64,000 nucleotides of DNA from Bolinopsis microptera (lineage: Eukaryota; Ctenophora; Tentaculata; Lobata; Bolinopsidae). A program made the translations under genes and the position numbers. The stretch is from positions 13,315,675-13,379,674 of the forward strand of contig NC_087076.1 of NCBI RefSeq assembly GCF_026151205.1, given 5' to 3'. This document shows, in pieces, positions 1 through 64,000 of the stretch (positions are counted from its first letter, which is position 1; each line of letters starts with the position of its first letter). Below the pieces are notes generated by a model. The model was not told the origin of the DNA. It did not search any database and saw only the letters and a program-made list of their open reading frames with translations.

Positions 1-258
1 ACAAAACCACAAGGAATAGGCAACTGTATTGTTCAATACTTCGTCGCTAGCTTGGTCCCAAAATGTTGAGATTAAACAAAGCGATTAAGAATTTTTGCAT
101 TATTCAAGAAGGGGACACACCCATCACATTGTTGTAAAATACAGCATGAACTTTTGTTAACTTATGTATGGAGTTATCGAAAAAATGTTCTACTTATATC
201 ACGAGATCATAACCGACAAAGGGTACCTAAACCTCTAACCACTTGCACTCCCCATCAG

Positions 259-3200
259 TGTTGCAAAAGACTACAACAGACTGCTCAAGTTTGGAGACAG
301 CTTGTACCGGTGCAAGCAGCTGAAGCGCGCGGCGCTGGGTCGCATGATGACCATCATGAAGCGTCAGAACAGTTCTCTTTTGTATCTGGAACAAGTTAGG
401 CAGCATCTCGGCAGATTACCTTCTATTGACCCCAATACTCGTACACTTCTGCTCTTCGGGTACACTTCTTTCTTGTTTATAATTATCACTTTGTTTCATA
501 TATTTTCTTCAAGTGTAGTGCATGTTTGCTATGGAGTGATATTCGTGTTTTTGTGAAATTGAGTATTCGAAAAGGATTGCGACGACTTCAATCGAATGAA
601 TAAGATATCGCCAATTAATGATTGTCATTAGTTTTATTGCAAAACGGACGGAAAACTTAATGTAATTAAAACTTTTAAAGTGTCTAAACGTTTAGTACAG
701 ACAGATCCGTCTAAAAAAATCGATCTGCTGACACTCCAAGCTTTCAGAGGTTTTTTGACGTTTTTGAGTCCCATTAGGTGCCCTTTATGGCTGACCAACT
801 TTTCCAAACTTTTCCACTTGTCTTAAGGCCACTTTTGCCACTTTACCACTTTTTACCACCTTTTTTGTTTGTCGAATATCTTTAGTTGTGAACATCGTAA
901 AAGGTTGCGGATCAATCGAGTGTGTTCATATTATCAGGAAGAAAAACTTTTGTTCAAACAATTTTTACGTCAGATAATAAGTTAATTGGATAATTATCAA
1001 TTAACTAATTAGCAAAATTCTAAAAAATTTTTATTGGCTAAAAATGATCGGAATAGCTTAAAACACGGAGAAAAGTAGTTTTTAGAAAAAATTTTAAAAT
1101 TTTTCACTTACATTTTTTTTTCGAGACTTACAAAAAATTTCGAAAATTAAAAAAATTTTTCCGCCAAAAGTGATCAAATCGCATGAAACACGGATAAAAA
1201 TGCCTTTCTAAAAAACGTAGTGAATTTTTCGTTTCAAGAAAACTTAAATCGCCAATATTTGTAGTTGGAGTTCAGTAAATCTCGGCAGATTTTAGTAATC
1301 AGGAATTAGTATTACTAAGTGAAGAGGTCTGAAACTGAAAAACGTTAACCATACGATCGCGCGGCGATATAAGAGTTTCATAAACTAATTTTCACAGAAA
1401 CTGCACCAATGGCACAGTCAAGATCGAAACGATAGCCTGCTGTACTGTCATTTTATTGATTTCAATGATGAATCAGTGGGGTTAAGATAATCACATTTGT
1501 AATAAAATATAAATAAAACATCTCTGTACCGTCAATTGTGCTAGTCTAAACCAGCCTACCTGTATTACCAGACCTCTTCTTTTCCTCGACAATCAAACCA
1601 AGTTGCTCATATCGCATTTGGTGAGTGATGTAAGTAGTAATACATATCGAGCTGTATTCAATCACAAAACGACACAATGCAATACGTGTATATTATATTA
1701 TGGCCCTTAATGAGGTATATGAAACGTTCTATATCGTACACTTCTCGTTTCTCCCGTGAGAGGCCCAGTATGGAGAGGTTTTACAGTTTATCACGAAAAC
1801 GTCTACTTGGCCTCATGGCTCAAAGAAGGCAAGAAAAGACCAGAAAGCTTTCAACTCGCTCTTTTCAATGCCCGTCCATCTGTCCCACATTAATCCTGAG
1901 CTGATCATCATAGCCCCGAATATCCTACGGGAAGAACCTGTATTTTTACCTCACGACGCGGACGTCCGGATTTCAAATCAACACCCTCAATAACATTAAC
2001 AATCCTTCCTGATCAGAATCTGTCTCTATTAGCAATTTCCAAAATATCCTGACTCTCGTGGAATATTTCACTGAATTAATTATTACCGGTTCTTTACTAC
2101 CCCTTGCCCGTCACTCGTATCTACATCTTACCCTTGCCAGTATGTTACCCTTGCTGATTTTACGTTTAGCCGACCCTGACATATGGGGGTGATTTGAGGT
2201 ATCCAGCATAGCAAATGAAGCGGTATGCAGAACAATACAAAACAAGTCACAGTTGATGTTGGAAGGTGTATTTACACTTGCTTTCTGGACCTGGCTGTTC
2301 CTTAGTTTCCTTGATCTGTTCTTACCTTCTTCGAACTGTAAATGAGCCATTTAATGAGGCCAAGTATACTTTTTCGTGATAAACTTTAAAACGTCTCTAT
2401 ACCGGGTTTCTCATTAAGAGCCATATAATATACACGTATTGTGTCGTATTCTGATTGAATACAGCTCGTTATGTATAAGTTTCAATACCTACAACACTAC
2501 TATATATATAGTTAGTGTTATATATAACAAATAATTTGAATGACAGGATGGATTACTGAGGGCACTGTGTTAAGGTGATTTGAATGACAGGATGGATTAC
2601 CGAGGGCACTGTGTTAAGGTGATTTAAGTGGGTCCCACTCCCCACCGACCATTCTTCTTTGTGTCATGAATACTTGCTTCATCATCTCCTTTTAATAAAA
2701 ATCACGGTGTCTTTATTGACTAAGCGCATTACTACTTACATCACCCACCAAATGCGATATGAGCAACTTGGTTTGATTGTCGAGGAAAAGAAGAGGTCTG
2801 GTAATACAGGTAGGCTGGTTTAGACTAGCACAATTGACGGTACAGAGATGTTTTATTTATATTTTATTACAAATGTGATTATCTTAACCCCACTGATTCA
2901 TCATTGAAATCAATAAAATGACAGTACAGCAGGCTATCGTTTCGATCTTGACTGTGCCATTGGTGCAGTTTCTGTGAAAATTAGTTTATGAAACTCTTAT
3001 ATCGCCGCGCGATCGTATGGTTAACGTTTTTCAGTTTCAGACCTCTTCACTTAGTAATACTAATTCCTGATTACTAAAATCTGCCGAGATTTACTGAACT
3101 CCAACTACAAATATTGGCGATTTAAGTTTTCTTGAAACGAAAAATTCACTACGTTTTTTAGAAAGGCATTTTTATCCGTGTTTCATGCGATTTGATCACT

Positions 3201-6200
3201 TTTGGCGGAAAAATTTTTTTAATTTTCGAAATTTTTTGTAAGTCTCGAAAAAAAAATGTAAGTGAAAAATTTTAAAATTTTTTCTAAAAACTACTTTTCT
3301 CCGTGTTTTAAGCTATTCCGATCATTTTTAGCCAATAAAAATTTTTTAGAATTTTGCTAATTAGTTAATTGATAATTATCCAATTAACTTATTATCTGAC
3401 GTAAAAATTGTTTGAACAAAAGTTTTTCTTCCTGATAATATGAACACACTCGATTGATCCGCAACCTTTTACGATGTTCACAACTAAAGATATTCGACAA
3501 ACAAAAAAGGTGGTAAAAAGTGGTAAAGTGGCAAAAAGTGGCCTTAAGACAAGTGGAAAAGTTTGGAAAAGTTGGTCAGCCATAAAGGGCACCTAATGGG
3601 ACTCAAAAACGTCAAAAAACCTCTGAAAGCTTGGAGTGTCAGCAGATCGATTTTTTTAGACGGATCTGTCTGTACTAGTTTGAGAATAATTCAAAACGAC
3701 GATTAAAAAGCTATTTAGTCAGAGTCGTAGTTTTATTCTCTTAGAAATGGGTCCTCTACAGGAACATTGCAGGAACAGTGCACATCTTTTCACATTTGTG
3801 CATTGTGCAATATATTACTTAGTGTAAGGAGTGTCCCTAAACTCCCTTTTAAAGTATGTGACTAAAACATTTAGGTGCCTAGTCGACTTGCAGTGTAGAT
3901 AAGTCAGATTATTCGTTGCAACCAGTAAACAACCGGGGGTAGGATTTGGCCGGGGCCGGGGCCGGGAATGTCCAAATTTTGCCGGGGCCGGGAATTGGCC
4001 GTTCTGGAATTTGGCCGGGGCCGGGGCCGGGCCGTGAATTTAATAAATCCACGGCCAAGTTAGAACTTTTCAGGACTTAGGATCTGAACTTATTTTTACA
4101 TGACATTATAATGTTCGTATCAATTGAACAGTTTAGAAGGTAATTAGATTTCATATATAATATTTTGGTAAAATAATTTTGTTCAGCTGAAACAGTAAAT
4201 AAAAGTTGGCACTCTGGACATCATCCTTTCAAAATTGAAAATCCATTTTAAGATTTATATGAAAGTTTTAGGCCGATTTCGATCAAAAATTCCCGGCCAA
4301 ATTCCCGGCAAAAATTGAAAATCGGCCGGGGCCGGGAAGAAATAGCTCCCCCGGCGCCGGGATTTCACGGCGCCGGGAATCCCGGTCGATTACTGGTTGC
4401 AACCTCCAAAATTACAAGAGCCATATCTAACAATACCCCACCCAGGTTCCCAAATTACAAGAGCCATATCTAACAATACCCCACCCAGGTTCCCAAATGT
4501 AGGAAAGTCCTCTTTTGTAAACCAGATAACACGCGCTAACGTGGAAGTACAGCCGTACGCGTTCACCACAAAGTCGCTCTACGTGGGACACACTGACTAT
4601 CAGTATTTGAGATGGCAGGTTATTGATACTCCTGGGATACTTGACAAGCCCCTGGAGGACAGGAATACTATTGAGATGCAGGTGAGTGCGGGAGTGCTGA
4701 ATAAGTGCTGAATTAGTGCTGAATTAATGCACTTTAAATAAGTGCTGAATTAGTGCACTTTAAATTAGTGCTGAATAAGTGCACTTTAAATTCTTACAAT
4801 TCTCATCCTTTATAAAATAGCACAGCTCTTAGTCCCAGACTCCCATGATCTTTGTAGGGGTCAACTTATTTCCAACGACGAGGCTGATATAAGAATGGCG
4901 TGTTTATTAAAGTATCTCATCGTACCTCTCCATACTAAACAAAATTCGTTCTTCAGGCCATCACTGCTCTAGCGCATCTACGCGCGTGCGTGGTGTGCGT
5001 CCTGGACATCAGCGAGCAATGTGGATACTCTCTGAAACAGCAGTGCGAACTGTTCGACAACATCAAGCCACTCTTCGCTAACAAGCCTATCATTGTAGCT
5101 CTCAACAAGATCGATGCTAGGAAACCTGAGGATCTCTCTCAAGAGGAAAAGGTTTGTTTAAATAATCTGATAAGGTTGGATAATTTTATGAATGTGCCAT
5201 GTGTGTGCAATTGATTGTACAGCTTATGTTTTTGACCTTTTTACTGAAAACTTATTTTATTTTAAATTTTATCGGATGTTTTCTGATTAGAATCGAGTCA
5301 CATACAACTTTTATCGAAAACTTAATCTTATCGGCTAATAGAATTTAATTCAATTATTACCTAGGTAATTTCACAAGGTAGTTAAATTAATCATATTAAA
5401 TTAATGCCTTTGAGCGTTCATTTTAATGTCCGTTCAAAATTATGTCCATTTACGAAATGTCCGGTCAAATAACGTCCGATTTCTGCTAGAACCGAGTCAC
5501 ATACAACTTTTATCGAAAACTTAATCTCATAGCTATAATAGAATTTAATTTAGTTATTTACCTGGGTATTGTTTGAATATATTAAGGAAATTACTATCAC
5601 AAACTATACTTCACCAAGAGATGTTATTTTATCACGTTATTATGAAGTTATAACAACCTCTTCTCTACAGAATCTACTAGAAGAGACGTTTAAGAAGAAC
5701 GCAAACGTGTTGGTTATCCCAATGTCCACTCTGACTCAGGAGGGAGTGTCTGAAGTACAGAACACAGCCTGTGATGCTCTTCTTGCTCACAGGATCGAGC
5801 AGAAGATGGCAGGAAACAAGGTCAATAATATATGTACCTTGTTTCAAACTCTTTTTTCTCAAAACTTACATTTTTTTTCAGTAAAGAAAAATTAATAATA
5901 CAGTTTTATGTGGTCTAGAGTAAACCAAGACTATCATTGCTGAAACTTATGTTTAAACAGGTTGAAAACATCCTGAACAGACTTCACGTAGCCGTCCCCA
6001 AAGCTTCCCAAGAAGTTCGAGCACCCCACATTCCGCAAGGAGTACTTGCCCGCCGTGTTGCCGGATACGTTAAGCCTGCTGAGATACGCAAGTTGGAGCG
6101 AGACATGGAACTGGAGTTGGGAGATGATTATATTCTCGACCTTAAGAAACACTACGATCTACCTAATCCTGATGATAAGTATGTGAAGCCGCCTTTAAAT

Positions 6201-7920
6201 ATTACTTTTGTAATATTTTAATCTATTTTAAAGTTGGGAATATTGCACCAAATTGGTCGAGAGGGGGGCCCCTCGAGACAAGTTTATAGCCTGATTGTTT
6301 AGGCGATCACACATCAACCATAAAAACTACTGTTTAGCAACCTTTATATTATCATTAGTTACGAGCTTTGTATTTCAGGTATGATGACATTCCAGAAGTT
6401 TGGGAAGGGCACAACATCGCTGATTTTGTCGACCCAGATATTGTGACTAAACTAGATGAACTGGAGAAGGTAGTATTACCCAGCATTTATTGTTATATTC
6501 TACAAATAAGTAGTGTTATCTTGGCCTCTTCAACAATCAACATGATATATTATCCTCAATTTATAATATTTCTATCCAATGATTGGTCTGATTTCAATTA
6601 TTACTTAAATTCCCCTGCACAGGAAGAAGCGATGCTAGAAGAAGCAGGTGTTTATGAAAGTGAAGATGAGAATTTGACGGAGGAGCAAAAGGATATACGA
6701 GAAAAAGCGGGTCTCATAAGAAAAGAGAAGGCCATAATCCGACACAAACATAGACTTAACAAACACAGGTATTTCGTGTTTATTCCCTCTTTTGCGCACG
6801 TTTGTACTTAGTTGGCAGCACCCATTTCTTCCCACGAGTGTAATTTAATGACAAATTGTTAAAATTCCTAGAAACCGCAAGAATTAGCCTATTTAAAAAA
6901 GTAAACATTCTTAAGTATTGGCATTGGTAAGTGGCATTTCTACTTACCATTGCAAAAATCTCAAGAATTGGAATTGCCACTAACCATCGAAACACACTTT
7001 TCAGTAATCGAACCCCAATGAGTGAAAGGGTGGTCAGGAAGAAACAGGGTATAAAACGTGCCCGAAGTATATCCAGAATGTCCCAAGACGAGTCCATGGA
7101 GGTTGATACTAAATTCCAGACGAAGAAAGTAAAGCCCGGTCGGGACGTCAGTGGTCTCCGAGATGCAAAAATGGTCAGTTTTAGGAAGTTGTTCTGTGGT
7201 TGACTCTCCCCTGTGTGGGTTTGGTGTTATTGTGTAGCACTATCACAAGTGTCAGCATAATGTTATCTTAAATGATGGGTGGAAGTGTTTAAATAATCAA
7301 CCTTAGTTGTCTTAAGCCTTGGCAAGGCTGCCTTGCTCTAAGGAAAACCACGAAGTAAGCTATGAATATCGCGCGTTATTAAGCGCGTAATTCGGCCTGT
7401 TTCATTCGGATTTGTTACATCGCGCCACGCGGGTGTCGTTTTTAACAAAGAAAGCACATTTTTAGTGCTGATCAGCACATGTCACTTTATATATTTTGTA
7501 CGCGCGTCCACGCCTCTCAAATTAAACGTGGTGCAGGCAGGGGCTGAGGGGCCACCCTTAATTTCCAAGTGGCCTGGCTTGGGTCTAACTCATAATCCAC
7601 GGTATAATATCATTACATAGCATATCGTGGGCGTAGCATTTAATAACGTATTCAGTCCTCGACACCCACACATGCCGTGCGTGATGCGCGCTGTTCAGGC
7701 ATTATAGTCTTACGTAATTCAGTTAATACTAGCCGACGGATATGACTACACATTATATTATTATAATAATAAATTATGTAATGGAAATAATAAGTAACAT
7801 TTTAACAATAAACCATATTAGAAAGCCGTGCTCACTACCATTTTGTTCAGGTCAAAGAAGTTCGAAAAAAGATGAAGAAATCTCAATAAAGATGAACCAG
7901 TTTGGAAAGGGCTGGTGAAC
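259..7920 (+). CDS. GTPBP4: Nucleolar GTP-binding protein 1 (NOG1/GTPBP4), 5'-partial, nine exons
   Basis: NOG1 is a nucleolar GTPase that joins pre-60S ribosomal particles and is needed for large-subunit maturation. Exons read as 259-459, 4489-4681, 4957-5151, 5671-5820, 5961-6178, 6379-6469, 6623-6768, 7005-7173 and about 7851-7920. All have AG/GT borders and the codon phases agree across every junction. The exons encode in order the helical N-terminal segment ([16 protein letters not shown]), the G1 loop (GFPNVGKSS, split by the 4-kb intron), [15 protein letters not shown], the G3 motif DTPG, the G4 motif NKID, the family block [12 protein letters not shown], and the C-terminal signature [11 protein letters not shown]. 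The first roughly 100 residues lie left of the window. The last exon starts [12 protein letters not shown] and then shifts frame twice while still showing KMNQFGK-like sequence, so the terminal basic tail is lost in a damaged stretch. About 25 residues of the usual tail between exons 7 and 8 also appear to be missing. The family assignment is secure. Confidence 0.95.
693..3677. mobile_element. Giant inverted-repeat (foldback) element, about 2985 bp
   Basis: Positions 693-1641 and 2728-3677 are reverse complements of each other over about 950 bp, and every stretch I compared matched. The outer ends read TAGTACAGACAGATCC and its complement. Inside lies a second, degraded inverted pair (about 1650-1830 against 2345-2470) around a spacer of about 500 bp. 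No convincing target-site duplication or transposase frame is visible. Short reading frames within the arms are mirror images rather than genes. A foldback DNA transposon or an inverted duplication of one element would both explain it. Confidence 0.85.
2530..2625. repeat. 45-bp direct duplication inside the palindrome spacer
   Basis: The stretch GATTTGAATGACAGGATGG through GTGTTAAGGT occurs twice in tandem with one or two mismatches. It lies in the part of the right inner segment that has no counterpart in the left half of the palindrome, so it arose after the arms formed or was inserted into one side. Confidence 0.75.
3923..4395. mobile_element. hAT-type MITE with GGCCGGGG interior
   Basis: The element begins CAGTAAACAACCGGG and ends CCCGGTCGATTACTG, an imperfect terminal inverted repeat of 15 bp or more. 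It is bracketed by an exact 8-bp duplication, GTTGCAAC (3915-3922 and 4396-4403). CAG...CTG termini with an 8-bp target duplication are the hallmark of hAT transposons. The interior is non-coding and carries repeated GGCCGGGGCCGG blocks next to each end, which are themselves self-complementary. It is a non-autonomous copy, 473 bp long. Confidence 0.85.
4408..4494 (+). repeat. 43-bp tandem duplication covering the NOG1 3' splice site
   Basis: The unit from ATTACAAGAGCC to CACCCAGGTTCCCAA occurs twice with a period of 43 bp, so two identical acceptors (AG at 4444-4445 and 4487-4488) stand in a row. Only the downstream one continues into the P-loop codons in frame. Use of the upstream one would add 43 nt and shift the frame. 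The copy abuts the target duplication of the hAT element on its left. Confidence 0.85.
4689..4795. repeat. Short degenerate tandem repeat (GTGCTGAATTA / GTGCACTTTAAA)
   Basis: Alternating copies of AGTGCTGAATTAGTGC and GCACTTTAAAT follow directly after a NOG1 exon donor, in the intron at 4682-4956. The rest of that intron shows no feature. Confidence 0.7.
5285..5575. repeat. Pair of diverged 85-bp direct repeats in a NOG1 intron
   Basis: The stretch GAGTCACATACAACTTTTAT followed by CGAAAACTTAATCT and ATAGAATTTAATT occurs near 5294 and again near 5490, about 198 bp apart, with several differences. Between them is a set of variations on GTCCGTTCAAA. No function is suggested. Confidence 0.6.
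7174..7850. other. NOG1 intron, repeat-like, no gene seen
   Basis: It runs between the [11 protein letters not shown] exon and the final exon. It holds small self-complementary stretches, for example GTGCTGATCAGCAC near 7467 and a CTTGGCAAGG-type hairpin near 7320. It contains no reading frame of interest. Confidence 0.6.
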
Positions 7921-7929
7921 GATCGCTTT

Positions 7930-7957
7930 TGAAAAAAAAAAAAAAAAAACAACCCCC

Positions 7958-7988
<31 letters not shown>

Positions 7989-8499
7989 GAAAAAAAAAAA
8001 AAAAAAACCCCAAACACCAAAAAAAAAAAAAACAAAAAAAAAAAGGGGGGGGGACGACCCAATAAAAAAAGGAAGGGGGGGACCCCCTTTTTGGGAAAAA
8101 AAAAAAAAAAAAAAAGGGGAAAAAAAAAAAAAAAAAAAAAAAAAAATCAAAAGGCAAGGGGCCCAACCCCCAAGGAAAACCCCCCCCCCTTTTTTCCGCC
8201 CTTTTCCCCACAACACCGCCCCCAAAAAAAAACCCCCCCCCCACCCCAAAATTTTTTAAAACCCTCCACCCCCAAAAACGGGGCCGGGGCCCTCCCCCCC
8301 CCCCCCCCCCCTTTTTTCCCAAAACCCTTTTTCCAACTTTTCCCAAAAAAACTTTCCCCCCCCACCCCCCCCACCCTTTCGGCATTATAGTCACTAACCA
8401 AAAAACCACATTCCCAAAAATTTTTTTTTTTTAAAAAAAAAATTACAAAAAAAACCAAAAAACCCTCCCCCCCCCGGCCAAAAAAAAATTCCAAAAAAA

Positions 8500-8532
<33 letters not shown>

Positions 8533-9640
8533 ACCGTTCCCCAAAAGGGGCCAAAAACGACCAAAAATTTTTTTTTTGGGGGGGCCCCCCCCCCCCCCCC
8601 TTTTTTTTTTCCCACAAACCAAAACCCTCCCCCGGGGTTTTTTTCCCAAAAAAAAAAACCCTTCCCCCCCCAAAAACCCCCCAAAAAAAAACCACCCCCC
8701 CCCCCCCCCCCCAAACCCCAAATTAAAACCTTTTCAACCCCCCCCCAAAACCCCCCCCCCCTTTCTAAAACGAACCCAAAAAATTAAAAAAACCTTCCCC
8801 CCCCCCAAAACCCCCCCCCCCCCCCCCCCCCAAAACCCCCCCCCCAACCCCCAAAAAACAACTGGCCCCAAAAAACAAACCCCCACCCTTTTCCCCCCCC
8901 CACCCCCCACCCCAACTTTTCCCCCTTTTTTTAAAACCAAAAAACCCCCCCCCCCCCCCCCCTTTTTAACCCAAAAAAAACCTAATTTATGAAAATTTTT
9001 TTTAAAATTTTTAAAAACCAAAAAAAACGCCGGTTTTTAAAATTTATAAAAAAGGGGGACTGATCTAAGTCAAATTTTCCCTTTAAATTACTTTTTTTCC
9101 CTTCGACCTGTTATTTCCCCCCAAACCGCTAAGACCCCTAAAATAGGAAAATTTTTTAAAATTTAAATTTTCGTAAAACCCCAGGTTATCCCCCGGGGGA
9201 AAGGTAACCCCCTTTTTTTTAAACGAAATATTTTGTTCAAAAACCAAAACCGGGTTTTAAAAAAATATTTCTTAAAAAACCCCAAAATTTTAAAAAGGGC
9301 TGGGGCCAGGAATGCCCAATTTTTAGGGGAGCCTCGTTTAGGGGTAAGTCTTCCTTTTTTTGGAAATTAAAAAATTTTGTTTTTTGGGTAAATTTTTAAA
9401 ATTTAAATTTAAATTAAAAGCCTTTATTAAATTTTGAAATTTAAACTTTTAAATTTCTTTTGGCCCAAACGTTAAATTCCAGTTAAAACGGGATGGGTAA
9501 AAAAAAGACATACCAGGGGGGGTAACCGGGGATTTAAAATTTAAAAATAACCTAATTTAAATTTTAAAACCATGTTTTTTTATTTTGTTTTATTTTGGTT
9601 TTCCCCCTTTTTTTTTTAAAATTTTGGTTAAGATTTCATT
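7930..9640. other. Homopolymer-dominated tract, probably defective assembly
   Basis: From 7930 to about 9000 nearly every base sits in an A or C run of 5 to 40, with G and T runs between. From 9000 to 9640 the sequence becomes runs of two to four identical bases (AAATTTAAATTT, CCCCGGGGG). Natural genomic DNA rarely looks like this for 1.7 kb. The NOG1 coding frame collapses at its left edge. All long frames in it are lysine/proline or phenylalanine/glycine strings without meaning. The true sequence, including the end of NOG1, is probably hidden here. Confidence 0.8.
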
Positions 9641-10227
9641 TTAAAGTTATAGCACAGATATTTGGTTTTATGTTATTTAAAGGATTTTAATCTTGAGTCT
9701 AAGTTTTCTCATTCTTATTGTTAAAAGTTAAATTTGGTCGAGGTTTCATTAAGTTATACTACAGATATATGGTTTAAAACTTTGAAATGCATACTGAATA
9801 GCAAACGAAATGTGAAATGACTCAAAAGCTTGAAATTTCAAATAAAATTGAACTTAACAATGAAATGTTGAAAACAGTCAGTTCCAATGGAACAATGATT
9901 ACTTTCATGCTGAATGGTAATAGTGTAAGGGTTTAGTTAAAACATAATTTATGATTAAATTAACAACCTAATGCTGGTGTTAATATATGATAAATAATAA
10001 TTGAATGATGTATTGATGACATAAAACTGCAATTTTCAACCAAGCATATTTTAACGAATTTTACTTTAACTCTTATAAACGTTACTGAAATACATGCTAT
10101 AAAATACTACGAACAACAGCTTTCTACCCAGCTGACACACAAAAACACAGGTCATAGTTCAAAAGCGAAGCATAAAAAACATTAACAGCAATCAACATTT
10201 AAACTAAAAATCAACCCCGCCTTCAAT
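9641..10227. other. AT-rich stretch, nothing recognised
   Basis: The composition returns to normal here. It probably contains the 3' untranslated region of the convergent minus-strand membrane-protein gene. There is no frame, repeat or RNA signature I can support. Confidence 0.4.
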
Positions 10228-13200
10228 TCAACCGTATCTCTTCTTTCTGGCAGCCTTGTCGTCATCAGAGTCATAGTCTTCCTGCAGTAGGTTCCTGTAT
10301 TCCTTCTCTTTCCTTCGTTCTTTCGACTGCAATTCCAGGATGTCAAATAGTTTAAATAATTGATTCAAAATTAGATTACTACACAGACGTTTTGAAAGTG
10401 ATACTGTTATAGCAGACTTTATATCACCAGTTCATATCAAACTCTGCTTCTTCCCTAGAATGTACACCAAAACATATGTCACATTCAATTTTCTACTATA
10501 CAATATATACTATATAGTGTGTAACTTGCTCAATATACATCATAAGCTACCACATTGAATATGTCAGAAAACAAAAAATGTATACAGTATTAATTTTAAT
10601 GTAATGTTATATACTTTAACATTGAATAACAAAATAAGGTGCTAAATGCTAATAGTGTCCAAATCAGCAGCCCATTCGATTGAAATTTTAGATAAGGAAT
10701 ATAATTTCCCGAATCACTCGTCCGTAGTCTAAGATTAACTCAGTATAGTGACGATTACAGAGTACAAAATAGTAGTCCTTCATAGTTCATACCCATCTCA
10801 TATAGTATGCTTTGAATCAAAAAAATATTCAATAAACAAATCGTCTTCAACTTATGGGACTACTATTTTGATACCTACCGCAATTGTAAATTGGTAATCA
10901 TGCACATGCAATATGGATATGTTTGTGAACACTCAGGAATTGTACATTTGGATATAATAGTGGAAGATCGCTATTAGTTTAGTTTACATGCAAGACAACT
11001 GAACTAGTCGAACAGTGGTTGGTGATACAATCGCAATCTATGCAAGAAAATTTGTCGGATTCCGATTCCCGAGGTTGTGGCTCGGGGTTACTATTAAAAC
11101 GTGCAGATAGCATGCAGATTTACGTAGCTCCCCTCATGACTTACAGCATTACAACTCCCGGTATCTAGGTCTACTCTTGGGGGACCTGTAGTCTCGTAAC
11201 GACTTGCACACCTTGGAAAGGCGATACGTACTTAGACTTTTGATACGTAGTTGTTCTTTTAACAACGTACTTAGAATTTCAACACAGTTTTTGGTACGTA
11301 CTTTTAACAAAAGATCCAGTACGTGCTGTGAGTGTACTAATGGTATTGGTTTCGTGCTCATACAAAATACATTTATTATATTGTGTATATTGTCGTGCTC
11401 GTGTGATAGAATTGAGAATGTTTTATTTTGTCTGACCTATCAGCACTTTATCTTTCATTCACTTAGCCATTCAGGTTATTAGCTGTAAAATCACTGGTAA
11501 TGCTTCAAACAATCGTTAATCGGTTTCTAATGTTTCGATAATAGTATTCTTTAGTTTAAATCTCACCTTTTTACGTGCAATGTAAAGAACATAGATAACT
11601 ACTACTGCCACCATGGCAATGATGATAAATGCAATAACTTGTGTGGTTGCCATGGCATCAGCCCATCCAGCAGCTTCTATCTCCTTCTCTTCTGCTTCTT
11701 CTATCTCCTGGAAACAGAATAGTGATGTGTGGGCAAATCTTATATCATTTGGACAAGTCAGGGATCATTGCATTGGAATAAAAAAGGGATTGTAGGAAAA
11801 AGTAGGGATCACGTGCAGTTCACAGATAGGAAATACATACCATGCATAGGATATACATAACACTGATTTAATGTCGGGCAGAAAATCCTTACAATTTTGG
11901 TACCTAAGTCCTAAGACTAAGAGTAAGGTTGGATTTTATAATTTATTGTGATTTTTTCCCGATCCATGACTCAAGTGCCGAAGGCACAAAAGAGTCAAGG
12001 ACAAGGGTTAGCGATCGAGGTTTTTTTTGGGATATGGTAGCTTTGCGACCGTACCTGCGTGCGAGCGTGCGTGTCTGCGTACGTTTCGCCCACGTGTCTG
12101 CCTGCGCAAAGTTATTTTGCGCGAAAATCTGAATTAAACAATTGTTGGCGCGCGGTGCTGAAATGTTCAAGTACATTGTTAATTTCATCATGTACGCATC
12201 CCGCTAGGGACTAATTGATAGCATATTATTATTATTTTGAGTTAGTATTACTATTTTGCACAGATCCGTGTCAGGTTGCATAAACAATAAACATATGGTT
12301 ACATAGAAATATACACGATTTTCAAATTAAATATGGAATTATATCAACTGGGCGGCGCTCGGCCTGTCGCTTCGCCATATCTGCATGCTTATAAACAGTA
12401 AAGACTGGGGTCCACAGGTGGTATGGAATATGATCAAATACTCCATCACGGATCGGGAAATTGAGCGGCCATCCACAAAAGAAAAGCGGCCGCATTTCTT
12501 GTTACAATCGGGGAAAAGTAATGTCTCAGTGTGCAAACCTTGATTTTCTCCACGATGTCCTGCTCAGCGGATGTTTCAATATTATAATTGTTGTCGACCT
12601 GATAGCCATTATCTGCGTCAGCAATATCCGTTCCTTTCTCAGTTGGGAGCTGAAATCAATGATGCGGTGTTACTAAAAATAGGACTTAAATATTTGTGCT
12701 CGGATCAATGATTTAGAATTCAGAAAATGTAATTTATAATGCATGACCCGATAAGGACTTAATACTTATAACAGACTCAAGTTTGTAGCAATAGTCTTAC
12801 TGTATAAATTAAATATTAAATTTAGAGATGGCCGGTTGCACCGCTTACATTCTTATTACGAATCCTAGTCATAACATTAACAGAATAATTTTAAACCGAT
12901 GGTAATTTCTTCGGAGGGTTTCAAACCGACAATTTAGTTTCAGGCATCTAGAAAAATGGAACAAGGATATGTTATGCTGATCGCTGGTGGATTAAAAACG
13001 TTGAGCCCATTCTGCATGTCAGTTATAAGCGTTTTAATTGTTTGTTCCAAATATTATTCGAACTCCAAGACCGTCGACGAGTCCAACTCAGCGTGCGTCT
13101 TGGTAGGTTATAAAATTAAACCTACAATAAATACTAAATAGTAGGAACATACCGATGACTCAAATGATCCCGGAAGTTCTGAAGATGAGGTTGAACTCGG

Positions 13201-13886
13201 AGGTATCGTTGAACCAAAAGCTCCGTTCTCTTCTTCCCCCTTCTCATCTGCCTCCTCTCCTTCCCCCTTCTCATCTGCCTCCTCTTCTTCATTCCCGGAT
13301 GTTTCTACAGAGTTCTCTTCTTGGGAGGTGTCGCTGTCTACTTGGTATGACTGAGCTTCAGTCTGGGTCTGATCTGCACTCGACTCCTGAATAATAATGG
13401 TTTACTTACTAGGTCAATATAATGATAGTGTTATAGTAACGAGCAATCATATTTGATTGAATGGGTTGACACTATAAGTATAAATATAATAGTTTAACGT
13501 AAGAGTGTAGTAATTTAAGTAATTGGAATCACAACTCTCCGAATACCAATACTTTAAACAATTTTTCAATATTTTAAAGAAACAGATCATAATACATATT
13601 ATATTATACAATATACATTATACATATATAATACATATATATGACTATGACTATGAGTGTAACTAGCTCTGTGTATGTACTTAGGACTTTCTCAGGTTAA
13701 TTCTAGCAATTAATTTTTAACATTCCCAAAAGTCACCTGGTTGTTGGATGTAACCATAGTAGAACCACTCAGAGGATCAACAACAACTACCTGGGGCTGG
13801 TTTACAGTCAGACCATCATCCTGAGTCTGTGCAGGTTGCTCCTGAACGGTTTCCTGAACTGCCTCTCCAACCTCCGTCTGTATTTC
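10228..13886 (-). CDS. Acidic single-pass membrane protein, C-terminal five exons, family not recognised
   Basis: Five minus-strand exons follow GT-AG rules and are all in phase 0: 13886-13737, 13386-13153, 12649-12539, 11707-11567 and 10326-10228 (stop TGA). The visible protein is about 245 residues. It has a Gln/Glu-rich start and an acidic, Ser/Thr-rich region with a duplicated EEADEKGE motif. Next comes a predicted transmembrane helix (VIAFIIIAMVAVVVIYVLYI) stopped by ARKK, and then a short charged tail with EYRNLLQEDYDSDDDKAARK. The layout suggests an extracytosolic acidic domain and a short basic/acidic cytosolic tail. The 5' exons, including any signal peptide, were not found to the right. 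A 552-bp repeat sits in the intron between the transmembrane exon and the next upstream exon. Coding potential is strong from phase consistency; the identity is unknown. Confidence 0.75.
10327..11566. other. Intron of the minus-strand membrane-protein gene
   Basis: AT-rich sequence between the tail exon and the transmembrane exon. Around 11200-11330 the motif GTACTTA/TACGTAC recurs several times (CGATACGTACTTAG, AACGTACTTAG, GGTACGTAC), forming a small degenerate repeat. Frames overlapping it look accidental. Confidence 0.55.
11952..12503. mobile_element. 552-bp interspersed element, copy 1 (intronic)
   Basis: Every aligned line of this block is identical to 24032-24583 (constant offset 12080). 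It starts TTTTTTCCCGATCC and shares sequence through CGCATTTCTTGTT. In this copy the right flank continues into ACAATCGGGGAAAA, which mirrors the left end (TTTT-CCCGAT), so the complete element may extend to about 12520 with terminal inverted repeats. It has no long coding frame and is presumably non-autonomous. The perfect identity implies very recent movement or a copying event. Confidence 0.8.
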
Positions 13887-14017
13887 CTGCAGTTTTATTT
13901 GTGATTTTCTGGCGATATTGAAATCATTACGGTGACAAACATCATTTATGACATGAACAAAGGGTATTAATTCATCTGTTTGTTGGATTGCACAAAATTG
14001 TTAGAACAAGGTAAGGT

Positions 14018-14322
14018 CAGTGGCGAAACTTTGCTTGTTGGCGCCCCCCCCCCCCCCGCTCAGTGACGAAAAGCGCCCCCCTAAAATTTTTTGTCCCTAA
14101 AAAATTTAAAAAAAAAAAAAAAGGTCGGGTACTTTTTTCTCGCCCCCCTACAGCTTTTTGCGCCCCCTGAAGCAAAAAAGGGTACCCCAAATATTTTTTC
14201 GCGTCGGCCGAACGCTAAATTGGACAGGGAAATACACAAACAAGGCGTTTTTTCAGTGAAAAGGCCTAAAATTCAGGAAAATTGCGCCCCCCTTGTACGG
14301 CGGTTTCACTAATTACGGCCCC

Positions 14323-14360
<38 letters not shown>

Positions 14361-14397
14361 CACAGCGGGGTCTGCGGGGCCCTAAGTTACGCCACTG
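14018..14397. mobile_element. hAT-type MITE, CAGTGGCG family
   Basis: The ends are CAGTGGCGAAACTT and AAGTTACGCCACTG, a nearly perfect 14-bp inverted repeat. An exact 8-bp target duplication, GGTAAGGT, stands on each side (14010-14017 and 14398-14405). The interior is short, non-coding and contains C runs (14043-14057 and 14322-14359) whose length may be unreliable. The termini and duplication length place it with hAT elements. Confidence 0.9.
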
Positions 14398-14405
14398 GGT
14401 AAGGT

Positions 14406-15129
14406 TCACTATCTGTCTAACATTATTTAGACTGTGAAAATCAGGTTAAGGTCCATTATTGGTTGGATTTTGATTACTAGCAGGAACCCATCTAACCCTA
14501 AAGTGGTGTCAAGACTCAAGAGACTAAAATAATTATAACCTATTTGATTTGCGTTTTTGACACCACTTGGGGGTCCAAATCTTTAGCACTAAAATTTTTA
14601 TTCCTCGGCCAATTATTTATTTTTCATGCTGATTTGAAGGCCATTAAAGCTTTTGAAACAGTCAAAAAGTTAAAGTTGTATAGCTTTTGTGGTTTTTGCG
14701 GAAAGTCGTGTTAAAGTTGATGCCGTGGTGTCAGTAAAATGGTACGGATATATAAACATACATATTGATATATATTTTATATATAGTAAGATATTACTAG
14801 CCCATAGATACTGTTTTAAGATACATACTTATTTTCTTTTATTATTATACCATCATTAAAGCTATGCAAGAATTTATGAACATGACGCATAAATACAAAT
14901 TAACCCAAATATATATTAATAACGAATACTATCGCATGCTATTCTATTTCTATGCGATCGTATAGTAAAAGTATGAAGTAATCCCTAAAAATGAACAAAT
15001 TAGATGATTTTAGAGGATACACCGGGTAAAATCTCTAAAAAAAGTGTGTTTGTAGAGCAAAATGCGCAGTTTTGCTAACGTTAAGTTTTTCAAAATTGTC
15101 CCACATTCAAACGACGATTTGGCGCCCCG

Positions 15130-15167
<38 letters not shown>

Positions 15168-15177
15168 GACCAATATT
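14406..15177. other. AT-rich intergenic stretch ending in a poly-C run
   Basis: No gene was seen. A run of about 35 C at 15130-15164 stands where the parallel sequence at about 17030 has only GCGCCCCACC, so the run is an expansion or an artefact at the left border of a foldback element. Confidence 0.5.
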
Positions 15178-15705
15178 CCAGCTCAAACTTTTGAACTTGA
15201 AGCTATCAGTATAACTATAAGTGTAGACTGTCCCTCATCACGTCGAGACCAATGGAATGGATATACATAATTAGTTGGTGCACAATAATATCGGTGACCG
15301 ACTACTAAGAACCTCTCGTGATCCATTTTCTAGCCATCCTAACAGCCGGACAACCAAGAACCTGGGTAGGGTTCATATGACAGTTTAGTAAGTAGCTGTG
15401 TATTATGAAGCATAATATTAAGAAGTGTTCGAGCTCTAGGCATGTGTTTACATAACGGACATGAGCCGGGTTCGAAAGGGGCTGGTTTTCGTATCGGTAT
15501 ATCAGCCACTGCGATACCATATTCACCGTAATTGGATCTGCCTATTGATTATTCGACTGCTTTTGAACGGTTATAGTTGGGTTAGCTAGTTAGATAATTA
15601 TATATGGTTTGTTATAGCTGTGGTACTGTTCAGTTTACTACCGCCCTCATCAGATAAACATGTTTGTTGAGGGACAGTCTAAACTTCGAAAGTTTGAGAG
15701 CTGGA
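15178..15705. mobile_element. Foldback element, copy A
   Basis: The left end reads CCAGCTCAAACTTT and later TAGACTGTCCCTCATCA. The right end is TGAGGGACAGTCTAAAC and AAGTTTGAGAGCTGG, so the termini are mutually inverted over about 55 bp with gaps. The interior contains CAGTTTACTACCGCCCTCATCAG, a motif that also occurs inverted elsewhere in this nest. Most of the copy is repeated at 17057-18296. There is no transposase. Confidence 0.75.
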
Positions 15706-17056
15706 AGATTAAACAATTGGTTAGCTCCTCGAATTCAGCCCTCGGTGCAAGATCGATGATAATGAAACTTCTAGATAATTAAACAATGTAGTTGAGGTTT
15801 GAATCTAAGGGATTGTGACATTCAGGGCAAATGAACGAGTGAGTGCTATTGTTATGCAGCTGTTACGTACCGACTCAAAAACGGCTGAATCCCCGCCTAG
15901 AAAGAAAACTTATCTCAAAGTTTTCTTAGTTATAAATTACTTCGACTTGGCGATTCAAATTTGTTACTCCTTTCAACTTAATCCTCTCGAGCAATGAAAC
16001 ATTTCTGTCCGGATCTGCACAGTACATGGAATGTTTAAAGTATCTCCAGAGGTTCTTAGCTGTCGGGGATCCGGATATGTAAATGTAATGATTGGTTCTT
16101 AGTTGTCGGAGCTGATTGAATTTCCCAAGCTAGCATGTTCATTAGTTAACTAGGTAAAATTGACAGGTTCTTATCTGGCGAAGATCGGACTTAGTTCCGA
16201 CATAGTAGTAGTAGTAGTATAGATTACATCTCGACTAGACTCACATAAATCATGAAGTAGTGTCAGTGAGGGATAGTTTTGTTCGATTTTGTTCAAATTT
16301 GTTAAATTTTGTTTTATTTTGTAAGCCCACGAGGAGGCTAATCAACTTGCCACATTTCCGTCGAACTGTCATAAGTTATAACCAATTTCAGTTTTAACAG
16401 GTTATCATTTACTCTTTCTTTTACTTTCACATGTTCAGTTATATTTCGACTTATTGACCGTTCACATACCTACCTACTGAACCTAATAATATTATTACAT
16501 TATTTGAGCCAGTCAGTTAGTGGGAGGGGGTCGTCTGGAAAAGTTACAATAAGCTGTGTGTTAATTAACTTACAGAATACGGGTATTATTTACGGGTGGG
16601 AGAGGCCGATTTAAAAATGACTCGGACCGAAAATTTTCAAAGTTTTCGATGCGTACCCCTGAAGGCTCTGCCTTCAGAGATACGTATCGAGAATGTACTT
16701 ACATTCGGAATTCACGGAAGGCTATAAATGTGATTGGTTTCATATATATATACTCTCTTATAGTTATAGTTATAGAAAACGTGACATTTGGCCCGCAGAT
16801 TTTAAGGAAAATACGCAAATTTGGTCCTCAGATTTTAAGTAAAATGCGCAAATTTGGTCCGATTTAAAGAAAAGTGCACGATTTGTCGCGGAGAACTGGA
16901 AAAATCGCGATTTGTCGCGAGGATCTGAGAAAATCGCGAACTGTCGCGGAAAACGTGAAAAATCGCGATTTGCATGTCGCGGAGAATGGAAAAATCGCGA
17001 TTCCGTACATGCCGCGATTTCCTTTTGTCCCTGGCGCCCCACCTAAGATCAATATT
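15706..17056. repeat. Spacer between foldback copies with CGCGATTT tandem repeats
   Basis: From about 16795 to 17025 a degenerate unit of about 30 bp recurs (AATCGCGATTTGTCGCGGAGAA, with AAATTTGGTCC variants before it). The earlier part carries sequence that recurs at 18300-18500 downstream of copy B (CCCTCGGTGCAAGA, GTACCGACTCAAAAACGGCT), so the repeat unit is larger than the foldback itself. No gene was seen. Confidence 0.65.
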
Positions 17057-18296
17057 CCAGCTCAAACTTTTGAAGCTATCAGTATAACTATAAATGTAGA
17101 CTGTCCCTCATCATGTCGAGACCAATGGAATGGATATACATAATTAGTTGGTGCACAATAATATCGATGACCGACTACTAAGAACCTCTCGTGATCCAAA
17201 TTCTAGCCATCCTAACAGCCGGACAACCAAGAACCTGGGTAGGGTTCATATGACAGTTTAGTAAGTAGCTGTGTATTATGAAGCATAATATTAAGAAGTG
17301 TTCGAGCTCTCAGCATGTTTTTACATAACGGACGTGAGCCGGGTCCGAAAGGGGCTGGTTCTCGTATCAGCCACTGCGATACCATATTCACCGTAATTGG
17401 ATCTGCCTATTGATTATTCGACTGCTTTTGGACGGTTATAGTTGGGTTAGCTAGTTAGAATAAGATGTCGGCCCCCTATAATTGTTAATGATATGGTTTA
17501 ATTATACCCAGGAACCCTGACCGGATGGGGCTTAACTTTGAAAGTAAAAGAGTTGGAGACTTACGGTTTTTTGTAACATGTTCCTTTTTTAAAAGTAACG
17601 TTACCTCTCCAGGGGCAGGAGGAAAATTCAAGACAACGTAATTGTTGAGTTATCTCAAAATCTCCAGAAAAGTCCCCTTTCGGGCCGATCAAAAGTTTGC
17701 AACTTTAACTTTGCGGATTCCTGTACTCTGGTTGGCTGAATTGTGTCACGTGGTAGCTGCTTGAACATTGGAATGTGCCACGCGTGCAAATCATGCTTGT
17801 TGTCGCGCGCGAGGTCGAGCCGTCTGTTTAAATTAAACCAACTCTAGTACCACCACCAGCCGGTAACTTTTCCTGGGTAATCATATATGGTTTGTTATAT
17901 ATAACAAACTAATAATATAAAAATATATATTATAGCTGTGGTACTGGTCAGTTTACTACCGCCCTCATCAGATAAACATGTCACGTGTGACAGTGCAATT
18001 GTTTCATATTCTAGCTCAAACTTAGCTCTCCTTCATAGTTTTATTGGTTTTCAAGAAAACAACAATTTCAAAGTTTGGCACCGGTAGTCTCTTAATAAGC
18101 TTCACGTCTTTGTGTTTTCAGTCAAGACTTTCCCTCATCGCATCATGACTAATATGCACGGATTAGTAACTATAGGGCTACTGAGGCGGAGTTTGTTGAG
18201 TACATACCACCACTATTGTGCACCAAAGAAATATGTCCATTATATTGGTTCCGATGTAATGAGGGACAGTCTAAACCTCGAAAGTTTGAGAGCTGG
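17057..18296. mobile_element. Foldback element, copy B, with internal extra DNA
   Basis: It has the same termini as copy A (CCAGCTCAAAC ... GTTTGAGAGCTGG). The first 400 bp match copy A closely. From about 17460 an additional 420 bp is present before the shared motif TATATGGTTTGTTATA resumes near 17885. A further unshared segment at about 18000-18240 precedes the right terminus. This is best read as nested insertions into a second copy. Confidence 0.7.
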
Positions 18297-19330
18297 AAGA
18301 TTAAACAATTGGTAAGGTCGTCAAATTTAGCCCTCGGTGCAAGACCGACGATAATGAAACTTTTAGATGATTAAACAATGTAGTTGAGATTTGAATCTAA
18401 AGGATTGAGATATTCAGGGCAAATGAACGAGCGAGGACTATTGTTATGCAGCTGTTACGTACCGACTCAAAAACGGCTAAATCCCCGCATAGAAAGAAAA
18501 CTGATGAGGGCGGTAGTAAACTGACCACAGCTATGCTTAATAAACCATATCATTGATAATTTAGTACTAAACTTTGAACTTATTTTCGATTTTTCACGTT
18601 TTGAGTACGCCTTGAGTTGATCAGTACGAATATTAGTAAGTTTTTCGTATATAATTAGAAATGCTGACGGGTGTAGGCAGGAAAAATTGTGCGACAGAGT
18701 TCAGTTCACCGAGGTACTAATATTAAGCCTAAGGAAGTTAGCAAAGTTGTTAATAAAATTGATTTGAAACAAAAATGCAATGTTTGCCAAAATTCACGTC
18801 ACATTTCTGCTGACGTCAGCTAGGCTCAGACCCCCTTCCTCCCTCCAGCTCCCCCGGCCCCCCATTCAGCATTTCAAAACCCCCTACCCCTCGGCTGCTG
18901 ACGTCATCATATTTGAATGCTCCCAAATTGTATTCTTTGGAAGAATTTCAAAAAGGCTGCTTTCAGGAGTAAAATATAACAATGTGAAATCATAAAGTGA
19001 AATCATAAATCAAGCAATATTTTGGCTTTGCTGTTTAGGGGTCAAAGGTCCTTTAAATTTTGAAAATATACCTACAGTAATAGGTCTCAAAAAGGGTGCA
19101 AAGAGGGATGAGGGAGAATCTACAATTTCTTTGGAAAATTTGCTTAAAGGAAGGAATTCTAGCAATGAAGAATGTAAATTTGGACTACACTTTGTCTTTA
19201 GTACTAGTAGTAAGGCTATTTGGATAATGCAATGGCGGAATGGCCAAATGAGCCTAAAAATGTTGGCCCCTTTCCGCCCCTTGCCAAGACTTTATAGCGG
19301 GGGGCTACGCCTCCCTCTTCTTACGATAAT
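18297..19330. other. Repeat-derived flank, no gene seen
   Basis: It begins with the shared downstream segment (to about 18500) and an inverted copy of the CTGATGAGGGCGGTAGTAAACTG motif at 18501-18523. The rest, including a C-rich patch at 18820-18890 and CGGGGGGCTACGCCTCCC near 19297, has no supported feature. The upstream conserved region of the pentraxin-like array begins near 19330. Confidence 0.5.
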
Positions 19331-19930
19331 CTCAGCTAGTATTCGAGACAGAAGCTCCTCTAGCTTGATCCTCCTGTTTTTTTCGTGACCAAATTCCTAC
19401 TCACTCCGACCCTGTTAATAAAACCTTAGGAATCCGTACTTCCGCTCACTTCACTGAATTTGATAACCCTGGCCCTCCAATAAAACTACTTCAACTTGGA
19501 CTTTGCTGTCACGTGACCTCCCAGTTGCGTTAATTGACGATGTCAATTCATGGCAGCTCGGCGCGGCACAGTCAACAGTAGCGCATCTCGCCGCTGTGAG
19601 AAGCCTCATTGAGTACGCGGCGCGGCACAGTAACGCTGTTCTTGTGTATTGGATCCCAGATGAAATTGTAGTAATTTTTATCATGAGCCAAGAACAGTTA
19701 TTTGACTTTAAAATAGCGCCCCTCGGTTGACGGTTCTTAAAACATAATAGTAATACATTTCTATGCAAACTCCGCTTTTTATTTTTTGTTTGTCGAAGTA
19801 TTCCCGGTCTACAAATTAACACCCATGAAAAGACGCCTTACCCATGTATTTTGAAAGCTCCTGCTAAGACAAACTTTTCGTATCACTTATAGTTATATGT
19901 TTTAAACAAATCTCCCTCCAACCCAGGCAA

Positions 19931-22034
19931 ATGTTACTACCTTTAGTTTCCCTCTTAGTCATAGGATCGTTTCCTGCTACTGTAGAGGCAGATGAGCACA
20001 GAGCATTAAGATTTGGTCAAAGCACTGCCGACTATATAGAGTGGTCTCCGAACATGGCCCCTTTTACAAGGCAGTTCTCTGTCTGTACTTGGCTTAAGAA
20101 GAGACATCAGTCATCAAATCCAATAGTTGTGAACTACCATCCTTACAGTCACGGTATGCTATTTGGTGATAACGGTGTTTATAACCACGTGGTAGGTTCT
20201 GGTATTTCTCTGCAGAGCGAGTACAACGTGCCTGATGGAGAATGGTTTCACGTCTGCTGGTTATGGAGTTACTCTAGTTACACCCTCACCGTCTACCTGA
20301 ACGGAGAGATTATAGGATCTACAGCTACTAATGAGAAGGAGCTGAGGACAGGAGGAACAATGTGTCTTGGTAACTATGCTGGGGTTAAGGTTTCTGGTCA
20401 CACTTTCGGTGGTGACTTGTTCAAGTTGAACCTATACAGTAGAGTTTTAACAGACACTGAAATCCGAAACATGGCCTCTGATATATGTTCTAACGAGGAG
20501 GAGAGTCTAAACTCAATAAGAAGTCTAAGGTGGGAAAGTATAATGTTACAGGAGAGAAGTGGCTCTGTGACTGAGATAACTGGTTGTCCTTCTCCTGAAG
20601 AGATTGAAGCTGGAAAACGGGCTAAAATGCTGAGGCTCATTGATGAAAGACTGGAGACATTTGAGAGTAGGTTACAGAACACCGAGCAGGAGTTGGCAAG
20701 AACCAAAACTAATTTCATACAATCTGATAAAAAGTTAAAGAATGTTACCGCATCCCTCACAGTAACTCAGGAAAAGCTAAAGAACTCTGAGCAAGAGCTA
20801 ATATAACAGAGACTAAGTCTAATCTGAATCAGCAATTAGAAAATGTTATCACCTCCCTGACAGGTACCCAGAATAAGCTTAACGACACTGAGCAAGAGCT
20901 AGCAGAGACTAAGTCTACTCTGAATCAACGACTAAATCAAACCGAGAATAAGTTGGAAAATGTAACCACATCTCTCAAAACCACCCAAGGAAAGCTAAAG
21001 AACTCTGAGCAAGAGCTAACAGAGACTAAGTCTAATCTGAATCAGCAATTAGAAAATGTTATCACCTCCCTGACAGGTACCCAGAATAAGCTTAACGACA
21101 CTGAGCAAGAGCTAGCCGAGACTAAGTCTACTCTGGATCAACGACTAAATCAAACCGAGAGTAAGTTGGAAAATGTAACCACTTCCCTCACAAGCACCCA
21201 AAATAAGCTTAACAACACAGAACAAGAGCTAGCCGAGACTAAATCTACACTGAATCAGCGTGTTAACCAAACTGAAAAGAATTTGCAAGCTGTAACAAAG
21301 TCCCTTACCACCACCCAGGTCGAGCTAAATGCTACAAGACAAGAATTGGCAGGAGCAAGAAATTCTCTCGGAATGCTAACCACATCCTTCATCACCACCC
21401 AGGAAATGCTAAAGAACTCTGAGCAAGAGCTAGCAGAGACGAAGTCTACCCTGAAGGTATTTGAAGAGAAGTTAGGAAGTTTTAACTTCTCCCTCACAAG
21501 CACGCAAAAAGAGATGTCCAACACGCAACTTGAGCTTACAGCGACAAAAAATAATCTCACACAGCAATTAGAAAGTGTCGCCGTGTCCCTGAACCATACC
21601 CAAGAGGAGCTGGATGCAGCTACAAAGAACAAAGTCCGCAGCAAGTGGGACGTGCTTTTCTCGGACAGGTTTTTCAACAAGCAACTTACTATGGAGATGT
21701 CTCAAGAACTCAAATCAGCATGGGATATTCTAGGTAATTTCTCTCTTTTAATTAGGTTGTCTAGTAATCTTATGAAATGTTTCGTTTTCGGAGAATAAAT
21801 ATTTTTGCATGGATTGCGTAATGTCTTAATATCACGGCATAAATTTAAGACCTTTTTAAATAACTCCTTTTTTGTCTAGTAGTAAGTAATAGAAATAACA
21901 CTGTTTTAAGTTTAACATCTTTCCTTTCAGATCTGTTTTTAGGAGCAAACATAACCGAACCAGTTATCGAACACTTAAAGCAACAGCACGAGCCTAGAGA
22001 AATGGTCTGTCCGGAAACTGACAGTATTCTTTGA
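19931..22034 (+). pseudogene. Pentraxin/LamG-like secreted coiled-coil protein, copy A, interrupted by a 5-nt insertion
   Basis: The first exon is 19931-21733 and the last is 21931-22034 (donor GTAATT, acceptor TTTCAG). The protein opens with a signal peptide (MLLPLVSLLVIGSFPATVEA), then a ConA-like domain of about 190 residues. That domain has the pentraxin-style core FSVCTWLKK, WFHVCWLWS, VYLNGEIIGS and GGTMCLGNY. Pentraxins carry HxCx[ST]Wx[ST]; here Leu replaces the Ser/Thr. More than 300 residues of coiled coil follow, built on LxxTQxKLxNxEQELAETKSxL units, with N-glycosylation sequons (NVT, NQT, NNT, NDT) at regular steps. Five extra bases (ATATA, 20801-20805) create a stop and a frameshift, after which the frame is open again to the last exon. 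Whether this is a true mutation or an error is undecided. About 630 codons in all. Confidence 0.85.
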
Positions 22035-22863
22035 ATGCTCCAGAAGTGATATTTTTAGAATAGCTGAACTTGTCTTAACATTTTCATTTTGAATGGACCT
22101 TTCTTTACTCAACTTTTAAATTGACCTTGGATACATCTCTTTTTAGCAAAATCTTAATCGTATAGTAGTGACGGATTCGCGTTCGATAGTTCTACTTTAT
22201 TAATATTATCATACAATCATTCAAGCTACGCTAGAGTTTTATGAGCATGTACTATAAATACAAATAATCATAAACAATATTGATTATTAATGAATTTAGA
22301 ACCTATGCGATAGTCGTTAATTGTAAAATATGAGGCATTGGTAATGGTGCATTTCTGAGTTCGACCCAATGTACATTATTCGCTAATCAAAAAGTCGTAA
22401 TATTGAATATAATCTTATTTTGACAATGTAAACTCGGCAATAGTCTACTGTACTCAACACGGAGTCTCAGCAAGTATCCGAGACATAGAATTCACTCTAT
22501 AGCTTGATCCTGCTGGGTAATGTGTTGTTACTTGTTCGTGACCAGATTCCTACTCACTCCCACACTGTCGATAAAACCTTAGTAATCAGCATTTTCACCC
22601 ACTACACTGAATCTGTACATCGGATAACCCTCCAATAAACCTGCTTCAACCCGAACTTTGCTGTCACGTGACCTCCTAGTTGCGCTGTTATTGGATCCCA
22701 GATGAAACTGTAGTAATTCTTATCATGAGCCAAGAACAGTTCTAGAAAAATAGAGCCCCTCGGTTCTTAAAACATAATACGTTTCTATGCAAACTCCGCT
22801 TTTTATTTTTTGTTTGTCGAAGTGTTCCCAGTCTATAAAACACACCACAAAATACCTAGGAAA
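22035..22863 (+). promoter_or_regulatory. Intergenic and upstream region of pentraxin-like copy B
   Basis: The first part is the 3' flank of copy A, including the unoccupied insertion site at about 22055-22062. From 22463 it is the conserved upstream block shared with the other copies, ending in TTTTATTTTTTGTTTGTCGAAG just before the start codon. No transcription start can be fixed from sequence alone. Confidence 0.5.
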
Positions 22864-23934
22864 ATGTTACTTCCTTATCTCCTCCTTTTAGTCATAGGAT
22901 CGTTTCCTGCTACTGTAGAGGCAAATAAGCACAGAGCATTAAGATTTGGTCAAAGCATTGCCGACTATATAGAGTGGTCTCCGAACATGGCCCCTTTTAC
23001 AAGGCAGTTCTCTGTCTGTACTTGGCTTAAGAAGAAACATCAGTCATCACATTCAATGGTTGTGAACTACGAGCCTTATAGTTACGGGATGATATTAGGT
23101 GACAATGGTGTTTATAACCACGTGATACTTGCTAGTATTAATCTGAAGAGCGAGTACAACGTGCCTGATGGAGAATGGTTTCACGTCTGCTGGTTGTGGA
23201 GTGCCTCTAGTTACACCCTCACAGTCTACCTGAACGGAGAGATTATAGGATCTACAACTACTCGTCATATTGAGTTGAGAACAGGAGGAACAATGTGTCT
23301 TGGTAACTATGGTCCGAGTAAGAGTTCTATTTACACTTTCGGTGGTGACTTGTTCAAGTTGAACCTATACAGTAGAGTTTTAACCGACACTGAAATCCGA
23401 AACATGGCCTCTGATATATGTTCTAACGAGGAGGAGAGTCTAAATTCAATAAGAAGTCTAAGGTGGGAAGATATAATATTACAGGAGAGAAGTGGCTCTG
23501 TGACTGAGGTAACAACTGGTTGCTCTCCTGGAGAGATTGAGGCTAGAAGAAGACTGGAGACATTTGAGAGTAGGTTACAGAACACCGAGCAGGAGTTGGC
23601 AAGAACCAAGACTAATTTGATACAATCTGATAAAAAGTTAGAGAATGTTACTGCATCCCTCACAGCAACTCAGGAAAAGCTAAAGAACTCTGAGCAAGAG
23701 CTAGCAGAGACTAAGTCTAATCTGAATCAGCGATTAGAAAATGTTATCACCTCCCTCACAAGTACCCAGAATAAGCTTAACGACACTGAGCAAGATCTAG
23801 CAGAGACTAAGTGTACTCTGAATCAACGACTAAATCAAACCGAGAATAAGTTGGAAAATGTAACCACATCTCTCAAAACCATCCAAGAAAAGCTAAAGAA
23901 CTCTGAGCAAGAGCTAGCAGAGACAAAGTCATAA
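22864..23934 (+). CDS. Pentraxin/LamG-like secreted coiled-coil protein, copy B, shortened
   Basis: A single open frame of 356 residues begins at the ATG aligned with copies A and C. It has a signal peptide (MLLPYLLLLVIGSFPATVEA), the same ConA/pentraxin-like domain (FSVCTWLKKKHQSS, WFHVCWLWSASS, GGTMCLGNYG) and about 130 residues of the coiled coil. The coding sequence jumps from a GAGACAAAGTC coiled-coil repeat straight into ATAACCGAACCAGTTATC, which in copy A lies inside the last exon. The remaining coiled coil, the intron and the start of the last exon are therefore deleted. The junction is out of frame and stops at once. The product could still be secreted as a shorter protein, or the copy may be decaying. 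Confidence 0.85.
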   Translation: MLLPYLLLLVIGSFPATVEANKHRALRFGQSIADYIEWSPNMAPFTRQFSVCTWLKKKHQSSHSMVVNYEPYSYGMILGDNGVYNHVILASINLKSEYNVPDGEWFHVCWLWSASSYTLTVYLNGEIIGSTTTRHIELRTGGTMCLGNYGPSKSSIYTFGGDLFKLNLYSRVLTDTEIRNMASDICSNEEESLNSIRSLRWEDIILQERSGSVTEVTTGCSPGEIEARRRLETFESRLQNTEQELARTKTNLIQSDKKLENVTASLTATQEKLKNSEQELAETKSNLNQRLENVITSLTSTQNKLNDTEQDLAETKCTLNQRLNQTENKLENVTTSLKTIQEKLKNSEQELAETKS

Positions 23935-24031
23935 CCGAACCAGTTATCAAACACTTAAAGCAACAGCACGAGCCTAGAGAAATGGTCTGCCCGGAAACTG
24001 AGAATATTCTTTAAATGCTTCAGAAGTGATA

Positions 24032-24583
24032 TTTTTTCCCGATCCATGACTCAAGTGCCGAAGGCACAAAAGAGTCAAGGACAAGGGTTAGCGATCGAGG
24101 TTTTTTTTGGGATATGGTAGCTTTGCGACCGTACCTGCGTGCGAGCGTGCGTGTCTGCGTACGTTTCGCCCACGTGTCTGCCTGCGCAAAGTTATTTTGC
24201 GCGAAAATCTGAATTAAACAATTGTTGGCGCGCGGTGCTGAAATGTTCAAGTACATTGTTAATTTCATCATGTACGCATCCCGCTAGGGACTAATTGATA
24301 GCATATTATTATTATTTTGAGTTAGTATTACTATTTTGCACAGATCCGTGTCAGGTTGCATAAACAATAAACATATGGTTACATAGAAATATACACGATT
24401 TTCAAATTAAATATGGAATTATATCAACTGGGCGGCGCTCGGCCTGTCGCTTCGCCATATCTGCATGCTTATAAACAGTAAAGACTGGGGTCCACAGGTG
24501 GTATGGAATATGATCAAATACTCCATCACGGATCGGGAAATTGAGCGGCCATCCACAAAAGAAAAGCGGCCGCATTTCTTGTT
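24032..24583. mobile_element. 552-bp interspersed element, copy 2 (3' flank of pentraxin-like copy B)
   Basis: It is identical to 11952-12503. The paralogous flank of copy A (GAAGTGATATTTTTAGAA, near 22045) is the empty site. Here the element is inserted within the T run, giving GATATTTTTT on the left and GTTTTTAGAA on the right, so about five T appear on each side. It lacks the ACAATCGGGG right end seen beside copy 1, so either the right end was lost or that sequence is not part of the element. Confidence 0.85.
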
Positions 24584-25399
24584 TTTAGAAACTGAACCTA
24601 TCTTAACATTTTCATTTTGAATGGACCTTTCTTTACTCAACTTTTTAATTGACCTTGGATATATCTCTTTTTAGCAAAATCTTAATCGTATAGTAGTGAC
24701 GGATTCGCGTTCGATAGTTCTACTTTATTAATATTATTATACAATCATTCAAGCTACGCTAGAGTTCTATGAACATTGAACATGTACTATAAATACAAAT
24801 AATCATAAATAACAATAATTATTAATGAATTTAGAGCTTATACGATGGTCGTAAATTGTAAAATATGAGGCATTGGTAATGGTGCATTTCTAAGTTCGAC
24901 CCAATGTAAATTATTCGCCAATCAAAAAGCCGTAATATTGAATATGCTCTTATTTTGACAATTTAAACTCGGCAATAGTCTACTGTACTCAACACATGAC
25001 TACATACGGAGTCTCAGCAAGTATCCGAGACATAGAATTCCCTCTATAGCTTGATCCTGCTGGGTACTGTGTTGTTACTTGTTCGTGACCAGATTCCTAC
25101 TCACTCCCACACTGTCGATAAAACCTTAGTAATCAGCACTGCCACCCACTGCACTGAAGCTGTCAATCGGATAACCCTCCAATAAACCTGCTTCAACCCA
25201 AACTTTGCTGTCACGTGACCTCCCAGTTGCACTGTTATTGGATTCCAGATGAAACTGTAGTAATTCTTATCATGAGCCAAGAACAGTTCTAGAAAAAATA
25301 GCGCCCCTCGGTTTTTAAAGCATAATACGTTTATATGCAGACTCCGCTTTTTATTTTTTGTTTGTCGAAGTGTTCCCGGTCTACAAAACACCCAGGAAA
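24584..25399 (+). promoter_or_regulatory. Intergenic and upstream region of pentraxin-like copy C
   Basis: It contains the remainder of the copy B 3' flank, then the conserved upstream block from about 25010 with CACGTGACC near 25212 and TTTTTATTTTTTGTTTGTCG near 25348. Its similarity to the region before copy B argues for shared control. No other gene was seen. Confidence 0.5.
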
Positions 25400-26176
25400 A
25401 TGTTACTACCGTTAGCTCTCTTCTTAGTCATAGGATCGTTTCCTGCTACTGTAGAGGCGAATAAGCACAGAGCATTAAGATTTGGTCAAAGCACTGGTGA
25501 CTATATAGAGTGGTCTCCGAACATGGCCCCTTTTACAAGGCAGTTCTCTGTCTGTACGTGGTTAAAGAGGAGACATCAGTCATCATATCCAATGGTTGTA
25601 AACTACTATCCTTACGAGTACGGGATGATATTAGGTGATAACGGTTATTATAACCTAGTGGTAGGTTCTAGTCTGCATCTGCAGAGCGAGTACAACGTGC
25701 CTGATGGAGAATGGTTTCACATCTGCTGGTTGTGGAGTGCCTCTAGTTACACCACTACAGTATACCTGAACGGAGGGATTATAGGATCTACAGCTACTAA
25801 TGAGAGGGAGCTGAGAACAGGAGGAACAATGTGTCTTGGTAACTATGCTGGGGGTAAGAGTTCTCAATATACTTTCGGTGGTGACTTGTTCAAGTTGAAC
25901 CTATACAGTAGAGTTTTAACCGACACTGAAATCCGAAACATGGCCTCTGATATGTGTTCTAACGGGGAGGAGAGTCTAAACTCAATAAGAAGTCTAAGGT
26001 GGGAAAGTATAATGTTACAGGAGAGAAGTGGCTCTGTGACTGAGATAACTGGATGTTCTCCTGAAGAGATTGAAGCTGGAAGACGGACTAAAATGCTGAA
26101 GATCGTTGAAGAAAGACTTGAGACATTTGAGAGTAGGTTACAGAACACCGAGCAGGAGTTGGCAAGAACAAAGTGA
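25400..26176 (+). CDS. Pentraxin/LamG-like secreted protein, copy C, truncated after the lectin-like domain
   Basis: An open frame of 258 residues starts at the conserved ATG. It has the signal peptide MLLPLALFLVIGSFPATVEA, then the ConA/pentraxin-like domain (FSVCTWLKRRHQSS, WFHICWLWSASS, VYLNGGIIGS, GGTMCLGNYAGG) and the first turns of the coiled coil (ETFESRLQNTEQELARTK). It stops within a few bases of the left border of the 6-kb repeat block at 26185, so the insertion or rearrangement that brought the block removed the coiled-coil half. The upstream 380 bp match copies A and B and the domain is intact, so expression of a domain-only form is possible. Confidence 0.85.
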   Translation: MLLPLALFLVIGSFPATVEANKHRALRFGQSTGDYIEWSPNMAPFTRQFSVCTWLKRRHQSSYPMVVNYYPYEYGMILGDNGYYNLVVGSSLHLQSEYNVPDGEWFHICWLWSASSYTTTVYLNGGIIGSTATNERELRTGGTMCLGNYAGGKSSQYTFGGDLFKLNLYSRVLTDTEIRNMASDMCSNGEESLNSIRSLRWESIMLQERSGSVTEITGCSPEEIEAGRRTKMLKIVEERLETFESRLQNTEQELARTK

Positions 26177-26184
26177 TTGTCCGT

Positions 26185-29100
26185 CAAATGATTTGTGTCG
26201 AGTAGTGTTGAATACTCATATTAAACATGATTAATTGATTTAATTTTAGGAATTGGTAATAACTATCCTTTGACCAAGTTTAATAGTTTAATGAGAGCAC
26301 CCCAGCAGCTGGGCCGCGCGGCGGCTTTGAATGTAGCGGCCTACAAGCTTGAAGCTAGGCAGCTGCAGAAAGGCCCGCGCGCGTTCACAGTCAGCGTACC
26401 GGCTTTCGTTTTGAATTTTACAAAAACAAAGGCTACTTTTAATGATTATTAATGGAATTATCGGTATATTATTTATTATTCAATAAGTATGATTCTTCTG
26501 TGGAAAATAAAATTGTATTTTTACTTAAATGTATTTACTTAAATCCATTTGGCTAGTTTTAGTTATTTTAAGGATCAACTCTGTCCGAACTAACGTGCTC
26601 TAGACATCAAGTATGACACGTAACCAAAGTTTGAAAAAAGAACTTCAACTGTCAAACTGGAGTTTTGAAATCTCCGATCTCAAGCAGCGATCCTTAACAA
26701 GCGAGAAATCTATCGTTTGGTTTGTTTTTCCCGGGATTGTCTCGTGGTTGTTCAATAAGGTGTGAATGTAATTGTGAAGATAGGTAAATAATAAAAATTA
26801 AATTAGCATTTTACAAATGGTACACAGAACCTGGTCCAAATCTAATTGCCACCGCATTGTTGCGAGAAGCATTTTGGCTGGCGTCGAAGCACCCAGTTAG
26901 AGTGCATCGCGCAACAACAAGTATAAAAATTTTTGAAAGTAAAGATTTTATAGTTTTTCTTATGCTGCTGATTACGATCACGTCAACGAGGAAGGATTAA
27001 TATTAACAATCAAATTAGTCTACCAACCTCTAATGATACTTTACCACCCTCGCGGTAACATTAACCTAACTTTTAACGTGTATTATATTATATACTGCTT
27101 TTGGACACGAAGGGAAACAACATAACATAAGGCGCGTTAAAATTATTTATTATATAGAAGTGGTTGAAAGTATTAAAATATAATCATGTCATTTTTCTAA
27201 CAGTATACAGGTAATTTCAGCATTGTACTTGTCTAGCTATTGTCTTAATAATAAGGATAGGACACATTTCCGAAAATGAATAACCAAATTCCAATAGATA
27301 CAAAATTAAATCTACAAAATCACATCACAACAAAAATTGTATCACTTTTGACACCCACGTCGTTTCACTGTAGTAGAGTTTCTATCGATACAGGGGGAAA
27401 TCGCGCATTCGAGTGCGGCGGGTCATACAACGTTATGAAATAAGCTCTTACAGGCTTGTATATAGGAAGTTTACCAACCTACCAGGACGAGCGCGATTGG
27501 ACACGTCCGACGTCAATAGTTGGAACATGATAATTTTGACGAGTATCACCCGTTAATTAGTAAAAAAATTTTTTAGTAAAACAATTTAAATTTTGGTATT
27601 TATTAATAACAATCAAAACATATCAATATCAAAAAAGAGATCCGCTCGGTTGGTTGACTGCCTCAGTATGTGTGAATAATTTAAGCTTGAGAGGTGCCCA
27701 GCGCATTACAGAACATATGCGCGAATCACATGATCACGAGGGACACTTTTAGCGCCAATGTAATGTAAACTTTCTAGAAATCGTACATCACTACGAGTTA
27801 CTCATGCTTTTAATTTATAGAGTGCGGATTGTCATGTATTTCATTCATTCATACTTATTCGGTTTAGAGAATCTGTATATTTAAGAGCTCACTATTTCGT
27901 TTGAACTAAGAAACAAACGTAAAAAAGGAACAATATATACCGACGACAATACCAAGGACCCGAGTGCGCATTGACTTTTCCGGATCCGTTTTTTACCCGA
28001 ATGGCTTATCCTCCAGTTACTCATGCTGCATGAATAGTCTGATAATAGTTTGTTTTTATCTCTATGCAAGCATTCTGTAAAGTTGATTGACGTATTTATA
28101 ATAGAAGATCCAGCCAACCTCCGCATTACACTCTTTTGTATGCCAGGTTCGTTTATAAAATCTAATCATATAATAAGAATTATCCCAATATTCTAAGATG
28201 AACTGTATATCTAGCCTCAACGTTATTAAAATCCTAATGGATGAATTAATCAAGTAATGTTTCCCTTCCAACACTACTAAACAACAAACAAAATTCTTGC
28301 TCACCAGTGTGACGCGAATTCGTAGGGGCATGCGTTGTCAGATAACTCCACCCCCGACGACAGCGTCGAGAAATTTATCAAATATGATGCATTTGCGCCA
28401 TACTGACACATTTTATATTTATATTTTATTACAAAGCAAATGGTTCCCTTTTGCCAGCCTTATATTAGTCCAAGTACTGCCCGTTCTGGCTCATGCAGAA
28501 CATGCGCCAACTAAAATTGTGTGTTATATGCCAACATGGAATTTAATTGTATCACGTCGTAACCCCTATCAATGCACGAATTGTTTTTGTGGCGAAGTCA
28601 CAAATAACGAAGGCTCGCTGGCACCGGCCGAACTCGTGCGCGCAGGGCTACAAAATGCAACAAAGATTATGGGACTATAGATTTATGAAAATTTAAACCT
28701 TCAAATTCAATCCATTAATGAAATATTTTTAAAATAACTTTCGCCTCCTGCTTAAGAAATTTATTTTATTTTTGATAAGTATAGGCTCGGCGCTGACATA
28801 TAATTAAGTGCTAGCACGCCGCGCTTATTATGATAGAAATTTATGATTGAGTAATCAATGTTCGAGTAATAGAGTTTGTAGGTTTATAACCTGCCAGATG
28901 CGCGCCCCGATCGAGTTGAAACAAATATTTTTTAATGAGTATCACCCGATAATATATAGTAAAAAAGTATTTTTACATAATATATCTAATTTTCATGAGT
29001 TTCTTAGCGATGTTTTAAGTTTGACTAGGTTATTATGATATTAAATATTTTGGTTGCAATATGGCAATATAATCTTAAATTATTTTTACTTGAAAAGTTT

Positions 29101-32100
29101 GTTTTTACTTACAATTATTGTATTAAATTAAAATGTTGTGTTTTACATATTTAATACTGAATTTATCGAGCGACGCACACACGTGAATTCTTTTCGTTCA
29201 TTGCATTTCATGCAAATCGCAGGTGCACCTAAGATTTCTCAGATGGTTTTTATCAGACCATAATTTCAAAGCTTGTGTCTGTTTGACATGTGAAGGTCCT
29301 CCCAGTCCCCACACACGTACCATGGTGGAATCTTGCTCAAGCAAAAACGACATGAGCTTGTCAATCCTTTTCATTTGCAGTGCACACCATTTTTTTTTCA
29401 CTATTATGCTCATGGCTCCGACATGCATAACATATGGGCACTCTGGTTTTTGAGCGATATGATGTAGTGACTTACAATGCTTGTTAATTGAGAATACACT
29501 CTATGGGTACATGACAATTGACGATCAGTTATTTTCTTCAGCTCAATTAGGAAGTAGTCCGAAGAAGCGTTTACACGACATTTCACAGTGAGACAATGGT
29601 GGTAAAATTATCAAGAAACATTCAAAAATCACACTTTTTTTCGTTAATTAATTATTGCGCTGAAAACTTTTCAGGTCTAAATTTACAGTTGTAAATATAA
29701 ATTAGCACACACAAGTCTAAACTAGACCAACAGCTCACACTTCAATAACTTCAAAACAATCCCCTAAAGAAAGGTAATGACTGAAACAACTCCAAGTACC
29801 GTTGAGCGCTACCTTCTATCAGTATTGTACCATCTCTACCACCACCTCGCTATTTAGGAAATCGGATAGTTTCTCATAGCCATAAAGAAGAAATCATAAA
29901 GCGGACAGAAATAACACTTGGTAATCATAGGGAAACCTAGCAGTCAAGGCTGATATGGGATGTGGATTGTACGGTGCTAGACAAACTTATCAACATATAG
30001 ACGGGAAACGATATGTCTTGGTGATCAAAACTGTTTCATATCAGTATTTTTTTGTAACAATCTTCTTTTCGTGAGTAATTTTTCCCTCTGTTTCACTTAA
30101 TGTTAGCAAAGCAACTTGCCTCGCTTTTCCGTTTCCTACAAGAATGACGAATTAACTAGACAAGCTACTTCATAGTCATGGTTTTATTTGGCTAGCAGCG
30201 CTGCCCCATACTTGGATACGTTGTATCATGTATCAGGAGTTAATTCTATTCAGTCCCGAAATATATGCGATGCACATGTTTTCAAAGAAGAGTGGAGCAT
30301 CTTGATGCGTATTCGTACCTCTATTTTGTTTACATTGTCCATGCACCAGGAATTTATAAATTCTGGGGTTGTACGATTGGTCTAGCTTATGTATACATTT
30401 CGTAAAGCGAGGAAAACTGAAACCTGAACACTAAGCGACCATCTTGGTGTATCAGTCGTGTGTTTTGATCTCTCTTCCGCCGGTTGGAATGAAATACATT
30501 CTTGCGAGTCAGCAATCAAATGACATTTTCACAAGATTTTCAAGCTATCTTACAGTCCTAAACCTTGCAACAAATCCAAAAGTGACCTAATCACCAATAA
30601 GAAGTTTTCGGCAATTTCGTGAGGAAATCACTATCGTTAACAACAAGTTTGTTCAGGGGATTTGAATCAAGCTGCTTACTGAACCAACCACGTAAAGTTC
30701 ACAAGCGCATCGAATAAAATAAAATTGGGTATGATTATTTAGAGAACGAGTCTTGTGAAACGTATAACATATTATATTATATCTGACATTAATCAAGCTG
30801 AATACTTTATGAACATCTGCGTTTTATTTTCTTACCTAAAAACATCAGTCAGAATATCAAGAATAACTTTTCTGCAATGGAACAATGGTCGGACTCTTGT
30901 TCCTCATGCGTGAAGAATCTGAAATATGACAATTGATAATCAAAAATCTAATTTACAGATCACATATTACGTTATAATGTAGTAATGTTGTACAGTTTCC
31001 CTTTAAGTTAACTTCGAGCACCGACCTTCAGAACACCTAACCTAAGACCCTAATCTGAAACCCCAAAAAGATAATAACTACCATACCCCACAAAATCTAT
31101 AATCAATTTAAAAAAATGTCTCGTGAGTTACTGTAGATCACCTTGATCTAGAAAGCACTCGAGGAACACTGCGACATGTCCACCATCTATCTGGTTTATT
31201 AATAAGCAGTATAACGCACACAACCTCTCCTGCTCCTTCATCAAACATGTTCTTTATAAATTCTACCTGGGCAGAAGGATTTGTATGTACACTCGTGTAT
31301 GCTGATTCAAATAACTATTCATAAGGGTCCGTATGATCATAATAGAACAAAACTCTTGCCCAAATAAATTTGAAATATTCATGATAATTCTTCAACTGTA
31401 TTAGGCGAAGGTGGGTCAAATTGTGAAAACCCCCAATTATGTGGTAAACGTGGCCCGATACAATTTGGCTAATTCTTGTGTTATGAAATTGTTTCTTCAT
31501 AATTCCAAATTGCAAGAATTGATTACACAAATTTTATGTTACATCCACATTTTTACGGGCCACACTTTATCCTCTGATAAGATCTTACTAATTAATTGAA
31601 TTATACACCACTACTAATTATGTCAATCTGAGTTTTACTCACACTCTGAGTTATCATCGCATGAAAAGGTTAGAAAGCATGGGTGTTGACTCGCCACATA
31701 ACACCTCCTGAAGAAACGACTCTTTTTTAGTTGAGTTCCCCGTCTTCTGATGGCTCTTCTTGATTTCTCAACATACCCTCTTGATCTTAGTACTGTTTTA
31801 TATAGTAAATAATTAATAATAAGAAAGTTATCATAAACAGTTCCAATCGAAGTAATCTAAGAAGCCTACATTTTGAGAATGTCATGGAAGAGTCATCCAA
31901 CATGAAATAAAATCTGTGTCCAAATGGTGCTCATATCAAAAGATATATGAAGTAAAAGTTGAACTCCAAACAGAGGCATTGTAACTCCGAATTATAAACT
32001 GAACAGACACAAATTGTCATGTACTACAAACTCAATACTACAAAAATACCTCAAAAAACTGTCCAAAGTTTCCATATTGACAGTTATGTTATCTTTAACA

Positions 32101-32350
32101 GTATTATTGCAGCCTGATCAGACAAATATAATCAAGAGGGAGTCTTTTAAAAAGAAGAACCTTGGTGTAATAGCTCCTCCAGTACTGACTTCAGTCCATG
32201 TCACCGTGTATGTTGTGTTCACATGTTATGACAAACATGGGGTTAAACATGGTAGACTAATGTGACTGAAGTATGTCCGACAGTGTAATCGAACAGCTCG
32301 TTTTTTTTCTCTCCAATCTCGTCAAACCTAGCACAGAATGAGATCTATTA
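26185..32350. repeat. 6.15-kb repeated block, copy 1
   Basis: It aligns along its full length with 39589-45747. The left edge is CAAAT.TTTGT.GTCGAGTAGTG and the right edge is GATCTATTA. Differences are mostly one-base or few-base gains and losses scattered throughout, in any context. No terminal inverted repeats or LTRs were found. A short internal motif (GAGTATCACCCG.TAAT) recurs near 27540 and 28937. No reading frame survives in both copies, so coding content cannot be judged until the sequence is corrected. Confidence 0.85.
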
Positions 32351-33658
32351 AGGGAATTAAGAACATAAGCCAAACAGTTGTGTAAAAAAATTTAAAAATT
32401 GAGAAATATTAAATTATGAATGGCTTGGTTTACTGCTCAAAACTAGGATACAAAATACTTATACTACATACCTGACAAATCTGTGTTTTATTAAGACAAC
32501 AAAAGACATTGGTTATCTGGCGATTGTCAATCCAGTGCGTTCAAATGATTTCTTTCATACCAATTTTGACTGTTTTTAAAGGATTTGATACTGTATTGGC
32601 ACAAATGTGGCCAAATAAATCATCCACTAAAGATAACTTACCATTTGATGAACTCCATTTTGTCATTGCTTCCCCTAAAAGTAAAAAAATGTAATTGACC
32701 AAAATTGGAATAATTTCATTCAAAGTTGAACTAGCATCGAGCATGGAATGAAAAGGAATATTCCAGGTCTTCCATTCTTCACATCAGCTTCACCACGCTG
32801 ATCACTCAGTCACCTCACAATTATGTTACTTCATCACCCTTCACCTACATTATTTAGCTAATCGCAGATTTATAATCGTCGGTATACTAAGTTGTTTATG
32901 ACCACATCCGAAGGATGGGTTGGGGGGGGGGGGGGGAAAAAAAAAAAAATTAAAAGGAATGTTCCCAAAATAAGAGGTCAATATTTCCTGGACAACTACC
33001 TCTCTGTCATGACATACTCGACAACCGACACATCTCCACCATCGTCAACTTTGCAAACCACACTAAATGGTTAATAGTGCCCAGAGAGCTGGACCAGAAC
33101 TGGTTGTAACATAGCAACTACTTACACGTCGTCTTAGTCGCCTCTCTCTTCACACCGCCACCACTGAGCGTTCATCTATGGACTACACCCCAGCAACACT
33201 TACCACATCATTTACTAAACAATCTGATTCCACCGGCATCCTCCCATAAGACTGCTGCCATACCCCATGAGTAGGCAAAAGCATCCGACATGCAACCTCT
33301 CCGTGGGCCAACCAGGCCCAGCATAATCTTAAATTTTTTTAAATCCGAAGGTTGATGAACCTTGGGAAGTGAATTAGAGACGTCATATCCATACCTTATA
33401 ACCCGCTCCTATGACCCCGAAAAACTATTTTCCAAACAAGATTAGTCTGTCCTAGACATACTGTATCATAACAAACTTACCACAAATAAGTATAATATTC
33501 TTTTGAACTGCCACTCAAGTTTTCTTCAACCTCAACGTTTCTTCAGTGAAACGATTAATACATATACATCTTTATCCACTGTCTTAAGTGACCACAGTGC
33601 CTTAAATCTCTTTCATAGCCGATCACCAATCGAGAATGATTAACACATGACTATTTTC
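32351..33658. other. Intergenic sequence, no gene supported
   Basis: Mixed-composition DNA with a G run followed by an A run at 32923-32950. None of the short frames resembles a known protein. Confidence 0.4.
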
Positions 33659-33671
33659 AGGAAGTGGAGCC

Positions 33672-33793
33672 ATGGAAGAGGAAAACAGCCGGCCATCTGA
33701 AATTCCTGAACGAGGGACTTGGACACGGACAGGATCTGAGCTGATTAGTGAAACCAGGGCAAACAAAAAGTTTCGTGAGCTTTTTAAGAAATT
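33672..33793 (+). CDS. Possible first coding exon of an unknown gene
   Basis: An ATG in good context (GCCATGG) follows a TATTTTCAG acceptor-like site. It opens about 40 codons of charged sequence (MEEENSRPSEIPERGTW...) ending at a strong donor, GTGAGT. The codon content looks better than the surroundings, but no matching downstream exon was found and the frame could be part of a repeat. I do not recognise it. Confidence 0.25.
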
Positions 33794-33799
33794 GTGAGT

Positions 33800-35505
33800 T
33801 CAAACCCCCTCTCAGAGCAAGAAGATTAGATGGAGAATGTTCGGGTCATATTTTACGTAGTGGTTGACAAAACACCGGCCAATGTATCTCTTTCTTTGCT
33901 GTATCTAAGAATGAAAAATTAAAAGGGCTATGCAGTATAAGATGTCCCGGCAAAGCAAACCTTAAATCTTGATGGTTGACCTTAAAGATCGTAATTTGTT
34001 ATGATAACATTGAGAAAATTGAATGAAAAAAAGGATATTGCCACTGTTTACAATTTTGGAGGAACCTTTGTAGTTGGTTGCACAGTTAACTGGTGTGAAG
34101 ATGATTTAACCCATGTAAATTCGGTATACATACTCAAGTTCGACACCTACTCTAGTCGACACGTACTGTATATCAACAAACCCTAAGGTTTTTTTTTAAA
34201 AAAAACAAAATATTCCCAAACAATATACACATAATTTAGCAAATGACACTATAGTAAATCAAACCCATTAAGAATTTCAAAAAATTCCTTAACAATCAAA
34301 AAATTTTTTACCCTTGGACTTGTGGCACCAAGATAAGATCTAGACGTTTATATCTAAATGTTTTTTCTCGCACCTCTGTCCTCCACGGAAGAAAAAGGAA
34401 AAACATTTTTTCCCACTTGTGGGTATGTTCTAGGATTTCAAAGCGAAGTGCGCTTTCTTATGTATCCTACAAGCGTCTGAGTACCCTCTTGCCATGTGGT
34501 ACTTCGCATCTTACTGGCCAGCTTCTTGACCAGTCTCCAGGCTTCAACCACCCATATCACCAGAATTCGAGAACACAAGGTGTGAAGGCTTCCTTTTCTC
34601 CACTCCCCCCCCCCCCCCCCCCCCCCCCCAATTCAAGAACCCTTGCAAAGTTGTAACATATCGCTTTCTCTCATTTTCATGGACAGTTACATTGCTTGTA
34701 TCGGTATTTGCTTGCATTGGAGGGGGCTGGGCATGAAATACCCTTACATACCAAAAAAATGCCCTCTCTGAAGCATTCCAAATCGAATCTTGCCAGAGAA
34801 TGTCCCGCTGGCTTGGGTCTCCTAGACTGATTCCCGTTTGGTAATTAGACCATCAACTGAAGAAGAACTGGCCCAGCTGCCATCCTTGCATTTCACAGTT
34901 CCTCATTATTTCTGCAAGGTTCTCTCAGCGATTTGTGCCGCAGTGACACATATCCACCAAGTTTGGCAGATGATCGCATGGTTGCTGAGTATTTCTGGCC
35001 ACACGCGTACATGTTTTAGGGCAGTCCCCGTTAAGTTTCAGGTTGTAATCGAGAAGCTATTTGCATCTGAGAACTGTTGTTATTCATCATATAACCATAC
35101 TCTTTTAAAGGTAGTTGGCTTGTTACCAAGCACTTGCCCCTTCTCAGCCGCTAGTTTGGAACAGTCAACTTTGCCAGTGGTGTTACTCGAGCTCCGGCGT
35201 ATTTCTGCTTGTTTTGTCGAATAAAATAGATTTCGTTCTGTCGTTATCTCAGTTTTCCACTCCTTTAATATGTCCTCCAGCCCTGGTATTGTCTAACTGC
35301 TTTGAGAATAGCTTTCTATAAGGGGTTTTGTGGCTCTACTGAGAAAATTGTACTCTCGTCAGCCATTTCCAACAAACTGGTATACCCCCAATCCTGCCAT
35401 ATTCTTGGTGGTTAAGAGCCAATATGTTCCTTAGTTTCACAGTGCAGCTAAACAGCCTGTTAATGATAGCTTGTGAATCTACTCATCACGTGTTTTACTT
35501 TTCTA
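33800..35505. other. Intergenic/repeat-derived sequence with a poly-C run
   Basis: A run of about 25 C stands at 34604-34629. The segment 34800-35505 probably belongs to the decayed minus-strand retroelement that follows, judging by position and composition, but I could not place conserved motifs in it. Confidence 0.4.
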
Positions 35506-36305
35506 CTAGAGGAGTGAGCCTATCTGCAACTCCTGGGGGAGTTCTGCACACATAGTTCCATCTTTTACTAAGCCCATACATGAATGCACTGTAATGCATT
35601 TGAGGTTCTCTTGATGCTATATCACTAACTGTTTAAGATCAACAACGACCATTCTTGAACTTTTTCCTCAATGAAAGCCTCTTTTCCTTGGTCTGTTCCG
35701 ATGAAGCTGCCCAGATATCGTCGACCAATGCTGTCACATTGACATCTGGAATAGGTTCTTGCCTTCTCTTCGTGCTCAGGCTTGACTATCACCCCTGTTT
35801 AGAAGATTTAGGGTTGTATCCAAAGAGTGGTCCTTAATACAGAGTTATCCCACCACTTCCTTATTTCCTACCAGTTTTCCCCCCGCAGCAGAGTCGATCA
35901 GGCATACCAGATCTGAGTCACCTTTCTCCATGTTTCCTGCATCAATCAATGGTTATATGTACACAGAGGCATAAAATCCCATGGCAGGTGAATCACCTTG
36001 TGTGGTCCCTTCTTCACTAAAAAGATGGCTCATCTCCTCCTACAATGAACAGTCAGCAGGCATTCTGTAGGTGTTTCCATAATGAAAGTAGCAACTTCTG
36101 GACAAACGATGTTTCATGTTGTTGAGAGCACCGCTCGTCTGCAAGTTGAATGCAGTCTCTGCATCACTAAGATGATATCTTCATTTTCAGGGTATTCAAA
36201 CAGTCCTGCAGCAGGGACTGCTGCTTCCCACTCCTCCCTAAGACGCAGCACAAATTGAATAGGAAGCAGTGGTGCTCCAACCATATCTTTCAGTAGGAGG
36301 GTCAT
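35506..36305 (-). pseudogene. Decayed retroelement reverse transcriptase
   Basis: Read on the minus strand in shifting frames, this shows a reverse transcriptase core. Motif A is DAETAFN followed by GALNN near 36165-36120. Motif B is EGTTQGDSPAMGFYA near 36018-35965. A DSAAGGKL stretch stands where the YADD-containing block belongs. Further on are remains of an ALVDDIW/YLGS.IGTEQ-like segment and, at 35610-35510, HYSAFMYGLSK-like and RTPPGVADRL-like sequence. Stops and frameshifts occur every 20-60 codons, so it cannot be active as read. The family resembles reverse transcriptases with the TTQGDPLAM motif B; the exact clade is not assigned. Confidence 0.7.
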
Positions 36306-37984
36306 TACTGTATTTCCCTATTATCCTTCTAAAGCACTTCACCCTATGCCTACTGCCTGACTCCAGGCTTTTTTGATCCAGGGGGACAAGTCACATGCTG
36401 TCAATGAAGGCAACAGCGTTAGGATCCAATTCCGGACAACATAGTTTTTCCTTGCTAGCCCTGCTATGGCATTACATAGAGTCCACACCCTTCATACCAA
36501 AACTGTTTAGAACACAGTAGTCACTTCCATGCATCCGCATCCATCCCTGAAGTCCCTGCAGCACCCTGTACTCTCTTTGCTGCTTTGTCTTATCGATTCC
36601 CCTTCAACGTCGAATATAACGGCCTAGACCCTCCTCACTGTTCCACGTCAGACACTGACCCTTTGATGCAGGAGATGCCTTGGTATGCTCTCTTTCAGCC
36701 TTTTATCACATCTGGAGTAGTTCAAGAATCCCGGTGGCATTTTCTACCAATCCACACACCGCATTGCTGCACTGACTTTTCTTTCATCATGAGTCGAGTG
36801 AGACCCTCTCAACATGCCATGTTTATTTTTCCCCTTTCCCAATCTCCAGCATAATCTCCTAGGGTCCTCTCCTGCAGATGCTCTTCTAGCTTACCTCCTG
36901 CCACAAATCAAGTCTTCTCTTCAACAATTCAGTGTGTTCCATGCTTTGACCTCTTTGAGGTTCTTCTGCAACAGCAGTGTATGGCAATTATCAAAATGGT
37001 GATGGTCACTGATTCCATAGCAACTGCCTGATGTGAAATTGTCGGCCACTTTATGTCATTTCTTCGATGAATAGCTTTTCCTGCTTGCCCCTGAGGGAAG
37101 CAAAAATATGTTTCTTCTCCATTTAAACTATAACACAAATATATTTTCCTCACATTTGTCAAGAACTTCCCAACTATTCCATGGACCTAATTTTTTAATC
37201 GAGATGGATTCACTTACATTATCATGATCCTGGGAAACAGCACGTCTTTGCCTCTTCTACCACAGTATCAGCGTCCTTTGATTGTTGTTTTTAGGCATCT
37301 TGTACATAGATATTCCATCATGTTGCTTTCACTCATTTTCTTGTAATCTGTTTTACAGATGTCTTCAAGAAAGTCCCTATGATGCCATGAGTGACAACTA
37401 TCGCACAGCAAGCCATCGTCCATACTCAGTCACTTTAAATATCGCATAATTTGGACAAGTCTCGTTAAGTGTCCCTCAAATCCTTGATTGATTGGAGACA
37501 GTTTTATTTGTTTCTTCTGGGTCTTTACATTGATCTAATTAGCAACTACTAGAATCGGTTTTTTGTTCTCAACTGATTAGGACTGTTTTCATCATTTCCA
37601 ACCCAAAAACGGGGACCACACTGTTTTTCCCGGTCGATTACAACTAGGAGCTGTAGCTACCGCTGACAGTCCCAGACTGGATGCGGGTCTCCTTAACATA
37701 GTGGATCCGAATTGGGATCTGATGGAGTAATCTCGACAACCAGAGGGTTTTTACAGAATATTCGTCTAACTCTATTGGATTAATTATATATCACATTTTG
37801 AATGTGGCAATATAACAAAATTAACAAATTTTGTTTAAAAAAGTTTTAAATCAATAGTTTGATGATTAACATTAAGTTGGAAACACACATACAATCGCCT
37901 TAACAAAAACTAAGCAGTGCCTTGTGGAACGTATCTACGTATTAAGAAATGCTTACCAGATTCACTATATAAACAAATTTACCA
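36306..37984. other. Flank of the decayed retroelement, no further gene resolved
   Basis: 36306-37160 has the same moderate GC and broken frames as the reverse-transcriptase segment and is probably its upstream part on the minus strand. 37160-37984 is AT-rich with nothing recognised. Confidence 0.4.
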
Positions 37985-38575
37985 TTCTCTCTTGAAACTC
38001 ATCTCGGTTTTGCTATTTCTGTGTGGGGAGGTATTCCTAATATCCAGTTAAAACCACTATTTATTACTCATAAGAAATGTATAAGAATTCTATCGGAGAC
38101 CAAAAAAGGTATGAAGACAAATTCAAAACATTGCTATAGTTGACCGTTCGGCTCCAACGTTGGGTGCGATTTTTATGTTAAGGAGTCTACCAAACCTCTA
38201 GGAAAAACATAAATTACCTAGGCTGTAGAGAACCTATATAGACTAACGTTGCCTAATGGAAATATTTTTAAGATAATTAGACAAGAGTAACAATTTCAAA
38301 GTTCTCTTTTCACCATATCTCATAGTAAAGACACTATGTTAATCACACCTTCTAGTTCTCCAACAAAACAAATCATCTATAAATCGATTGTGGCTGTGGA
38401 ATGGGATTTATGTAATATTGGCTCATTTAATTTTAATTCCGTCTTTTTCTTCTGTTAAGAATAAATTACAAATCATTGTAATTATTGCCCAAAACATGAA
38501 TGGTGCTGAAAGGAATGACAAAATTTCACTGAATTCTAAGTATAAACACACTATAATCCAGTATCGGCAGCGCTG
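37985..38575 (+). pseudogene. Non-LTR retrotransposon fragment (post-RT C-terminal region)
   Basis: Frame-broken plus-strand sequence encodes FAISVWGGIPNIQLKPLFITHKK-type and CIRILSET-type segments. These are followed by FYVKESTKPL, LLVLQQNKSSIN and SSVKNKLQ. This order (a YGISVWGG-like motif, LKPLF, KKCIRIL, ESTKPL, then SVKNKL) is what non-LTR polymerases show downstream of the catalytic domain. It ends just before a poly-C tract. Stops and shifts show that it is dead or badly read. Confidence 0.65.
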
Positions 38576-38632
38576 CCCCCCCCCCCCCCCCCTTCCGCCC
38601 CCCCCCCCCCCCCCCCCCCACCCACCCCCCCG
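38576..38632. repeat. Poly-C tract with short interruptions
   Basis: About 55 bases are almost all C (interrupted by TT, G and A). Similar runs occur at 14043, 14322, 15130, 34604 and 52640, always in weak-quality or repeat contexts. Confidence 0.8.
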
Positions 38633-39588
38633 CCAAAAACGACATTATCATGCATATACTTCTTTATTTTCAGCAGCGAGTATGTTAGCGCGCATAACAA
38701 TGCCCGCTAGCATTTTTACACGCCATTCTAGGGTTCACTGATTTCACAATACACAATACACAATATGTCCAATTGATTCTAATTGTTTCTCCTAATCAGA
38801 TTATTCTAAATGACATTGACTGCTCCCCTATTACCAAGCCGACCAACATTTCGGTCGAACCCTAGAAATACAAATACCAAATTTAAACCCACCTATGCGT
38901 GTATATTCCTCCAAATCACTCTCTGCTCTCGACTTTGTCTTTTGAATAGAACTGTAAACTGTTTGTATAAATTAACAAATATTGAATTTAAACTTTGAGA
39001 TAAACGAGTATAGTAATATATTTTTGCACCAATGTTCACCTAACTTAAACGTCTCTCAACTGACACCATGCGCCGTCAACCAATTTTAAAGTAAAATTAT
39101 ATTAACGATCTGACTAAGGTGCAGACTGGCGGACAACGTTCCCCTTATAGTAGCTCAACGGAGGGTGTAATCAGGGCACTGTTAAAGAAAAATTGTACGT
39201 GTCCTCCACAATCCTTCTGTTGGGTTCCACGTTATTGGAACTGAGATCCGCTACGTGTAACGTAGATTTCTAGAAGCAGTATATGCAAAGTAACTTGGTG
39301 ACAGGTGAATAGGCAAAATGAAAATTACACATCTTTGCTTTACTTTAACGCGTCACCAATGTACTATTAATTACACGGTCTGTGGTGGTGTCTCGTCTGT
39401 CGTGACTCATAAACGTTTCGGCGGTTGCGAATGCCGGGCCCATCGCGGAAAATCTTTTTTACTTTGTATTTTAACCATTATAACGTATGATTAGTCTCGA
39501 TTATAGTACTGAGTCAAACAGTCACCCGAAACGAAAAAGCAAACATTATGATTTTTGTTTCGGCGACTGAATTGTTGATGGGCCCGGG
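38633..39588. other. Intergenic, no gene seen
   Basis: AT-rich DNA between the poly-C tract and the second 6-kb block. The short frames are not convincing. Confidence 0.4.
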
Positions 39589-42500
39589 CAAATATTTGTT
39601 GTCGAGTAGTGTTGAATACTCATATTAACATGATTATTGATTTAATTTAGGAATTGTATATAACTATCTTTGAACCAAGTTAATTGTTAATGGAGAAATG
39701 CACCCAGCACTTTGTGCGCGCGCGCGCTTTGGATTTTAGCGCTACAAGCATGGAAGCTATGCAGCTGCAGAAAAGGCGTCCGGATGGCGCGCGTTCACAG
39801 TTCAGCGTACGGCTTTACGTTTTTGATTTTACAAATGACAAAAAAAGCAACTTTTACTGATTAATTAAATGGAATTATCGGAATATTTATTATTCAAAAT
39901 GTATTGATTCTTTCGTGGGAAAATAAAAAAATGTATTTATTAAATTGTATTTTACTTAAATCCATTTGGGCTATTTTTAGTTATTTTAAGGTTCATCTCT
40001 GTCCAAACTAAAGTGCTTCTTGACTCAAGTATGACACGTACCAATAGTTTGACAAAAGAACTTCACTGTCAAACTGATTTTTTGAAATCTCCGATCTCAA
40101 GCAGCGATTCCTTAACAAGCTTGAAATCTATTTCGTTTTTTGTTTGTTTTCCCGCTTGTCTCGTGTTGTTCAATTATGAGTGAATGTAATTGTGAAGATA
40201 GTAAAGAATAAAAATTAAATTAGCATTTACAAATACACAGAACGTCCCAAATCTAATTGCCACCATCCAATGTTGCGAACATTATTGGCTGCGCGAAGGA
40301 AAAACAGCCCAGTTAGTAGTGCATCCGCGCAACAACAATAAAAACATTTTGAAAGTAAGATTTTATACTTTTCTGCTGATGACGATTCACGTCATCGAGG
40401 AAGATTAATATAAACAGTGCAAATTTAGTCTACAAACTTCTAATGTGACTTACCACCCTCGCGTAACTATTGACCCTTAACTTTTAAGCGTGTATTAATA
40501 TTATAATAATGCTTTTGGACACGAAGGGGAACACATGAACATAAGTCTCCGTTAAATTATTATTATATAGTAGTGTGAAAGTATTAAAATCATATCAATG
40601 TCATTTTTCTAACAATTATACAGGTAAATTTCAGCAATTGTACTTTGTCTACTATTGTCTTATATAATAAGGAAATACAACATTCGAAAAATGAATAAAC
40701 AATTCAATAGATACAAAAATTAAAATCTACAAATTCACATCACAACAAAATTGTATCACGTTTGACACCCACGGTCGTTCACTGTAATTAGAGTCTACGA
40801 TACAGGGGAATCGCGCATTCGAGTGCGTCGGGTCATACAACGTATGACAATAAAGCTCTTACAGCTTTGTATATTGTAAGTTTACAACCTACAGGACGAG
40901 CGCCGAGCTGGGGGGGACTCGTCGAACGGACCAGTATATGGAATCAATATTTTACGAGTATCACCCGTTAATTAGTAATACAAATTTAGTAAAACAAATT
41001 TAAATTTTGGTTGTATTTATTAAATAACAACAAAACATATCATAAGTCAATAAAATAAGAGCCGCGCGTTGGTTACTGCCTCAGTATGGTGAATACTTTA
41101 AAAGCTTGAAAGGTGCCCCTGCGCAATTACATAACATTATGCGGGCGATCACATGATCAACGAGGACCGGTGAGCGCAATTTAAATTTAAACTTTTCTAG
41201 AACTTCGTAACATCACTACAGTTACTCATGCTGTTTGATATAGGAGTGCGATTGTCATGTATTTCATTCATTCATAACTTAATCGTTTTAAAGCTGTAAT
41301 ATTTAGGAGCTCACTATGTTTTTTGAACTATGAAAGCAGAACTGTAAAAATATTGGACAATATACCGACGACAATACCCAAGACCCGAGTTGCCGCATTG
41401 ACTTTCGTCCGGATCCGTTTTTTACGAGGCGTAATCACCAGTTACTCAGCTTCATGTATATCTGATAATATTTTGTTTGATCTCTACAACATTCTTGTAA
41501 GTTGGAGTGTCCGTAATTATTATAGAAACCAGCCACCTCCGCATTACATATCTTTTGTATGCCAGGTCTTTTATAAAATCTTAATCATATAATAAGAATA
41601 GAACCCAATAGTCTAAGATGAAACGGTATATCTTTTAGCTCATCGTTATTAAAATACTAATGTAATGAATTAATCAAGTAATGTTCCCTTCCAACACAAA
41701 TAAACAACAAACAAATGCTTTGCTCCACCGCAGTGGTGACGGCAATCGTAGGGCTATGCAGTTGGTTCAGATAACTCTCACCACGACGACAGCGTCGAGA
41801 AATTATCAAATGAGCATTGCGCATACTGACACATTTTATATTTTAAATATTTTACAAGCAACTGGTTCCCTTTTGCCAGCCGTTTTTAGTCCATGTACGT
41901 CCGTTTCTGGTCTCATGCAGACCATGCGCAAACTAAAATTTTGTTTATATGCCAACATGATTATTTGAATCCGTCGTACACCCCTATCATGTGCACGAAT
42001 TGGGTTTTGTGCGAAAGTCACAAATAACGAAGCCGCGCACTCGTGCGCGGCAGGGCTACAAAATGAAACAAAGATTTGGACTAGTAGAAGATTAATGAAA
42101 TATAAAAACCTCAGAATTCAATCCAGTTTAATAAATATTTTTAAAATAACTTCACATCTGCTAAGAAATTTTATTTTAATTTTGAATAAGTTTAGGCTCG
42201 CGCTGACATTATAATAAGTGACAGAGCACGCCGCGCCAGATATGATAGAAATTATGATTGAGATCATATGTCGAGTAGTAAATGAGTTTGTAGGTTTATA
42301 ACCTGCCAAGATGCGGCGCGCCGAGTTGAAAAAAATATTTTATGAAGGTATCACCCGTTAATATATAGTAAAAAAGTATTTTACATAATATATCTAATTT
42401 TCATGAGTTTATTATCGGATGTTTAAGTTTGACTAGGTTTATATGATAGTTATTATATTTTGCAAAATTGCAATATATCTAATTATTGTTTTACTTAAAA

Positions 42501-45500
42501 AGTTTTGGTATTTACTTACAATTTTGTTTTTATTTAAAATTTTTTCACTTATTTAATACTGAATTTATCGACGCACACACTTGAAAACTTTTCGTTCAAT
42601 TGCATTGTCATGCAAATCGCAGGTGCCCCTAAGATTTCTCAGATGGTTTTTTTATCGAACCATATTTTCAAAAGGCTTGTAGGTCTGTTTGACATGTGAA
42701 GGTCCTCCCAGTCCCACACACGACCCAAGGTGGAATCTTTGTCAATCAACGACCTGAGCCTCGTCAATCCTATTTTCAATTTGCCAGGTGCACACCATTT
42801 TTTTTTCACTATAATGCTCATGCTTGCTCCCGACAGGCATAAAGATGGGGCACGTCTTGTTTTTGAGCGATATGATGTATTTAAATACATGCTTGTTAAA
42901 TTGGAGAATACACTCTAATGTGTACATGACAATGTGAAGATCAGTTATTATTTCTTCAGCTCAATAGGAATAGTCCGAAGAAAGCGTTTTAAAACGACAT
43001 TTCACAGTGAGACAATGGTGGTAAAATATCAAGAAACATTTAAAATCACACCTTGTTTCGTTAATTAATTATTGCGCTGAAACTTTTCAGGTCTAAAATT
43101 TACCAGTTGTAAAACTAATAACAAACACAAGTCTAACTAGAACAACAGCTCACACTTCAAAACTTCCAAAACATCCCTAAAGAAAGTAATGACTGAAGAC
43201 TACTCCAAGTACCGTTGAGACGCTACCTTCTAGCAGTTTGGACCATCTCTACCACCACCATCGCTATTTTAGAAATCTTGTAGTTCTCAAATGCCATAAA
43301 GCAGAAATCAATAAAAGCTGGACAGAATATCACTTGGTAATCATAGGAAACCTAGCAGTGGCTGATAATTGGATGTGATTGTACTAGCTTGACAAACTTT
43401 ATCACATTATAGCGACGAAATGTCTTGGTGAGAGCAAAACTGTTTCCAAATCAGTTATTTTTTGTGTAACCATCTTCTTTTCGGTGAGTGTATTTTTTCC
43501 CTCTGTTCTCTAATGTTAGCAAAGCAACTAGCCTCGCATTTCCGTTTCCTAGCAAGAATCGAAGTAAATAGACAAGGCTACTTCATAGCAGGGTTTATTT
43601 GGCTATCAGCGCTGCCCATACTTGGATACGTTATCATGTATCAGGATTAATTTCTATTTCAGTCCCGAAATATTGCGATGCACAAAAGTGTCAAGAAGAG
43701 TGGAGCATCTGATGCGTATTCGTACCTCTATATGTTTACAATGTCATCCCGGATTTAAATTCTGGTTTGTACGATTGGACTGCTTATCTATACATTTCGT
43801 AAAGCGAGAAAACTGAAACCTGGAACACTAGCGAACCAATCTTGGAGAAGTCATCGTGTTTTTTGATCCCTCTTCTTCGCCGGTTGGAATGATAGCATTC
43901 AGCGAGGACAAGGATTTCTAATGAACATTTCACAAGATTTCAAAGCTTATCTACAGTCCAAACCTTTGCTACAAATCTCAAATATTGTAACCTAAATCAC
44001 AATAAGAAGTTTCGGCAATTTCGGTGAGGAAATCACTATCGTTACAATTTGTTCAGGGGATTTGAAATCAAGCTGCTACAGAACCAACACTTAAAGTTCA
44101 CAAGCGCATCGAATAAATAAAATAGTATGATATTAGCGAACGTTCTTGTGAACGTAAACAATATTATATTTATAATCTGACATTAATCAAGCTGAATACT
44201 TTTATTGAACTTCTGCGTTTTAGTTTCTTACCTAAATAACTATCAGTCCAGAATATCATGATAACTTTTCGCAAATGGAACCATGGTCCGGACTCTTGTG
44301 TCTTCAGTGCGAGAAGAATCTGAAATTAATGACAATTGAAAATCAGAAAATTCTAATTTACCAGAACACATATTTCGTATAATTATTAATTGTTGAACAG
44401 TCCCTATTATTAAACTTCGAGATCCGACCTTCAGAAAACGGCCTAACTAAAGACCCTAATCTTAACCCAAAAAGATAATAACTACCATACCCACAAAAAT
44501 CTAATAAATCATTAAAAAATTTCTTCGTGAGTTTACTGTAGATCTACACTGGATCATAAGAAACAACTCGAGAACACTGCGACATGTCCCACCATCTTAA
44601 TCTGGTTATTAAGAAGCATTATAACGCTCCACAACCTCGTCAGCTCCTTCATCAAACCTTGTATCTTATATAAAATCACCTGGGCAGAAGGATTGTATGT
44701 ACAGCTCGGTGATGCTGAGTCAAATAACTATTCATATGGTCCTTATGATCATAATAGAACAAAAGCTCTTGCCCAGAATAAATTGAATATGTCATGATAA
44801 TTCCTCAACTGTATGAGTGCGAAGGTTGTTCAATGCTGAAAAACCCCAAATAATGTTAAAAACGTGCCCGTTAACCAATTTGGCTAATTCTTTGTGTTTA
44901 AGAATGAGTTTTCTTCATATTCCAAATTGCAAGAATTGATTACACATAATTTATTTTACATCAACATTTTTACGGCCTATCTCCTTTTATTCTCTGATAA
45001 GAATTTAACTAATAAATTGTATATATACAACAACTAATTATGGTCAATCAGAGTTTATCCTCCATCAATCTGAGTATCTCGCATGATGGTGTAGAAAGCT
45101 TGGGTGTTGACTCGCCACATAACACCTCCTGAAGAACGACTCTTTTTAGATGGGAGGTTCCCCGCTTCTGATGGCTCTTCATGTTTTCCTCAACATACCC
45201 TCTTATCTTAGTACCTGTTTATTATTTAAAAATTAATTATAAGAAGTAACTAAACAGTTCCAATCGAAGTAAACTAAGAAGCTAATTATTGAGAATGTCA
45301 TGGAAGAGTCAGCCACATGAATAAAATCCATTCCAAATGGCTCATTAACAAAAGATAAGAATAAAAGTTGAACTCAAACAGAGGCATAGTAACTCGAATT
45401 ATAAACTGAACAACACAAATGTCATGTACTGTACAAATTAAATACATCAAAAAATACCCAAAAATACTGTCCAAGAGGTTTCCATATTACATAATTTTTA

Positions 45501-45747
45501 TCTTTAACAGATGTTTGCAGCCTGATCAGACTAAATAACAAGGAGGAAGTCTTTAAAAGAAAACTTGGTGGTAATAGCTCCTCCCAGTACTCTTTCAGCC
45601 ATGTTCACCGTGTTGTTGTTTTCACAATGTTACAAACATTGGGTAAAAATGTAGAACTAAGTTGACTGAAGTATGTCGACAGTGTAATCGTACAGCTCGT
45701 TTATTCTCTCCAATCTCGGTCAAACCTAGCACAGAAAAGATCTATTA
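39589..45747. repeat. 6.15-kb repeated block, copy 2
   Basis: This is the second copy of 26185-32350, in the same orientation and 13.4 kb away. Matching landmarks are found throughout: GGCAGCTGCAGAAA versus TGCAGCTGCAGAAA near the start, CTCTTGCCCA.AATAAATTTGAA, ACACCTCCTGAAGAA, and CAGCCTGATCAGAC near the end. Indels outnumber substitutions. The right edge joins directly to the stop codon of a kinase-like remnant. Confidence 0.85.
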
Positions 45748-46170
45748 CGCGCTGAAGTTAAACTCCCGCTTCTCAAACCACTCAGGAGGGTGGTTCCTTG
45801 CACGGACCTGTAGGGCGGAATGATCCTTGGGCCACCGGTAAAATGATTTTATTTTTGGTGGGTTGTTGTAGAGGGTTTTCAGTTAAGGTTCTGTGGTCGA
45901 TGTTGAGTCTCCGGAGGTAGTTCACGGTACGGGGTCTGAGAGTGTGGGAAGCTGCTTTTTTGAGCGTAAAAGTTTTTGTCTTTCCGCGCATTTATCGTAG
46001 GGGATCCCGTTCCGGACAGGTACTCCATCACGATCACCCACACTCCGTCACCTTGCAAATGTTCATATTTTTTGATGTTGTGGTGTTTCGACCCTTCAGC
46101 ATGTAGTCTCTTTGGAAGTTCTCCCCTTTTGGGCAGTGGATGGGGGGAAACTTTTAAAACAACTTTGGGC
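45745..46170 (-). pseudogene. Frameshifted protein-kinase catalytic-domain remnant
   Basis: On the minus strand, three frames must be combined. First comes HHNIKKYEHLQGDGVW then VIVMEYLSGTG, which fits the end of the alpha-C region, beta-4, beta-5 and the hinge of a Ser/Thr kinase. Then PYDKCAERQKLLRSKKQL fits the alpha-D region. Then YLRRLNIDHRTLTENPLQ stands where kinases have YLHxxNIxHRDLxxEN. The catalytic Asp reads as Thr and no DFG is visible. The last open stretch, to the TAA at 45745-45747, encodes RARNHPPEWFEKREFNFS. The stop codon coincides with the edge of the 6-kb block. Either the gene was broken by that block or the read is faulty. Upstream exons would lie in the poor sequence to the right. 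Confidence 0.5.
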
Positions 46171-46199
46171 GTAGAAGGTCCCAGAAGGCCTTTTTAACT

Positions 46200-48200
46200 T
46201 TGTAGACAGGCCAAAGCCCCCTTTCCCCCAAGGCGCTGGACCTTTGTTTTTGTTTCAAAATTGTAAAGGCTGGTATATTAGAAGAAAATTAAAGAAAAGT
46301 GGGGGAAGATTTTTTTAAAACGTTATGCAGTTATAATTTTGTCGGTATTTTTAAAGTGTGGTGTAAAATCAAGAGCCAATTTTGGATTGTTAAGGGCCCC
46401 TGATGGGCTTAAACATCACTGATTTAGTGTGGCACCCCTTTGAAAGAAGGTGATTGATTATACGTTGATTTAGTGTGGACCCTTTTGTAAGAAGACGGAT
46501 CGGATTCATCCGGGCCAAAGAAAAGGTTTCGATCACACCTCATTAAAAACGCACCCTGAAGGGAAATTTTCATTTAGAAACTAGAGAAACAACAAGATCT
46601 GATTTTATATCCATGTATCACATTATTAGAGATCTAACAGCATTAACTCGAAGCTTTGAAAACCATCCGATGCAGTCAACCCCTTAAACCCCCACTTAGA
46701 ATAGCGCATGCAATAGCCGGTTTGAAATGAAAAGTTCTTAAAATTTTTAAAGGTTTTATTTTGGGTATTAATATGAAAAAGCTAAGTCAACTACGTGGAG
46801 CCCTGGAGAGGGTTGTTTAAAACATATAAGTGTAAAAATGTGGCCCGTCTATTTCACCCCAGAAGAAACCTAATAATACCTTTAAAAACAATAAGAAAAA
46901 GTTTAGAAAGATCTGTAATCCTTATAAAGTGAACCCGTTATAAGTTAAGGGTTGCGATTAGTCATTTTAAATTTTAATGCGTTAGATGGAGTGGATAAAG
47001 ACATATTCAACAGGGAATTTGTTTTTTGGTGACCCGTGTGATTTGTGAGAAGTCGTTGTTTATTTTTTTTTGGTTAAAACTTCGTGTAATTGTATTCTTT
47101 ATTCGCTATGTTATGTAATCTAATTTAATAATTAAAAAATGGTTATAATTTCCAAAACTTTAAATTTAAAATCATTAAATTAAAACCCGATTAAAATTTT
47201 TTAAGTTAAGAGCACCCCTGTAGATTTTCTAAAGTTGAATGTAGGCATAGTTGTTGGGTGGTTTTTGGGGTTTGGGGGGGGCGTATAAGTTCTAAACGGA
47301 ATCTCCCCACGGGCCCCCCCTTTCTTTACAGTCCCATGTGCAGATAATTTTTTAAGCTTTATTATTTTTGACCCTAAAAAACCCTATTTTTTTAAATCCG
47401 GGCACTGTACCGGCGGTATTTTTAAAATGGTTTGGTGGTGTGGTATAATTTGGGGGGAGGTTATGTTTGTGATTGTGTTTGTTTGTTGGAAGGGTTTGTT
47501 CCAAGACAAGACTTTTTAGTCGAATCCATGGTAGGTTGGTACCTTGAGGGTTTAAAATTTAAAAAGATTTAAAAAAGTTTAAAAAAAGGCATATTGGTAT
47601 TGATTAACAAATCCTACATGTTTATGTTGTTTTTTTTAATGTATTCCCAAGTTGTAGTTGTAAAAGAGAAAATTTTGTCAAAAATTTTTTTAAATCTTTA
47701 TCTGACGGTAGAATTTCCCCATGGGAACAACTGGATGAATTAAAAAACCCCCGTTTGGTATTTTTAACAACAAATATAACAGGGGGCACAAAAAAAAAAA
47801 ATGGTTTACCGTGGGGGAAAATGAAATTTTTGTAATTTTTCTAAAAAAAATGCAATACTAGGGGAAATTTCAGTAATGATTTAAAAAAAAACGTACGAAC
47901 GGTTAATTGTTGAGTGTGTAAAAGTTGTGGGGCCCTTTTTCAATGTACTTTTTTGAACTTGGGAACTGGCTTCAACCCCTCTTCCTATCGGCCATTCGCA
48001 ATTGCACTTTCCCTAAAGTTTGAGGATCATTTTTCGCCTGAAGTAGGGAGTATCTTGTAATGGGCGAGTAAAATTTTTCAACAGATTGACTTAAGTGGTG
48101 TAAGAAACGATTAAAACATTATAAAATTAAAAAAGTTTTTTAAGGTTTCTTTCAAAATAAGAAAGGCCCCAAATTCAGTGTAAATTTATTATTTTATCTA
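46200..48200. other. Low-quality-looking stretch rich in short homopolymers
   Basis: Runs such as CCCCTTT, GGGGGG, AAAAATTTTT and TTTAAA fill the segment, in the style of 9000-9640. No frame longer than chance is present. It probably hides the 5' part of the kinase-like gene. Confidence 0.6.
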
Positions 48201-49020
48201 ATTCTTTATAAAGTAAAACTGTAAATTAAATTATTTTAAGTAAGCTTTGTTTCTGTGCTTGTTTACCTTGGCAAGCAAGCATACATTGTTTTAAGTTGAT
48301 ATATGTGTGAAACTTATTCATGATAGGAGAATTCCATAACTTACATTTCTTTTCATAAAACGTTATAACCGAAAGTAATTGTATAATAATTGAAACAAAG
48401 TAGATACAGTAAGTGCATGTTGAACTTGTTTTGGTTGAGACATAATTTTTAATGTGTAACCGATTACCCCAAATCTCCAACCCAAATTAAAACATTTTAT
48501 TAGCATCCAAATGTAACGTCTTGATGTAGAGGAAAAAAGGAAATTTTTTGGTGTGTTGGTAACAAAGGTGACCTACAATAACAGAAACCAGTTACATAGA
48601 TAAACAGAAAAAGGGAAAAGAATGACAACAATGTAAGAACCCCCCGCCCACCCCTCAATATCCGGAATAAGGAGTCCCCCCCTCAACGGGGAAAACCACC
48701 CCCCAATCTAACACTTCCGTTCTAATGTCCAGAAACAATCTCCTCCACTCCCCCAAAAACCCTTTCAACCCGGCCCCTGAGTAGGGTTCCCCTGAGAAGA
48801 AACTAACCTTAAGAGATTTTAGTGTAGTAAAAAGATACAAGGAGCCCTGGTAAGAAAAAGGGAGGATGACCCTGAAAAACGACCCTGTAAAAAGGCTGTA
48901 AAAAGAGCCTAAAGCACCCAGTAAGTAAAATGTCCAGTTACTGTGTTTCCCAGACAATAAACACAAGTGAACCGATAATTTATCCAGGGAGGAAGAGGAG
49001 CTCTGAAAGTATTATTTCAG
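48201..49020. other. AT-rich sequence before the PET-LIM gene, no exon identified
   Basis: Likely an intron or the 5' region of the PET-LIM gene. The first exon with a start codon was not recognised. A pyrimidine stretch and ATTTCAG at the right end form the acceptor of the exon at 49021. Confidence 0.4.
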
Positions 49021-52000
49021 TTTCCTGGTCCTCCCCTCTGAAGAGAAGGTTAGTTTCTCTGATGAGGTGGAGGAGGAGAGTGTATTTTCAGAAGGACACT
49101 ACTCTGTACCAGAGTGTTTTAAACCCAATGGGACACGCACAGATACCATGGTTACTAACACACTCTCCAGACATGGCAACTCTTCTACAACTCTCCCGGG
49201 ACGAGCTCACCACTCGGCAGCGCCTCACCACTCGGCAGCGCCTCCCCACATACGTCACTCCACTCAAACTCTCCCTAAGAACCTCTCAGCTCTTTATCTA
49301 CATGGACCTGTACCTCGTCGTGCCTCGGAGCCTGGCCAGATAACAAGCACTCTACCTCACCTTGCCTCAAAGTTAACCCTGTCTCAGCAGCCCCCACTTG
49401 AACTCTACAACCTGTCACCACGGAGTTTTGACACTTCAACTGTGCACACTACGTTGAACCTCAATACCAGAACATTTGACTCCGACGCTTACAAGAACAA
49501 TGTGTTCAGCCCCCCACACCCTGTTGTAGAGATAGTGAAAGATAAGAGAAGTTGTAGTATGGGTATACTGTCTAGAGATAAGGGGACTTTGTCTAAAGAT
49601 AAGGGGGCTTTGTTAAATGATAAGGGGCAAAAGAGCGGAGAGAAGGGGGGCTTGCAGTTTAGGGAGTGTGACGATGAATCTACACAGGTAGTTATTATGG
49701 GGTTAGGTTTTTTTTCAGTATTATTTAATTGATCATAAATTCTCTCCATAACGTTTAGGGACCTGTAAATATTATTTTATTTTACAGTCGAATCAGAAAT
49801 CAGAAACTTGCTGAAACAAATTTAAAATTGTATTTGATCGTATAGTGGCCCAACCAAACTAATCTGTGCCTTGTCATATCGGTTATATCTGTAACTAATG
49901 GAACGGACCCAACTTCGAGGCGCTATAATGGGGAGCATGTGCATGTTGTCTCTAATTATTGTAATTCTTTAATTCCTTGTTTCCATAACAACCGCAGACA
50001 AATAACTCGCTATAAAGCTCTGGTATTATTAATATCTTGCATGTGTAAGTAAACTGTGGCAATGAACAAACTTCATTTTAAGTTTACCCAAATTTCATGC
50101 CGTCAATTTATGCAACTTTGTTTGAACTTTTACAATCTCCGAAACATGAAGTGAGATAAGGATACCGTCTTGAAAATGGAGGTTGAAAGAAGAGAGAAAG
50201 GATACGTTAAATTCTTTTTAAACATTTGACATTTCTATCGTTTTTCTCCCTACATTTCCGGGAATGAAATCAGTATGTGACTTCCCCCTCATACAGCAAA
50301 TAATATTAATCTAATAGCGGGAATTATTTACCGGCTGAATTACATTTCAATTTACTTCCCCGTTACGGAAAATGTATCCTGCTAGTTTATAACTTACCCA
50401 ATGAGAACAATCTGTCCGGTGTCCAGTGGGTACCCCTCCATCGCGGGAACAATGTATTAAAATTCAATCGTAGCTGTAGAAATAACAATAAAGCTAATTT
50501 GTCTAACAATCTAAGAAATGTAAGACTAGCTTGATAAGATACCAGGAACTAACGTATTATCTCCGCCAGGTGAAACAGTATCTAGCAGCACTACCTGAGG
50601 ATAAGAGACCCGTTAACACACTGGGTGTACAGTGGAGAATCAAGCAACTCCAGACTCAACTCCCTAGGTATTTGCAATATTGCACTTTCATGGAGAACTG
50701 GGCACATTTATTGGGTTTAGACAATCAGTTCTTTTGCTCTGAGATCAATTCCTATTCCACTGACTTCGTTATCGAAATGTAGAGCAGTATAAAAATTGGA
50801 AAATTTACCCAGAATAAACCGGGAGACTTAGGTTGGGGTATTTAGAAGGAATATAATTGTGTTACAGCAAAGGATGAACCCGGGGGGGGGGGTTTTTTTA
50901 CCCCCAAGGATGTTTTAAAACCCCAACTTCCCCAGTATGCCCAAACTCAATACTGTAGGGAAAATGTTTCCGAGGGCGCAGGAGTTTTTTATTTTTGTGG
51001 GGCGGGAAAGGGAGAAGCTAGGGAAGGGAGAGGTTAAATCTTTCAAGAAGAAGAGCAAAAGGTTGGGGATTGAATTGAAAATTTTTACTTTTTTCACTCC
51101 CTGAAAAAAGTTTTGAAATGTTCGAAAAAAAAAGGAATGTGAATTTTGGGGGGAAATAAAAAAAAAAAAAACAAAAAATGCCCCCTTTTTGTTAAACAGT
51201 GACAATTTTGTTCAGAAAGTGGAGAAAGGGGGAGGGTTTTGGTGGGGTTTTTGCAGTGGGTAGAGATTAGTCCCGGAGAGTTGGCATTGGTGTTTAAAGT
51301 ACCACTTGTGAGGGTATTTTTGTAGATCTTATTACTTCAGGTAGAAATTACAAGTTTTAAACAAAATTTCAATTATTAAAAATTTAATTATTACTTTTTA
51401 AAAAATAACAAAATTTTGTAATGGTCACAAAGCGAAGAGATTATGACGATTCTTTTTTTTGTAAAAAAAAAAAAATGGGGCTTTGGCAAAATATGGTTTC
51501 GTTAATTATGGTACAAGGAGGTCGGGTATCCCCAGATGTCCCAAACGGCTTTATGTAAAAAAATTTTAACAGTTTATATATTGTAAAGAATGATAGTTTT
51601 TTTTTTGCATAATTTTAAAAATTCCCCAGTTGTGCTCTATCTATAAATAAAACAAAATAACGTGACCAATTTTAAAAGTCGGGCCCTTACGGATTCGAGT
51701 CTTACACCTCAATGGTCGTGAAAACGGTAAACACTTAATATTTGATTTACAAAAGGGCCCCATTAGCAAAAAGTTAGTGTCGCTGCAAAATTCTTTTGGG
51801 AAGTTCTTAAAACCTTACATCACAAAAGGTGCATTTTAAAAAAGTTTGTTGATTTAGAAAAAGAAGGATTGCGAGAAAAGGCCTATTTATGTTTAAAAAT
51901 AACGGGATAAGGAAAATTTAAAAAACAAAATTTTCCCGTAATGTTAAAACCGTTTATATATAAGTCGCCCCCAAACATCACCGAATCAATTTCACTCGTA

Positions 52001-53889
52001 CATTCCCTCTCGTTCACTGTCAACAATTCACGCAAAAACGGAAGAGCTTTGGAATTAAAAACAGCGTTAATACAAAAATTTTTTAAAAATCTAGCTAGCT
52101 GTGCATGCGCCTGTTTCCCTCTTACAATCGAAAGTGCATTAATATGATAATTTAACTTTACTCCTAAAGGGAAAAAATAAATGGTTGCTATGCTTTTTAA
52201 ATAAGTCCTTTTAAGTTTTTTTTTCGTTTAACAAAATTAATTTGTTTTGTTTGAATAGATTTAATACTTTTTAAAGTTTTTTGGTAAACATTGGTGAGTT
52301 TTGGGCGGCCCCCCAAAAAAAAATGTGAGGGTAGTTTTTTGATTTGATCCTCGTAAAAACCTTTATATTGAACTAATTTTCGTATGTCTATTTCACAAGT
52401 TTTCCCCGTTTTAGGGTGTTATCATCACAATGGAATATCAATCAGTGTAGGTCATATTTAGTTTTTATAAATATTAGAGGTTTTGGGTACCCCCCATAAA
52501 AGGGGGTTTTTGCCCACAAAACTTTCTTTAAACCAAAAATATTAACCTTTTTTTTAAAAAACTTAAAAAAAAAAATTTTTCCCCAAAAACCTCTTAAAGG
52601 GCCCTTTAAAATTTAAGAGGGACTTTTTTTAACAACAACCCCCCCCCCCCCCCCCCCCCCCAAACCCCCCCCCCCCCCCAAAAACCCCCCCCAACCCCCC
52701 ACCCCTCCCCCCCACCCATTTTAAAATTGGAAGGAGTTTATCTGCGGACAACCGATCCCCCAAGGAACTTCTGCGTTGGGGGTGTATGCGGGAGGGAGGG
52801 CTAAATCTCATTAAGGGACAATTACTGTCGGGGGAAGTTAATACGTCTATAAAGGAAAAACCCTTTTCTGTAGGGGTTAAATTAAAAACGCAGTCATAGG
52901 GAAACCCATGTAGGGGTTAATTTTTAATGTAGTCATAAGGAACACCCCTTACTGTCAGCCGTGTAAGTTAATACGTCAGTCATAAGGGACAACCTTACTG
53001 TCAGGGGTAAATTAATACGTCAGTCATAAGGGACAACCTTACTGTCAGGGGGGTAAGTTAATACGTCAGTCATAAGGGACAACCTTACTGTCAGGGGTAA
53101 GTTAATACGTCAGTCATAAGGGACAACCTTACTGTCAGGGGTAAGTTAATACGTCAGTCATAAGGGACAACCTTACTGTCAGGGGGTAAGTTAATACGTC
53201 AGGGGTAAGTTAATACGTCAGTCATAAGGGACAACCTTACTGTCAGGGGTAAGTTAATACGTCAGTCATAAGGGACAACCTTACTGTCAGGGGTAAGTTA
53301 ATACGTCAGTCATAAGGGACAACCTTACTGTCAGGGGTAAGTTAATACGTCAGTCATAAGGGACAACCTTACTGTCAGGGGTAAGTTAATACGTCAGTCA
53401 TAAGGGACAATCTTACTGTCAGGGGTATGTAATATGTCAGTCATAAGGGACAAGCTTACTGTCAGGGGTAAGTTAATACGTCAGTCATAAGGGACAACCT
53501 TACTGTCAGGGGTAAGTTAATACGTCAGTCATAAGGGACAACCTTACTGTCAGGGGTAAGTTAATACGTCATATCATTTCTCTGAAAAAAACATGTTTAA
53601 AGCTTAGTTGTTTGTTTCTTAGTTGTTTCACAAATAACACCATCTGTTCAGGTGTTACGAGAAACTATTCTGTACACGCTGCGTCACATGTCGTGAACCT
53701 ATCGGCGCAGGCGCTCCACTCTTCAAACATGGGGCCCTGCGTTGGCATGGCAACCCGCAGTGCTACGCGTGCTCCTTCTGCAAAACATCTCTCGTCAACA
53801 GGACCTTCATGCCGACTGAGCGTTACGTGTACTGCTCTAAAAACTGTTACAGATGTCACGAGAGTCTGAGGAAAACTAAGGGGAAATAG
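49021..53889 (+). CDS. PET-LIM protein of the Prickle/Testin family, incomplete
   Basis: Prickle proteins act in planar cell polarity and Testin at actin-rich adhesions. Three exons are seen. 49021-49687 encodes 222 residues of Ser/His/Pro-rich disordered sequence with DKGxLxxDKG repeats. 50570-50667 encodes the PET-domain core VKQYLAALPEDKRPV through RIKQLQTQLP. 53652-53889 encodes the end of LIM2 (CYEKLF) and a full LIM3 (CVTC, RWHGNPQC, CSFC, RTFMPTERYVYC, CSKNC). The phase fits between the first two exons. The H-x4-C and C-x3-C spacings match LIM3 of Prickle and Testin. The protein ends 10 residues after LIM3 (ESLRKTKGK, stop), closer to Testin than to Prickle's long tail. The rest of PET, LIM1 and most of LIM2 are missing from the readable sequence. 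The start exon was not found. Confidence 0.75.
49688..50569 (+). other. Intron of the PET-LIM gene
   Basis: Bounded by ACACAG/GTAGTT and CTCCGCCAG/GTGAAA; an alternative acceptor 24 bp upstream (TACCAG) keeps the same phase. Plain AT-rich sequence with no repeat recognised. Confidence 0.6.
50880..52740. other. Low-quality-looking stretch within the PET-LIM gene
   Basis: Runs of G, A, T and C dominate (ten G at 50881, AAAAAAAAAAAA near 51157, C runs at 52640-52710). The missing PET and LIM exons should lie between 50668 and 53651, so their sequence is probably corrupted or lost here. No open frame with Cys/His spacing of a LIM domain could be found. Confidence 0.6.
52840..53575. repeat. 44-bp minisatellite in the last intron of the PET-LIM gene
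   Basis: About 16 units of GGGGTAAGTTAATACGTCAG plus TCATAAGGGACAACCTTACTGTCA stand head to tail. They are nearly identical in the right two-thirds and degenerate at the left end; one unit is partly deleted near 53190. Each unit carries a GTAAGT motif, so the array offers many donor-like sites. It ends about 75 bp before the LIM3 exon. Confidence 0.95.
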
Positions 53890-54589
53890 CTTGTCACGTG
53901 ACTGCAGCCTGGATAGAGTTAGGTTTACTTAGATTAGTAATACCCGATTACAGTTTTAATGAGACCTCAATTATAGCCCAAGATCAGATTTTTGTTGTTA
54001 TTTATAAACACCATATTGAATTTGTATTTGCAGAATTTTGTGTTTTTTCTCACTGCATCAACTTTTCTGACCATAGTTCTGCCGATTAATTGCGATTCCC
54101 AGCAATCGATTGTTTTGAGATCGTTTAGCATGCGAATTTTCACATCATGAATAACAATCTATGTACGAGACTCATTACGAGTGTTCTATGTAATTTTATT
54201 GAGATTTAAGCAGATGATAGAAGTAAATTAGCAGGATTTTTCATTTCATGACCAGATTAAAGTTGGTTGTCCAAATGTTTATTCGCCTTAGCACTGTTTT
54301 GCAAGAATCACACGTCGAGTTATTATTTTATAATATTACCAGATCACAAACCCATCATATGTAACTTTAACCAGGCTAACCTGCAATTGTCATTTGGAGA
54401 AACCATCTCAATTCTCAGTAGTGTGTTAGATAGTTCAATCATCAGAGTTATTACAGAATATAAAGATATTTAGTGAATTTTACAGAATTTCGAATCATTT
54501 TATTCAGATTTCGTTTACCTTGTTATGTAACTTGATGAATACAAAAACATTCCAGCGTTCACAATTAAATTATAGTGATACTGTCGCCT
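53890..54589. other. 3' flank of the PET-LIM gene
   Basis: Presumed untranslated region and intergenic DNA. No repeat or frame is supported before the satellite begins. Confidence 0.4.
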
Positions 54590-55427
54590 CTTGGCCATTG
54601 AAACTGGAGACTTTTATGGCAATGAAGTAATCGGTACCGCAAAATTCGAGTTGGACTTTCCGTTCCGTATGTTCCGCGGAACGATATTTGACGAAAGTCG
54701 ATTATCTCGAGATCTGAATGATAGAATTTCTTTAAACTTTCCAGATAGTTACATGGCTATAAGACGGATAATCTGAGCAAGTTTGGGCGAATTTCTATGT
54801 GCCAAACTTAAGATATGACTTCAAACACAAGAAAATATCTCAAATTGGCGCGTTCTAGCGGAACGCAGGCATATATTTCGAGATCTGAATGATAGAATTT
54901 CTTTAAACTTTCCAGATAGTTACATGGCTATAAGACGGATAATCTGAGCGAGTTTGGGCGAATTTCTATGTGCCAAACTTAAGATATGACTTCAAACACA
55001 AGAAAATATCTCAAATTGGCGCGTTCTAGCGGAACGCAGGCATATATTTCGAGATCTGAATAATAGAATTTCTTTAAACTTTCCAGATAGTTACATGGCT
55101 ATAAGACGGATAATCTGAGCGAGTTTGGGCGAATTTCTATGTGCCAAACTTAAGATATGACTTCAAACACAAGAAAATATCTCAAATTGGCGCGTTCTAG
55201 CGGAACGCAGGCATATATTTCGAGATCTGAATGATAGAATTTCTTTAAACTTTCCAGATAGTTACATGGCTATAAGACGGATAATCTGAGCGAGTTTGGG
55301 CGAATTTCTATGTGCCAAACTTAAGATATGACTTCAAACACAAGAAAATATCTCAAATTGGAGCCTTCTAGCGGAACGCAGGCATATATTTCGAGATCTG
55401 AATGATAGAATTTCTTTAAACTTTCCA
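54590..55427 (+). repeat. 171-bp satellite array, left block
   Basis: Monomers recur at exactly 171 bp (CCAGATAGTT at 54741, 54912, 55083, 55254). They share GCGGAACGCAGGCATATATT, TCGAGATCTGAATGATAGAA and GGGCGAATTTCTATGTGCC with very few differences. The first copy at 54590-54740 is diverged. Short frames inside are periodic and not genes. Confidence 0.95.
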
Positions 55428-56834
55428 GAGTAATTTTAACTTTTCAATTATATGTGTGTAATCAGTGTAGCTTGTGTTGCAAATATCGAGCTCTCTTATC
55501 TTTTGTAAATTTGCAATAAGTTCAGTTTGCTGCTACCGTTTAGTTTACCTTTGCGTGTGTACTTGTGTGTACTTGTACATTACTATACAAGTACACTATG
55601 GGGGATGACCCAACTTTGACCCGATCCCAGGAGTTGATTAAGGAGTTCAACTATGATCAACAGGAAGATGTGGAAGGCTGTGTTGCTCGCTGGTCCGATA
55701 AGTTAGAAAAAGACCTGCATATGGACTACCGTGAAATTGACTACGAAAGTCGTGAAAAGATCAAGACTAAGGATAAACAGACTCTGTCTGGCTGGATTGT
55801 GGATGCAGTGGACCTTGTTCGTCGGCAGAATAGTCAGATGTATCTCTTGAAGGAGATCATCGAGTGCTTCAAGACGGAAGCACTAGCAGACAAAGAAAAG
55901 GTGATCAGACTGCAGGGCCAGCTGCTGATGCAGAAGGACGAACAACTACAGTTGCTTAAGACGTCTGTTGAGGAGACAGTCCAAACAACGGTGGAGTCAG
56001 GGATTCAGAACTATAGTGCAGCTGTTCAACAGAACAGTGCAAGTGGTACGGTCTGCAACAGTAAAATCCTGAAGAAGGTGATGAAGAGTGTGGCTGCAGA
56101 GGAGGACAGGAGCAAGAACCTGATCGTGTTTGGGCTGAAAGAAGAGGAGGAAGAACAGCTTCCAGCGCTAGTTACCGCAGTTTTGGAGGAGATCGGGGAG
56201 AAACCTCACTTCGAAGCGACTAGAGTCGGTTGGAAGAGGCCAGGTAGTACGGCTATCCGACCAGTCAAGATCACCGTCCCAAGCTCAACAGCGGTTCATC
56301 AGATTCTGATGAAAACAGGGAGACTGAGGGAGAAGCACAAAGATGTATGGATATGTCCAGACAGATCCAGCGAAGAACGAGCAACAAGGAAGCATCTGGT
56401 CACTGACCTGAAGAAGAAGAGGGCGGAACAGACTCATCTCGACCACTACATCCGGTACGGGAAGGTATGTAGCCGTGATAAGAAGTCATCATGAGTTACA
56501 CTCTCGGACACTGATCAGTATATATGAAGGAGTGATGATTATTTTAAGAATTTTCAGACGTTATCTGTATTTAAGAGACAACTATATATTTTGAATATTT
56601 TATTATTTGTTTGTTTCACACTTCTCATATTTCATAATTTTATTACTAGGTGGAGGTGATGTTATTGAGACTTTGGGCGGCCATAAAACTCCTGTTTTGA
56701 AAGTTGTCCTCTGTACTTGTTTCACTGACCCACGCTTTATAGCATTTATACATTTCGGCCCATTTTATATGTTTGTTCGACTTGCTGTACATTTGTATAT
56801 TTGCTATTTTGTAAAAGTTTCAAATCAAAAATCA
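55428..56834 (+). mobile_element. Insertion into the satellite carrying a retrotransposon ORF1
   Basis: The satellite stops at CTTTCCAGA and resumes at ACATGGCTATAAG, with about 5 bp of the expected monomer missing. The insert has a 170-bp leader, one long frame and a 340-bp AT-rich trailer ending GTTTCAAATCAAAAATC. There is no second frame for a polymerase and no clear target duplication, so it is an internally deleted or partial non-LTR element. Confidence 0.7.
55598..56494 (+). CDS. ORF1-like protein of a non-LTR retrotransposon
   Basis: The intact frame is 298 residues from the ATG (MGDDPTLTRSQELIKEF). An acidic N-terminal part is followed by a long helical or coiled-coil stretch (about residues 85-155). 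Then comes an RRM-like fold region beginning EEDRSKNLIVFGLKEEEEE, followed by WICPDRSSEERATRKHLVTDL and ending in basic residues. The RSKNLIVFGL and DRSxEERxxRKxL pair is typical of ORF1 proteins of animal non-LTR elements, which bind RNA and assemble the transposition particle. The frame is undamaged, unlike every other retroelement piece in the window. The function is inferred from motif style only. Confidence 0.7.
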   Translation: MGDDPTLTRSQELIKEFNYDQQEDVEGCVARWSDKLEKDLHMDYREIDYESREKIKTKDKQTLSGWIVDAVDLVRRQNSQMYLLKEIIECFKTEALADKEKVIRLQGQLLMQKDEQLQLLKTSVEETVQTTVESGIQNYSAAVQQNSASGTVCNSKILKKVMKSVAAEEDRSKNLIVFGLKEEEEEQLPALVTAVLEEIGEKPHFEATRVGWKRPGSTAIRPVKITVPSSTAVHQILMKTGRLREKHKDVWICPDRSSEERATRKHLVTDLKKKRAEQTHLDHYIRYGKVCSRDKKSS

Positions 56835-58027
56835 CATGGCTATAAGACGGATAATCTGAGCGAGTTTGGGCGAATTTCTATGTGCCAAACTTAAGATATG
56901 ACTTCAAACACAAGAAAATATCTCAAATTGGAGCCTTCTAGCGGAACGCAGGCATATATTTCGAGATCTGAATGATAGAATTTCTTTAAACTTTCCAGAT
57001 AGTTACATGGCTATAAGACGGATAATCTGAGCGAGTTTGGGCGAATTTCTATGTGCCAAACTTAAGATATGACTTCAAACACAAGAAAATATCTCAAATT
57101 GGCGCGTTCTAGCGGAACGCAGGCATATATTTCGAGATCTGAATGATAGAATTTCTTTAAACTTTCCAGATAGTTACATGGCTATAAGACGGATAATCTG
57201 AGCGAGTTTGGGCGAATTTCTATGTGCCAAACTTGAGATATGACTTCAAACACAAGAAAATATCTCAAATTGGCGCCTTCTAGCGGAACGCAGGCATATA
57301 TTTCGAGATCTGAATGATAGAATTTCTTTAAACTTTCCAGATAGTTACATGGCAATAAGACGGATAATCTGAGCGAGTTTGGGCGAATTTCTATGTGCCA
57401 AACTTAAGATATGACTTCAAACACAAGAAAATATCTCAAATTGGAGCCTTCTAGCGGAACGCAGGCATATATTTCGAGATCTGAATGATAGAATTTCTTT
57501 AAACTTTCCAGATAGTTACATGGCTATAAGACGGATAATCTGAGCGAGTTTGGGCGAATTTCTATGTGCCAAACTTAAGATATGACTTCAAACACAAGAA
57601 AATATCTCAAATTGGAGCCTTCTAGCGGAACGCAGGCATATATTTCGAGATCTGAATGATAGAATTTCTTTAAACTTTCCAGATAGTTACATGGCTATAA
57701 GACGGATAATCTGAGCGAGTTTGGGCGAATTTCTATGTGCCAAACTTAAGATATGACTTCAAACACAAGAAAATATCTCAAATTGGAGCCTTCTAGCGGA
57801 ACGCAGGCATATATTTCGAGATCTGAATGATAGAATTTCTTTAAACTTTCCAGATAGTTACATGGCTATAAGACGGATAATCTGAGCGAGTTTGGGCGAA
57901 TTTCTATGTGCCAAACTTGAGATATGACTTCAAACACAAGAAAATATCTCAAATTGACGCGTTCTAGCGGAACGCAGGCATATATTTCGAGATCTGAATG
58001 ATAGAATTTCTTTAAACTTTCCAGATG
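56835..58027 (+). repeat. 171-bp satellite array, right block
   Basis: Seven monomers (CCAGATAGTT or a variant at 56995, 57166, 57337, 57508, 57679, 57850, 58021) are spaced at exactly 171 bp. They differ mainly at a TTGGCGCG/TTGGAGCC/TTGACGCG position and one CTTAAGA/CTTGAGA position, so variants are intermixed. Confidence 0.95.
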
Positions 58028-58336
58028 GTTACATGGCTATTAAGAGAGTTCTCTGGCAGTTACGAAACTCGAGAGACTGTGGGATACTGAAGGGAAAGGA
58101 AGCAGTTCTAACGAGCTCTTCTCAAACACAAGGATATATCTTGTGAACTTGGCTAGTATATATAAAACATTTGATATGGAGTTGTAGAGGGAGTTATGTG
58201 CCTCGCCGGGCTAAAGTAGTGGATGATCTTGCTGTACGGCAAGTTAAACAAGGATCTGAAACTACTAGGTTAACCGTACAGACTCAACTCTGGACCCGTG
58301 TCAATATGTTCATTATATGCAAGCCTCTTGATTTAT
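58028..58336. other. Non-satellite interruption of about 300 bp
   Basis: Unrelated sequence (GTTCTCTGGCAGTTACG to AAGCCTCTTGATTT) lies between satellite segments. It may be a truncated transposon or the remains of host DNA, and has no frame of note. Confidence 0.5.
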
Positions 58337-59030
58337 AAGACGGATAATCTGAGCGAGTTTGGGCGAATTTCTATATGCCAAACTTAAGATATGACTTCAA
58401 ATATAAGAAAATATCTCAAATTGGAGCCTTCTAGCGGAATGCAGGCATATATTTCGAGATCTGAATGATAGAATTTCTTGAAACTTTCCAGTTTAAAGAA
58501 AATGTATCCATCATATCTCTAAATATATACCTGTGTTCCGCTAGAAACTGCCAATTTGGAGATATTTTCTTGTGTTTGAAGTCATATCTTAAGTTTGGCA
58601 CATAGAAACTCTCCCAAAATCGCACAGTTTATCTGTCTGATAACTATACCACTATCTGGAAAGTTTAAAGAAAATCTATCATTCAGATCTCTAAATATAT
58701 GCCTGTGTTCCGCTAGAAACCGCCAATTTGGAGATATTTTCTTGTGTTTGAAGTCATATCTCAAGTTTGGCACATAGAAACTCGCCCAAAATCGCACAGA
58801 TTATCCGTCTGATAGCCATACAACTATCTGGAAAGTTTAAAGAAAATCTATCATTCAGATCTCTAAATATATGCCTGTGTTCCGCTAGAAACCGCCAAGT
58901 TGGAGATATTTTCTTGTGTTTGAAGTCATATCTCCATTTTGGCATATAGAAATTCTCCCAAACTCTTACTCATTATTTTGTATATAGCCATCTAACTATC
59001 TGGAAACTTTGAAGAAAATCTGTCATTCAG
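58337..59030 (-). repeat. Satellite monomers in inverted orientation
   Basis: One partial monomer in the forward direction (58337-58490) is followed by about three monomers in reverse orientation. Marker TATCTGGAAAGTTTAAAG stands near 58653 and 58825, and the diverged TATCTGGAAACTTTGAAG near 58997, with a period of about 172. They are more diverged than the forward array. The switch point near 58490 makes a satellite palindrome. Confidence 0.9.
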
Positions 59031-59335
59031 ATCTTGTGAAAATCAAAAATATATTCTAAGTTATTCACAAAAACACTCGATTTTCGAACTTTTTATTTGG
59101 AACAGATTTGTCGAAAGTCCTTCTGCAAAATTCTTCCAGGGGTTATTATACCGCAGCAGCGACAACATTTTAATATGCAACATTTTCATGGCAGTTGTGC
59201 AGAGCGACATTTTAGCTCGTATAGTACATTATGGCGCGCGCGCGCAGCGCAGTGTTCGATCATATGTATCATGCCGGAACAAGGAAAAACGCCATCTTTA
59301 AGGACGCGAAGATCAGAGAGTTAGGACTCAACTCC

Positions 59336-60320
59336 TCGAGACTCTACTCCTTCGAGACTCTGCTCCTTCGAGACCCTGCTCCTTCAAGACTCTACTCCTT
59401 CGAGACTCTACTCCTTCGAAACTCTACTCCTTCGAGACTCTGCTCCTTCGAGACCCTGCTCCTTCAAGACTCTACTCCTTCGAGACTCTACTCCTTCGAG
59501 ACTCTACTCATTCGAGACTCTAATCCTTCGAGACTCTGCTCCTTCGAGACTCTACTCATTCGAGACTCTAATCCTTCGAGACTCTGCTCCTTCGAGACTC
59601 TACTTCTTCGAGACTCCACTCCTTCGAGACTCTACTCCTTCGAGACTCTACTTCTTCGAGACCCTGCTCATTCAAGACTCTACTCCTTCGAGACCCTGCT
59701 CCTTCAAGACTCTACTCCTTCGAGACTCTGCTCCTTCAGGACTCTACTCCTTCGAGACTCTACTCCTTCAGGACTCTACTCCTTCGAGACTCTACTCCTT
59801 CGAGACTCTACTCCTTCGAGACTCTGCTTCTTCAAGACTCTACTCCTTCGAGACTCTACTTCTTCGAGACTCTGCTCCTTCGAGACTCTACTTCTTCGAG
59901 ACTGATCTACTCCTTCGAGACTCTGCTCCTTCGAGACCCTGCTCCTTCAAGACTCTACTCCTTCGAGACTCTACTTCTTCGAGACTCTACTCCTTCGAGA
60001 CTCTACTTCTTCGAGACCCTGCTCCTTCGAGACTCTACTCCTTCGAGACTCTGCTCCTTCGAGACTCTACTTCTTCGAGACTGATCTACTCCTTCGAGAC
60101 TCTGCTCCTTCGAGACCCTGCTCCTTCAAGACTCTACTCCTTCGAGACTCTACTCCTTCGAGACTCTACTCATTCGAGACTCTAATCCTTCGAGACTCTG
60201 CTCCTTCGAGACTCTACTTCTTCGAGACTCCACTCCTTCGAGACTCTACTCCTTCGAGACTCTACTTCTTCGAGACTCTACTCCTTTGAGACTCTGCTCC
60301 TTCGAGACTCTACTCCTCGA
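59336..60320. repeat. 16-bp minisatellite (TACTCCTTCGAGACTC)
   Basis: About 60 head-to-tail units of CTACTCCTTCGAGACT with point variants (CTGCTCC, TTCTTCG, CTCATTC, CAAGACT). Longer blocks of several hundred bases recur at 59335-59900 and 59900-60300, showing higher-order duplication. Because three units equal 48 bases, all frames on the plus strand read the same 16-residue repeat, and a 224-residue open frame arises without implying a gene. Confidence 0.95.
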
Positions 60321-61561
60321 ACAACATTAAATCAATCCCTTGACCTAATAGCTTCTGTAACGGCCTCAATAAATGTATTTAATGGTATAGTGGCGAAGTT
60401 TTCGAAGGCCAGTTTGAGTGCACGTCGTCATGTCAGTGACTATGAACTAACGAGTGTAAATGGTAAACTGTAACTGAAAGTACTATTTTGATGAATTTTG
60501 AAAGCTTTCTTTGGGAATAAAACTTTGAGTACCTCAATCGTGCCATCCCCAGTAACCTTGTAACATGGTCATTCAAGAAAAATTCAGTCAAAACAGTGAA
60601 ATTTGGGTCACGGAAAGCTAAAAATGAAATTCGAATATGTCCTACCGGTAGGACTAGGAGTAGGACATATTCAAAATGTTTACACACCCTTAATTTGGTA
60701 TGTTTACAGTAAATAATTTGGCGTTTTGACACCTCTGTACGTTACTAATTACTATTATACTTGCAACTAACTAACGAAGATAAAGAAAGAGTGCACAATA
60801 GAAAAGAGTGCACAATTGAAAATCATAACATATCTGAGTTCTGAATATTATACTAATTATTATATATGGGATGGCAGTTATTAACATTTTTACATCAATG
60901 AACTGCGCTCTGCTTTTATTTTCTCCGACTCCTCACCAGCTCCAGCGATTGCTGCAGGCACAGCTTGCTCGTTCTTCTCAGCATCAATAGTACTACTACT
61001 AATAGTCATCTCTGCTCAATCCAACTCAACCAATTGACCAACCAGGCTCTATTGATGAAATAGTAATTCACTTTGAGGAAATGATTCGCTTTTAGAATCA
61101 TTGGTCATTCAAGAAAAATTCAGTCAAAACAGTGAAATTTCGCCACAGTCCGATGGTTTATCAAAGATTCCCCAATTATAACCAATGTTAGGGGGCTAAA
61201 CTAATGTGATAGGGCTAACTTGAGGTAACTTCAGATTATTATATAACTTTATTCAAATCAAAAATAGAACATAAATGAACATCTTAAAGATCTGATAATG
61301 GATAAGTAGCCAGAAAAAAAAGAAATACTGATACACTTAAGCTATAACAATTTCTTCCATCCCGCTCTATCAGAGGCTAAAACTCTAAAAGTCTTAAATT
61401 GTACAAATCGTCTGTATTTACAAATGGAATGTTTCTGCTACCTAAATCAAATTTAGTAGTCCTAAGGAAGTTCGACTGGTGTCTGCCTACTCTACCCTTT
61501 TAAGTACTCTGACTCTCTACTGCAAAGTGTAATGCAAGCTGTGCAGGTGAGTTGTTATCAC
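60321..61561. other. Intergenic with two short exact repeats and a palindrome
   Basis: A 39-bp direct repeat (TGGTCATTCAAGAAAAATTC through ACAGTGAAATTT) stands at 60566-60604 and 61102-61140. A 12-bp stem palindrome lies at 60633-60672. A 39-codon minus-strand frame with a good start (60890-61009) is the only small coding candidate. Nothing else was seen. Confidence 0.55.
60890..61009 (-). CDS. Small open frame, 39 residues, doubtful
   Basis: It starts MTISSSTIDAEKNEQAVPAA and ends KAERSSLM before TAA. It is hydrophilic, without signal peptide or membrane segment, and I do not recognise it. It lies between the two copies of a 39-bp repeat. Its length is within chance, but the composition (Ala/Glu-rich, balanced codons) is better than that of the neighbours. 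Confidence 0.15.
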   Translation of the reverse strand: MTISSSTIDAEKNEQAVPAAIAGAGEESEKIKAERSSLM

Positions 61562-64000
61562 TGGATTACACAGGATTACACAGGATTACACAGGATTAAA
61601 ATTAAATTATAGATCCATTATCATGGACCGTCATAATTGTTTACAGAAGTTAATGAAAACAATCATCTTTGCTTGAAGTCAGGGCCAGGGTTATCCTTAA
61701 GTCTTAATTATGACTAATTCGCGAAGTTCTCACCAAATTGATAGTAAAATTGTTTAAGTTTCGTGCATTTGAATTACGCTGACGCATATCTTCGGTGAAG
61801 CTATTTCGCTCTTCGGAGCAGCGAAGGAAATAAGTGCACACACAGTTGACAGCATAGGAGCGCCTTTCTTGAAATTGAATATACTGTGGAGTGTTTGGTT
61901 GAATATCAAGTGAGCGGTGGCAGTGAATATGGAGGCTCTGGTGATTTTGAGGAATTACAGTTGAGTAAGGAGACAAAATTTCCATGAGATGATCTTTGAG
62001 ATTTGTTTCATTGATATTGCTGGAGTCGGTGATTTCATTGCTTATTTCAATGATTGGCATTTGAGAAAGATTTTTGACTAATTTAGACCTCTGTTTTGAA
62101 TACAAGTCACATATGTAAAGAACATGCGACTCGTCTTCGATGGTCTCAACGCCCATACTTGATTGGCACCAACCACATAGTCTTTGCTCACGGGGTGTGT
62201 TGGAGTATCTGCCTCTTTCAATATGGAGATCATGGGCGCTGATTCTAAGTTTTGTGGTGCTGTAACGACGAGAAAAGCCTTTGCATAAGTATAAGTAGGG
62301 CTCTCGGTTGAAGGTGTGTTTGATTGAGTGATAGAATGAGAGTTTAGAAGAAGTAGATTTTTGATATTGCCAACATTTTTTGAATTGATTGGTTAGAGCT
62401 TCGATGATTTTAGGAATTCTATACTTTTTGCTGCATAGTGAGATAGTGGTTTGATGGATTGACTAAATTTTGACTGATTTATGAGGGAGTCTTTTAATAA
62501 TTTGTGATCACTTACAGGGTTGGGCGCGGCTTTGTTAGCTGCATTTGTATTGAGAATTCGGTGCGCAGTTACGTGATCTAGTTTGTAAATTTCATCTAGT
62601 TCAAGGAGTGGTTTTATGTATCGATACCAAGGTAAGTTTAGTGATTTTTGTTCTTTTACGGCTGCAGTGACAAACGAATTCGACTTTGATTTTGTATTTA
62701 GCCTTTTGAAGTAATTTAACGTTAAGCGAATTGATTGATAAATCAGAGGAATTCTTCCTGTTTCTCCCCAAACACCTACATTTGATGCTTTACGATGGAC
62801 TCCCAATACCCATTTTAGGAATGAAATATGCACTCTTTCTTGCAGAGAGGCGCTGATTTTTTAAAGTAAGTTAGTAGCGGTTGCTTCTGTCGAGTTAATC
62901 GTTTTGCAAAGAGATTTATTGATCGTACTAGTGGGTGTCCATATCGGAGCACCATATAATAAAATGGGCTTGATGAGAGAGTCGAAAAGTGTAAGGAGTG
63001 CTTTAAAAGATAACTTTGAACGCATGACAACCCTTTTCAGGCCAAAAAATGCACGCATTGCTTTGGTTTTAAGGTTTTGTTGAGCGATCTGTACTTGACC
63101 CGATTGATGAAGTTCAAATCCAAGTTAACAATAACTGTCAACAATTTCAAGATTAGATCCGTTGAGTGTAAATTTGATGTTTTGTATGTCCTGTTTTAAC
63201 GTTTTCTTACCAAAGATGACTGCTTGAGTTTTGAGTTCATTGATTTCAATGCCCCACTCCTTACAAAAATTACCGAGAATATTAAGTTGCTTTTGAGTGG
63301 TTTCCTGGTCGAGTGAAAGGAGTATAAGGTCATCCGCCCACAGTAGGTGGCTAATAGTCATATTTGAAAGTACGGGGCAATTTGGAAAATCTAGGAGGCA
63401 GGACATATCACTAAGAAAAACTTTAAAAAGATCAGGTGAGAGTGGGTGACCTTGTTCTGTACCTTTACGTATCTGAAAGCGTTTACTGAGGTGACCAGAT
63501 AATTTTATGTAAGCGTACGAATTTGAGTACATATTTTTGAGGACATTGTAGAAGTTTCCAGTTATGCCATTTTTTGCGAGTTTGAGGAAAAGGGCTTGAC
63601 GGCAGACTGAGTCGAATGCTTTTTTAAAATCAACAAATACTGCATAATATACAGGTTTCCCCAAAAGTTTATATTTTGAAGGTATAGTTTTCATGGTTAG
63701 TATGTGATCGTATGTTTGAGCTTTCTTTGTGAAGCCTAGTTGGTTAGGTGGATCAGGGCAGTTTTCAGAGCGGAAGTGGATAAGTCGTTCTGAGAGAATA
63801 GTTGAGAATAGTTTTCCTATGACACTGCTGACAGCAACTGCACGGTAGTTGTCAGGATCTGATTTATTTCCCTTTTTATGAAGTGGAGATATAATGCTGA
63901 CGTTCCAGGGATAAATTCCTTGTGAGAAGCAGGCGTTGAAGAGGTTCAACATAATCAATTTATGATTGGTATCTAGAGATTTTATAATTTCGTTATTAAT
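61562..64000 (-). mobile_element. Non-LTR retrotransposon, 3' half, runs off the right edge
   Basis: The minus-strand polymerase region and 3' tail of a LINE-type element. The 3' end is probably at 61562-61597, where a 10-bp unit (CAGGATTACA) is repeated three to four times; several LINE clades end in such short tandem repeats. The 5' part, including the endonuclease, would lie beyond 64000. Confidence 0.75.
61704..64000 (-). pseudogene. Reverse transcriptase ORF of the non-LTR element, with stop and frameshifts
   Basis: The frame entering from the right edge shows reverse-transcriptase blocks in order: NYRAVAVSSVIGKLFSTIL, AVFVDFKKAFDSV (motif A), GTEQGHPLSPDLF (motif B), HLLWADDLILLSL (motif C, with W where most elements have Y or F), GIEINELKTQAVIF and LEIVDSYC. 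A TAA at about 63129 stands where a Tyr codon is expected before LGFELH. The frame then continues to 62861, shifts near 62850, and shifts again near 62420. The end carries the zinc-knuckle-like signature LRISAHDLHIERGRY, PREQRLCGWC and EDESHVLYICDLYSKQR found after the polymerase in many LINEs. It is inactive as read. Confidence 0.85.

Follow-up and report, generated by a model that had tools for sequence, protein, structure and literature searches.

Short pentraxins (CRP, SAP and the Limulus SAP-like protein) share a fold and a conserved cysteine pair, and are not known to have a coil. In ADGRG4 and PAPP-A, a pentraxin/LamG-like head on the N-terminal side leads into receptor or protease parts, with no secreted coil after it. 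Collectins, ficolins and snail FREPs present lectins multivalently on stalks that oligomerise, and the FREPs form a diversified family; in these proteins the heads are C-type lectin or fibrinogen domains, unrelated to the pentraxin head, and the stalks are of other kinds. Long pentraxins (PTX3, NP1/NP2/NPR and PTX4) unite a pentraxin jelly roll and a coiled coil in one chain, in which the coil precedes the head. PMC10598717 places their pentraxin domain at the C-terminus.

The window analysed here (64 000 nucleotides of Bolinopsis microptera contig NC_087076.1) contains three tandem copies of a gene in which these two elements stand in the opposite order. The genome belongs to a ctenophore, and a cnidarian origin was rejected: two of its glutamate-receptor fragments both match the Mnemiopsis receptor ML032222a best (2e-26 each) and Pleurobrachia 4zdm next (2e-19 and 9e-24), while the best other receptor stood at 7e-16 for one fragment and none appeared down to 1e-20 for the other. 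A sequence-only reading had described them as a tandem family of secreted proteins with a pentraxin/LamG-like head directly after the signal peptide and a long repeat-built coiled coil carrying sequons at near-regular steps.

Three head-first copies in the window

The three open reading frames (copies A, B and C) lie on the same strand and their products are about 82–86% identical. They and the spacer are as follows:

19931..20806, + strand: copy A open frame; signal-like start, pentraxin/LamG-type head and beginning of the coil; stop TAA at 20804-20806
about 19931-19990, + strand: copy A signal-like start, by inspection
22864..23934, + strand: copy B, an open frame of 356 aa comprising a signal-like start, the head and a coil of ~130 residues (4 sequons)
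25400..26176, + strand: copy C, an open frame of 258 aa comprising a signal-like start, the head and a short stub of helix (0 sequons)
22064..22750, + strand: spacer separating A from B; a duplicate of it, 24592-25297, separates B from C (92–96% identical in three pieces)

Since the A/B spacer recurs between B and C, the tandem repeat unit takes in upstream DNA. In all three copies a hydrophobic N-terminus ending ...ATVEA, called a signal peptide by inspection only, is followed by a ConA/LamG domain and then by a coiled-coil or helical tail. This order, which is also that of 25 relatives whose frames run through, is the reverse of that of the long pentraxins, as the earlier reading had stated for the neuronal pentraxins. 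That reading knew of no described family with such a layout, and none combining a signal peptide, a pentraxin head and a following coil was found in the open-licence literature searched.

The head is predicted to be a pentraxin-type jelly roll

Laminin_G_3 (PF13385) matched copies A, B and C with E-values of 2.3e-16, 1.3e-14 and 4e-16 (60.7, 55.0 and 60.0 bits, all above the curated cut-off of 27.6). The Pentraxin family (PF00354) scored 18.9, 23.5 and 28.4 bits against a curated cut-off of 25; over the genome, 144 PF00354 matches were listed, all over the cut-off and including that of copy C. AlphaFold2, given 40 family rows, returned a jelly roll for copy C (pLDDT 92) whose strands extend as far as residue 198 and are followed by a helix at 202-238. 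The 21 best Foldseek matches of this model in the PDB were pentraxin or pentraxin-like domains (E 4e-12 to 2e-8), one of the pentraxin-like ones being ADGRG4, so the fold guessed from sequence holds; PAPP-A was also among the fold matches. Clostridial neurotoxin binding domains appeared among the matches as well, which we ascribe to the shared jelly-roll fold only. A profile run against PDB sequences reached PTX3 at 2.8e-19, and PTX3 and NP1 were the best matches to the head. The head is thus modelled, rather than solved, as a pentraxin-type two-sheet jelly roll.

The pentraxin signature is H-x-C-x-[ST]-W-x-[ST], and the Ca2+-binding loop of pentraxins carries E/D-Q-D. The window copies depart from the signature (HVCWLWS or HICWLWS), which is matched exactly in 9 of 41 family rows. 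The E/D-Q-D loop, a point of difference from short pentraxins, is absent from A, B and C (copy B is gapped against the EQD of NP1) and occurs in four of the 41 rows: L028, L031 and L063 by pattern, and L061 by direct reading of the loop, its pattern match falling elsewhere. As in short pentraxins a cysteine pair is conserved; C52 and C109 (copy numbering) are invariant across the 41 rows. PTX3, an accepted pentraxin, is likewise without the metal site (PMC10598717).

A family of at least 111 places in the genome

Searching the Bolinopsis genome with the head gave 118 matches, which merged into at least 111 places, broken copies included (the additional head places in this count were filtered by hand). 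Three same-strand copies are therefore real but too small a description of the family. For comparison, five long pentraxins are named in PMC7461825. Forty-six genes were tabulated from 47 ORF rows, L015 being left out for a stop in its head; 25 of them have one open frame running from head through coil to a C-terminal motif. Intact members begin with a signal peptide and a head, continue through a tandem-repeat coil into the conserved C-terminal module, and close, beyond an intron, with a short last exon.

The C-terminal module was found at 110 genome places (E up to 0.05), and for 90 of these a pentraxin/LamG place precedes the module on its own strand, compared with 0–2 when positions were shifted by 50–200 kb and 0 when the head was required on the opposite strand (the head list in this test was partly hand-filtered); the other 20 have no listed upstream head. 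At C7:5347447 the module is carried by an open frame of 22,926 codons. The module had no covering Pfam family among the matches listed for seven proteins, and no match to PDB sequences up to E = 1. Among the same Pfam matches, L022 is the one relative of the seven for which another extracellular domain (Sushi) was listed. NCBIfam matches lay far under their cut-offs and were set aside as coiled-coil noise. By eye, the tail of L056 looks transmembrane-like. The idea that the stalk also bears heads of the C-type lectin kind was set aside: not one of the genome's 25 C-type lectin matches shares an open frame with the module (coordinates compared by eye), a possible pair on C8 being described below.

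Heptads and sequons in the stalk

Heptad periodicity was analysed in 27 tails, after exclusion of tails shorter than 90 residues, with fewer than four sequons or without the boundary motif, and of L022 and L056; the set includes copy B (L009) but neither A nor C, which were too short or sequon-poor to qualify. In all 27 tails heptad power exceeded that of 300 out of 300 shuffles, and proline is absent from 25 and occurs once in each of the other two. By these sequence measures, hydrophobic heptads and little proline, the tails fit a coiled coil. For 25 of 28 tails the best repeat period is divisible by 7, several best periods being supported by only 26–35% self-identity. A coiled coil built of repeats, as the earlier reading had it, is accordingly a family trait.

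Sequons, counted as N-x-S/T motifs with glycosylation predicted only, number 7 in 42 heads (35 of which have none) and 340 in the corresponding 42 tails (42 of 47 rows, ORFs of less than 250 residues being dropped). Among 288 sequon asparagines in the 27 tails, 282 fall at heptad positions b (216), c (33) or e (33), the rest at f (3), g (2) and a (1) and none at d; since repeats and paralogues are not independent, such counts overstate the evidence. In 229 of 295 cases the Thr or Ser of the sequon occupies core position d, which would weaken the packing of the coil, and in the whole-protein model, run as a monomer, the coil is mostly at pLDDT 50–70. Compared with long pentraxins, the ctenophore family thus has a coil made of a repeat array, sequons at fixed heptad positions and an extra conserved module at the C-terminus.

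The near-regular sequon steps proposed earlier find their counterpart in this rule-like placement across family tails, but not in the window. The frames of A, B and C hold 1, 4 and 0 sequons (0.7, 3.2 and 0.2 expected from shuffled tails) and those of copy B, at positions 261, 306, 324 and 332, are spaced by 45, 18 and 8; sequons are therefore neither enriched nor regular in these copies.

Damaged tails of copies A, B and C

The tails of all three copies are shortened, by a frameshift in A, by an apparent deletion in B and, in C, at a dispersed repeat. The features concerned are:

20801..20806, + strand: 5-base insertion in copy A relative to sister repeat units (e.g. near 21020), compared by eye
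20809..21630, + strand: rest of the copy A coil repeats, in a frame different from that of the head, with sequons in the translation
21631..21733, + strand: conserved C-terminal module of copy A, SKWDVLFSDRFFNKQLTMEMSQELKSAWDILG, ending at a GT donor (C5:13337305-13337409)
21734..21930, + strand: putative GT-AG intron of copy A, 197 bases, read from the sequence
21931..22034, + strand: last exon of copy A, DLFLGANITEPVIEHLKQQHEPREMVCPETDSIL and stop, conserved in the C5 subfamily and more weakly in 14 other loci
23932..24036, + strand: last-exon remnant of copy B, out of frame (23930-24036 is 94% identical to 21950-22056)
24040..24590, no strand assigned: dispersed repeat downstream of copy B, at least 40 genome matches including itself, 92–100% identical
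26174..26560, no strand assigned: dispersed repeat at the end of copy C, starting at or before its stop codon

In copy A the insertion shifts the frame and brings in the TAA at 20804-20806, past which coil, module and last exon continue in another frame. Several GT-AG pairs would open the frame around this stop; splicing was rejected because relatives are uninterrupted there. The coil of copy B is fused directly to the out-of-frame remnant of the last exon, where the ORF ends. The repeat at copy C has at least 41 genome matches among those listed, itself included; no coil match was found beyond it, and the remaining coil is missing there. The long, sequon-rich, repeat-built coil is thus strongly borne out in intact relatives and intact in none of A, B and C, which are family members whose heads are open but whose tails are damaged or missing. 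The three may be turning into pseudogenes, or they may instead produce short, stalkless soluble heads.

A further reading, which concerns these copies and not the family, takes A, B and C to be duplicates in decay that lack any function themselves, their tails having gone through a frameshift, a deletion and the insertion of a repeat; we consider the odds on it to be even. Each of the three tail lesions is of another kind, and most of seven other same-clade C5 copies (L010-L013, L015, L016 and L018) are broken or short: the stop of L015 lies in the head, where L016 and L018 are also interrupted, L011 and L013 terminate ahead of the C-terminal module, and only L010 and L012 run through. However, A, B and C each keep an open head beginning at the start codon, the parts of the head beyond the variable segments (see below) have an omega of about 0.37–0.39 in the pooled clade, and copy C terminates after a predicted folded head and helix. 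The frameshift of copy A could moreover be an assembly error if this genome is the published Bolinopsis assembly, which was made with wtdbg from PacBio reads, polished with Illumina reads and annotated with the help of RNA-seq and Iso-Seq (PMC10232365).

Variable segments of the head

The earlier reading had the copies differ most after the FSVCTW motif, and took this as a hint of a diversifying binding face. The heads of A, B and C do diverge most there (residues about 61-97) and diverge again at about 145-159. Both segments, which were picked from visible variation in clade 1, show an excess of nonsynonymous change in four of the five other clades (odds ratios 3.6, 4.3, 3.9 and 2.5; p 2e-8 to 0.013) and fail to replicate in clade 6 (odds ratio 1.1, p 1). 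Clades were assigned by hand from the tree, and L034 was left out of the codon analysis, its translation differing from its alignment row. In a scan without prior segment choice, clade 2 was significant (0 of 300 permutations reached the observed value) and clade 4 fairly significant (17 of 300); the scan was non-significant in clade 1 (45 of 300) and in clades 3, 5 and 6 (44, 113 and 250 of 300). The dN/dS comparison bore out constraint on the rest of the head (omega 0.39; 1 rejected, 2dlnL 13.7), whereas the variable segments have an omega of 1.2–1.35, which at 1.35 is not significantly above 1 (2dlnL 1.9).

Through the alignment with NP1 and PTX3, and with the ligand-site residue positions of CRP, the two segments appear to match the pentraxin ligand face. 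Amino-acid change would then be focused on the predicted binding face. Since omega is not significantly above 1, relaxed constraint may account for the change, and the segments would then be loops of a fast-duplicating family that say nothing about ligands. The lengths of the segments differ between subfamilies and the scan without prior choice fails in four of six clades, as such loops would have it; that the same two segments stand out in four of five other clades, and coincide with the pentraxin ligand site, argues against it. We regard relaxed loops as a possible explanation, somewhat short of even odds.

Proposed working and role

Our preferred reading, to which we give a probability of about 0.55, is that the family is a large and diversified ctenophore set of secreted, multimeric 'inverted long pentraxins' recognising many targets. 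The coil and the C-terminal module would bring chains together in parallel, placing several heads on each rod, an arrangement that recalls the multivalent stalked lectins named above. N-glycans on outward heptad positions would coat the rod, so that it stays soluble, extended and resistant to proteases. The heads would bind ligands through the two segments equivalent to the pentraxin ligand and Ca2+ site; as these would be diversified through gene duplication and fast amino-acid change, the family would recognise many different glycans or surfaces, whether of microbes, prey or self. From this we infer a recognition or immune function. Weighing against inverted long pentraxins are the omega of the variable segments, their failure to replicate in clade 6, the scan without prior choice in four of six clades, the absence of an intact stalk or of sequon enrichment in A, B and C, the 25 of 46 genes that alone reach the C-terminal motif, the 20 modules lacking a listed upstream head, and the low coil pLDDT together with Thr/Ser at core position d.

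Rods that are glycosylated, rich in repeats and variable in length suit glue and mucus proteins, and the family might form a scaffold in mucus (such as that of the body surface) or in an adhesive (such as colloblast glue), in which the head attaches, the sugar-coated rod coheres, the C-terminal module cross-links and diversification of the head is incidental. A C-type lectin match lies 6.2 kb ahead of one module (C8:10740845) and on its strand, and the two may belong to one gene. In a table of PMC6278862, the hits of the tentacle-set gene ML056959a include a silk factor and a eukaryotic initiation factor besides a C-type lectin venom protein, and designs that join lectin and repetitive parts may thus occur in tentacles; the paper reports colloblast candidates without low-complexity enrichment. 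This, the lack of any frame shared between C-type lectin matches and the module, and the concentration of change in the predicted ligand face make a scaffold role unlikely. Extracellular-matrix or gamete/egg-coat proteins, diversified by mating or self-recognition rather than by microbes or prey, would employ LamG and pentraxin folds, which such proteins do use, and are compatible with fast change in the binding face, but the single Sushi-bearing relative among the seven scanned and the transmembrane-like tail of L056 make them very improbable.

If the inverted-long-pentraxin reading is true, the pentraxin domain is employed in an order opposite to that of the long pentraxins, and the stalk exemplifies a rule by which nature builds a coiled coil coated with sugars, with Leu at position a, the sequon Asn at b and Ser or Thr at d. 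The family might then, tentatively, be an independent counterpart of FREPs or of vertebrate soluble pattern-recognition molecules. In the accessible text of PMC11797021, a survey of ctenophore immune repertoires covers 20 Pfam domains, its figure-legend names omit pentraxin and LamG, and a search for 'pentraxin', 'laminin' and 'LamG' returned nothing; it gives Mnemiopsis 42 C-type lectin genes and 55 SRCR genes. Within the Bolinopsis genome, the at least 111 places of the head family compare with 25 C-type lectin matches.

Copies A, B and C

The three copies are tandem and same-stranded, and upstream spacer DNA is also part of the duplicated unit. Their features are:

19931–20806, same strand as B and C: open frame of copy A
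21631–21733: C-terminal module of copy A (SKWDVLF...SAWDILG), in a frame other than that of the head
21734–21930: GT-AG intron of copy A
21931–22034: last exon of copy A
22864–23934, same strand as A and C: open frame of copy B
24040–24590: dispersed repeat at copy B, with at least 40 genome matches, itself included
25400–26176, same strand as A and B: open frame of copy C

In each copy a hydrophobic N-terminal stretch ending in ATVEA, called a signal peptide by eye, is followed by a Laminin_G_3 domain (60.7, 55.0 and 60.0 bits for A, B and C in a Pfam profile search; cut-off 27.6). Pentaxin scores were weaker (18.9, 23.5 and 28.4; cut-off 25), and one of the three passed. All three open frames and the Laminin_G_3 scores thus bear out the sequence-only reading of tandem copies with a ConA/LamG-type head behind a signal-like start.

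That reading also gave A, B and C a long coiled coil rich in sequons (N-x-S/T). However, none of the three encodes a long stalk and the C-terminal module in a single frame. In copy A, 5 bases are inserted near 20801 relative to sister repeats and a stop follows at 20804, beyond which the coil resumes in a different frame up to the module. In copy B the coil is joined straight onto remains of the last exon, out of frame, and copy C ends at or just past the start of another dispersed repeat (at least 41 genome matches, itself included). Sequon counts in these frames (A 1, B 4, C 0) are near those that shuffled tails would give (0.7, 3.2 and 0.2).

Relatives in the genome

Two glutamate-receptor fragments of this genome find their best matches among ctenophore receptors. 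With copy B as query, 118 matches merged into 111 places in its own genome; this number includes broken copies and is a lower bound, because only the best candidates (114 of 606) were scored. Clusters, taken as two or more members within 50 kb, are single-stranded in 18 of 19 cases. Relatives were tabulated as 46 genes with 47 open-frame rows. One open frame runs from head to C-terminal motif in 25 rows; the 22 others include genes that are truncated, broken or built differently, among them L022 with Sushi repeats and L056 with a transmembrane-like tail. An in-frame upstream methionine with a hydrophobic stretch was found in 43 of 47 rows, a weak test of signal-like starts since the methionine was chosen for hydrophobicity.

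The clade of the window copies (clade 1) has a second cluster of seven copies 200 kb away on the same contig (C5), where only L010 and L012 reach the C-terminal motif. In one relative, L016 (G000:C5:13574569-13576235), the head is broken after residue 89 and the frame then enters sequence resembling, by eye, a retrotransposon protein end.

Fold and placement of the head

The AlphaFold2 head model (41 family rows; mean pLDDT 92.1, pTM 0.82) has strands up to residue 198, then a helix at 202–238. A Foldseek search of the PDB returned only pentraxin domains (PTX3, NP1, NP2, Limulus SAP-like, zebrafish, CRP, SAP) or the ADGRG4 PTX-like domain at ranks 1–21 (E = 4e-12 to 2e-8). The predicted structure thus agrees with the jelly-roll head proposed earlier, and by this predicted fold the head is a pentraxin-type domain. 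A whole-protein model of one relative (L032; 21 rows) reproduced this head, scoring mostly above 84, together with two long helices that scored mostly 50–70 and two short C-terminal helices.

In all three copies and in the 25 run-through rows the head precedes the coil, the opposite of the domain order in long pentraxins; the family is therefore classed as a pentraxin variant and not as a long pentraxin. The window copies lack both the exact pentraxin signature and the Ca2+ loop. The window clade has lost the E/D-Q-D loop of the pentraxin Ca2+ site, a loop that 4 of the 41 rows retain; PTX3 likewise lacks the metal site (PMC10598717).

More canonical pentraxins lie at C13:9667643, C13:7515491, C1:146781 and C5:10530540 (PF00354, E about 1e-33 to 1e-36). 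Each of these has a second pentraxin match whose open frame is of the same length (530–582 codons).

Heptads and sequons in the stalk

Heptad power of hydrophobic residues exceeded all 300 shuffles in 27 of 27 tails. Only L, I, V, M, F and Y were used to set the register, and Asn and Thr therefore had no influence on it. Sequon Asn (n = 288) fell on positions a–g 1, 216, 33, 0, 33, 3 and 2 times, against a background near 14% for each position. Because repeats and paralogues are not independent, placement was also split by hand-assigned clade: no Asn stood at a or d in 8 of 9 groups and a single one did in the window clade, and the commonest position was b in seven groups and e in two. The near-regular sequon steps first described for A, B and C thus hold as a heptad-position rule across 27 family tails, but the frames of A, B and C, with 1, 4 and 0 sequons, show neither enrichment nor even spacing.

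The usual layout has Asn at b and Thr/Ser at d, with the third sequon residue on d in 229 of 295 cases; glycan addition would therefore come at the price of placing a polar residue in the core. Sequons numbered 7 in 42 heads (35 with none) and 340 in 42 tails. In 25 of 28 tails the best internal repeat period was divisible by seven, though some periods had weak self-identity behind them; the exceptions (71, 71 and 67) all come from the window clade. By eye, the tails of L019 and L024 consist mostly of 7-residue TKQDLA/IKQDLA-type units, near-perfect heptads free of sequons.

C-terminal module

A 45-residue example of the module found 110 genome places (E up to 0.05), which were compared with 209 merged, partly hand-filtered pentraxin/LamG places. 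A same-strand head ended within 3.5 kb upstream of 90 modules; none had an opposite-strand head within that distance, and 15 also had a head downstream (tandem arrays). After shifts of 50–200 kb, 0–2 pairings were left. No listed head accompanied 20 of 110 modules, and no listed module 126 of 209 heads. None of the Pfam families listed covers the module, and a PDB sequence search gave no match up to E = 1.

Outside the C5 clade, 14 loci carried a recognisable last exon (E below 0.01; 50-locus search). Extra copies of a related short exon occur in L032, L051 and L053; those of L032 (2911–3963, FKGTEITSGLIAHFKETH...) are akin to the last exon and suggest exon duplication at the C-terminus.

One module (C7:5347447-5347551, minus strand) lies within an open frame of extraordinary length, given as 22,926 stop-free codons; among the matches listed, none of the pentraxin/LamG, copy-B-like or C-type lectin kind falls in the span of this frame. 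Another (C8:10740845, minus strand) has no listed pentraxin head; a C-type lectin match (C8:10747091, also minus strand) lies 6.2 kb upstream of it.

Divergence of the head and proposed role

Pooled Nei-Gojobori omega in clade-1 heads (n = 8, one of which, L015, contains a stop) was 1.20 in segments 58–101 and 125–161, chosen by eye, and 0.37 for the head outside them. Likelihood gave 0.39 for the rest, rejecting 1 (2dlnL 13.7), and 1.35 for the variable segments, where 1 was not rejected (2dlnL 1.9). Parsimony counted 106.3 nonsynonymous and 22.7 synonymous changes in 61–97 and 145–159 and 62.5 and 34.5 elsewhere (Fisher P = 0.003). Since the segments had been picked from clade 1, they were tested unchanged in the five other clades (odds ratios 3.6, P = 2e-8; 4.3, P = 0.001; 3.9, P = 1e-5; 2.5, P = 0.013; 1.1, P = 1.0). 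In a free scan, values as high arose in 0 of 300 permutations for clade 2, 17 for clade 4, and 45, 44, 113 and 250 for clades 1, 3, 5 and 6.

By alignment with NP1 and PTX3 and by CRP residue positions, 61–97 and 145–159 appear to be the segments that make up the ligand and Ca2+ site of pentraxins. Diversification of a putative binding face is thus supported by the excess of nonsynonymous change, with which four of the five other clades agree, but not by an omega significantly above 1 in the segments.

For the family we infer that the proteins are secreted, assemble, carry glycans at their sequons and bind ligands. The chains would form parallel oligomeric rods, putatively sheathed by N-glycans, each rod bearing several heads of the pentraxin type whose ligand faces would differ by clade. 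Among immune, prey-related, adhesive and gametic roles, recognition of foreign surfaces may be ranked first because change gathers in the ligand face and the remainder of the head is under constraint.

Other features in the window

28297–28680, plus strand: short ORF with KIVCYMPTWNLI..., by eye similar to the beginning of a GH18 chitinase-like protein; no Pfam match
59231–59902, plus strand: open array of repeats, the unit resembling SRLYSFETLLLRDPAP; no family matched convincingly
63128–63958, minus strand: reverse transcriptase fragment (PF00078, E = 2.5e-28)
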